DNA from: Polyodon spathula
Taxonomy: Eukaryota; Chordata; Actinopteri; Acipenseriformes; Polyodontidae
DNA: 64,000 nucleotides
Reading direction: 5' to 3'
Assembly: GCF_017654505.1 (NCBI RefSeq)
Contig: NC_054565.1
Location: 5,821,270-5,885,269 of the forward strand
Part shown: one piece after another, positions 1 through 64,000 of the stretch
Position numbering within the stretch: position 1 is the first letter of the stretch
How the letters are laid out: each line of letters starts with the position of its first letter
Notes under the pieces: model-generated
Told to the model about the DNA's origin: nothing
Database searches by the model: none
Seen by the model: the letters and a program-made list of their open reading frames with translations, nothing else
Position numbers and translations under genes: made by a program

Positions 1-604
1 AATGTATCACTTATTTTTGTAGTTATGTATTGGATACCAACATTCCCAGCAATAATAACTACAGCAGAAGTTATATTGGTTCAAGAGCTTGGAGGCGCAC
101 TGCACATGGCTGAGACAGTTTGTCCCAAGTGCATCAGAATACCACATTGACTGTGGAGCATATAAATCTTGGTCTTACTCTAAGCTTCACTAATTTGTTA
201 TACATTGATCTATTTTGGGTTGCAAACAGATGCCACTGAAAGCAAACCATTAATTTCACCAAATATGAGAGCAATTAAAAATAATTTGAAGTTAATGCCT
301 GACATAAGGCCCAGATTGCTGTCCTTAGCAAATGGCAGTAACATCTTTCTTTTGCATTTACAAATTATACAGAGGGTTTTGCTCTAAACCAGTGAAATGT
401 ATTTTTCCACCAAAATGATTATTTTTTTGGCCTTTTTACCCCTTGATGGCATCTTTTAATACAATGTGGGGAAAAAGAAATCAAAGCAGTTTGTAAATGA
501 CTTTCTTGCATGAAAGGGAGGAGTTGTTTTAATTGTTATGTAATTAAATGCATTTTCTATTGTGGTGCCTATATAGTTGAGTGCGTGTTTAAAGCCCAGC
601 AGAC

Positions 605-641
605 ACAAGGAAACATGGTTCCAGGTGCAATGTTTCCTTGT
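605..641. repeat. perfect 12-bp hairpin
   Basis: ACAAGGAAACAT (605-616) and its exact complement ATGTTTCCTTGT (630-641) are separated by 13 bases. A third related copy, ACAAGGACATGTTTTCC, follows at about 669-685. Confidence 0.6.
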
Positions 642-1126
642 CTATGGCTGTTTCTGTGTGTCCAGAAACAAGGACATGTTTTCCAGAGTAGACCTGGGTT
701 CTACTTTGAAAAACATTTTTAGGAAACATTTTGCCTTTGGCCAATCAGAAGAGACTCTGTGAGCGTAAAAGTTCATTGGTCATGTGACTTTGCACGATGG
801 TGACTTCTACAGATTTCGGCAGTCTGCGGATGCCTAAATTAGTGCAATGTTTATGTTGTAGTAATTTCTGTTTAGCCTAGCAGTAGTTAACATAATGTTA
901 TGTAACATTAAAAAGTGTAGTTTATTTTAAATATTTAATATGATACATTTAATTTGTGATGTATTTACCTGTCACACATTACTGAAACATTCATAATAAT
1001 TAGCATAGCAAAATAAGATAGTACTACTGGCCAGATGACAGGAGCATGCATTTATATTTATGTGAGCACTTCTCAAAGAACTTGCTCCAGATTAGTGTTA
1101 ATAACTATTTAATCCAAGACTTTATA

Positions 1127-1456
1127 TTAAGGTGCTGCTTATTAATGTTATTAATTATTTTATTTTATGTTTTATGAATCTATCATATATGTTTAATAAC
1201 TATGTTATAGAGTGTTAATAAAGCATTATAGATGGTTTATAACCATGCAATAGCCATATATGGAATTATGTTTAAACATCCCAAAGTACAATACGTGGCT
1301 AAAAACTGTCCCCTTTATAAAACTTTAATTGTGTCAATGGTTATTACATTGTTGTAAACCATATACAATGCTTTATAAACACTCTATAACATAGTTATTA
1401 AACATATATGATATATTTATAAAACATGCATACAACATTAATAAGCAGCACTTTAA
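1127..1456. mobile_element. fold-back MITE with TTAA flanks
   Basis: The left arm from 1,131 (GGTGCTGCTTATTAATG) and the right arm ending at 1,452 (CATTAATAAGCAGCACT) are inverted copies. The match continues inward about 110 bases, including ATCATATATGTTTAATAAC against its complement near 1,395-1,413. The loop is roughly 1,255-1,335. TTAA occurs immediately outside both ends (1,127-1,130 and 1,453-1,456), fitting a TTAA target-site duplication of the piggyBac type. There is no coding capacity, so it is non-autonomous. The superfamily is inferred only from the TTAA. Confidence 0.75.
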
Positions 1457-2974
1457 CATAATGTGTTACCCTGTTTAACAGAAACACTGGGAATTTAAGG
1501 CGATTAAGTGAAATAAAGTTTTGAAAAACTTTAGGCAGCTTCTAATGAGTTTGGTTAATAAAACCTGTCTTTTTCTTTTGAACCAGCCACACCGTCTACA
1601 AAGTGTTAATGCAATTATAAGTGCTGCACCACTCAGTGCAATTCGGCTTCCATTGATCTTGAAGTGTGCGGCAGGAATGACCACGTGCTGTTTGAAAAAG
1701 TTAACTGATAATGTTTGCTTGACAATTTTTGAAGAAACATGTTTCCTCATGTATGCTGGGCTTAATCACTTTAGATCACAGGGCAGGAATATCTGTGTAA
1801 TTACGTTGTAATAACCCTGTAATTACCAATGACTGCTGCTCTTATTGTGGTAACTACTGTGCAATAAGCTTAAAGATGGAGCACAGTGAAAAGCATGCTT
1901 TAAGGGGGTCTTCATCTAAGACTTCAAATTTAAAACAAGGTACTACAGTGTATACCGGTATTTTTCAATTGGATTTCCTGAAATCACAACACGACACAGC
2001 CAGCAGATTAAACATTTTGAATGAATCCTTTAAATCTCACAAAGGTACAAATATTTGTTTAAAACATGCCAGTGTACATAAGACATTATTTACAGGTCGT
2101 CTCTGAAACTTTAAACAGCGTGGAGCTACAGTGATTGCTCTGGAGTCTGTGTTCATCAACAGACTGCAGCAGAAATACAAAACTGTTTGAAACCAAAACC
2201 TAGAGTGTTAGGGGTACTTGAGGACAAAAACCCACTGTACGATTGTGATTTTATTGTGGGTTAAAACCTTAATAGTTTTACGGGGAAATCAGTAAAGCAG
2301 TTAGTTTTATAGTATGTTGTGCGTTAACATTTTATGATTTTAGCAAAATCTAGACTCACGAACATTTCAGACAAAACGGAGCCACAGAAAAATGATTCAC
2401 AGAAATGCTAAATACTGTGTTTCCATCAAACGCTTGCTGCTTATAAACATTCATTTGTCTTTAGAAGTCCAGGAGCTGAAGTAAATCAACAGTTGCATTA
2501 GAGAAAAATAAAGCTAATTGTTGTGGTTGTTTACTGTAAGGTCGTCACGCCATTACTGAACTAGTGTTTCACAATTAGCACTACTCTACCAGCCTTATTA
2601 CAATGTCATAGGATTTTAGCTACAGATGGCTTGCAGGTATATATTTTTCTCATGAAGGATTAAATACAGAAGAAACACTGATGCATGCTGGATAACTTAA
2701 TTTATTTAAGGGATCTCAACCTAGCGGTCAGTCTGCACTGCCCCCATAGCGCTGGACAGTCAAGTACAACCAGACTTCCTGTCAGAAAGGTGACATTAAC
2801 TCATTAAAGGTCTTAAAATCCCCTTTACTCCCCTGATTATCATATCCATTGCTGATCTTATCATTGTGCATTTCCCTATCTTTGAAAAGTCTCTAAAGAT
2901 ACACCACACACACACACTCAACTACTTAAAGCCATTTTGCCTGCTTCTCCTGCTCTTCCCAGCAGCTAGCTCCT

Positions 2975-3085
2975 GGAGATTGTATGGCTGCGGTAAGGAC
3001 TGTGGCAAGGGGGCTTAAATCTGACTGACCCCTGATCTCGAGGTCAGGTTTGAATCCCTGACCCGGGGCTGTTAGCTTAGCGTTC
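2975..3085 (+). repeat. tRNA-like SINE remnant
   Basis: It contains a good polymerase III B-box, GGTTTGAATCC (3,047-3,057), inside a T-arm-like hairpin (TCAGG, loop, CCTGA). Upstream GCGGTAAGGACTGTGGCA and a variable region could be the tRNA 5' part, but the A-box is poor. It is not a functional tRNA: the acceptor stem cannot be built. Confidence 0.4.
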
Positions 3086-3355
3086 CATGTCATTTTCCAT
3101 GCAAAAGCACTGATTCACACTTATTGACTTCTGGTGGCTAAATGTGCCTTTAAGCTCTTATGGATAATGTGTCTAGGCAGCATCTGTTTGCAAGAATTTT
3201 AAAACTAATTCTGCAGAGCTTATTTCTATATGTATATTTCTATTTCTCACCATGGGTATTGTGTAGGTCTTTGTTTTGGTATTATGGAATATAAGTACAG
3301 TTTGCCCAGCGCTTTTAAAATCTTAGTAAAGATAACTCCTTGCCAAAATCTTTTT

Positions 3356-3660
3356 GCGTTACATATCGTAACGTTCACTGTGTTGTACTGTCGCTCTGGC
3401 TTGCTGTGCTGTGATTGGCTGTTCTGATTGGGTAGAGTCGAGGGTAGGGCCAATGCCATGTGTGGGGTTCCGCGCCCTCATTTGTATATCAGGAGGCAGG
3501 TCCGAGGGAATAAAAAGGGTCTGTGCTGGCCAGTTTCGGTAATTTGTTCCTGGAAGCAGTGTTGCTGTCAGAGCTATGCACTCTGAACCTGCTTGCAAGA
3601 GCAGCATCTACGCTGTTTTTCTTCTGCTTTGCCGACATGTTACGTTATGTTAACAAAATA
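3356..3660 (+). promoter_or_regulatory. promoter-like block, possible solo LTR
   Basis: Three CCAAT-type boxes (ATTGG at 3,414-3,418 and 3,427-3,431; CCAAT at 3,450-3,454) precede a TATA-like AATAAAAAG (3,509-3,517) by 50-100 bases. The composition is more GC-rich than its flanks. Related strings occur at the edges (CGTTACATATCGTAACG near 3,357; TGTTACGTTATGTTAACA near 3,638). The order fits a retrotransposon LTR with U3, R and U5 but no clean duplication was found. It sits inside the RUNX3 intron. It could also be an independent promoter. Confidence 0.35.
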
Positions 3661-3960
3661 TATGCCATGTAGATGCTTGAGACAATTAAACAAACGATCG
3701 TCGTTAAAAGCCAAGTCATCTAAGATATATGTGGAAAAAAAACCAAACTAAAATATACGTTTTTTCATTGCTATGGGTCATTGCGCTTCAAGAAGTTCAT
3801 TTCTAAGAAAAGTCCCAGATATTATGTACACTCTTACACAAGCCTAAGCCTAACATCTGTTCTCATTACAACTTTTTTTATTTTCTTCAAAGTGCTTGTT
3901 CTTATAACCGGATGATCTTGTTAACCAGGAATACGTGTTCTCACGGTCAACTGCGTATGA

Positions 3961-3983
3961 CCCCCCCCCCCCCCCCCCCCCCC
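3961..3983. repeat. poly-C tract
   Basis: A run of 23 C. Length is prone to sequencing error. Confidence 0.9.
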
Positions 3984-4547
3984 ACATTGCTACCACCTCC
4001 ACATAATAGCCACAAACAATTCAAAGACACTCTGCTGATCCACCAGCCCACGCATTGCACATCATGTTATTCAGGCTAGCTCAGTGTCTGTCTGACCAGC
4101 AGATGCAGAAGCAACACACAGAATAACCAGACAGATTTCTGATATACACAAACACATGCAGCAATGCTCATCACCTAGCAGCAGAAAGCAAGGCGTGAGA
4201 GAATATACTTAACAATACGGAGCATCATGGTACGGGTGGGAAATGTATTGTTATTATTGTTCAGATACACACTGTTGATGTTTTTAAGCACCCCTCTGGC
4301 CTCTATAGTGCTCTTAGAATCATGTCTGATCTACAGCTGGTACAGCAGAGTGTAACTCTTAACCTGCTCCCCCTGCAACACTCATTCCTAGTGGAACTTA
4401 CTTAAAAAAAGCTGGAAGATCCATACATTGTAATGGGATTGGCTTTTAATGTGTGTTAGTGCTAGTATTTTAACTGCACACTCTAAATGGTTAACTGTTT
4501 TCCATTGGTCGATATGCCTCACATTCTCATCTTTTAAAAATAGTGTA

Positions 4548-4735
<188 letters not shown>

Positions 4736-4982
4736 TGAAAACATTTAAAATCACAGTATGAAGTGACTATCTGACTCTGCAGATTATTTTTGTGTGTATT
4801 AGCCTTTTAGCTTTTTCTACGTCACCAGCTAATAAGCTTGTGACTGCAGGAGGTTTAGACTTCATTCTCATTTCTTGCTTTACACCTATCATTGAACAGG
4901 TGCTTTACAGTGTCTAAAATACAAACCAAACACAGAAACATTATTTCACAATTCTGCCAGTTCACATTTGCTGAAATATCCT

Positions 4983-5056
4983 TACAACAGAGAACTTTTT
5001 CTGTTACAACAGAGAACAATTTCAACAGAGAACAATTTCAACAGAGAACAATTTCA
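4983..5056. repeat. 16-bp minisatellite, about four units
   Basis: The unit CAACAGAGAACAATTT is repeated. The first unit is variant (AGAACTTTTTCTGTTA between copies) and the last three are nearly exact. Confidence 0.85.
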
Positions 5057-5306
5057 TAACAGCCAACACATCCTGGCTGGTTCAGCCATGTATTGAAAAC
5101 ACAAGGCCACACTTTCAAAGTAGAGTAATGAAACTCTTTATTAAATTAGACCCCTGCTTGTATTTTTTTTATGTAGCCAACTTACTAATATAAGCACTTT
5201 TTGTGTCAGTCCATTCCAAAAGAAACCAGAAATGTCACCGTGTTCCAGGGGGGGGGGGAGGTGGACGGCTGTATGTAGACCCCTAATGAGGCTAGTTGTC
5301 GTAAGT

Positions 5307-5326
5307 TTTTTTTTTTTTTTTTTTTT
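5307..5326. repeat. poly-T tract
   Basis: About 20 T. A short G run at about 5,249-5,258 lies just upstream. Confidence 0.85.
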
Positions 5327-5515
5327 AACAGAGACTGCAAGTCTGAATTTGAATAATAAACAGATACAAAACTTCCCTGCTGCCACTGTGGTCCATTTAT
5401 TGAAACGTTTGTGATATTTCCCATTTTACCGAATGGTTAAAATTACTCAGGCATCCGAGACTGTGGGTTATTGATTTACCCTTGTAAAAATGTATCATTA
5501 TTTTCCCACTCTTAT

Positions 5516-5612
5516 GCAATGCAATTACTTTGCTTTACCAATTACAATGCTTTACCATACTTATCTTTCATTAAACATACTCTCACTATGCTTTCCTATG
5601 GAATGCTATGCT
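5516..5612. repeat. CTTTACCATA-type AT-rich repeat
   Basis: Phrases such as TTTGCTTTACCAATTACAAT, GCTTTACCATACTTA and ACTATGCTTTCCTATGGAA recur in similar order at about 10,940-11,085 and, more weakly, at about 25,510-25,612. This suggests three old copies of one repeat. Boundaries are approximate. Confidence 0.4.
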
Positions 5613-5687
5613 TTCATAAAGACCAAGTATAAAAAAAAACCAGAAGATTTCATAACTCAAAAACCATTTCACTTATTCCTACATAGC

Positions 5688-5737
<50 letters not shown>

Positions 5738-5738
5738 T
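5688..5738. repeat. ATA microsatellite
   Basis: About 16 uninterrupted ATA/AAT units. Confidence 0.95.
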
Positions 5739-6099
5739 ACAGCTTTAGCATAGTCATTTCTCAGTCGCATTCCCTCTTTTTTGTCTGTGGTAATTACATG
5801 TTCCAAAAATACATTTTGCTCTTATTCTGCATTAAGCAGAACAACATGTTTTAAATCAAGCAGCAATGTTCCATTCGGAACCCTAAATTTAGAATATTAT
5901 CAGAGCGCTTTACATAGTCGCTCTGATGTCAGTATGCACTAAAATAGAGGGGGATAACCAGCTCTGCTGTCTTGTCAAGTCTAACCGATGTATTTTCATT
6001 AAGCATCTTCAGCTGGTGGGTTTGAAAGTCCTTTACCTGAGTAATCGTGGGGAGGATCTTAAAGTCAAACAACTAATTAAATAACCTCTGACTCAACGT

Positions 6100-6225
6100 G
6101 TGGTTGGTTTGAGGCCCAAGTGATTTGCTCAGTGACAAAAAGGTAATCCAAAGGTCATGCAAGGATCATAGACTTAAACCTCCTGACTCTTGGTCCTTGT
6201 TTTTGACCACTACACTGCCCCGTCG
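6100..6225 (+). repeat. degenerate SINE remnant
   Basis: It contains AAGTGATTTGCTCAGTGACA, then a segment with ACTTAAACCTCCTGACTCTTGG and TTTTTGACCACTACACTGCCC. This order (an AAGTGACTTGCTCAGGGTCACA-type phrase followed by a reversed tRNA-like segment with a CCACTACACTG end) is typical of fish SINE copies. It is heavily decayed. Confidence 0.5.
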
Positions 6226-6679
6226 TTATTTACAACATGTGCTGATTTGTGACATTGTCTTTTGTGGCAGAGCATGTGCCTGTTGAGAAAAGCACATGTT
6301 GAGATCAGGCATGACGTTTAGGATTTTATTAGTCCCTGCTCCGATACAGGATTCTCCCATAGGGTCTTGCTTGAATACTGACAATAGCTGAGTGCTCAAT
6401 CGCACAAGCAATGCTCAACAGAAAGCCTTTGACAAGGAAACAAAGCCTTTTCCTGTGCTTATCTGTCAGCAGCTATGCATGTTAGTATGTGTTATGTACA
6501 CATACATTTGAAAGCATTTGCCAGTACGACTTTGTAAAAAATATGTTATGTTTAGATGTGCCAATGCTGAGTGTTGTTTCCCTGAACCTTAAGTGAACAG
6601 AACCAGAGAACTGTTCTTCTTATGATAAAAAAAAAAAACAGTAATTATAAGAATTTCAAATTGCTTGAAAAAATTGGCT

Positions 6680-6760
6680 GGTGCATTTGGGGAGCTGTAG
6701 TTTTACTGAACGATGTTTTCCTGTCATTGGACTACAACTCCCACAGTTCCCTTGAATAGC
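6680..6760. repeat. inverted repeat with a ZNF143-like motif
   Basis: The left arm GGGGAGCTGTAGTTTTA and right arm GGACTACAACTCCCACAG are imperfect inverted copies about 35 bases apart. The right arm contains ACTACAACTCCCA, which matches the known ZNF143/THAP11 (SBS) motif ACTACAAYTCCC. It is either a small MITE remnant or a paired factor site. Confidence 0.5.
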
Positions 6761-9700
6761 AATTTCTTGGGCTTAATAACATTGCCGTGGAGGCTGACTG
6801 ACACACTGACACATTGCCGTCCACATGCCCCAATGGAAATAAAATCCATAGCCTAGAACCAGTCTTGTGCTAAAGTTAAATTGCATGTGAATCGAGTATT
6901 AGGAAGCCACTTCTTACTTCTGCCAATAACCACAGGGCCATTAAATATTTAAACCACATTTAAACTAGGAGACAATGGTCTATTGTATTTGTGAGGCTGT
7001 CCTTCAGACTCAAACGAAGCTTTACACAATTATATACTGAGAAAAAGAAAAAGCTTGGAAAACTGGCAATTGTTTTCCAGTTTTAATTTGTTGCAGAGTC
7101 CTATCAAAAATAGGAAACAAGGCGGCTTGCCCTTACGCAGTTCAATATTGCTCTGACTTTTATGTGGTTGGGCGTGGAATGCTGTTGTTCATTCTTGCTT
7201 ACAACAAAAGCCACATGTTTTTAAAAACATTGCGCTCCAGAGAGAACAATCAAATATGCTATGTATGTGTGCTATGATTTACAAAGGCCTCCGTCAGTCC
7301 ACAGGGAGTTTACAAACTTGTGGGGCTGTATTTCTATTTATTTATTTGCTTTCGGAGGTCTCATAAATATTTGCTTTTCACATGCCTAAATCCTCCAAGA
7401 AGCGGTCTGATTTTACAGGACTTTATTTTTGGTATAAATGTTCAATAGTTTCTGTTTAATGTGTTCTAAACCCAGGAAAAGGTTAAGGTGCCTTGTTTAA
7501 AATACTTCATTTCCACATGAGAGTGGAGAAACTGTGGACCAAGACTGGTGGTCCAATTAATCTAACACAGCTACCTTTTCATATTGCTGTTTAACTGAGT
7601 TTTGTTCTGAATCATACTGAAAGTTTGTAATAATCTTGTGATTCATTTCTGTGTGTAAATAACCCACTGCTTCCCATTCATAGTAGGAAGTGTTAACCAA
7701 TGCAGGTGTTGTACAGCCATGTGACCAGTACAAGAGTTTTCATGCTATCTCAAACTTTGTTGTTTTCCATGCGGTGGCACTTAACAAATCATGAAAGCCA
7801 TTGCAGTTCATCAGATCCTTAAGCTATAGGTCCAAAAATATAAAGATATTGACGGACAAAAAGAGCCTTAAAGTCTAAGATATAAGAGTAGAAAGAGGTG
7901 TCTGTCTGAATTTGTATGGGTCCTTTTTACCTAAAAAATGTGTCATTGAAGACAATGGGGTCTATAGAATTTATATAAACAGCGGCAGATCTAAGCACAG
8001 CTAGTAAAAGATATGTATATACTTCTGCCTATATCTACTTTGATACTTAATCGAAGAGTGTGTGTATGTAACCAAGAGCAAACCCTCATAAACTGAATAT
8101 GGAACTTCAGGTATGCTTCGCTGACTTATTAAATCTTTCAAATACTGTATACATCCAGTTTGCAATTTGTAATAATGACCACAGGCACACCTCTTTTTCA
8201 CCAGAGATTAACATAACCTACTCGGTCCTGAGACCAGGTTTGTTAAGAGAAAACGTAACTTGGCCGTGAAACGTGTTATTTACATGAGACCACAAAAACA
8301 TAGAAAATATGATCTGGAACATTGCTGCCTTAAATATTGAATGTTTAGTATTTTAAATGTCAAATTTCAATTAAAAAATGTTCGGTATACAGAACAAAAG
8401 GGCAACCCATATTCTGAGTCTTATGGTGAATTGCAGACCAAGCTGAGCCAGCTGCAAACTAATCTGGTAGCAATCTGGCGCATATTGCAAAGGAGCAATC
8501 ACACAGGGGCAGAGAAAATAGCAAGCAGAGATTAGTTACACTGAACTCCAGTTCAAAGCTGCACACAGAAATGAGTGTCGCTTCTTTGATCTTTATTTTC
8601 TCACACATGATCTGCAACCGAAAAGTCATTTCAAGGGAAACCTTAAGCGTTCCTTAAGCTTCACAAACATTTTGAAAAACAATTTTGAAAAATATAGATA
8701 GTGGAGGTTATCAGTCTTTGAAATAACCTTTTTTTTTGTAGCCAGGTCATCATGAAGCCAGGTGCCTCTCTGTGTGCAAAAGAAGGGAGTGAGTAGGAGG
8801 GAGTTAGGAGAAACCAAAGAAGCACTTCTCTGTTAGATCACATACTATACAAATAATGTGAATTAAAGGGAACTGAATAATTGAGGGACGTGGTTTAACT
8901 CCCTTCCTCGAATGACAGCCTTAATTTATAAGCAGAGCTCAGTACAGCATGCAACGTGCTGGTTTATCTATAAAATACACCACATGGGTTTGTGTAAAAC
9001 CATTAGAAGTGAACTATTGGAACCATTAGAACCATTTGTGGACTGACAAGCTCATTACAATAAATGATTCATTGTGCAGTTCTGATTTTTTAGACACTGC
9101 TTTCAAACTAAATGTATCAGTTACGTACCATTATAAAACAAGCTACAGCTAGCATCTCCTGGTGTGCTTTTTTTTAAGAAACCCCAAACTGCAGAAGCTT
9201 TGCAACATGCATGACTTTAACATTTTGCAAGCAATGAATTCATACTACACAAAGTACAGACACCCCTCTTTATAGAACCAAATCCTTTAACTGCAAACAA
9301 ATAAGTCAACTTTAACTGGAGGTATTTAGAGGGTTGAAAAAAGATAAAGAAGTATTTTGATTTGCAAATATTATATGCAAATATTACTGTCACATTTTGA
9401 TGACTTGAGTGTTAAGATGTTGTTTCCTTACTAGGCTTCTTAAAATGATTGTCTGCACAACTCATACTGGGGCCTATTGTAGCCACACGCCTGTAGAACA
9501 GCTGTGGTTTTTGCCCTGCAATCTTTTTTTGGTTCAGCAGTTTTAAAAAACAAGCCCAAGGAGGTAAACATGAAGGGAGGTGGTGAGAGTGAGAATGACA
9601 CATTGATTTTGCAGATGGTATGTGTGATTTGCCTGATTTGTACCTTTCTTTTCTCAGTGACCCACACACACCCACACCAGTACAATTAGAACAACTTTGT

Positions 9701-10929
9701 CACCATTTACCGAAACCTTTATTAAGATGCCCTGGATCATGAATTATTTGGGCATATTTCTGCTGAAATAATCTTACTGCCCTGCACTTGTACCAACGTC
9801 TGATCATAACATTGCTACAAAATGTTGCCTAAATAAAAGTCCTTCTTAAGAAGAATAAGGTTATATAACATTCTCTTTTCTTTTTTTGCTACAGTGTATA
9901 AGCTATTGAAAATAAATGGGATATAAAAAGCCGAGGAGTCTTGTAGGGCATTGTGCAGTGAGTCAATTTGAATGTCAATGTCCACCCCAGGAAGAGAGAT
10001 TTTAGGTGTGTAACCGATACACACAAAACTACAAAACAAAATAAAACTACTGCTGTTTGCTGTTTGTTGCAATAGAATTTCAGCACGCCCAGTGCTGTTA
10101 TTTGATATAGTTATTCAGAATGCCAAAACAACACTTCAAAACAGAACCGTTCACTTTGTTTTTCCATACACCATCGAAATCCCAGATGGACACATTTACA
10201 GCCATCTACAACATCCTGAATAGTCCTAAAAAAACAACACAAGTAATAAATACATTAACACTGAAAAGCCCTTATTATATGGAATGCGATAAAGAACAAC
10301 GTTCTTTCATAACGCTGCACTGTGAGCTATCACTTTAATAGAGGTTTATTTACCAGTTCCTTGTAAGGGATTCTGTGGCCATGCAGAGGATGTCTGTCTG
10401 GTGCAGTCAGCTATTTGTCTGTGTAAAGCTAGACTACAGCCCTCAGACCAGACACTGAACAAACAGCCAGGGCAGATAGCCTCTTTGATGCCTGCTGAGA
10501 AATAGAGAACTGGTCGGAATGACCACAGTGGAGGCCAGCCTGAGGAACGTCACAAGCTCAGATATTTCAGCTCTGCCCTGATACTGTAACTGTCTGTCTT
10601 GAAAACCCTTTCCCATGCATCTCTTTTATGTATCATGCTTTAGCTGGGCTGCATCATACTTTAAAGGCTTTTATCACTACATTAAACTTTACTTTAATAA
10701 AACCAATCCTGGAACAAGGTGTAAGGTCATGTTTCATATGCATGCTCAGTAGCTGTGCAGGTACAAAGATTACATATAGAAAGAAGATGGTTGCCCACAG
10801 TGCAGTAATAAACAGATATACTGTACTGCATCCTTTTGCATCGTTTTTTAACATCTAGCCTGCATCTCTGTCAAACGTATAGGTAATTTATGAGTCATAC
10901 TGTCTGTGTCTATCCATCTGCTTTATGAA

Positions 10930-11085
10930 AGTTTACTGCAGTACATTTGCTCAGTAATTTTGCAGCTTTACCTAGGGTTATACAATGCATTTACTATAGT
11001 TTACCTTGATTTTTAATTAGCTTTACCATACTACTATGGGCTGTACAATGCTTTCACTATGCTTTATAACACTGTTCTATGGAAA
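10930..11085. repeat. CTTTACCATA-type AT-rich repeat
   Basis: Contains AGCTTTACCATACTACTATG, TACAATGCTTTCACTATGC and ACTGTTCTATGGAAAAC, parallel to the copy at 5,516. It may be a remnant of a MITE. Confidence 0.4.
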
Positions 11086-11358
11086 ACTTTTATAACGGAT
11101 AGACTGAATAAATCATTGATCTACAATAAGGCAAGCCCAATGGAAAATGCTTGGTTTCATGCCTGTTAAAGGATTTTCAATCCATTACCTCTTATTAGCA
11201 CTAGGAATATAATCACTGTTGACCTTACACTTCTCCCCCCTTCGTGCATTGCTTAGGATCAGTATGGTTCAACCACTGCTCATAACTACAAGAGGAACTG
11301 CACATTGCACAGATAATTTCTCGTCCCTACGGAACCTGATGTCTGGTTTTGTCCCGTG

Positions 11359-11361
<3 letters not shown>

Positions 11362-11395
<34 letters not shown>
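11362..11395. repeat. TG microsatellite
   Basis: About 17 TG units within the RUNX3 intron. Confidence 0.95.
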
Positions 11396-11396
<1 letters not shown>

Positions 11397-13184
11397 GGAG
11401 TGGGACTGCTTAAGGGAAGGCAAATAAGGGGTTGCAGCATTAGAGTGAGGATTATCTTTATTGTATAAGTTACAGTTCTACCTTTGCTGTTCACTTGAAC
11501 AAAGGGCTGCTGCCTGGGCGCAAGGACTGCCCCAGAATTATACACCCAGGATCGGGGAGAGTGAAGTGAATCAGCCCTGTATCTCTACAAATAAGCTTTC
11601 ACACGTAGACCTATATTAGAGTGCTCCATCATAATCTCTTCATTCAATTGTTCATGACCAAGTTCAGTTGCTATTTTTAGTGGTGCATTTTTTAGTTAAC
11701 TTTTAATAAAATTGAGCAGATGAAGCCTGGAAATGCAAATAGTTCTGTGGAACTCTGGCAGACCGCAGGCTGGGGAGTGGGGTGGGGTTTACTGAAATGT
11801 GTCTTTTAAACTTACCCACTAACCATCTGTCGAGGTTTTTCCCCCTTCAAGAGATGGCAGCTCTACTCTGAATGCCTCCATGCGTTACTGTCTCATAAAA
11901 GCACGCTTGATATAGCACATGGGGCTGTGCTTATAGACCTCTAGCATGTGGGTATTAAAAAGCAAAGGTCTGCATTGCATTTAAAGACACGCTGTTGATT
12001 TAGCCAGCAGGCAGGGTTTGAACTTGCAACTACAAAACCGTTATGGTACACAACGTAAAGTTGCATCAGTGAAAATGAAACTAAAGCAACAGAAAAGACA
12101 AACAAGTGAGGAGAATACTGCCATTTATAGCTCCAAGCCTTATTATTAATTCAGATATTTAATGGGCAAATAAGATAAGAGTGCAGGGATGTGTTATTAT
12201 GTATCACGCCTTACTTTTTTCTACAGAAAGGCGTTGCTCTTAAAAGTTTATTTTAGGACAGTGTGTTAACACCCTCTTTACTGCATGTTTGCTTATTAGG
12301 TATTGTGATTGGGACAGGAACGTGTTTCTTCCACATTGAGATACACACGTTACCTTCTGATTCCAGATCAATACCAACATGCTTCAGAACCTTCAGAGTC
12401 ACACACATAAAAACAAGCCAGTGATATTAACCCACATTACAGATGAGTTCAGTGCGTAAGACTAGTAAAAGTGATACTGTGTGTTGATGGTAGTCTTTGA
12501 ACATTATTATTTTCTGTTGTTGTTAAATAAAGAGCAATTTCCAAAGTCATAACAACACAGTAAAAGCATTATTCTCAATTAACTTTTATGAAAACTACAC
12601 CTTAAAAACCATTAGAAGTATTTTTTTATGTATTTTTTTTTTGATGTGACTTTACAGGCCCTCGTTTTCATTTTTTTAAAGCAGTCTTTCTTAAGTCCGT
12701 TCCTAAATGGTGTAATCTGGTGTTTTATGTGTAAACATGTTAATAACTGGAGTATAGATATACCAGCTGGCCGCCTCTGTGTGTATTTTGAGAACTATCG
12801 AGTATTGGTAATAGTAATTGTAAAGACAGAGTTAAAAATATATATATTATAGTAAAACCTTTCATCCATGAAATATTGAGAATACCCCCCAAAAAATAGT
12901 TTCGGACACATAATAAATATATTTTTAATTGAAAATGTGTTCAGTTTTTTTCTATTGCTTTTCTTTATAGGGGAAACAAATTGCATCCTTCTGAGGTCAT
13001 CATGCATTTGTGTCTTTCATATGCTTTCCTTCCTTCTGAAACTCAAATTACTAAGATATTACACAAGACTGTTGTGTTTGTTCCATTCTATAACTTCAGC
13101 CAATCACAAATTCTGGTGACACCTGATGAGTGCATTTTTCCTTATCACAGTTTATACAAGACTATGGAAGAATTTGATGTAATC

Positions 13185-13231
<47 letters not shown>
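13185..13231. repeat. ATT microsatellite
   Basis: About 15 ATT units directly before the fish SINE-tail motif. Microsatellites often seed at SINE ends. Confidence 0.95.
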
Positions 13232-13232
<1 letters not shown>

Positions 13233-13300
13233 TTAGCCATCTGGCAGATGCTTTTATCCAAAGCGATTTACAGAGACTTGGGGTGAACTTTGCATCACAA
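13231..13300 (+). repeat. fish SINE-tail-like motif
   Basis: After an ATT microsatellite comes TTAGCCATCTGGCAGATGC, then TTTTATCCAAAGCGATTTAC and AGAGACTTGGGGTGAACTTTG. This phrase is widespread in ray-finned fish genomes as a conserved SINE domain or tail. Known from experience with fish sequence, not from a search. The continuation resembles copies I recall from sturgeon and paddlefish. Confidence 0.7.
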
Positions 13301-15079
13301 CAATCTACTGAATCCAATTACTGTCATGTCTAATTGTCACTTAGAAATCAAGTAAAAGAAACATTTTCAGACGCTAAATCTGCTATGCATTATCTTAGTT
13401 CAGTAGGTTTTCTATTGTAACTTTTTTTTGTGGTGTTTTATGTCAGAATTATAAAATATATACAATAAAATAAAATAAAACAAAAACAAAATAAATCTTC
13501 ACAGGGTATAATGATAGGTAATTTACTGGTGATAACATCATTATTGTAATTAAATTACTCAATGGTGTTTATAACACTGCAACCAAACCAACAATAAATA
13601 AATAAATAAATAAACAGGATAAAAATGATTTGTATTAATAAATAAATCAATACTTGAATAATCAATACTCAAATACATCGCTAACAAAATTAGTGCAAGT
13701 TTGTTTTATATATACTGTATATATATATATATTTGATTTTTGAGTGACATTAAAGCAATTTATTTTTATTTTTATTGTAGTGCTGTTGTTGTTTTGAAAG
13801 TAATGGAAAGGAAGGGCTGTTTCTTCAGATCGCACGTAACTCTGGGTGGAACCAAATCACTTTCAATTAACACACATTGAAAAATACTCAAGCCATCTTG
13901 TAGGTCTCATGCTCAAACTTAGATAGAAGGTACATTTAGATAGAAGATGTTTGCACCCTTTGTCGACAGTATGACCGTATGGTTCATTTCATATCATTAT
14001 TTTGGTTGGACATTGCTGTGTAAACGGCTAGAAATGTACAAATATTGCAGAAATGCAATTTTAAACATCAAGCAAAATCTATCAGATGACTTCTGGTTTA
14101 TGATGTGCAATTAAAAAAAAAAAACTCTAAAGACTTAATATAAAGAGCATGGTATCTACGAAGGGTTATCATTTTGTGGTAGCTGACTCGTCAAAATTTT
14201 TCCTATTAAAATGTTCAGAGTCTGTGATTACACGCTATAAATTGGGATGATTCATGCAATGAGTGGGTCGGAACTGCATAACGTCTTTGAAATATTGTAA
14301 TAAATCTGACTAGCGGTTGGGGAGATACAAGCAAATTAAAAAACGAAGAGAACTCCAACAGCAGCTCGCTGAGAATGGAACCCACCTGTCATTAATTCTC
14401 TGAAACTCTCCACCCTAACCACATTGTTACAGTTAACAAATTGCTTGGAAGTTATTGTTGTCAAAAGTGCACTTTAACGTTTCCCCTTTCAGCTACTTGC
14501 ATTTCAGCTACCTGCACTTGCTTGTTAAAAATATCTCTATATAACCCAGGCGTACATGAAGGACTGCATTCTGTACAGATTAATAAACCTGTAGGCTAGA
14601 TACACACACACACATATTCAAAACAGCAAAAAACTGTGATACAACCTGGGGAAAATACAGCAGTGTAGTAACCATAACTTACAGGCATATTTACAGATGT
14701 TTACAGAGGGGAAAAAAATATGGGACAAAGCATTCTTTATTAAAGGCATGCATTTCAAATCTTGGTACACAAAGTGTTCTTTTTTTTTTACTGATCCAAG
14801 AGATGGCAGTGTTAGAGATGTTTAACTGGTGGTCAATCAGTAACTTAATAAACTCGGATGGCGTAAATGAAGAGATGTGCAATTGGCTTTTTGGTTGTTT
14901 TCCTGTTGCTAGTGTATTTTTTATCAGATTGTTTTGATTACTTTAAGCAATGGCCAGCCTATATGCGCATGAGTAATGAATGATGAAGGTTTAATTACAC
15001 TTTTAATGCTCCAATACCTATTTTCATTATGACCTTCCATTTCAATTACTGGCAAACAATACTGAAATGTTCTTAGTAT

Positions 15080-15081
<2 letters not shown>

Positions 15082-15159
<78 letters not shown>
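15082..15159. repeat. TG microsatellite
   Basis: 39 TG units, pure. Confidence 0.95.
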
Positions 15160-15160
<1 letters not shown>

Positions 15161-17936
15161 TCTACTGCTACAGTACATAGCAAAGCTGATTGCTTTACAC
15201 ACGGTCACTGAGGAACACATGTTACACTGTGTAATAATACAGAGCTTGGTTACATCATACATGACCTGCAGTACCTAATACAATGTGACATGATACTGTC
15301 TGATTGGTTAAGAGTCATAACTCTTCAGAAAACGCCTTTGAAAGGCAAATGGTTTATGGTCAGTTCTGGATCAAATTAAATGACCAAAACAGGCAGCTTC
15401 CACTTTTTATAGGCTTGAAAAAGAACTACTGACTATCAGTATTTTGGTAATAGGAATATTGAAGTCATTGTGCCAGATTTTCTACACAGACATCCCCTTT
15501 CATTACAGTTAGGATTTCCTTTTAATTATCCTACAAGTTAAATGCTGTTCAGTACTTTCAATATTTGCATCATATTTTCCGTAAGTGTTTCTATTCAGAA
15601 CTCCTTATCCTTTGGCAAGTTACAAATGATAACTCAACTTGTCTTGCCTTTTCTCATTATTTTGCTCTTCTATCAAATCATTTGTTGGCTAATCACTTAG
15701 GGGTTGATTTCAACCGGATCAAAATAATTTCTCAGATTTATTTTCGAAACAGAAATCAACTGAAGACACGTTTATATTCATTCTTGGCTATTTCAATTTC
15801 AGTATTGATAATTAGAGCTGTACTTGGATCTACGTTTGATATCTCCCAGTATTTAAAAAAAAAAAAAACAGTACAACATACACTGAGTAAAAAAAACAGT
15901 AATTCTCTTTATTGAGGTTTTCAGATGTCGGTTTTGCTTGCTGAAACCAAGAGTGACTTTTTTTTCATGTAAATGTTTGGAAATTTGAGCTGTAAAATGT
16001 TGTGTGCATAAATGGCGATATGAAAAGATATATTCTATACAGACAGATTTTAAGTGTGGGGTTGTAAGTTCCATAAACCCAACAATAACTGTCATAACCC
16101 TGCCGATGATAAGATCATATATCAGCAACATCAAGAGTCAAGATAAAAGTCTACAGGCATTCCCTCTAACTGAGTTCAATCAAAAGATTGAAATTAATTT
16201 GAAATGAAACAGCATACTGGTTTGACACCTTGGTTTAAGTCCAACTTATTGCAAAGACCACACTGTATTCATCCTAATTGCTAAGAGCCTATATGAAAGG
16301 CTGTCTAACCACAGACACATCAGGTGTTTTTACACCTCGGAGAAAGGCGGTGCTGTTTCCATTGCAAATGCATTTTTCAACCCTCTGCCCACTGCAAAAC
16401 AGATACATCAACATCCATGATCAGACACTTCTTTAATTGGTTAGAGATTATATACAGTATATATGTTACATGGTTTTGATACCTGTAAATGAATGTACTT
16501 CTAAATGACCATAGGGAAAATACACTGTGCATGATCCATCACATATAATGCTCATAAAACTAATATTTAAACAAAATTATACAGAATACAGTGTGTTTAC
16601 AAGAAAATGATGTTCTTTCTTACATAATCCACAGTAAAGGAATTTAGATGAATACTATAATTGCTGATTACATCACAGTGATTTCGTTAACGTTAAACTT
16701 AACATCTAAATACAAATGTGTAAACAGATTTGGTGACAGAATGACTATAAATATGACTCATAGCTGCCATTTTCTATAACTTTCACAGTCTATGAGTTCA
16801 TGTTTTCCCTTAATATAAAGAGAAAAGGATTACACAGAATGTTTTACTAGTTTAACTATGCCTTTTCAAGAACGCTTTCAACATTTTTATTTGGTAAATA
16901 AGCGCATTGAGTTACGATACCAGTGCAATGGTCTTATCACTTCTTTCCAGTACTTTGGGGTTGCTTGATAGTTTACCAACTGCAAATACTGTAGCACCAA
17001 ACAGACCTTTGCTTTTCTCTCATACAGCAGGTTTTTGTCAAATCAAAGGCAGCTTCTAAATACACATGTCTACTCTTTGGCAAAAGCCCTCCAATCCCAC
17101 CGACTGGTCACACAGCATCCATCTTACAAGACATTACAAGGAAATCTTTTTCCTCTCTGGGAGTTGAACGTTGAAGTACAACAAAGCTCTGTTTAGTGCT
17201 ATTTTAAAGATATAAACAGCAGTGGATCTAATTACCGCCACTCTTTAACTCTTTAACTCCTGCAAGGGTTGTGCCTGGAAGGGCGGTTGACTGGACCACT
17301 TATTACCAGTCCTGCATACAAGAAAAACACTGAAAAATAAGATTTGCAACAAATGGGGATTATACATCACATGGTGGTGTTATTTAGATCAACTACTCTT
17401 TAGATAATTATAATAGAGCCTTATGAGCCTTTTTACAGGTTCTAATGGTTTAAAATTTACTTAGAGGGATGCTGTTTGAGAGATGTTTGTTTCCACACAT
17501 TGACACCCAGTTGAGTTGCTTGTAATGGAAACTGGCTACAGAATGGGGAACTGTTTATCTTCAAGCCTTTTTTAAATCTTAGTTTCAAGCTTCTTCTACT
17601 GTGCCACATGGACACTGGTGACATCAGAGTGTTAAAACAAAAGGCCATTGGTGTATTTGTTTCCATTGACCAGTCATAGTTAGAAGTGTGATTCATATCA
17701 TTGTACCTTGTGTGGCAGTGGAAGTAGATTACTAGTAGGAACATTCTAATCATTTCAGCATTCCAGTTACAGCCTGGAACTCTGGAACGATGGCTGAGGG
17801 AAAATGTACTGAGACACACATGGATAATGTTTGAATAGTCTTCCAAAATGAAGATGAAAAATAAGTATAATACAGCCCTGTAATACCATAGGAGTCTGTT
17901 TAAACCCTGTCCTCATCCAAATGACCTTACAAAAAC

Positions 17937-17940
<4 letters not shown>

Positions 17941-18018
<78 letters not shown>
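17941..18018. repeat. GA microsatellite
   Basis: 39 GA units, pure. Confidence 0.95.
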
Positions 18019-18022
<4 letters not shown>

Positions 18023-19779
18023 TGATTCCGTGCTATTCTTTATTTATTTCAGATGTCACTTATTAGATTACATATAATTCCTGGTGGTTGAAAATACTTT
18101 CTTACAAAAAGGGATATTGATATGTTTTTGGTATATTAATGCATATAAAGTATGATTGATACTTCTGGCGAATACAGTCATTTTTAAATCTGAATCATTT
18201 CAAGAAACGTTTGTTCAACTTTGTAAGTAGTTGTTCCAGGACTGGAGGGATGCATGATCCTGTGCTGTAGCAGCATTGAGTCTGTTGAGAGAAAACTCTC
18301 TCCACCCTATCTCTTATCATAGATTTGCACTAGTTTGTAGAGGTGAAGTAGAATTTCGAATGATTGCTGATATATTTGTTGTTGTTTTAGCGTTTCTAGT
18401 GTATCAATGAATTCAGCGCTGTGGTCAACCGAGATAGCAAATAGGTTGATTTTCATATAGTTGACTGGTTTCATGTCCTTATACCATTCTTGATTAAATA
18501 GCCATGCAATTTCAAACCATCCTACAAATACAACTGCACAACCCAAACCCATTCTATCTGACTACGCACACTTTCATATTTGTGCTTTGTATTAACCCTA
18601 ACCTTGTTTGCAGTTTGCACGCCAATTTATCAGTACAATTGTACGTCCATACCCTTTTTTTATTGCAATTTTCAGTTTTCTGTTAGCTATTAAAATAAAA
18701 GCATTAAACGCTGAAGCTTGAAAACATTACGATTTTAACAGCTAAAAACAGGCCTGCAGCAATGTTCTCCACAAAAGAATACACTATACTAGTGATCAGA
18801 GTGAAAACACTGCTGCCTTTTTACAATCATAAAAATAAACACAATTAGATGCAAAACATACACAATATTCCATGAAAAATTAAACAAGGCTAACATCTGG
18901 ATTAACAGTAATGTCTAATTAATTAATCATTTGTAGAAAATCTTTCTTTTTCCACCCAAACACCATATCAAACCTACCCATCAGCTGAGGTCTGTCAAAC
19001 CTGAAAAGTATTGATTTTTTTTTCTGTGGCTTGGTGCGCTGATATTTTCAGGTAATAAATTTTAAGTCAAAGAATACATGAGCCTGCTCATCTGGTGCAA
19101 TGCATTTTTAACAGCACACTGATCATTCCTGTATAATATTAATACTAATGCACAAAGTCTATCCATAGAGCTCGCTGTGTACTCTGGTTGATTTATGCTG
19201 TAGTAATAAAGGTCATAATATTTTGCATCCTTGGTAGTCTCAAATATCAATATTAGATACGCAGTGGGGGAATTTACTCATTAAAAATGAGCTGTATAAT
19301 AACATTACCTGACAGAATAAAGCTAGTCTCCTTTCACAGACAATATAATGCAGTCCACCTGCAAGACAATGTACAGTAGTACAGTAGTACAATTGTTCAG
19401 GTCATACATTCAAAATGACTAAAATGAACGGAAAATTTCAGTTTAATATCAATAGTCCCATGTATATTACATAGAGATTTATGATTTGAAAATGAACTGC
19501 AGCACATCATCTGAGCGACTATATACTGGTTTCTTTTTTTAATTCTTACTGTCCTGAACTCTGTATAGCTTTTGTTAGTACAGTACACTATCCTTAAATC
19601 CAGAAAATTAAAATGAGGTATTACTGAGCATAGAGGGAAGAGACAGACCTAGACAATGACTGAAATACTGGATACAGAGACTGTAAAAAGAACAGCGTTT
19701 AAAGAAATCAGTGAGGAGAGTCTGGAGTTGAAAACGCACTTACAAAACAAAGTAAAACAATGTATTTATTTTTGGCCTC

Positions 19780-19845
19780 GTTTTCCCAAGCGGGATTTGA
19801 ACCCAATGTTCCCAGGAACCCCCTGACAAGCTCTCATCTGGATGA
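19780..19845. repeat. tRNA-like fragment
   Basis: Contains GCGGGATTTGAACCCAATG, a B-box-like T-arm, followed by GGAACCCCCTGACAAGC. No acceptor stem or A-box is seen, so it is treated as a SINE remnant and not a tRNA gene. Confidence 0.3.
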
Positions 19846-21303
19846 TAGAAGGGGGCACAAAGAGTTTGAAAAGCATTCTGCAAATGTTTTTTATAATGCT
19901 GTCTCGGAAGAACTGCCTTTAATTAACTGAGCACAATGACCACATTTAGAAGAACGCAAATGTTTTGAGGCTGCGGAGAGCTGAGCAGAGTCCTCGCATG
20001 CAGGTTGTGTAAGAGTCAGGATGGAACATTCATTTTAACTTCATTTTAGTTATTAAACTTGTCAAACAATGGCAGCTCAGTCCAACGGCTGTGGCTCTTA
20101 CTTGAAAAAAAATAAAACATTTAGTATCCAGACATGAGCAGTGCAGCTCAATACATTAAATACTCATCATGCTATTAAATAGTATACCAATTAGCACAAA
20201 CCTGCCTTCTAAAAAACCCTGTACAACCACATTTTACAACACTGCTACAAACTTCCACAGATAAAAACCAAATCTCATCAATCACATCTTTCTTTTACAC
20301 CCCAAACTATCAACTCTTTGTGCCTCTGTGAAGAGGGGTTAACTTTAATGTCTTCGTGCCACTAGCAGACGTTGCAGTTCCCTTCCTGTTATGCTGTGTG
20401 TTTTGCTAGTGCGGCTACAACAGTTTAGCAAGTGTCAGAACAGCATAGCAGTTAGGAGTATTATCTTTGAAAGGTGTCTTTACACAGTCATCATCTTGGT
20501 TCTTTTCATTTGGTCATTGATAAGAAGATAAAGTAATGAGGCAAGTGCAAAGTAATAACATGTTTGTCTTCATATTTCTTGCTAGTATTGCTTTACATAA
20601 GATACTGCACATGACTAACATAGTGCATGTGTGTTTTAAAAAAAAAGCAATTTTGTTGTCTACCTTAGAAATGTATTGATTAGTACATCCATGAAGCTTA
20701 GGGAAACCCTATTCTAGACGGAAAGAGAGGATAATTCAGTTTTTTTTTTTCAATAATAAAAATGAAAAGAGTATACAATTGAAAAATTATTATTCTCTTA
20801 ATAAATACATTCAATATTTCATCATCTAACATTAGTAGTGGATTTTTTAAAGCACATGTAACTGACTATTATCTGTTTATTGTTTCTCTGAATTTGCCAT
20901 TGAGAACTGATTGGCTCATGACAGGTTGTAATAGTAGATTTCAGTGCATTCTGAATTTGGAATATTAGGCTGTTAATTCTGAAAGGCTAAAAAGACAGCT
21001 TGTGTTCCTTCACAGGCAATGATACGTTATGTAGCTAGCCACACTCAGAACCAGTCAAGCTTTTAAATGTGTTAAACACAGCTTGCGAGCAGTTGATAGC
21101 AGTTGAACTATTTTCAATTTGCCAGCCCTATAGTAAGAGCTAGCCAGCATAACGGAAGACTTGCCAACAGAATTTGTTGACTGGTCTGCTTTCTTCTTTT
21201 TTTTTGTCATGATCATCAGATAAAGGCAGTGGATTGTTACTTTGAGGTTTCCTGCCTTGAAAGACCCAAGCAAAGTAAAAATACATTTTAAAAAAGAACT
21301 CAC

Positions 21304-21361
21304 CACGCATGAAGTTTGGTGTGAAGGCTGGAAAGGAGTCGAAAATGCTGTTGGACGCCAT
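21304..21361 (-). CDS. RUNX3: RUNX3 distal-promoter (P1) first coding exon
   Basis: This exon encodes the alternative N-terminus used by transcripts from the distal promoter of a RUNX (Runt-domain, core-binding factor alpha) transcription factor, a nuclear DNA-binding protein that pairs with CBFB. On the minus strand the ATG at 21,361-21,359 (GCCATGG, a strong Kozak context) opens 19 codons reading MASNSIFDSFPAFTPNFMR plus one base. A donor GTGAGT follows at 21,303-21,298. From memory, the peptide agrees with human RUNX3 P1 at about 14 of 19 positions, with RUNX1 at about 12, and less with RUNX2. The phase-1 end (G of the next codon) matches the family, where the next exon supplies the rest of an Asp or Glu codon. 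An in-frame TAA at 21,388-21,386 in the spliced leader fixes the start. The Runt domain and C-terminus are not in the window. The paralog assignment rests on 19 residues plus the LDLRAP1 neighbour. Confidence 0.9.
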
Positions 21362-21427
21362 GGCTTTTTCGAGCAAGACGATGCTTTAACCTTTTTGTGG
21401 TTTGCGCCAGTCTTGGAGAATGTTGCA
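21362..21427 (-). other. RUNX3: RUNX3 P1 5'UTR, second exon part
   Basis: This is leader sequence directly upstream of the RUNX3 start. On the minus strand it is preceded by a long pyrimidine tract (21,455-21,431) ending in TTTCTGTTTCAG, so an acceptor at 21,430-21,428 is likely and the exon would begin at 21,427. It contains an AACCACA RUNX motif at 21,402-21,396 and an in-frame TAA 24 nt before the ATG. The exon start is inferred from splice signals only. Confidence 0.65.
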
Positions 21428-21654
21428 CTGAAACAGAAATAAGAGAAAGAAAAATCCCAGAGGAAACTAAGCGCCTGTTTGTAACCAAGACTTTTGGTTT
21501 GCACTGCCACAGGAATGCTCAGCCACAAGTCTGCAAGAGAAGCATATGTTTGCAGCATCAGAAACAAAAAAAAAAAAGAAAGAAAGAAAGTAGCCACAGT
21601 AGAAGCTTGTGCAAGGCACCCGGGGATCAGAAAACAAACAGAGGCAGGACTTAC
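21428..21654 (-). other. RUNX3: inferred small intron in the RUNX3 P1 leader
   Basis: On the minus strand a consensus donor, TTCG followed by GTAAGT (21,654-21,649), and a strong acceptor (polypyrimidine tract then CAG at 21,430-21,428) bracket 227 bases. The segment also holds an A/GAAAG-rich tract at 21,567-21,590 on the plus strand. RUNX distal transcripts are known to have a mostly non-coding 5' leader. Splicing at exactly these sites is an inference. Confidence 0.55.
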
Positions 21655-21773
21655 CGAATATGGACGGGTGCACGTCTGGTGGCAAGCTGTGAAAAAAAAC
21701 GGTCCGCTGAGGTTCAGGTGCTCGTCTAACATGTAGGTTGCACCACGCTTGTGGTTCTGTGGTAGTCTGTGGG
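21655..21773 (-). other. RUNX3: RUNX3 P1 leader exon, non-coding, approximate 5' end
   Basis: This is the probable first exon of the distal transcript. Its 3' end is set by the GTAAGT donor. Its 5' end is placed at the RUNX-motif cluster because RUNX genes are known to carry such motifs at the start of the P1 leader. It contains an upstream ATG at 21,732-21,730 (weak context, T at -3). After the inferred splice this opens a 39-codon frame that stops 24 nt before the RUNX3 ATG. Confidence 0.5.
21750..21773 (-). promoter_or_regulatory. cluster of RUNX binding motifs at the P1 start
   Basis: On the minus strand there are three closely spaced motifs: CCACA (21,772-21,768), ACCACA (21,63x-21,58x of the line, i.e. 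21,763-21,758) and AACCACA (21,756-21,750), the last two 1 base apart. RUNX proteins bind TGYGGT/ACCRCA. Tandem RUNX sites at the P1 leader of RUNX1, RUNX2 and RUNX3 are known and linked to auto- and cross-regulation, so the spacing and position fit well. Confidence 0.75.
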
Positions 21774-21849
21774 GCCTGGAAAGAGTGTTAAGTCAGAATC
21801 TAGCAGCACGGCTGCAAAGTCTCCAACTTGTGCCTTGCTGACTGGAGGA

Positions 21850-21920
21850 GGAGGGGGTCACGTGACGTGTGATGTCACCAGGCCTCCTCTGTTTCGATGG
21901 ATCCTGTTGTGATTGGTTTA
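21850..21920 (-). promoter_or_regulatory. RUNX3 P1 upstream promoter elements
   Basis: Upstream of the RUNX cluster are an E-box CACGTG (21,859-21,864), an overlapping CRE half-site TGACGT (21,863-21,868), a near-CRE TGATGTCA (21,870-21,877) and an inverted CCAAT box (ATTGG on plus at 21,912-21,916). No clear TATA box is present at the expected distance. The sites are read directly; promoter function is inferred from position. Confidence 0.5.
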
Positions 21921-22485
21921 TGAGGTTTGGGGGGGTTAGGCCTACTTCAGTCACAGGGACTTTAAAGTGGCGACAAAAAAATTAAGAACCAAAAATAGTT
22001 TCACTTGTAGAAAGTTGAGGCTGAAAAAACAGCATTGGTACACAAGCAGCGACCCTTCTGTGTCTATGGCTGCCTCCTAATTAGTGGTGTGACTCAAAGT
22101 GTCTCGGTATTTGTTAGCAATAGTGGTTTCATCCTGCAAACCAACTCCCCACCCTCACTTACCACTTGATAGTATCATAATCTTAGCCTCATTGGAAAAG
22201 CAGTGCCCGCCCTTACTTTGTTTTTTTGTTTAGTTTTTTGGTAAATTTTGCCTTATGTCAGGTGGGGAGGTACTGTATGCAAAAATAGCTTCCAGAGCCC
22301 AGATGATGTTTGGTTAGGAGGCGTCCTCACTCAAAGGGTAGAGTTATTGTGTCCCTTTAACATTAAACACTAAAATATCCAGGTTATCATCACAGGGATC
22401 AAAAAGGCTTGAGTAGGTGTAACAGATGTATTTCTGAAAGCTCAGGGTATGGGATCTATGTGGGAAAGGTTATCTATATATAACC

Positions 22486-22490
<5 letters not shown>

Positions 22491-22550
<60 letters not shown>
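22491..22550. repeat. AT microsatellite
   Basis: 30 AT units. A CA array of about ten units follows at 22,621-22,641. Confidence 0.95.
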
Positions 22551-22554
<4 letters not shown>

Positions 22555-22679
22555 CAGTAACAAACATTGCACACATATATCTAAAGTACGACTATGTAGC
22601 TTTGTTTTCATATACGTTGACACACACACACACACACACACATCATTAAGTCACTAGTCTCTCATTATTTTTCCCTCTA

Positions 22680-22880
22680 TAGAGACTTGGGTTTAAATCC
22701 AGCTCTGGTAACAAGTGAAATGCTTTGTGGTTCTGCTAAGTCCCTAGTAGTGCACAAAACCACCACCCAATTCAGTACTAGCCATGCACTGGGCAGTGCT
22801 TGAGAGAGGCCAGTGAGTGTTCTGTTTAGGGCAGGATTATGAGGAAGCTCTGCAACATGCCTGGCTATAGCCATTGCCAC
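22680..22880 (+). repeat. tRNA-like SINE remnant
   Basis: The B-box-like GGGTTTAAATCCAGCTCTGG near 22,688-22,707 is followed by about 170 bases of unique-looking body without an open frame. Interpreted as an old tRNA-derived SINE; the family is unknown. Confidence 0.35.
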
Positions 22881-25800
22881 TGTCCCTTAATTCCCATCAA
22901 CACTAAACTGCACCAAATTAAAAACAAAGCCTTGCTATAGGGAAACAAGCCTGCAACAATACTGTACTTGTCTGCACCGATGGTTTAAATAAAGAATACT
23001 TGCTGTAACACCAGAAAGAAATATTGTCCTTCCTTTTTTAACTGTTTAGTGCCTAGTATTACTAAATCGAACAAGCATGTTTTTAATATTGAATTTTTGC
23101 CGTGCAATGAACCAATGTACTATACTGCTGTGTCGTCATTTTGGGGGACTTTTGAATGTGGGAGTGTTGTATAACAATAACAAACATTTCCCGTAGAAAA
23201 TCAGACCCTCAAAGTTGCAAAAATAACAATCTATTAAGACGGTATTTTATATTTCCCAGTTTGCAATCGTGCGACCACACGACAAAAACAAAACAAACAA
23301 AAAAATCAGCTTTTTAAATTTAAACCCCAAATGCCATATATGGCATCTATTTTTTCAGTTAGGTGGCCAATTGGGGCGGACGGTGGGGGCGGGGAGATTC
23401 ATGGTGACTTTGAGAAGTTGTTGCAGCCACAATGACAAATTAAGAAGTGTCTTTGTCGGGAGCTACACTTTGAGGTTACATAATACTACGTCGTGTAAGG
23501 TTAGCATTTCAACAAATGTCAGCGTCGTTGGAAGGATTCAGAGCGGCATTAGTCAGAGACTGCACATTCTTTTGAAACTGAACCCTGCTTTTCTGGTCAC
23601 TGCATGCTTCTTTAACCTCATGCAATCTTGGCCAGTAGGTTGCCCATGGTTTAAGTGGGATCTATAAACATTCTGGCATTTCAATACTGAGTGGCACAAA
23701 TTACACTGTCTACGGGGATACAAGGAAAATGATGGAAAAAGTTGCAGAATTTGCCTCTGGGAAACTATAAAGAAGCATTCCTCAAAATATCACAGTTCAT
23801 AAACATAACTTTAAAACTGTCCTTTGGCAGTAACAGTAAATGCTTGTACAGAATTATTTTATGGTCTTAAAGCACATTGTTTTTCAATGATTGTTTTGGA
23901 ACAGATGAAAGGCATCTGTCTGGTTTTTTATTTTTAGGTTAGGTAGGTAGTAACAATATATTCATAGATTTTTGTTAAAAAATATATATATATATATATA
24001 GCATCTTAACATAAACTCTGTTCACTATGTTTGAGTCTTTGCTCACAATGCCTCCTTCATATAATGCTACATTATTTGTTGTTTACTATTCATTTAAATG
24101 AAAATGAACTCATTTTTCAAAACTCGGTAGAAGCTTATGTAGCAAAAGACTAGAGTAAAAACGAAGGTGCTAACACAATAATTACATCTGTTTTTTGTTT
24201 TTTTTAATTTGCAAACCAAAAATAAGCAGAGATGAGCTTAAAGGTCATTTGATAAATGATACAATTCGAAGGGGTTTGAACAGAGCGAGGCAGTCAACGT
24301 TGAGGCAGCTTGCTAACATCAAGAACGTGGAATACATACAGTCATTTGTTGCTGGACTAAATGTTATTTTCTGTTATTTTATTGTCATCAGCATTTCAAA
24401 ATAAAATAATCTAACCTCCATACTTTCATCATAGTAGAATATTCTTTATGAAAACAAAATGCACAATGATTAAAACCATCGCTGTGGTCATTTTTAAACT
24501 TTCTTTATCAACCCCCTATATTTAAGTTGAATATAGCATATATTTTACTGAGAAGCTATTGGGCTTAATGACCAAGAATAAGACTCCTCCTAGGGAGTGT
24601 CTTCAAAGCCTAAATATGCTAAATGTGGTTATGCATTTAACTGTAAGGGTCTTATTTTGTGGTTTAAAAATTGATGGTTTGTCCATATGTTATCCATAAA
24701 CAAAGAATGGAAGCACTGTGTGATTGCAGAGGCTCTTTTAATGAACTAGTCATAGCATCACATGTATTTAAATAGGCCTCGCCATACAACACCAGATATA
24801 ATGCTTTATTCTATTGGGTTTTGTGTTTCAGTGTCTGTGAATAGAGCAGAACGTTTTTGCAGTATTTTTGCAGGACGCCTACTGGCCTTCAGTTTTCCTA
24901 AGCTGTTGTGGGGAATTGCTATTGCAATTTGACCTTCGAAATTATAGAGTAAAAAACATCTACATCTCTTTGCCAGTCAAATTACCACACTCCTGCTGGT
25001 CTTTAAGGAATGGGAGGTTATAAATGACATCATGAAGAAGCTCTGTTATAACAGGAAGCAAAGACATTTAAATATGGGGACCTGCTGTACCACAGTGAAG
25101 TCTTTGCAAAGTGTAGTAAAGCAAGTAGATTCCTGCTAAGTTACCCCCTGATTAATCCTTCCAGACAGCAAGCGTTGGCTGACAATAAACCCCTTAAATA
25201 ACACAAACCAGCTATAACCATGGTGTCTTCAAGAGTGAAAAAACAACGCTTGCCATATTGCAGGGATGTTGTCACACATTTATCAAATGTATTGTTCCCT
25301 GTAGAAAACAAGACTAATTGTAGTAAGGGATGGGTGGATGCAGTAAGTGGGCAGTGTGAATATAATGCACCATGCCTGTCGTGGGGCATCTCACACAAAG
25401 TGAAAAGGTCAGAGGTTCAGAATATGCAGAAACAGATAGAGCAGTATCTAGGGGAATATATAGTAGTGCAATACTGTATTAAATACTGTATCGAGCACTG
25501 GCCTTATATCAGTTCCCACATGGTTCCCCTTCATTTACTGTGCAATAGATTGCCCATGCTTTTAATATCCTTTACTATACTTTGTTATGTTTCTACCATT
25601 GTTTGTGGAAAGCGTGCACAATACACAACGCTCTGACAAGTAATGGTTCAAGTGAATAATGCAGAAAGACTGGGGATGCTTCCTGTTTTACCCTAATCAG
25701 ATAAATCTCTTGCTATCCTTAAATAAATCCAATACATGCAAAAGAGTTTAACGAGCAACGTGCGGTGAAGCGGTACCCCCAATTCCAGTCATTTACTACC

Positions 25801-26689
25801 ATTGCAGAACAAAAAAAATTGTCAAAAAATGTGTTTGCCCAATGATGACTGCCAAGACTGGAGCCATACGTTATGCTAAAGTGTTAGAAAGTTTTTCACT
25901 GTCTCCAGTAGGGAATGTGTGTTGCTATTGCTAGAGCGCTGATGTAGTATTGCTGCTTGCTATAAGTGTAGCCTGCTAGCTATCCCAAGGTACCCCTACA
26001 CATATACATGACAATATAAGAAAGCCCATTTAGAGTCAGTCCAGCAGGTTCTAACTGCACAAAGATTATCTTTGATTTCTGTTCTCAATTGCTTAAAAGA
26101 GTACTGTAGCACGATGATGAAAGAGCCGCTGTAACCCAGGGACTTTCCTAATGAACTGTTAGTATAACTCCACACTCACGTTTCATCATAATGGCCCACA
26201 GTAAGTGGCTGCTCTGTACTGAACTGTACTGTACTTTACTCTAATTGCCCTGCATGGGTGTAGTCTAAGATGGCTGACAGTGTTCATGGAGTTCTGACTC
26301 TGTCTCCAGGGGCTGTTAGCCCTGTAAGGTTGTCAAATTCCAGGCGTAAAGAAATTATAGAACTAGATTCAGATATAGTGGGTCTATTTAGACTGAAACA
26401 AAAATGTAGTCGTCCAGATTTACACTACAAGCTTTTTCCTCCAACTTTTTTTTCATTGCACAGTATCTGTTAGGTTATTTTTATGTAGGTATTTATTAAA
26501 TAATTTTTGAAGTACGGCTGCAAAGTTATTGCATCAAAATGGATTGCAGAATAAACATTCTGGCTACAAATTCAACATAGTGTGGATAGCCTGCCAGCAT
26601 ATCTATATCTGCTGCCCTGAAGGGACCACTGTGTGCTCACCCAGCACAGCCTGAGCAGAGGACACCCATTCATGAGAACGGCGATACAG

Positions 26690-26925
26690 TTGTGTTCAGT
26701 GCATGCCACACTACAAGGACATGGCTACTGAACTGTTCTGGGGAAGAATTGATATCTTTAGTAATCCACTTTCTTAAGCACCTTTTGTAGTTTCGATTTT
26801 CATCTCTAATTGCCATGTGCTTGTTTGATGGGTAGAGGTGGGTGTTTTCTGTGGGAGCAGGCTGCCTGTAGGGTTTCCCAGCCCTAGTATCTATCAGCAC
26901 AAATGGCCAAGCCACTTAAAACTCA
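26690..26925. repeat. SINE-like repeat sharing a motif with 33.9 kb
   Basis: Contains ATCCACTTTCTTAAGCACC at 26,764-26,782, identical to 33,892-33,910. Further on, CTGTAGGGTTTCCCAGCCC resembles a decayed reversed tRNA part. Interpreted as a diverged member of one SINE family. Confidence 0.4.
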
Positions 26926-29900
26926 AGACCTCAAACGCACCAACACAAATTCCCTAACCGAGCCCAGACTATTGGTCTACCATCAAGGCATTAGCTTGCA
27001 GAAACCTCAAGAGTTAGCGTCTCATCCTCAGTGTGGAAGTAATGTTTGCACGCTCACGTCTTTGCACTTGCTGCTCATGCTCTTGGTGTTAAATTGCATT
27101 GTAAGGCAATGTATTAAAACAATGCAAGATGCAATGCACTCGAGTATTTTTATCAATAGTTTTTTTTTTTCTTTTAATGTAAAATCGGCAGGACTTTTGT
27201 TGCATTAGCATTCCACCAAAAACAACTGCAAAAAAAAAAAAGCTAAACCTTTTATTATGTTTTTTCTTTCCTGTGGTTCGACTTGGTTTGACATGTGAGA
27301 GCCGCATATTTGTACACTGGTATCTCTGTTGTGTTATCTGTATCAGTATGATCATTGCAGAAAAGCGTGAACATAAATCTTGATAAAGAAGTTGAAACAC
27401 GGACAATATACATTTTAGAAGATTAGTCTGTTTAGACTTTTGCAAAAAAAGTTCCCACTGAATTCTTATTACCAGAGTATCTAATGTTGGATTGTTTCAA
27501 TCCTTCTTTGCAGGCACATGTTCTCTTGTAAGTCATTGTAGGCATGGACTGAAAGTTTATTGATCAATCCAGCAGGGAGGGTGTAACCAATGGTAATTCA
27601 TCAGATGAATTGTAAATGCTGTTTTATTCTAACCCATTAACATATGCTTTCTAATTTTCTATTTAATAGAAAATAAACTGTATTACCATGATTTACTATT
27701 TATCATTTGAAGGGTTATGTTTAGGTATCACGGAATATGTGGGAAAGATAAAGCAGCAACATCATAGGTAGTAAAGCAAACTTGTAGAAATGTCTTGTTT
27801 CTCTGGGGTGCTCAAGCTCAATAACTAGCAGAGAAGTTATATGTAGCAAGAAAGCCATATATTATACAGTACATACATTGCATTGGTGGTGTACCTTTTT
27901 ATAGACAGTGAAAAAGTATTCATTATACAAAAGTTGCATGTTGTAGTCTGAACATTACGGTAATGCAGAAACCTGCAGTTTTAAACTACAAACGTTAAAA
28001 CTAAGGATACCTGCCTGAATAATTATGATTGGTGCCACTGGGACCTTGACATATTGCACACTTATACATATTGCATGCATACTTACAGCTGTGTTGTATA
28101 ATTGTATGTTTATTTTAAAGGTATTATGGTAGATAGTCGTTAATAAAAATAAACATTTACCAGGTAAACACTAAATATTAAGACCCATTACAAACCGTTA
28201 CCAATATAATATATAACTAATCTACAAATGTTTTTGAAGTTACATTATAAACAAAGATGCAAATAACATTGTAAGTTGCTATTTATTTATTTTAGATATA
28301 AATCCATCATTTATATCAAAATGACTTTGAAATAAACCAAAATACACAAATGGGCATTATTTATTTTCTGATAGGATTGGCATTTAATATGCAACACAGC
28401 AGATATTCTTCCATGGAATTCTAGGGACATTAAATGTCTCTGATAACTATGCATAATGTCTTTGTAATTATGTGTAAGTACACATGTATTTACTAAGTAA
28501 CTACTATTTAAATACACAAGACTTTGAGACACAATTGTTTCCCATTCTAGCCTTTCGTAAATGGGTAAGCATGTTGTTTTGCTCTGAGTTTGGAATGCTC
28601 TTCTTTTCATATTAAAAGGGAATACTGCTACTTACTATTTTTAAACCAGCTGTCAAAATGAACGAGAACATGTTTTGTGACAAGCTGCAAACGACCATCT
28701 GATAGAGACAGCAGCAGATAGGGGAGCACACAAAGCAGATCTGGCAGATCTAATCTGCTGTGATGTTCAGCTGGGTTTTCTAATTACCCTCCACTAGCTC
28801 TCAGATCATATGATAAAGGCAGGAAACTGCTGCAGAACTCTACCACTAGTTATCTCCTTGTGTAGAAGAAAAAGTGTCTGTATTTCTTTTTTTTTATTAT
28901 TATTTTGTGTGGGGGCAGTTTGTGGTTTCCTGAGTTTTTTTTTGCTTTGTTTTGTTGTTGAGCAGTTAACTGATGGTAAACTTGGCAGTTTCTCATTGGG
29001 ATGTGTGTGTGTGTAGAAAATGAGGTTGCAATCTATTCTCCCTCATTTAGCTTTTTTCACTGACTCTTTTCTTGCTTAACTCTGAAGAATATAGTAGTTA
29101 TAAAGGTCTCCTATGTATTCAAGACCATTTTTAATGTCTCACATTGCCATTGAGCTGGATGTCACAGCCATGTGAGTCCTCTCTGTCTTGAAATGAATCC
29201 AGTTCAATATTTTTTACAAAGGGGTAAACAGAACAAACATCCACAGTCTTTGGTGTTATGTACACAATGTCTCTCGCTGAATCTTGTTAACAGTGAGGGT
29301 GAGGAGTCATAATGGTTTCCTCTAAACAGGCTACACTGACCGCGTCTGGGCTGAGGAGAATAGACCAGCACTGCTTTCAAAATTATTTCAAACCTTCTTC
29401 TGGTTTGTTCATTAAAATAGAGCCCCCACATTTGCTTTTACTAAGTAAAGTTATTGAAATCTGCTTGTCAATATACTTTACCAGCCAGGTTGGTAGTCTC
29501 CTGCTACTCCCTTCATGAAAGTCTGCTGTGTTAAAAGCGTATAGAAAAGTCTAGTAAACTACCAGCATTTTAAATTATAGATAAATAGGACACAATCCTG
29601 ATTAAAGTAATGCAATGTTAGAATAATCCTAGAGAAAATATGTGCCAATTTACCATTAGAATTCATAATAAACACATATTTATTTCATTATTATAATACA
29701 AAGTCAAAAATCATTTTTTACTCAGATTAGTTATAGCAATATTATGGCGTGCAGCAGAGTACAGTTTGCCACTGTCAAGAGGAAATTAAGGCCTTATTAA
29801 TACTAGAAATGAAATGACACCTCTTAATCAAAGCTGTTCAAAACAAGGCAATGACGTAATTTTGTGTAATGTCTGTTTTTGTGTGTTTAGAATTCTGTGT

Positions 29901-30345
29901 AGTGGTAGACACTTCTAGTTTTACAGGCTCAAGTCACAAGGTGATTTAAACTGCTGTCAGAAATCACGTTGGAACCTCACGGGACTCCTTGGTCCCAGCC
30001 TGAGCTAGTGTATGAATATATGTAAAAAAATAAATAATAATAATTGACCTGTTCTCATGTATCCTTAATCCTTTTTTTGAATTCTATAACTTCAGCTTGG
30101 CAAAAATAATTCAGGACTGAAAGGGTTAAATATCTAAATAAGCCTTGTAAAGATTATAGAGCCGCTACTATTACATAAATCAAAGGAGCTGCCATTGGTG
30201 TGCTTTATGAGGTGGTATCCATGTGAGACTCTTTGGGCTTCTGACAGGGCTGAACAAACCTCTCATGCACTCAACAAAGCCTCTTTGAACAAACGTCAGG
30301 AAAATAATAATTCAGGAGAATGCAATTCTTCTGTAAACGGCATCC

Positions 30346-30346
<1 letters not shown>

Positions 30347-30386
<40 letters not shown>
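30347..30386. repeat. ATT microsatellite
   Basis: About 13 units. Confidence 0.95.
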
Positions 30387-30389
<3 letters not shown>

Positions 30390-31123
30390 GCCATTGCTCT
30401 TTGTCAGGGTTCTGTAGTACACTGAGGATTGCGTGTGTTCCCTTGTTTCACAGCTGGAGACAGGGGCAGGTTGAATTCCCTCAGAGCCGCACTGCGTTAG
30501 TCCACCTCTGACTCACAAGCTTCTTGTAAGGATGTGTAGTTGATGTATTGCGCAGGCCTGGGTTTTATTTGAAGAGACAGTGATCCCTTTGTCAAGGTGC
30601 ACAATCTGCACTTGATAAAGGTGCCCCAAATTTTCACATCGTCCTTAATACAATGCAGACGTGGTTCAAGGTGTATGCGTTGGCAGTGTATGAAATATCT
30701 CTTTTTATCTCTTATATATAAATTGATATGAGGTGGGTTAGTTTGAGACTACTAGAGATAGATTTGCTTTTAACATACATTATAGTGTAGCTTTGAAATA
30801 ATCTAAGCAGTGCTTTAATAAAGAAAATCTCTGTCTTCCTATATATAAATAGGGGTATTTTTACAGCATCTGTCAGTTTAATGCAATCTGTGAGTCTGCA
30901 CTGCAGGGCGTGCTAAAATGTCCCCAAATGCATGGCGGTTTTGAGGTGTGGTCTGCTGTCCTCTGACGGGAATGTTTATTGTGATTCTAGTCATATCAGC
31001 CATAATGGAGAGGGGAAAACAAACGGGGGACATGGAAGTGATTTCCAGTAATGAAATCTGAGGACAAAACTAAAACATGAAAACAATAGCATGCATACCT
31101 TCCACTATCCACTGAGTCTGCTC

Positions 31124-31449
31124 TACAGCTATGGCCAAAAGTTTAGCATCACCTGGGATTTTAGGATTGAGATATAATTAAAAAAATAAAAATAAAAAAA
31201 ATACATGAACGCAATTTAGATCTTTGTAATCAAAGAAACTACAACAGTGTATCACAAAACAAATAATAGTATTACAGTATTTCATGTTAGAGTTTGAAAT
31301 GTCAATTTGTTTTAAGTATATGAAAAACTATGAAGCGGCGTGTAATTCAATATGTTAGCTTAACATTAATCAGCAGGTCTGATTGGACTTTATGAAACAA
31401 AAATGAATTAGTTCTACAGGGTGATGCAAAACTTGTGGCCTTAGCTGTA
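31124..31449. mobile_element. Tc1/mariner-like MITE, copy 1
   Basis: It starts TACAGCTATGGCCAAAAG and ends with the inverted form, CTTGTGGCCTTAGCTGTA. The terminal inverted repeats are about 28 bases with few mismatches and are bounded by TA. It is about 326 bp without a transposase. The interior includes CTATGAAGCGGCGTGTAATTC and a segment ending ATCAGCAGGT, both shared with the copy at 57,050. TA flanks and size suggest a non-autonomous Tc1/mariner derivative. Confidence 0.8.
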
Positions 31450-31908
31450 TAGGTTATGCCCAGGATGAGTCAAATTTTCTCCATTAATGAATACATTAAT
31501 TAATAAAATAAATGCATCCTCATGTATTGTAACCTGCTGTTTATAATACAAACACTTTACTGTATATGTAAAGTGTGTATAAAAATGTTATATTTAACAT
31601 GCTAGCATGACTGCACTTTCTACATCTCTCTCAATTTTGCTAACCACACTTTTGAGGTAGTTTCCCACGGTCTGCGCTTTAAATAGACAGAGGAAGAAGT
31701 GGCGAGTCTCTTGTTGCAGAATGAGCTGGTCACACTCAACTAGCTAACTGAGGCTCGCAACACTGAAAAAATAGAGCAAAGTTAACCTGTGAACAACGAC
31801 TGTGAAATCCGGTGTGTGCACGCACGACAGAAAAGAGAATGTGTGCATAGAAAAAAAAAGAGACATGCACAAAATAATATGCATGAAAGAAAGAAGCAGC
31901 TTTTGTGT

Positions 31909-31932
31909 GTATGTATGTATGTATGTATGTAT
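31909..31932. repeat. GTAT microsatellite
   Basis: About six units of GTAT. Confidence 0.85.
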
Positions 31933-32174
31933 ATCAAGGCATCCAGGTGCTTGTAGACGATGAGGCTTTGTGGTTGTGGTTACTGTGGGTTGCTATGCAG
32001 GGCCGCTCTTCTGCAGACAGGAGGGGAACCAACAATTTTTTTTTTTTTTTTCTGCAAGCTCGAAACGTTTGCACAACGCATCTCCTAGGGCTGGATTCCA
32101 GGTCACCTGACTTTAGCAGCAAAGGTTTCGTGACAGAGCTGTGAGGCTTTGTTTCCGGCCTTAGTGTGTGTGTG

Positions 32175-32177
<3 letters not shown>

Positions 32178-32227
<50 letters not shown>

Positions 32228-32233
32228 GAGAGA
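32178..32233. repeat. GA microsatellite
   Basis: About 27 GA units with one C interruption near 32,220, preceded by a short TG run. Confidence 0.93.
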
Positions 32234-32776
32234 AGCGCAATGACGTGTGCTGTGCCTCAGAGTAAAGGCTTCGAATACCCTGAGAAAGGAAAGCACATCT
32301 TCTGCTTTCTTTCCAGTAAGCAGGGCCCCAGCTGCACTAACTGATAACGCATCGACTAATGTATCGGAAGAGAGGATACAAAAAAAAAAAACAGGCAGTA
32401 CCGAAACGCTAGTTTTTATTGACCTTTCTCGTACTGCATTTTATTCCTTGTACCTTGTGCCTGATTTTGTTTTCTTGGGGTACCTATTTTAAATTCACAA
32501 AACAAAGTCAAACTACCAAAAAATACAAGCCAACACTGATTACAAACAACAAAACACACTGTCTGCCTTATAACAAACATGTTCGTTGGCAGCTATTCTT
32601 ATGCATCCCACTCTCCTCTTCTCTAGATCTTACTCTTTTTAAATAGCTAGCCTTTTTACAGTTGTAGTCAGAGGGGAACTGAACCCACAGTGACCTTCTA
32701 ATCCTAATGCACTTAATACATTATTAGTAATACCAGTACATAGCCAAAGTGTTCATTGTAAAGTTATATTGAGTTG

Positions 32777-32778
<2 letters not shown>

Positions 32779-32846
<68 letters not shown>
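32779..32846. repeat. AT microsatellite
   Basis: 34 AT units. Confidence 0.95.
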
Positions 32847-32849
<3 letters not shown>

Positions 32850-33879
32850 CATTTTCTGGGGCTTGAATTCCCCTTTCTAAACAAACACTGCATCCTAAAA
32901 CATTTCACATTAACACAATTAGAATAATTTGTGCCTTAGCGATACAATAATTGAACTTAAGACTACAATTTTACCTGACCTGTTTCAATTTTCTATTACA
33001 ACCTGTATTTTAGAAAAATAAGCCATACAGCATGGAGATGATACAACGCAATTGGTCCTTGTACTGTGACTAGGCCGGTGTTTACACTCCAGTTACCAAG
33101 GTAACAAGATAACACAAGGCATTCAGAAATCTTGTCTTCATGTTGACTTCTGAAACTGTCACCTTTCTCTGTCACCAGTACTGGAGAAGTTTCGGAAAAA
33201 CAACTCTTGTGAAGAGGCAACAGAGGTTAACATGGTGACAACTTTGAATCCAATGATCCTTTGAGAACTGTGATAGCTATTCACACTTGTCGTCCCTTCT
33301 CCGTTCCTTCTCAGTATTTGAGAGCTAATGCAATCATCTGATGGAACTGTAGTGTCCCCGTCCTTTATATACTTTATATACCCGTGTTGAAAACATCAGC
33401 TGAACCATAGATACGATTATCAGTATAGCAAAAACAAACAAACAAACAAACAAAAACATTGAAAATACAATGACTTTCGTTATAGTTAGGCCTGGAGAAA
33501 AGGGTTCCTAGATTTGCTTATTTTATTATTAATATTTATTTATATTTTGTCATATCTGTAACTATTCTTAAAATATTTGTATTCATTTTCAGTTTTATTT
33601 AAATTCGGACCTGTAACTAAATCTTATAAATGACAAAAAAAAAAAAAAGCTGTGTGTGTGTGTGTTTGGGTTTTTTTTTTTAGCATTTATGAGTAAAATA
33701 CTTTTTATTCAAATTATTAGTCAAAGAAAAGTAGGAGAAGTTGTGATCCAGACCAAGATATAACCTAAAAACACATTTTGTAATAGTATTGATATCCTCT
33801 GCAGGGGCCATTACATTTAGATAAGTGACTTTAAGTGTTTTCGAGACACCTAACTGTCACAGTTAATGACCTTGTGTGA

Positions 33880-34120
33880 GTGATGACAGTGATCCACTTT
33901 CTTAAGCACCCTATGGATATCACTGCACAAAGATCAGCAGACAACAGAAACACCCCCCCCATTGGTATAACAAGACAGAGCCTGGACCCAAACCACAATC
34001 AACCACCGTCTTACCCACAATACTAAAGAACCGGGCTGGTCCTGCATTTGTGATTTTACAGCTCTTAACCAGCACAGGACAGGACAGAATCCGTAATGGC
34101 ATTGCATCACATAACACTGC
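33880..34120. repeat. SINE-like repeat sharing a motif with 26.7 kb
   Basis: Carries the same 19-base ATCCACTTTCTTAAGCACC motif at 33,892-33,910. It is followed by a reversed tRNA-like stretch (GGACCCAAACCACAATC and CACCGTCTTACCC). The two copies differ substantially outside the shared motif. Confidence 0.4.
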
Positions 34121-35000
34121 TCCTTACATTGGCATGCTCCCCGTTCTGGAACTTTCCCTTAAACTTAATTCTAGTTGGTAGACAGAAGCTGTGTTTTTTT
34201 TTTTTTTTTGTTTGTTTAGGTGTTTATGTAACATGATTGGATTTTTTTTCTCCCTTTCTGTAGTGGGTCTTGTTTATTTATTTATTTTCTATCTGGTAGG
34301 TTTTTTCAAAGCAAAAATGAACGAAAGTGAAATGTCCATGTGTTTTCATTTTAAGAGGAATACTGCATCTCTGATCAGCTCTTACCACATCTTTAAAATG
34401 TCAACATCGTACCTCATTTGTCAGTGTGGCTTTAAACTATGAACTGTCCAGAAAGAACGAATGACATAGATTAATCGCTCATGGTTTCTCACAGAGGTTT
34501 TATTCTGTTTGTTAATTAGTGTACTTAGATAATTAGTGACTTTTTATATTAAACCTTATCTCTAACCTAAATTCATTACAAACAAAAGCATATTTTAACA
34601 TCTTATTGTTTTTGTACACCTTAGCCCTGGTTAAATACTGTTAGTGCTACCATTGCCTCTTAATTCAAATAACATTTCCCAAGACCGCGTGCAAGCCCCC
34701 CCCACTCCCCCCAGTGCTCTCCCCACTCACTTGATCTCACACTCAGGTGTAGAGATGCCGCATATCATTTAGAAACCCCGCTATGGAGAAATGGTCTTCA
34801 GATTCTTGGAACTATATCTACCAAATGAATCACATGCCTAGCATTTTCAAGTCCTATGATTCACCACCGTTTCTGACTGATTTCAGTCAGCTCACTCGCT
34901 GCTTGAGTCGAGATTTTTCACAGCACAATTCGAGTAAAGTCGTTGTGTGCTTTGTTGATTTTCCATATTGACCCGCTTGAAAAAAACTATCAGCAGCTCA

Positions 35001-35500
35001 NNNNNNNNNNNNNNNNNNNNNNNNNNNNNNNNNNNNNNNNNNNNNNNNNNNNNNNNNNNNNNNNNNNNNNNNNNNNNNNNNNNNNNNNNNNNNNNNNNNN
35101 NNNNNNNNNNNNNNNNNNNNNNNNNNNNNNNNNNNNNNNNNNNNNNNNNNNNNNNNNNNNNNNNNNNNNNNNNNNNNNNNNNNNNNNNNNNNNNNNNNNN
35201 NNNNNNNNNNNNNNNNNNNNNNNNNNNNNNNNNNNNNNNNNNNNNNNNNNNNNNNNNNNNNNNNNNNNNNNNNNNNNNNNNNNNNNNNNNNNNNNNNNNN
35301 NNNNNNNNNNNNNNNNNNNNNNNNNNNNNNNNNNNNNNNNNNNNNNNNNNNNNNNNNNNNNNNNNNNNNNNNNNNNNNNNNNNNNNNNNNNNNNNNNNNN
35401 NNNNNNNNNNNNNNNNNNNNNNNNNNNNNNNNNNNNNNNNNNNNNNNNNNNNNNNNNNNNNNNNNNNNNNNNNNNNNNNNNNNNNNNNNNNNNNNNNNNN
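35001..35500. other. assembly gap, 500 N
   Basis: Exactly 500 unknown bases. The round length suggests a placeholder of unknown true size inserted by scaffolding. Frames translated through it are artefacts. Confidence 0.98.
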
Positions 35501-36272
35501 ATAAAATCGCCATTGTGTGTCACATTAACCATCTTGCAGGTTAATCGCTACTTAATAATACTACTCCTCCTCCTCGAAGGGCTGAAGGATCTTTTCCATT
35601 TTACCTCTCTGTGTGGTTTCTGTGTCGATTTAGCCCGGTGTCAGCCCTGTGGTTGCAGGAGACTGTGGTTCAATGCTGTGTGGATTAGAAGATACTTCAT
35701 ATGGTTATTTCTGATTTAATTAATGCAGCCATCTCCCGAGCTCATTGAGACAGTGCAAGACTGAGGGCGCGGATAACCAAAGCCTCTGCAGCAGGATTAG
35801 GGGGGGATTCTGTGCAGCCCGCACTGCATCATAAACCGGGAATGAGATAATGCTGCTCTGCTTTCAGCTAAAAGTGATGGAGAGGGATGCCTTGCAGAAA
35901 GACAGAGCTTTCCAATGCAGGGAACTCCTCTTACAGTTCCTACAGCCACATACTGAAACAATGGGCTGGTTCGTTTAGAGCTCTGGCACAAGCACAGTCA
36001 AATGCTTTGACCATGCACAGTTCCACAGTTCCATTCTACAATAGGCATGGCATATAATAAAGCCCTTTCTATAGCACTGGTACTTCCTTGGTCATTGCCA
36101 GTCATTAGGGGAAGCAGCTAGTTAGTTAATGAGAGGAATAAATTCACAGTAGCTGAGTTGACCTATTTAGGTAGAACAGACTCCCTGAAAACAGAGCGCC
36201 AAACTGCTTTCCTTTACTGAGAATGGTACCAGATAATCTAATAAATCTCTTTCCTATTGTTAAAATAAAGCA

Positions 36273-36275
<3 letters not shown>

Positions 36276-36361
<86 letters not shown>
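36276..36361. repeat. CT microsatellite
   Basis: About 43 CT units. Confidence 0.95.
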
Positions 36362-36364
<3 letters not shown>

Positions 36365-37519
36365 AATGGATTTGGGGTTTGAAAGCAAACACAATATCAT
36401 AGACAATACAATCGTCTACTTTAAGTTTAGAGACTCAAAGAGGAATTCAAGTAGCTAAGCCAACGATGGTAACCATACACATACAGTACATAGCAACTAA
36501 TCCATCCCCCAGTGTTGGGAATATGTAACACTCAAGAAGGGAGTGCCAGCATGAAGATCAATGGGTGACCTTGTCTAGATGATCTTGTTTTTTTACATTT
36601 ATTCAAGTCGTGGATGATATCATATTGTTTTATGTAAACTGGAGACCAGACAGTGTTGACTGTGATTATTCATATAATATAATCATATTCAAATCATATC
36701 ATATACATTACAAGTGCCTCAAGGGTTCCTACAATATTCAGTGTCATATAAAACATTTTTTATACCATTCTCACTTCTTACTCCATCTCTGTAGCTTTTT
36801 TTTGTTTAAAACCGTTTTGATGTTTGACTGGTGTATTCCCCCCAGCGCAATTACCACTTGAGATTTACTGTAAATCTTTAATGATTTTAATCATGACATA
36901 TTAATGCTCATTTCTTTTCTTGGGCCTCTATTTCAATGGTCTCTTATAAAAATAAATAGCGTGATTGCGATATTCGTTCATACTTGCATCGCTTGTCTGC
37001 AGTAACCCCGGGGACTGATTCCCTGTTCACACTGCCATCTTGCACACAATGTTCAATTACAGTATATTGGGTTTAGGATTTTACTGTTTGTAAGCCATTA
37101 TAATTTGGATCCGTTCCGTCCTCAAGTGGCCTGTCAAAACAGATTTACAGTAATCTTATCGGTAGATAAGGCTCATTGAAAAACCCACAATAACCCACAA
37201 TATGCCCTTCTTCCCACAACAAAACCATGTCAAACAGCAATTCATATTGTAATACCTCCGGCAGGCCTGAGTGATATAAAGCTGCCGATTCTTCTTTCCA
37301 TTTTAACTTCACCTGTGGTTTCATCGTTCTTTTTGTTTCCCAGTCCCCCATTGGTCAGCTGTGGTTATAGTGCACAGAGGTGCCTAGTTGTGGGCAATAT
37401 AGTCTTTCACATTGTGAATTAACTACACTTCTTCTGTTTGATAGAGGCATTAGTACACTATGGCAGCTGCAGAGAGTGCTTTGCAATGTTAAAGCAGAAT
37501 GTGCAGACTATTTGATCAG

Positions 37520-37522
<3 letters not shown>

Positions 37523-37570
<48 letters not shown>
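37523..37570. repeat. ATT microsatellite
   Basis: About 16 units. Confidence 0.95.
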
Positions 37571-40500
37571 GCATATCCTTGGCTACCAATTTGAACTACT
37601 TTTAATTATTTGTATGATTTCATTTTAAAATGAATGTTTAAGATAATAATCTTCATACCTACATTCAATTTGGACCATTATTGAAGGGAAAATAAAACTG
37701 TTCATTCCACGCTTTGGAATCTTGGAATGAATGTTCCTAGTGTTTGTAACTAGTGAGGTAACATTAACAGTTTGACTTTCACAAAATGGTTATTGTCCAC
37801 TAAACACCTTGATAAATCTGGTGTATAGTGCGCCTATTGAAACTGTACAGTGTAAGCATTTCATTACCTAGTGTGTTAACTAGTTTACTAACACGGTAAT
37901 AAATGTTTCTCATTTTTTCTTATAGATAATATGTAGTAACCTATTTATAATAACTGATACAATAGATAATGAAATCAACAACTCGTTATCAATTTGTTAA
38001 CATGTTATTATATAAAACAATGAATAATGCGTAACTCAAGATAATTCATTATGAGTGTTTATTTGTTTTAAATAGTCTCATTTCTTTAATCTCCAAGCGG
38101 GTGATTCTTACAGCTAACACTGTACATATGCTTGAATTCTGATTGGTAACAGAGGCAAATGTCTTTTTTTCACATCTTTTCCAACCGTTCAGCCTATAAA
38201 CCCGTCATGTGGTTTAAGAGGGGGCTGTAGCTTCTTACAGTTGATTGTTCTGAACCTGCCCTAATCATTCAAAGACTGATTCTCTTTTGAATGCAGGGAA
38301 TCATTTGAAGTCAAAAGAAATTCAACAGTGGGCATTGTGTTCCGCATATCCACAAACACTGTTGAATAAAACCCTGCTTTCTCAATTATAATACATCATA
38401 CCTAACACATTTTCTCTGTCGGTTTTTAGAAATTGAAAGACATTGCTTGCTATTCATCCTTTTTCATTGGATACAATAGAGCCATTTATTTTCAGTGGAA
38501 TTGCCAAACCATGCATAAACAAACGAAACTCTTGGTTGCAATGAAGAAACCGTTTTTTTTTTCATACGTGCAATTGGATTGAAAAAGGTATGATGCGGGC
38601 TATTAGTGGAGTCTCAGCTTGTTTCATTGTACACAGTTTCTCTGCTCACTTTCTGCTCATTGTTTCCTCCAAAGGTATGAACCAGTAAAAGGCTGTTCAC
38701 ACCTTAGTTTCCATGTGTTTTCCATACCCCCAGTCCTCTCTTCAAATATGACAGCTTATTTTAGCTTCATGACCCTTCTTGAAGGCCAGGTGAGCACCAT
38801 ATGCGCCTTCACGGCTACTACAGACTATTTCAGTGACCCACTGAAGCACGGATTGATTTGCTATTTATCCAACTGACAGCGAAGATAGGAAAAAAAAGTC
38901 ATAATTCCGTGCACTTGGGAGATTAAATTCCTGTATCGCTGTCAGCTACATTAACTTACTTCCTGGATCTCAATTCAATTAGAGTAGCATTCTCTAGCAT
39001 TAATAAATCAATACCGTTGCCATTCTAATATATTTTGAAAGTTTTTTTTTTTGTTTTGTTTTTATTATTGTTATGCTTTGCCCGAGAGATTGATGTAGGG
39101 ATTAGGCCTTCACGAGGCATGATGGGACAGGCTGTATTATTTACGTGCAGACAGTGATCTAAGTATAATTGCACCCTGTTGCACAATAGCGCTAAAGAGA
39201 AATGTTCATAATTCCACTCTGTTGCTGTTAAATTTAATAATGAAAATGTAAGCCCCAGGCAGTTGTTGCTTAACTCTTTGTTGGCCACATTGATGGAACG
39301 TGAACGACTGGATTTAACATCTAACAGCTGCTGGAATATATTCAGCCAGTGAGTAACAACCTAATCTGCAACTTATGGGACTGGTTATAAATGCACACTA
39401 CACTAAAGCCCCCTTAACACTGGCACTCTGGCTACCCGGGTCACAATCCCATGTTTCCTAAGAAACACATTAGCGGGGGACACAGTTCAACAATGCATTT
39501 TAATAAGCAGTAAAAGAACGAAAACCACCAAAAGATGATAACTCGGCTTAGGATCTCGACATTGCAGTTCAGTTTTTTTATTTTTTACAAATTTTTACTT
39601 TTAGATATTAGTCTTCAAAATGATCAATCGGAATTCTAAGAAACTCAAGTCAAGTTGACGTTTCAGCTAGTCCCTTTGTCAGTGTCTACTCTACTAAAAA
39701 AGGTATAAGGATTTGGCAAAATATTAGAATGTAGCACATTGCACATGGTGTAATTAATGTGTTACTCATATGCCATTGCTGGTTTGCTGTAATATCTAAA
39801 AGCTGCATTTACTGAAAGCAAATGTGATAGACTGTTTGACATAGTAGGCTTACTACTATGTCCCTCTGGATTCAAGCCTACACAAATTACTCATGTTTCA
39901 TGAGAGTCTCAAAAGAGATGACTTGATCTATCAGTTATTCTGGAGAACAGTCATCCATGAAGGAACTGGAGGCTGTACTCAATGAGGAATAGCCATGTAT
40001 CACTCCTGAACAATTTGAACTTGCAGTACACTGATCACGCCCAATGTCCAGCCTGCCCATTGTGGCCCAACACAATGTAAAAACACTACAGCAAGCAATT
40101 CCAAGTTTAGAAATGTTTGTAAATGAATGAATGGTGCAGCTCTGCACTGGAGCAAAGGGTTTGCCAGTATCATTTCTCATTTCATGTGTGCAACGTTCTT
40201 TAACGGAGTATTTAAATATCAACAGGAAGAAAAACTGTCTTTGGTTTGCTGTGGAGAGTGGTGTGGGAGCGCTGAAGTGTTTGTGGTGCTCCAACAGTTT
40301 GGAAATGCAGAATGTTTGCTTCGGCTCCAAAACTGTACTTCAGAATTATCATCCTCAGGGCAATCTGGGAATGTAATCCTAGTGCTTTACCCTCCATCCT
40401 GCTCCATGGTGGTTCAAAGCTGTTTGAAAATGTTGGTTCATCCTCTTTCAAGCATATGTTGCAAATTTGATATGCAATGTTATTTTCCTACAAGTCCTCA

Positions 40501-43500
40501 ATAAGAAAAATAATGCAAGCTGTAAAAATGAAAATCAAAGCAACTCTGGAAGTTATTATAATAAAAGTGAACCAGCTGTATAATAGATAGAAGCTAACTT
40601 TAAAAAGCAGGGGTTTGAATCGATTAACAGAACGATTGATTAATTGTTCACTTTTACCGATTTCATATTTTGTTCAGCGATCAATCAGATCTACATGCAT
40701 AAAATGCATTATAATTTAATCAGTGAAATCTAAAAGCATGAAAAAATGTGAAAGTACATAATGTGTATAAATGCACTATTTTTAATAACAAAAACCCTAC
40801 CAATAATTATCAAATTTTTACTGAGAGATGGATAAGACAAATGGTGCATATGCTAATACACATACAGGTACAATTGTACTACATAGCACTTACTGTGTAA
40901 TTACTGCCATTTACAATGAAGCATTCCCCAATTCCACTGTATATCATGTGGGACTTATCAGGATAATTCATTAATTTATTGTTCAGATTAATTAATGCAT
41001 TTAAAGAAAAAACAATTGATCGATTAACAGGAAAAGTGTCATGATGAAATCTCCTAAAAAATACATAATAAAATATTAAATAGTTCAGAACAGTTTGCTA
41101 TATGACTGTGCTATTAAATGAGTCCTTCCTGGTCTTTAGCTATTAATGTGCATGTCTGTGTGTGGGTGTGCCAGGGTGACAGGTTGTGCAGGGGGCTATA
41201 TTCCAAATCAGATAGATTTCCTTAATGCAAAGCCTTAACCCTAACCTAGCCTCCTTCTTGTGGGCAGAACCCTCCAAACCCCTCTGCTGTTAGAGGGGTT
41301 GTTCAGTGCTTTTCTAATACATACTGTATTAGTAGTACGAGGTTCCTGTAAGTTCCTGACAAATACAAAATACATATATACCAATAGGATAATGTGATCT
41401 TCACTAACAGGCAGACAGCCCCAAAAGCCTTCAACAGTTAGAAAAACATGTCAGTTACCTTAAAAGCTCTGAAAATATAAACATTAAAGCAATTTGATGA
41501 TGCAACATTCACAAAAGGAGCATTTATCATAAAACAATGGGTCTCTTTCCCCCTGTGTGCAACATTACAAACGAACTCTGAAACAGCACGCTGGATTGCT
41601 GTAATAGCTGATAAAATCTTGCAAGGGTTCTTGAACTTCAGGTTTAATTTTCAAAGAACTTTAGAGAATGCTAATTTTCTTACAGAGCACACTGAATAAG
41701 ATGCTGATGCTTGTCTTCAAAATAACCTGACAGCAAGCAAATGTTATCTGAGTCAGCCTGTAATTATAACTTTGCAAAGGTAGCTTCTAGTGACTCACTA
41801 TTATTGTGCAACTCTTGCACATAAAAAAAAAAAAATAGTCCCTATTATTCAAGGCCATTGTCACTAATTGGTATAGCCTGAGCCACCCCTGTGCGTGGCT
41901 CTGCAGTGGTTTGGTCCGTCTACTGCAGAAATGGACACAACTACAAGACTTCTGCGCTCAGTTTCAGCAGCACTTCATTGCCAGGTAACAAAGGTTAGAT
42001 CAGGCAAGCTAAAAAGAGTGCCTATGTTGTTTGTTTCTAATTCTCTAATATTAAACGTTTTCTTTCTTCCATCCCTCTAAAACATGAAAACAGGTGTACA
42101 GTATATGTCTGCTTTGTACATGCTCTATGTATTTCTGTATTACCTGCTGTGCAAGGACAGAGCAATATTATTTTTTGTTACCAATTTTTATGACCAGATC
42201 CATACAAATATAGTAAAGACAAATACAAATAGAAAGCCGGCTCTGGTTTAAGCACATTGGTTTGTATGTTTTTAGGGTGGCTCTTTCCTCTCGGCCCTGT
42301 TAACCCATTTCCTTGTTCTTGCTATTGTCCCTAAGGTGTCCTGCATGCAATTGATCACATTGTAAACTCCTGATTGCTTCTTAAGTAAGTCGTAGACATT
42401 GATCCAGATTGGGCCCATCAATCTTTTACTTAAGGCTCCTTAAAGATATTAGCCAACAAATTCATCAGCTTCGGCATCTATATAACAAACACCTTGCAAA
42501 GTTTCACTTTCAACACGTCAAGATCTTAAAAGCATTCTGTCTCGGGAAGGGTCTGAGGGGAGTGATTCCAGCCTCGAGCTGAGAGATACAGTAACAGCAG
42601 ATCAGCCTTGTTCCAATGGGACTCTATTAAACTTTAAAGAGGTAAAGTAGTTTGCGCGTACCATATCGAAGCCAATACATCATCCTATAAAAATGAAATA
42701 CTGTGATGACTGCAAAGGTTAGGATCAATTCCATTACTGGTAAAAGATGAGAAAACATCACAGAAGCATCAGCTCTGTGTTAGAGCCGGACAGGGCCAGT
42801 GACTGGAGCCCCTAGTCATGCCCTGAAACGGTTCAGGTCAGGTTTTTAAGTGACCGCTGCAGATGCGTCCTGCTCCATATGGTTTGTGGAGACAAGGGTC
42901 TTCAATATTGCTCCTGACCTGAGCCTTACATGCTCTTACCGCAATGCAATTTGTAGCGCCCTCTGATCGCATTAGGAGCACTTTTAAATGACCCGGGAGT
43001 GCAGAGCTTTCACATTCACGCCGCTCGAAGTTGCTTAAAAAGATCTGAGCCCAAGACCAAGGCAGCATTAAGTCCCATTTGCTGTGTGGAAGTACAGTCC
43101 GAAGAGGCTGGAGAGGTGTTTTGGTAACAGGGAATTACCTGAAGTGAAGAGAAGACATCATTAGAGACAAACCTATTATGGATGGAGCTGTCAGCATTGA
43201 GTTTTGTCTCCTGGTATAGGCATATACGTTTGGCTACAACACATATCAATGTATTTCTGAAACTGAAGAAATTCTTAACAGCTTACTAACAGCTCATAAA
43301 TACATTGAATTAGATGCACTATTATATTCTAAGAAGTTCAATGGCCTGGCTTATTTATAATAAAATCTTCCTTTTAAAAGAGGTTTGAATATCAATGGCT
43401 GTCTGTATAAAAATACAAATTTAAAACTTTTTAAAAAAGTTTCACAGATAAAAGTAAAACTAATTTGATTGACAAGCTGTCCGGTTTTATCAATGTAAAT

Positions 43501-44106
43501 GGCACTTAGTCATCAAATGGCTACAGGTTCGCTTGACGTGGAGATTGCATTCGCTGGATCCCAATGCAAAAAAAGAAAAACTGCTGTCAAAAGTGAAATG
43601 ATTGATCATTTTAAAGGAAATGCTACTGCTAATATAGCTATCCACAGAGGCAACTCTGCAAATGTTAACCTAAACATACAGAGCTAATTGCTTTGAAGAG
43701 ATATGCTCAGTTATTAGCTCCTGAATGCTATCGTTTCCTGGGACTGATGATTCTAATAGGGCTTTCCCCTGGGAGCTATAAATGTGTCAGAGTTGCTCTT
43801 ATTACAATCAGCAGCTTTGTCATGTTGTGCTTTAGATCAGCCTCTTACACATGTGACAGCTAAATATAAAACACGAAACCTACAGAACTGGAAAACGGTT
43901 TGTTCTTTTTTTTTTTGTTCTGAATTGTATTCGACTGGTAGCTAAACCAAGCTGCTATACAGTAAATCTTTCAGTCCATTTTAAATCCTTGAGTGTATGA
44001 TAAAATCCAGACTTTATACTAGCTAAAGAGACTGTTGTTATGTTATTATTCATGGCATATCATTCTCTGTTTCATTAATGCTGGTGACTAAAGCAGTTTA
44101 AAAGCA

Positions 44107-44124
44107 CCCCCCCCCCCCCCCCCC
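44107..44124. repeat. poly-C tract
   Basis: A run of 18 C. Confidence 0.9.
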
Positions 44125-44645
44125 AAAGTGCTCTGAAGCAAGTCTTCTCCTTAGGAACAGCTGGTACACCACAGTGTAACCATTACACAGCCCTACTGCC
44201 AGGAGCCCCCTGGAAATCTTTCACATGGTACGTTAAACTGAACCACACTGGTATCCCATCTCATGCTGATAACGACTCTGCAGCAACATGCTGTAAAGTG
44301 TTTCATAAGAGTGCCTCATGTTTCCTGAGTTTCACAGCACCTACCCAGACACATTAGAAAACTGCAATCAAATTGCATCACTGTTTACCTTTCTAAAAAT
44401 GAATAAACACAGCGCACTGCTGTCTAGATAGAGCAGCAATCACACTGTCAGCCTAATAGTCCACAACAGCAATACATGACACAAATAAACCTATTTGAAA
44501 TACAGACTTCAACTAGGGGAAAAAACAGCTCACAAATGTGTTTTGCTGGTTCCATTTCTAATCATTACTCTCACAATCACTGCAACTAATGCAATCATTA
44601 CTCACTTTGTTTTTTATCATACATGTTGTGACAAAACAGGCAGTT

Positions 44646-44646
44646 A

Positions 44647-44720
<74 letters not shown>
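44646..44720. repeat. AAT microsatellite
   Basis: 25 AAT units, the longest trinucleotide array here. Confidence 0.95.
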
Positions 44721-44722
<2 letters not shown>

Positions 44723-47700
44723 CAACTTGTCATTCTATGTTAATGAATAGGAAATGTATTATTTATTTTAATATAAGACACTGATAAAATCAGAATACAA
44801 ATGAAGCTTGTATAAATGTGCTCTTACTGTGCTCAATCCTGGAAGAGCAGCTGAATTCAGATAATTCAAGACTAACATTCAATACCGCCAATGTACCTGG
44901 GTCATCGGAAGAAAGACTTTCGCTGTTTTTCAAGGCATCAACCAAATCTATCTTCCGTTTGCTCATTACTACCACTAAATAAACAATACAATCCTATAAA
45001 TTTAAAATGCCTGTTTCGCTTCAATCAATCGCAAGCGATTATATGCGAGTCCACACTTACAAAGTCAAAATTTTGCATACCGTGCGTAAGGCTACGGGCA
45101 CCAACGCTACTGGAACACTGCCCCTAGTGGACTGAAGAAATTCATCAATAAAAAATACCACACTGAACAAACATCCACTGGGGCAGGCTGCTGTCGCTAG
45201 CAGGGTACATGGCTGAGAATATCTTTTGAGGTCAGGCTTTGAAATTCTGAGTTAGTTACACAGATAACTCATGTACTACTACAGCCAAAAACGGATGGAT
45301 AAGTTGCATATCTAAAAGATCTGAAACAGATCGACCACATTGGCAGCATTTACCCCGGCAAGAATAACAAAATACTGAGACAACATGTCGTGCGGGTACA
45401 GGAAGCTAGACAGACGCTGACGTGTTGTAAAAGAAATGCCTGGTGTTACCGTAGTGCGCTGATGTAACAAAAAAAAACAAACATAATTATATCCCAATAT
45501 TTTTTTTGATATGCTATATTTTCAATAGTACACTTTTTTGTTTTGTTTTTCTTTTTAAAGATATCAGCTAAGTTTATACTTATTGATAATGGACACCAGA
45601 TTGTATCCTCAGTTTCTCTACCGTACATTGTACAAGATCAATAGGGGTGGGGTTATCTATCTTCCAAAAGTTACTCTGAAACGTTTTACCTCTTAAAACA
45701 AAACACACAGCCTCTTTAAAAATGAAACCCACACACAGCTACACAACATCCAAGTGGAACCTGGAGAAAACGGCATTGCGGGTTGCTTTGTAAGAGTTTT
45801 ATAAAATTAGCTTTTGCATATTTAAACAGATTATTATTTTGTGTTGAAGATTTAACTAAGTACATAATTCAGTTTTTATTACCCCTGACATGTTTTATGA
45901 CTGCAGTCATTCAGAATGGTTCATATTGTTTTTGCTCAAAGAATGGAGAGCAAGGTACATGGACATCGATGGTCATTTCATAACCAAGGCTGTATTTTTC
46001 TCACGGCAATCATGAATTTTCCATCTGTGTACTTCTTTGGGGTACTTTATAAGATCTCCTAATTTCTCACTCCTCCTCTGATCATTGTGGAGTTGACCTT
46101 TTCATTTTTACAAGTAGACATTTCATAGTCTCTGATTTAGTCCAATGCAAGGAAACCTCTAGTTTCAGAGCGTTGTGCAAAAAAAAAAGGAATATCTGAA
46201 CAAGGATGTCATGCCAGAGTGAGGAAGGCAGGCTCTTACACTCCTTCAAACACAATTCCTTCAGTGGGCATTGCCCAGTGATGTGCCAGGGGTACCACAA
46301 ATTGAAACGTTTGATCAGAAAAATCTAGAAAAGCACTGCTAAGGTTTATTACCTCCTGTTTAATTATTCATCCAGTGTAGTGAACCCCTTAGCAAAGCCA
46401 CATCCCTACATAACCACACAACCCTTGGGAGGTCTCTTAAGATACCGGGCACCAGCAACATTACCCTGCGGTGGCTTTTACTAAACACAAAAAACAACAT
46501 ACAAGCAGACTGATTACCGATCTCTCTTTTCTTTATAAAACTGGTGACTTTCTACGACCTGAAATGGCAACCAGATCAAAATTCTCCTTCGAGGGAACGC
46601 TTCACAGTACCATAGAAGCAGCTAATGGGTGTAACTGAACTGCTGCTGTGGTGTTTTTAAAAGCTAAATACACAGAGGATAAATGACTGCTGCTCGTGTT
46701 TGTGCTGAAGCCTGTCCTTGTTGCAAACATAAGAGCTCCCCCTAGTGCCTCATAGCAATGGCTTGTTAGGAATATGAAAAAAAAGAAAAAGCGTGTCGCA
46801 AAACTAGAACACTCGCAGTTCACAGGTGCAAAAACCAAGGCTTTACAAGTAATTTCCTCTTAACATAGAAACGCTCTGAGACTATTTTAACTGAGCACCT
46901 GCCTCCACACTATAATCACTATAACTTACAGTCCGGAAAGGAAGCAGAGGCCTGTTGTGGTCTTATTACCAGTAAGATAGGAAGGGAACCTTTAGTTTAG
47001 AGGCTGGATAAGTGGCCTTTATATTCAAGGGAAAAAGTAAAGTCTGAAAAACCAAAAGATTCAGCAGATTGTATGAAGTATCACGTGTGCAGTTTAAAGA
47101 GATCTGTTTATAAAAGACTGGTCTATAGCCATGCTCCCCACTATGGAGTGGGTTAAGAGAATAAACACACCTTTAAGTGTATTGAGGATACCGCTGAGCA
47201 ATCCTCCTGCCTTACACCTCCCTTTGGGGTGTAGTTGTTGTATCTCATGGTAACCGTTTTGTTGCGTTTTATAGTCTTGAACAAAATAATGTGTTGTTTT
47301 AATATAGTAAAGTCAGGAGTGGATCACACTGCTATGCAACGGCTTTATTTCAATCCCTGAAAAAAAGTCATTAAAAACAATAGTTTAGCTCAAGTTGGAA
47401 TTCCCCTGGATTAGGAATACTAAATTAAGGGGGGGTGTGTGTTAGTCCTGCCAGATTTCTCTTCCATAACATACTTCAAGGTGTTAATGTCTGTTTACTT
47501 TCAAAGCTTCACTTCACAAATTATAAAGGGCTCTCCATTGTACCCTTCATTACAACACTGGTAAACATTGAGTTTGGCTTCTGAGTGCTAATTGTAAGAG
47601 GTAAAATACTAACGTAAATCCTTGTATTAAATCTTGTTAGTGTAATGTGCCTTTGGGTAAATTTTTTCGGGTGAAGGATTTCCATTTACTGTAATATTGT

Positions 47701-50700
47701 GGCCCTTTCAGATCTTATTGCTTCTCTTAATTTCAATTGCAACTAAACTGCGGTCTAACTAAACTACTGCTGTTATCTGTGCCCGTTTACTGTATTTTCA
47801 GTTGTACATAAGCCTACAATGAATTGCCTATACTGCGAGACTAGCTGGTTGGCAGCTCCTTAAATCCTATTTGGTTGCATTAAAATGGCCAGAGAGACCA
47901 ATTAGCTTTTGTGTCCAATATCTATTGGTGAAGAGAATATTGGCACCACCAGCATTATAACCCTATTGAGACTTAGCATACAAAAAGCCTGCTTAACCCA
48001 CTCATCTGAATGGGGTGCAGTGGCTTGGCTCAAATCCACTTTCTTTAGCGAGTCAAGAATGTGGGGGTAGGTGTGGCAGACACAGCTCTGAGAGGGGTTT
48101 TTAGGACACAAAGGTATTCACAGTTACCAGCTACAGTGTCAGCAAACAAGTCCCTTTCCATGGTTATCAGAAATAACGTTTGTATTAAAATAAATCAAGC
48201 AAGGAGAAAAACAAATAGGTATTGTTAATAGAATATTTTCAAATGCCATTCAGTTATTTATATATAGGAAGGCTGTTCAGTCCTGGCAATTATAATTCTA
48301 CAAGAAAACAAGCTCCAATCATGTTCAAGTCAGATTTAGAGAAATAATGACAGTAACTCGATATTGCAACCACAGGGCCACAAATCACTTGATCAATGAT
48401 TGAAAACACCATAAAACAGTAAGAGACATATAAATCAAAATGCCATTCCAAGCTACTTAGTCTTTAAATCTAACATGTGATGCACCCAAACTGGTAAGAG
48501 ATGCCCTAGGTGATTGGAATCAACACACACCATAGTGGTGCCAGGTCTGGAAAGACAAGACGCTGCAACTTTGTAATTAATAAAGTTTGTCTTCTCCCCT
48601 CCTGGAATGGTTAATTAGGCTGTCTGTGGCGATGGGAAGCGTCTATTGCATTACTACACTGGAGACAGCAGCAGTCTGGGGCGGCAGCGAACTGGTTCAT
48701 CATGTCATCTGCAGAGTTGGAGACTTTCCCAAGAAGAATCCACTGATTGTGGTCCAAATAGCCTGGCATAGCGTTGGCAAGAGTTCAGAGGTAGACAAAT
48801 GAAAACAGATAGCATTAAGATGATTGCTTGAAATGTTTATTTAAAAAAAATAATAATTATGATCTTTCTTATTTTGATGTCCTTCGCGATCACGTGGTTT
48901 TAAAAATAAACCGGACTGTTCAGCTAAGTGAGTGATCTGTGCTTCTTGATTGTGCCAAAGTAACCTCTGTCTCCTAATTGGAGCAACTGGTGCGCTGGGA
49001 AATCTTCAAATGGGTTGGAAAGAGCTCTGCAAGGAAGTGCTAAAATGTTTACAGTATCAGATTCCAGTGAAACAAGACCCTGCCTGTTCCTCCAGTGCAG
49101 GCACCTTCGGCAGGTGAAGGGAATGGGTTTGGTTAATCCAGTGTTAAACGCTGCTTTTCAACAGGTTTCAGTGCTTTGCAGGAAACGTTCGTTCATGAGC
49201 ACAATCTTCTTCTGATTTCATTCCCTTTCGTCGGCAAGCAGGCTACCTCAGCTCTCAGTGTCAGTGTCTGCTGAAAGAGGAGAAAATGACTTCCATTAAA
49301 TCAAAATGATGGCACCTCCTAAGCCATTAGAAAGTATAGCTATGGCAGTGCTTTAAACTAGTTGAGGCCTGGGTGCCAGCATTCAATGCCCACACTACCA
49401 TCTGTTTACATATCTGCTAGGGGGTTTGCAAACTACAATGCAGCCTATAATGAGACCTGACAGTTTTAAATGGGTTTTGAGACCTTCAGTTTGAAAATAA
49501 ACTGGTTAAATAGCTTCCCCTGGCTTCTCGGGGGTCTTGGAAACAGTTGAGGAATATTGCCTTCTACTAAATAGAAAAAACTGATTTAAAGCAAATTAAA
49601 TATAAAAATGTATTTTCTAAGTTCTTGAGAATTGTTTTCTTTTGCAAAGAAAATGGGGCTTAATTTGTTGGCCTTTACAGCCTAATGCGTATTTCTGGAT
49701 TCCTCTTTTGATTTTTATAAATGCTAGACACAGAAAAGGAGGTGGTTGATGTAATGTATGCTTACTTTCTCCTACTTCTACTCTAAATTAACACTCTGAG
49801 CAAACAAAGACGTGTGTCTCAGCCTGGCACACATTTGCCATACTATTCAGTGACACTTATCCCTTTTTAAATGTCCTTTTAAAAATAATTTGGTTGGATA
49901 TCTTTTGGGTCAAAAACCAGTTCAAATCAAATTACATCAATTAGTTTTTTTCTATGGTGTGTCCCCATGCACAGACAACCTGTAGATCCTTATCAATGTA
50001 ATACCAGGGTATTATCAATGGATTTAGAACCAGCGTTGGTACAGTGGCTCTGATAAGGAGAACACATAGGAATCATGGTACTATCATACTGCCCTGGATA
50101 GGTTCATTTCATTGTGACAATTCAGTACGGTCTTCACTGTATTTAAAACACTTTTCAGAAGATGTTTCAATGTGAAAATCAGATCCAGTACCTTCTTGAT
50201 TTCTCAGACCTTATTTTTAATAGATTTTCTGAGCTTAATTTTCCCCTGGTTCTCATTATGCTAGACACCCTTTCATATTAATCTTCAGCTGCAATGTAAC
50301 ATCAATGCAAGAGTTCAGCACTGTAGCACAAGTGGTATGATGGGAAGACTGATACAGCTGTAATATTTAAATATGTTGTCATGCCAATGGTGTCTCAATA
50401 GTAAAGGACCGACACACAGTGATAAACACTTGTTTCTGTGAAAGGCTGTAAACCTGCTTTTAATAGATTACAAGTTTAACCCTTTAGTGCAAAGGTTACT
50501 TAACTGTTTAAGCTTGTGTACACATTTTCACAGACACGTGTGCAGTTAATATTTGTAATCGTATTTTCATTTTAATTTTGTTTATATTTCAGATGTCCAC
50601 CTTCACTATGGCATACAGCATTCAGTTGCGGTGTGGTTCACAATATATCAATGTAAATGATGAAATAAAATACCATTTCACGGTAAAACAATATGACATT

Positions 50701-53138
50701 TAGGATTTCATTTCCGTTTACAGTTTTAATGTTTTTAAACCCCACAGCCTTACTATTCTGCTGGGGTTTTCAAAATTGTATTTCCAGACTTTTCTGAAGG
50801 GCAGTCTTCTGTTTCTGCATGGGATTCTTAACTGGTAGAAATTATACTAAAGATAATGCAGATGCTTATTATCACACAGCTAGATAAATAGTTAGATAAA
50901 TGAGCCAAGTTACATTTTCATATCGCCTCTGCAGAAGGTGATGTCTTCCGGATGGTTTTAGGTATCTCTCTGGCATATCCACTTGTTTATTTTAGACCTG
51001 CCTTTGATTTCTCGGGTAAAGTGTAAATTACATGTCGCCAGCATTAAATATTAAACCCAATCTGCTCTTAATTATTGATGCTATTATCTATTGTATAATA
51101 GTGCCACTGGTGAAGTAAATAGCTTTTTTGCATTAGTAGCTCCTTGAGGTCACAATGTCTCCCACTGCCCCCCACCAATTCTTTAAACTTTATGATTGAT
51201 GATTACAGGAAGTTCATAAAAAATCTTCTAGAACTATATTATCTGGGTAATAATGCTCGAAAAAAAAAAAAAAGAATGTAGTAAGTGGTTTTTAAACCAC
51301 AACTAAGTATTTGTTTTGAGCATGGACACTCAGCAAAGACTGCTTCCCAATCTAATTCTGTTTTTATTAGCAGAGGGTGGATACTCAATGCTTTTAATGC
51401 CTGTAAACACTTGAGATGTGCAAACCTGGTTTACCAAAGACTTATTGTAATCTGTTGTCTTTTCCATTGCCTGTTGGATTGGATTAGGGGGTTTGTAAAG
51501 CCTACCTAAACTACAGCATTACGCTCTGGAAGCAAAAGAGCTCAAATGCATCATTTCAGAGTGAATTCCTACAGTCAACAGAGAACTATTATTAAAAAGA
51601 AGCATGTCAGATTATTTTATTTGATAGGATATTGTTGAGTTTTCGAAAAGGCCCTTGAGTATTAAATGAGCTTATGTGTTTGCTCTCTCTCACTGGCTAA
51701 CATTTCTGTTTAACGACAGGATGTTTTAGGGTTCAGAGGAAGAAGTGGGGGCTTGTATAGTAATTGTCTAGGTTTTTATTTCTATGCAATTAGATATATC
51801 AGTCCTCTCTCGCTAGCAAAGCTTTAGTACAACGACGTGTTCAAAAGTGCCTTGAAACGTTGATGTAGCAATGTCTTTCTCTGCCAAAAAAAGTTTCAAC
51901 AAGCATCAAAATGCAGTGTTGAGGCACTGAAGCAGGGTTGCTGTGGTGACACTTTGCTAGCGAGACGGTGGTGGATATATAAAATACATATATCATTACT
52001 GGTACTGTCCTGTTCATTGTTTCATTCTGTAATTGGCTCTGTAGAGCAAAGAAACCTGGAACGTAGCATCAGGACCCTTAAGGACAAATAAAAGGTAAAA
52101 TAAAACTGTAAACGGTTTATACTCCTAATAATATACTATGGAACCATATAATATTTGATCATTTGTTCATATTAAATGGTTTGTCGTTTTCAACATAATC
52201 ACTGCCTGGGTCTGAGCACCAGGCTTATCACTGAAAACTTTATAGATCTATACATTGCATTCTATACATTGTACACCTCTGCCTATGGGAACAGTTAAAA
52301 CAGTTCTGCAATGAATTGAACCATAACAGAAATAAAGTGCTTGTCTTTATAGGCGGATGCAGATTTAAAGAGACTATTAGCAAACTGAGACTTCGAAAAA
52401 GCAGGAATCAATCATGTAAAAGTGCTTGGAGGACCAATAAGTGATGAATTGGAAGTGTGTCTGTCTCTGTCACAATGGATCTGGAAGTGGGCTTCCATGA
52501 TGGATAAGTGTCAGCCAGCTAACGTTAATAGAGATGCATAGATGAAGGCTGACTGTAAAGTTGCAACAGCGCAATTAGCCGTGCAGCGATAATCAATACA
52601 GCTAATATCTTCTAATCACTTCTCGTCATGTCAGCTTAGACAGCATGACTGATGGACAAAATGGTACCCTGAACACTTTTCAATAAGGTCTTTTTATTGT
52701 CAATCAAAACGCTACTGAGTGACAATATTAACTATACATGCAATTATACAGCTACTGGCTAAAGTACTGAAAAAGCCATGCCTGGTCACTTCATTAGGGA
52801 CATGCTTTCATTGGGACAAATATGTATTGACCAAGATTGCCTTGAGATAAGAAATGAAAGGTATTTGTTGTTATTTATGTATTTATAGGGAGATATTACA
52901 ATCAAATGCATTACTCATAATAGCCTAACTTGCAAAGCGCCTCTGATCTCCATATTGATGCTGTTTAATACTGCAGAGGGAGGGAGGGCTGGATGGGAGT
53001 CAGGCAGTCAGAACACAAACGATTCATTGAATTTTAAATGTAGGATGTGCATTTTTATTAAAGTTAATCAAATAAAATAAGTCAAGAAAAAATAATACAA
53101 AACAAAAGCCACCTTACAGCAGTCTTTATAAAGAAATA

Positions 53139-53146
<8 letters not shown>

Positions 53147-53212
<66 letters not shown>
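53147..53212. repeat. AT microsatellite
   Basis: About 33 AT units, preceded by a short TG run. Confidence 0.95.
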
Positions 53213-53213
<1 letters not shown>

Positions 53214-53324
53214 GGGAATATATACAGGAGTATGTCCTTACATAACCACTCATCCTGTCAGAGCTTGTGATTTACTGTGGTGAATAAAAATTGTATACCA
53301 CGAACCGAGCATTCAGTATCCTAG

Positions 53325-53330
53325 ATATAT

Positions 53331-53376
<46 letters not shown>
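53325..53376. repeat. AT microsatellite with a phase slip
   Basis: About 25 AT units with an AA slip at 53,341, only 110 bases after another AT array. Confidence 0.95.
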
Positions 53377-53380
<4 letters not shown>

Positions 53381-54579
53381 TCCACCGTTCCAAAAGTCTG
53401 TGGTTTGGTTACCTTTTCAAAATGTTCTCAACTCTTTAGAAAAACATTTATTCAAACTAAAATTATAGTTTGCTTTTTAAGAAGGGTACTTTTTATAATA
53501 ATAAAAAAAAAAATGATATAAATATAAAAAGGAAAAGGCATATTATATTGATGACAGCTAAACTGCTAGCATTTTAGGTTTGCAAACCACAAGTGCCTAC
53601 ACACTTCAGAATTATTATTAGACAAAATAACTGTGTTTCCCTGAAACCACTGAAAAGCTGGAGAAAAAAAAAAAAAAAGCAATTCAGCAGACAGCTGACA
53701 ACAAAAATAGATTCAGAAAAGTTTCTGACTGCTATTGAATAATCCCTTTTTCAGTGGAGGATGGGTCCTTAATTAAGTGTCCATGATCTTTTTAATAAAT
53801 AAGTAACACTCATGGAATACGCTGGTCATTTTGTGAATGAAAGAGCAAGACAATGAAGGGTCAAGGCTCAGCCCTATCCCAGGACTGAATGGCAGGGAAT
53901 TCACTTGCTTGAGAGGGACATTACCCAGTGTCATTGTCCTTTCACCAGTACTACATTTACACAAGAGTCTTCTTTTGTTTTAATTTTATTCAAATATTCC
54001 TATTGTAATAAATAATATTCATATCCCCTTACATTCCCCTTTCTTTTCATTGGAGCAATGACAAATAAATAGAACCCTCTGTCTATCTCCAGCACAGCCT
54101 TCCCTTTAAAATGCGGGCCGAGGCAACACGTACAGGAACTGTTTTCTGCCCACCTATTTATTTTGGTTTCTTGACATCTGATTGGCTCAAAGAGATTCAC
54201 AGCTAAGTGCAAGCTTTCCTTCCTCTCTCCTTGTCAGATCTAAAGGATAGTTTCTATCCCCTTGTTATAAATAACTTCCTTCGACATGTTTGGGCATGCT
54301 GACACTATTTTGAGTAAAAACAGCTTTCCCTTTTGGCCAGGATACTGGCTTCAGCCCCCAGGGTAGGCGACTTCAACTGCTGCTTTATCTTTAAAAACCC
54401 AAGCAGGACTGAATTAAAGGCTTTTATTTACCCTTTTGCTTTCCAGTGTGAGGAGTGTTAATAAAATCTAAACCAGAGCAGTCAGTGTGGTCCATACTAT
54501 AGCCTTGTTATAACTCGTTCTGAAAAATTCCATCCCAACACTTTTGGAAGATTCACAAAACATGCTGTATGGGACCAGT

Positions 54580-54802
54580 TGCACCCAGTTATTGTAGTTT
54601 TATTTAATTAAGCCTAATATTGGTATTTTGAAGATATATTTAAAGACGCATGCTCCCTGAGATGCAACAAATAAGCACTGAGAAGTCAAACCAAGGTCCA
54701 AAATGCATGTATAGCCAAAAAAAAAAATCATGGTGGGATATTACCATGCACATTTACCAAGGTAAGCTTTTATAAGAGATCATTTATACCAGTGGTAACA
54801 TG
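54580..54802. repeat. unnamed dispersed repeat, copy A
   Basis: It shares most of its length with 55,977-56,190 in the same orientation. Shared blocks include GAAGATATATTTAAAGA, GATGCAACAAATAA, an ACCAAGGTCC segment followed by AAATGCATGTATAG, ATTACCATGCA and CATTTATA followed by CAG(T/C)GGT. No coding frame. The family is not recognised. Confidence 0.7.
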
Positions 54803-55976
54803 TCCTCACTATATCCTCGTCTCTAAGCAGGTGAGGTTCTGACAGATGAATGACTGGGATCACTCAAGATATAATGAGGCAGAAAGAGTCTTTTAAGCCC
54901 AAATGAGCCTAACAGCCTCTTCTCCTAGTGTCTACATTTATTATGATCATACCTTCCTTTGTTTTATAGCCCAAAGTGCTTTTTAATTTTTTTTTCCACC
55001 ATTCTTCTCAGGAAGTGTGTTGGTGTAACACCTCCAGCCAGCCAGCTCATCAGAGGTTTCACAAATATAAATGGAGAAATGTATCTGTGGCGTAAGCAGG
55101 AGCTCTGTGACAAACAGAAATCTCTATTGCCGGTCTCAGCACCGGAGTTTGGGGGGTTAACAGATTGAGTGAATGCAAAGAGATCTCATACATTACTGCG
55201 ACAGAACATCTTGTCACTGAAGCTGTTAATAATTGACCCTCCTATTGAATGCATTTCTAGAATGCCTCATGGGAAAAGTCTTCTATTGAAAGTTTCAGCA
55301 TTCCTCTGTGACTGCCTCATCATGACACTGATCCTAATCCTCAAGTATGTGAGGTATTAGTTCTGCTATTGATTGTGTCACACCGTTGAAAGTTGGCTTT
55401 CGTTTTGGAGGAGGTTGGTGTTTGCTATTCACACTAAATTGTCCCAACTGATACTTTATTTTGTGATTCATACTGACAGATATTCATTTCTTGCATCAAT
55501 AAAAGATACATTCTACAGCCATCCAACTGCTTAACAGAAATTCCTGTGCATTTGGTTCAAGTAAATATCAATCTTTGGGGCTAACGTTGTTGAGTTGAAT
55601 AGAAGAGTGAGTAATTCTAATGAGCGTATGAATCCCAATTCATTAATGTGGAATGCATTACCTTCTATACTTTTATTATTTATTATCCATTGAATCTATC
55701 CAGCCAATCACTAAATATAAAACTAAAATGTGTATTTTCAAATCATTTTATCATTATTAAAAATAAGAATGATTTGTATTATGACTGTTGTACGCTCCTG
55801 AGTCATCTGTGATGAAGGAATTATCGGAACCATCTGTCTAGCTAAATTAATTCCCTGGATTACAATTTTATGGCACCACAATCCCTAAACGCCTTTTAAA
55901 AAGCACAAATGATCAAAACAAACAACAAGGGTGATAAAAACAACTGACGACTTCACGTTCAATTTTATATCCAATA

Positions 55977-56190
55977 ATTGCACTCACTTATCGTAGTTTT
56001 ATTGTAATTATGCCTTAAGCATGGTATTAGTTCTTTTGAAGATATATTTAAAGATACATGACTGCCAAGATGCAACAAATAAACACAGAGAAATCTGGTA
56101 AACCAAGGTCCTAAATGCATGTATAGTTATTACCATGCATATGTACCAAATTTTTCTAAGTGCTCATTTATAGCAGCGGTTAAAATATAA
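55977..56190. repeat. unnamed dispersed repeat, copy B
   Basis: Partner of the copy at 54,580, about 1.4 kb downstream and co-linear with it. Differences are substitutions and small indels, such as loss of the poly-A run that copy A carries after GTATAGCC. Confidence 0.7.
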
Positions 56191-56822
56191 CCATGTTGTG
56201 TTTAAGGGATTTATAAAAGGGGGGATGAAAATAAACATTGAAAGCTGGACACACAGGGACCCAGATGAAGGGAGAAAAGGCAGTTGCAGAGAAGCTGTAT
56301 TGCTGCAGACTGCCTCTTTTCACAATTTCAGATTCAAGTGCATTACCCTTCCCCGGGGAGCTTGTATAAAGTCTATCCCCTGCTGCCGCGCGGCTCAGTT
56401 TGCTTTCATGAATGAACTCCTCTTTCAGTGTAATCAATACAGGTGTCATTCAGGTCACACAAACAAACACATCTAATCTGCCGGCAAGCTTTCCTTACAA
56501 GAGCTAGTCATCGGAGAGAGGGAATTTCCGAGAAGGCAAGTCAGGGAGATTTTTCTCCGAGACGAGTAAAATAACACTGTGAGCATGCCTGCTCCCTTTG
56601 AGCCGAACAGAGAATCTGTGTGCTCCGGGTCTACAAATCAGAACATGAATATAGGTTCTTGACGAGCAGGGTCCTATCATGGGGAGAACCATGATTCACT
56701 TAGAAGGCATGTTTGTTTGCCTTCGCAGGAATGAAGATCATCTGTCAATGTAAGTGTTTTAGGTTTGTCCCCCAAATACTACTATACAACCAACGTTTCA
56801 AAGATAGCGTGAGGTTTTAGTT

Positions 56823-56829
<7 letters not shown>

Positions 56830-56854
<25 letters not shown>
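56830..56854. repeat. poly-T tract
   Basis: About 25 T in a T-rich stretch starting at 56,820. Confidence 0.9.
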
Positions 56855-56855
<1 letters not shown>

Positions 56856-57049
56856 TGTATTTTTATTTTATATTAACCTTTTATTAAAACATTATCGAGG
56901 ATCTTTGACGAATACAGAGCTACAAGATCACAGTAAAATCCTCAGTCTACGACACTCGTGATGTAAGAAACACACTGTTAAAAGGCATCGATTAAGCATT
57001 ATAGAGAAAGTTTACAAATACTTTGTAATTTAAACATAATGTAATGTTA

Positions 57050-57377
57050 TACAGCTATGGCCAAATGTTTTATATCACCTAGAATTTTAGAATTGAAAAA
57101 AAAACCTATCTGAACATGGTTTAGCTCTTTTATTAAAATCATGTGATCAAAAAACTGCAAAATGATTATGCAGAAAGTCTGCTGGTCTAATAGCAGTACA
57201 GTATGTCAGGTTAGATTGATTTCGAAATGTCCATTTTTCGTTAAGTAAATGGAAAGCTATGAAGCGGTATGTAATTCAATGTGTTAACTTAACATTATTC
57301 AGCAGGTTTCATTCGACTGTATGAAGTCAAATTAGTTAATTCTATAGGGTGATTCAAGACTTTTGGCCATACCTGTA
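57050..57377. mobile_element. Tc1/mariner-like MITE, copy 2
   Basis: Same family and same orientation as the copy at 31,124. It begins TACAGCTATGGCCAAATG and ends CTTTTGGCCATACCTGTA, with TA at both ends and about 328 bp. The interior shares CTATGAAGCGGTATGTAATTC and ATTCAGCAGGTTT with the first copy. It contains an extra segment (ATCATGTGATCAAAAAAC region) aligned to a diverged stretch in copy 1. The two copies differ at many sites, so they are old. Confidence 0.8.
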
Positions 57378-57914
57378 GTGTTACATGAGACTAAAATGAA
57401 ATGTGGAGTGTAATATTCTACTGTAGGATCACATGGACCTCCTCAACCCCAGACTAAGAAACAGGACAGAGGAAAAGTCAATCACAAGGCAGCATGCCTC
57501 TGTCTGTGCTGCCCACAGGTCTATGGACCCACTGCATTAGCTTGTAACAGCAGGCTCTAGGAGTAGAAGGTGACTGTGCTGGAAGCAGATAAAATAGCTC
57601 ACTCATTGCCTGGTGCTGAATGCATTATTAATAAGAGGCGACTGGAATGCCCTTCCCGGGTGCTGATTTATTTTCTTTTCTGTGTCTCCAGCAGTAAATA
57701 CCACTTGGAAAGCACTAAGGACCCGTGTCAGATTGAGGCAGCCCCTCTGAAGGAGCTTTTTGTTCCTCTCTGCTTCTCTCTCCACTGCAAGGTCCCTCCT
57801 TATTAGGGTCAGGAAGGAAGTTTCTGTTGTGATATGCCTGCAATACTTCCCCTGTTACACCCGTGAACTACAGAGAGGGGGAGAAAAATCCCACGAAAGA
57901 GATGCACAGTCTGT

Positions 57915-58178
57915 CACACACACACACGCACGCACGCATGCACGCACGCACGCACCTAGATACACACACACGCACACACGCACACACTCACGCATGCACG
58001 CACACACCTAGATACACACACACACACACACCTAGATATACACACACACACACACATCTAGACACACACACACACACACACACATCTAGATACACACACA
58101 CACACAGACCTAGATATACACAGTCTCAAACACACACACACACACACACACCTAGATATATACAGTCTCACACACACA
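57915..58178. repeat. CA/CG-CA array with a CTAGATACA higher-order unit
   Basis: CA repeats mixed with CACG repeats at the start (57,926-57,954). From about 57,955 they are punctuated by ACCTAGATACA or ATCTAGACACA about seven times. The last two units also carry ACAGTCTCA. So it is a minisatellite built on a CA array. Confidence 0.9.
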
Positions 58179-58197
58179 TGTATAGGCTGCTCAGTGC

Positions 58198-58307
<110 letters not shown>

Positions 58308-60500
58308 GTTTAGATAAAGAACACGTTGAACTCGTTACTGAGGCTAACCCTTCACAAGCCACTCAGGGTAAATAAATGAATACACCCTTTATTAAAACAT
58401 ATTTTTTAAATTATATGACAATTAAGCTAATTACAAAACTGTTTATATGTGTGATTGGAGGGGCTAATAACTGCTTTGGGCTTGTGATTAAAAACACGAC
58501 TGTTTACTTGGCATTGGAGGTGGTCTGCCTGAGAGGCCCACATTTTTCGCTGAGTTATTGAACCTCAACTGTAAGAAAGCTTGTAACTGAGCCCCTGCTG
58601 GACTCATGAAGCCATAATGAAATTATAAAATCAGAAAAGAAGCACATTTGTATTTTCCTGTGGTGATGTAATCCCAAACGTTTTTTTTTGGTGAATAAAT
58701 GAAAGAAAACCGATTAAAAGGCCTTAACCGTTGACCTAGTTGATAAAAAGCTTTCAGCTTTGACTTCATTTTACTTTTTTTAGGTTGCATTCACTTTTAT
58801 TTACATAATCACATTTTATTTATGCCCTATGCACATTGTTTAAACTTACAGTATCACATATGAATATTTTTTTCTGAAAATTGTATGTTAACATACTTTT
58901 ATTATGCACAAGATCATTTAAAAAATAAAAAGGAACTAAACAGAAAATAAGTTCACTGTAGTGACTCTTTGGGACTTGCGTGGATAACTAGTTTCTGGTC
59001 GTCCTGACTGATGTGTCCAACCACAGATCTGCATCCGCTTGTACCCCGGGGACCTGCCCCATCTGCCAGATGTTTTCTTTCCCAAAAGCTTCAGAGCCAC
59101 TTCAGACAGACAGACTCTGTTCTAACATAGCCTGCTGCCACTGCTATCACCTGCAAAGACGTCGACTCCCATTACACGCAGCATAATGCAAGTATAAAGC
59201 CTGCTTATTCTGCCTGCATGAAAAATGCTGTACATGTGTGAAAGATCTAATACCACTACTGTACTTGGGTACTCCTAAAATAAAGTTTGATGAATAGGGA
59301 CCAGTGTGTAGCTTAAACCTATTTAAACAATCTGTGTCAAACTAACTTTTTGTCTAGCTGACACTCGTTTAGACAAAGGTGTCTTTTCAAATGCAATTAA
59401 GAAATGATTTTTAATTACGGAACCTGTATTAAATGCTGTAGTCTCCTGTTTCACCTGTTTCCTGGCGTATTAACCAGTAATGAATTGATAACTAGCTGGC
59501 TGTCAAATGAACAAAACCACACTAATACAGGCAAGAGAGGCGTTTTAAGTCAGGGGGAAAGAAAAAAACTTAATCCCTTAAACGACGGGATAAGCATGTT
59601 GGCAGTTGAATCAGAAATGCCCAAAGACATGGGAATTATCAAAAATAATTGTTGTAAGGAGGTGTGCTACTTGAACTCAGCCTTAAGCTAGCTATTACTG
59701 AACAGACAGTGACTAAGCACACACATTCATTATCTAATAAAGATAAAATGCTAATTACAGCGCGGCCTTGCTCTGTGTTTCCCCCCGCACTGTGTGTGAG
59801 TGTGCCGGAGCTGCTTTCTGTGCCACACGTCCGACCAGAACAATCTGGCAGGGCTGCAGCCAGCCTTGTTAATAAATCTGTGTCTTTAGGGCCATGGCAT
59901 CACCTCCGATTGCCGGTGGTACAAAAGCATTCCAGCGTGGTGGCTGCATTTCCCCTTTCTTAGCCTCGCTTATCCAGCTTTGCACTGCTCTTCAGAAGCA
60001 AGTCCCAGTGGTTCTCATCCTCGTCGCATTTTCAAAACTATTTACTCCAAATTTTTTCAGAAGGTTTTAAAAAAATATATCATTTTAAGTTACAAAGCTG
60101 CACTTGAAAGAGCTTTAATTCAAATGAAATTCCTGATCAGTAACGTTTAGATAAAGAACATATTGAATTCGTTACTTTTAACAGGTGTTTTTCTCATCCT
60201 TTGGTGTAAAAAGCCACACGGCAGAATCACTTTCTTTTAAAGCATTCCCTTATTGTTTTTTTTTTTAATTTTACCTGCAGCCACCGCTCTCTGCCGTGCT
60301 TTCTTTTAAAACTCTTTAATTTGGCGTGTTCATTCCTTTTTTATGAAATAGGATTCCTGTCAACGTTACTGAAGCAGAGACTCTTCCTTGTACAGGAGAC
60401 ACCCAGACACCGATTACAAGGTTACCACCGTCTCAAAAAGGAATGGCACTGCCCTTTATATGACTAATAAAGTGCAAGGCTTGCAAGCTTGTCCTAATTA

Positions 60501-61000
60501 NNNNNNNNNNNNNNNNNNNNNNNNNNNNNNNNNNNNNNNNNNNNNNNNNNNNNNNNNNNNNNNNNNNNNNNNNNNNNNNNNNNNNNNNNNNNNNNNNNNN
60601 NNNNNNNNNNNNNNNNNNNNNNNNNNNNNNNNNNNNNNNNNNNNNNNNNNNNNNNNNNNNNNNNNNNNNNNNNNNNNNNNNNNNNNNNNNNNNNNNNNNN
60701 NNNNNNNNNNNNNNNNNNNNNNNNNNNNNNNNNNNNNNNNNNNNNNNNNNNNNNNNNNNNNNNNNNNNNNNNNNNNNNNNNNNNNNNNNNNNNNNNNNNN
60801 NNNNNNNNNNNNNNNNNNNNNNNNNNNNNNNNNNNNNNNNNNNNNNNNNNNNNNNNNNNNNNNNNNNNNNNNNNNNNNNNNNNNNNNNNNNNNNNNNNNN
60901 NNNNNNNNNNNNNNNNNNNNNNNNNNNNNNNNNNNNNNNNNNNNNNNNNNNNNNNNNNNNNNNNNNNNNNNNNNNNNNNNNNNNNNNNNNNNNNNNNNNN
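60501..61000. other. assembly gap, 500 N
   Basis: Exactly 500 unknown bases, 139 nt before LDLRAP1 exon 2. It has the same round length as the first gap, so it is probably also a placeholder. LDLRAP1 exon 1 may have been lost here. Confidence 0.98.
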
Positions 61001-61139
61001 TAATACACTGGGGTCATGACGTACAGTTCCACTTAAGGTATGCATTATTTAAATAAAAAAATAAACCCAACTGTTTTTATGTATACAAAATATCTTTGCT
61101 TATAATTAAAAGCCCTTCTTCATCTTCCTCTTCCTGCAG

Positions 61140-61282
61140 AGCTTCCAGAGAACTGGTCGGACACCCGTGAGACCCTGCTGGAGGGCATGGCATTCAATCT
61201 CAAGTACCTGGGCATGACGCTGGTGGAGCAGCCCAAAGGGGAGGAGCTGTCTGCTGCTGCCGTCAAGAGGATCGTAGCCACT
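61140..61282 (+). CDS. LDLRAP1: LDLRAP1 exon 2 (start of PTB domain)
   Basis: LDLRAP1 (ARH) is a cytosolic adaptor. Its PTB domain binds the NPxY signal in the LDL-receptor tail and PI(4,5)P2, and its C-terminal part recruits clathrin and AP-2 for endocytosis. The exon follows a TTCCTCTTCCTGCAG acceptor and ends before GTGAGT at 61,283. Its 143 nt are two bases finishing a Lys/Arg codon plus 47 codons, LPENWSDTRETLLEGM through LSAAAVKRIVAT. They include the first PTB strand (FNLKYLGMTLVEQPKG) and the helix AAVKRIVAT. This part is nearly identical to human LDLRAP1 residues from about 31 to 77 (from memory), with small changes such as GMAFNL. The start phase (one base in exon 1) matches a K|LPENW junction. 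Confidence 0.97.
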
Positions 61283-61907
61283 GTGAGTCGGCTGCTTTGC
61301 CGGGGGAAACGGTGCCAGTTGTACAGTACTAGGAAGCAAACGGCAGTGTGCATGTATTCTGACTAGGGTTTTGCATCGGTTTGTATGGCTGTACTCCTAC
61401 AGTGCGTCACTAGCCTAGGTAGGTTATTTGATAATCCTGGGAACTGCATGCTTGCTCCAGCATGCATCCAAGCACAGATGCGAACTCCTACAAGTGTGTC
61501 AGGTTGCTGAAGCCCTTCACTTGGGAGGGTAGGGTTAGGTGTCTGAGACCGAAATGTGTGAGCCAGACAAGTTTAAATATGCATAATGTCCTTGTAATTG
61601 CTGTTGCGTGAGCTGTTTAAAACCAAACACGTGGTGCAGCTGCAAAGCTGTATTAAAAGGCAACATATACACTACGTACACAGGTAGGTCTGCGCGAGCA
61701 GAGGCTGGGTGATTAGTGGACTCGGTTTATTCCAAGGTTGGAAACCTAATTTGTTGCATAGCAGTTTTAGCCATTTCAGGTTTTCCTGTACATTTTCTAA
61801 ATGGTCACCTCTAAATTTTAAATCCAACATTTTATGTTGTCGCCAGCTTGGGAGAAATGGCTCAAAATCGTGTCATTTTGCTTCGTTGCCTCCCTCTCTC
61901 CTTGCAG
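61283..61907 (+). other. LDLRAP1: LDLRAP1 intron 2
   Basis: A phase-0 intron of 625 bases from GTGAGT to a CTCTCTCCTTGCAG acceptor. I see nothing else in it. Confidence 0.93.
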
Positions 61908-62020
61908 GCAAAAGCCAGTGGAAAGAAACTCCAGAAGGTCACGTTAAAAGTATCTCCGAGAGGAATTATTCTATACGACAGTGCATCCAGTCAGCTAATG
62001 GAAAACATATCGATATACAG
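61908..62020 (+). CDS. LDLRAP1: LDLRAP1 exon 3 (PTB domain core)
   Basis: The exon begins after CCTTGCAG and ends before GTTTGTGT. Its 113 nt give 37 codons plus AG of an Arg codon: AKASGKKLQKVTLKVSPRG, then IILYDSASSQLMENISIY. These form the second and third PTB strands (KVTLKVSPRGIIL) and lead into the SIYRISYC strand characteristic of PTB domains of the ARH/Dab/Numb type. The loop LYDSASSQLMENI is where it differs most from what I recall of the human protein; the rest is essentially invariant. The frame joins exon 2 in phase 0 and exon 4 in phase 2 without a break. Confidence 0.97.
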
Positions 62021-63113
62021 GTTTGTGTGTGTCTAGGTGTAGTAATGAACTGCTGTCTAAGACAGGGATGGGTTGGCATTATTCATAAATTAAGTCTTGC
62101 CAAAATCCTGCATGTTTTTATTTCACATGCTGTGAATGCGGTGCATGGTGGCTCTCCCCCTCTTACACCTGCACTTTTGGTGGAGTTCTCTGAATATTTA
62201 ATAGGAGCTGCCATGCAAAATCTGTGAGGTTTATCCTGATGAGACTGTGCCTGTTTGATCCATATGCACTGTGCGTACACTCCTTCCCCCTCCTCTCCAG
62301 CTTTGCTAAGCAGAGACTGCAATAACAGCTTTCAGCTGAAGGCTCGGCAGTCTGAAAAGATAGCTTTTAATGTCTCATCCAGGCAGTCTTAAAGAGAGAT
62401 TCAGACTGCGGTGTAACTGTAAAAGGCTCCCATTACAAACAGAGTAGCAGTAATTCTGTCATTGATGGCCTTTTAGTGCTGCAAGTTTCTCAAAAGCCTG
62501 TGTCCACTGCACTAGTCGCAGCTGGCTATGCTAGGAGGGCTATTTCCACACACAGGTGCTGACTGCCTTTGGAAGGTGCAAGCATGTTTTTTTCCAAGGC
62601 CACTGCAGGGTAATGACGAAGTCCTTGACTCCCTAGTCAATGCCCTTGCTTCAGTCAGAAGTTAGCTTGCAGCTGGCGCTGCAGTGTGAGTTCATGCAGT
62701 CCTGCGTCTTTTTGAAAAGTCCCTCCCACATGTAGGAAAAGTTACATTGAGATAAACAAAGCAGAGCTACAGCCGGCTATTCTGACTTAACCAACTCAGG
62801 TAAGCTCAATGATAAGTTCCAAGATAAGCTCTGGGGGAGACGAGCTTCCAACAGTGTGAGCCCCAGCCCCTCCTGGATGATGCCATTATACAGACTGATG
62901 AGAGCACGAGGGGCTCCACAGTTGTGTAAGATTTCCTCATTGGGTTGGAGTGGGGGCATTCAAAGTGGAGCTTCCAGCGACTGGGATTAAACACATTGCT
63001 GTAGTTATCAACCGTTTTATAGAGCAGGATTAAAGAGTTCTTCTAAACCCCCTCTCCTATCTAATTTCTGTGTGTTTTTGTTTGTTTGTTTGTTTGTTTT
63101 ATACCCCGGCCAG
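62021..63113 (+). other. LDLRAP1: LDLRAP1 intron 3
   Basis: A phase-2 intron of 1,093 bases. The donor is GTTTGT, slightly weak. The acceptor is preceded by a short GTTT repeat at 63,076-63,100 that serves as the pyrimidine tract before CCGGCCAG. No other feature is evident. Confidence 0.93.
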
Positions 63114-63228
63114 GATATCCTACTGTACGGCTGATAAGATGCATGATAAAGTGTTTGCGTATATTGCACAGAGCCAGCAGAACGAAACCCTGGAATGTCA
63201 TGCCTTCCTCTGTACTAAAAGGAAAGTG
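63114..63228 (+). CDS. LDLRAP1: LDLRAP1 exon 4 (PTB domain, late strands)
   Basis: The exon starts with the G completing the Arg codon, then 38 codons: ISYCTADKMHDKVFAYIAQS, followed by QQNETLECHAFLCTKRKV, before a GTGAGT donor at 63,229. It holds PTB strands 4 to 7, including YCTADK, KVFAYIAQ and ECHAFLCTKRK. It closely matches known LDLRAP1; from memory, fish proteins also have QQNETLECHAFLC and end in KRKV. Exon 5 should open with the AQAVTLT helix that closes the PTB domain. That exon, the clathrin box and the AP-2 binding region lie right of the window. Confidence 0.97.
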
Positions 63229-64000
63229 GTGAGTACCTGCTTGCCTGTGAGACACGAGCCTGGACTTCCACTAGAAAACTACAAAGTGCACGTCGAAGTG
63301 CTGTGACTGAAACTGCTTTTCAATGAAGTGTACATGCAAGCCTACACTGCCCAGCCACTTCAGATGTGTGTGTTAAACTGTATAGTCCTGTATTTTTTAA
63401 AGAATTCCTAATGTGATGCTAATATACAAATATCCAACGTGGTGGTCAGTTACAATACACCCTCCGTACCTGCCTTGTTGTCAAGCCTTTATTATTGTCT
63501 GTGATCATCACTGACAGTAATGCAGTCCTGGCACCTGTTATTCCGGGGAGTGCCAGTGTTCTTTTGTAATGGAAGCAGTGCTGAGGTGACTAATTCATGC
63601 TGCAGAGACAGTGTGGCATTCAAAACCTAACATCAAGCTGATTTAAACAGACTTCTGAATATGTGAAGGGCTGTGATTGGCACTGGCTCCCAGTCTTTCA
63701 GTAGTGTACGGGTTTCTACATGTCTGCTTGGTTGACAAAACGATGAAACTGCCTGCATCTCAGAAGAGTAATAAACACAGTGCTACTCCAGTTCAAAGAC
63801 AATTGACATTCTGTATCGGCCCAAGATAATTGTAGTAAATGTGTTATCTCTACCTGAATGGTGCAGTGTGTTTTCCAGTGGTATAACCACTGGCTGATCC
63901 CTGACTGGAACAGAGTCCTACTGTGTGTCTATCTTTTTTATAGGTAATGTTTTTATACACAACACATCTGTTACAGTTTTAAGGAGAAACTAAGTCAAAC
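63229..64000 (+). other. LDLRAP1: LDLRAP1 intron 4, 5' part
   Basis: This phase-0 intron begins with GTGAGTACC and runs off the window. I looked for an exon starting AQAVTLTVAQ and did not find one before position 64,000. No repeat of note. Confidence 0.9.

Follow-up and report, generated by a model that had tools for sequence, protein, structure and literature searches.

The 64-kb window, the whole stretch of acipenseriform DNA analysed here, carries on its minus strand a short RUNX exon preceded by RUNX motifs and, at its right end on the plus strand, three exons of LDLRAP1b. The coding part of the RUNX exon (RUNX3 exon 1, P1 isoform; minus strand 21304-21361) is 58 bases long, comprising 19 codons that encode the peptide MASNSIFDSFPAFTPNFMR and the first base of the next codon. 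Its minus-strand letters open with AAAGCC ATG GCG TCC, in the good start context GCCATGG, and close with ATG CGT G/GTGAGT, where CGTG/GTGAGT reads as a consensus 5′ splice donor (GTGAGT, minus strand 21298-21303) that begins intron 1 in phase 1. The original prediction had described this peptide together with its strand, its coordinates 21361-21304, the 58 coding bases, the start context and the phase-1 donor, and all were confirmed in the sequence. Also confirmed was the run-on of the exon frame into the intron, which forms an 81-residue stop-to-stop open reading frame at 21385-21140.

The motif MAS[ND]S occurs only once across the six frames of the window, at the N terminus of the exon peptide, which fits the RUNX P1 pattern. 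When the window was scored by ungapped BLOSUM62 against a human RUNX3 P1 peptide, the exon site reached 79, with 31 for the next best among 127,888 positions. A RUNX2 peptide scored 41 on a RUNX2-like match at 22045-21989, against 34 on the true exon; this match contains an internal stop and was rejected.

To assign the exon to a paralogue, we searched a set of 5.8 billion proteins with a bait consisting of the window peptide followed by added residues. Among the matches listed (the best 120 of 190 at E <= 0.001, from 262 candidates), the first-ranked protein was P0121, a RUNX3-like isoform X1 from the beluga sturgeon Huso huso. The E-value of this match is not independent, since the bait held the window's own peptide, whereas the direct comparison is independent and gives an N terminus identical to the exon peptide at 19/19 residues. 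P0121 is an annotated protein of 438 residues with a Runt domain and a terminal VWRPY. After the 19-residue N terminus it continues DPTTSRRF; the codon begun by the last G of the exon permits D, its residue 20, and the window exon has a phase-1 donor, whose partner exon would lie outside the window. With the first 19 residues of P0121 as the query, tblastn on the window returned the exon at E = 3e-10 and the second-best place at 0.22. A search with human RUNX3 gave no bony ray-finned fish among the matches listed (the best 120 of 2602).

Both searches together supplied a comparison set of 204 RUNX proteins, with labels assigned from their listed names; 80 of these, one of them RUNX1-labelled, were without a P1 peptide by the pattern used. 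Across the set, P0121 at 19/19 identical residues was followed by four proteins at 15/19. RUNX1-labelled P1 peptides (n = 32) shared at most 14/19 residues with the exon peptide and RUNX2-labelled ones (n = 22) at most 9/19, so that the search against RUNX1, RUNX2 and RUNX3 isoforms that had been proposed as a check returned a RUNX3-like protein as its best match. The motif DSFP, present in the window exon and previously taken as a mark of RUNX3, proved not to be diagnostic: it is found in 3/32 RUNX1-labelled P1 peptides and in only 26/70 of the remaining group, which is mostly RUNX3 but also includes unlabelled proteins, some of which have RUNX1 or RUNX2 peptides. With DSFP so distributed, it is the full peptide and the linkage, and not this motif, that carry the assignment to RUNX3. 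In P0032, another member of the set, a RUNX1-type P1 peptide precedes a RUNX3-like body that is 84% identical to monkey RUNX3 (P0001) and 56% identical to a horse-family RUNX1 (P0128). P0032 is probably a chimeric transcript assembly, but it shows that a P1 peptide does not by itself prove which body follows it.

Upstream of the exon, 389-403 bases before the ATG, two RUNX sites lie in tandem at 21750-21764 on the minus strand (TACCACA-G-AACCACA; TACCACAGAACCACA) and, by their match to the published consensus, are predicted to belong to the P1 leader or promoter. Two papers give this consensus as (Pu/T)ACCPuCA and describe two tandem RUNX sites in the P1 5′ UTR of jawed-vertebrate Runx1-3 (PMC4236176, PMC3974841), and the second of them gives MAS(N/D)S as the start of the corresponding P1 peptides (PMC3974841). 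The pair seen here stands alone, as no other two RUNX sites lie in tandem 0-6 bases apart in the 64-kb window; first-order Markov windows contained a mean of 0.025 such pairs, and 1/40 had any. Its 16-mer ACCACAGAACCACAAG occurs once in the window and sits inside two published Runx2 primers. At up to 2 mismatches, 0.08 matches to this 16-mer are expected in the window, and 7/100 shuffles had one. Tandem (Pu/T)ACCPuCA sites are thus present upstream of the ATG, their placement in the leader rather than upstream of the start site being presumed, and from their position the P1 5′ leader and core promoter would span 21362-21780 on the minus strand, the upper limit being provisional. A further motif, AACCACA, occupies 21396-21402 on the minus strand, 35-41 bases before the ATG, and may be due to chance: the window has 63 single sites matching the loose consensus, roughly one in every kb, which makes this lone motif weak evidence. 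The RUNX motifs that the original prediction had placed upstream of the exon are borne out by the only tandem pair in the window, to which the lone AACCACA adds little.

The presumed leader also contains a candidate intron (minus strand 21654-21428) with a TCG/GTAAGT donor and CTTGCAG or TTTCAG as acceptors. An upstream open reading frame starting at 21732 overlaps the RUNX3 start if the leader is unspliced and ends before the start codon with either acceptor. Removal of a small leader intron, running from a donor after 21655 to an acceptor that precedes either 21530 or 21427, might decide whether this upstream frame overlaps the RUNX3 ATG and so place translation of the P1 isoform under the control of splicing, a proposal that we regard as unlikely.

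At the right end of the window, protein matches with splice borders read from the sequence placed three LDLRAP1b exons on the plus strand: exon 2, at the start of the PTB domain (61140-61282), exon 3 (61908-62020; 38/38 residues identical to P0205) and exon 4 (63114-63228; 39/39 residues). Together they encode most of the PTB domain (PDB 3so6, E = 6.6e-63). Over 123 residues the encoded sequence shows 100% identity with Polyodon spathula LDLRAP1b (P0205) and with three further proteins, and 98% identity with the protein of Acipenser ruthenus, which establishes the LDLRAP1 neighbour invoked in the original prediction.

We compared linkage in species for which both genes had rows among the matches listed, taking equal record length to mean the same record. 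Read by eye, LDLRAP1 and RUNX3 lay on records of equal length in 8/9 species (Amia, Lepisosteus, Xenopus tropicalis, Xenopus laevis, Mus pahari, Puntigrus, Discoglossus and Hyperolius). Xenopus laevis has one such pair on equal-length records and another pair that is not, and in Xenopus tropicalis the locus tags of the two genes are five numbers apart. In the ninth species, Hoplias malabaricus, the two records differ in length, that of RUNX3 having just 122,661 bases. LDLRAP1 and RUNX1 were on equal-length records in 0/3 species (Lepisosteus, Neoarius and Mastomys), again among the matches listed, and no species overlapped for RUNX2.

Pfam applied to all six frames of 21780-60500 yielded just four rows, every one of them below cut-off and located in simple repeats. 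As far as a domain scan and two 500-base stretches of N allow, RUNX3 and LDLRAP1 therefore seem to lie directly next to each other, head to head. The four rows, Atrophin-1 twice and DUF3915 twice, were rejected as falling below the curated cut-offs on simple repeats at 58201-58302, 32178-32233 and 36276-36361. Long pure dinucleotide and trinucleotide repeats are numerous in the window (58201-58302 and elsewhere), reaching 51 TC units, and screens of the window turned up neither a tRNA nor an Rfam family that reached its gathering score. The two runs, of exactly 500 N each, lie at round coordinates (35001-35500 and 60501-61000) and represent assembly gaps or masking.

The LDLRAP1b protein P0205 begins MASPPIAG, which matches 59894-59917 exactly, and continues ALLHLPLPAE, the tract across the exon-2 acceptor (61112-61141); this N terminus has the look of an artefactual start fused to the pyrimidine tract that precedes exon 2. 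The exact matches to P0205 make American paddlefish the likeliest source of the DNA. The 312-residue proteins P0206-P0208 and A. ruthenus LDLRAP1 begin MDALKSAGRAIIRSPSLAKQSW instead. An exon 1 encoding MDALKSAGRAIIRSPSLAKQSW was not found in the window and could lie in the second N run, 60501-61000. Judged from these sequences, the paddlefish LDLRAP1b gene model (P0205) is probably wrong at its N terminus.

Neither a motif search nor tblastn with P0121 turned up any further RUNX exon (exon 2 or Runt domain) in the window. Intron 1 should accordingly be longer than 21 kb, running left past the edge of the window (>21.3 kb), and the connection to the Runt domain is one that we infer. According to PMC533870, the whole fugu RUNX3 gene measures 36.8 kb, and an intron 1 of more than 21 kb is therefore unremarkable; the same paper describes a CLIC gene that follows RUNX genes on the complementary strand (PMC533870), and at this locus such a gene would be expected to the left of the window.

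Runt-domain exons missing from the window would also fit a degraded or silent duplicate that has become detached from a functional RUNX3, in a lineage, the acipenseriforms, with an extra genome duplication and polyploid ancestry. We consider such a duplicate very unlikely, as the peptide is unchanged relative to that of Huso huso and the start, the donor and the RUNX sites are intact. Less likely still is an assignment of the exon to RUNX1 P1: the P1 peptides of RUNX1 and RUNX3 are alike, with the best RUNX1-labelled peptide at 14/19 and three carrying DSFP, but this reading is opposed by the complete match to the sturgeon RUNX3-like protein P0121, by the CF that RUNX1-labelled peptides mostly have where the exon peptide has NF, and by the RUNX1 and LDLRAP1 records, equal in length in none of the three species. 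A chance open reading frame, for which the mere 58 coding bases could be cited, has a negligible probability and is already refuted by the 19/19 match and by the gap between the tblastn values of 3e-10 and 0.22.

The choice of RUNX3 over RUNX1 or RUNX2 made in the original prediction is instead supported by the 19/19 match to P0121, the P1-type tandem RUNX pair and the linkage to LDLRAP1. We conclude with high confidence that 21361-21304 is the first exon of the RUNX3 P1 (distal-promoter) transcript of an acipenseriform fish, which would be transcribed leftward and spliced to Runt-domain exons, with regulation by RUNX proposed. Transcription would start near the tandem RUNX sites at ~21750-21764 and proceed to the left along the minus strand. 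The 19-residue N terminus would then be spliced in phase 1, over the intron of more than 21 kb, to a partner exon left of the window that would encode DPTTSRRFTPPS and lead into the Runt domain, and P1 splicing would bypass the proximal (P2) start. The tandem sites are probably bound by RUNX proteins, which would thereby tune P1 output through auto- or cross-regulation.

This is an ordinary, long-known RUNX3 P1 exon, belonging to one of the two promoters of the gene, and nothing new in kind. Its presence identifies the 64-kb window as the interval between RUNX3 and LDLRAP1 in an acipenseriform fish. A first exon so short is easily overlooked by gene finders, yet it is a known feature. Among the matches listed for RUNX3 in sturgeon, no paper was on fish RUNX3 as judged by title, and no paper was found in the literature on runx3 and ldlrap1 in teleosts.

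The closest known counterpart is the RUNX3 P1 first exon represented by P0121 of Huso huso, which has the same 19 residues and a next residue, D, that fits the junction, leaving the coding part without difference. As described for jawed-vertebrate P1 promoters, tandem RUNX sites lie upstream. Both fit the consensus here, and PMC3974841 reports the tandem sites of fugu and zebrafish Runx1 and Runx3 as less conserved; this suggests that the tandem P1 RUNX sites have been kept in a non-teleost ray-finned fish. A start in MAS(N/D)S and RUNX motifs ahead of the ATG are common to the RUNX1 P1 first exon and the exon described here. The human RUNX1 leader has three such motifs according to PMC4762634, which also describes RUNX sites of human RUNX1 P1 being mutated in a reporter to test auto-regulation, and three lie here in the 403 bases that precede the ATG. 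RUNX1 differs in matching at most 14/19 residues and in having no equal-length LDLRAP1 record in the three species. The RUNX2 P1 first exon shares the MASNS start and, within the Runx2 primers, ACCACAGAACCACAAG; it differs in matching at most 9/19 residues. Against those primers, the first tandem site here is TACCACA where they have AACCACA, and TACCACA is still within the consensus published in PMC4236176.
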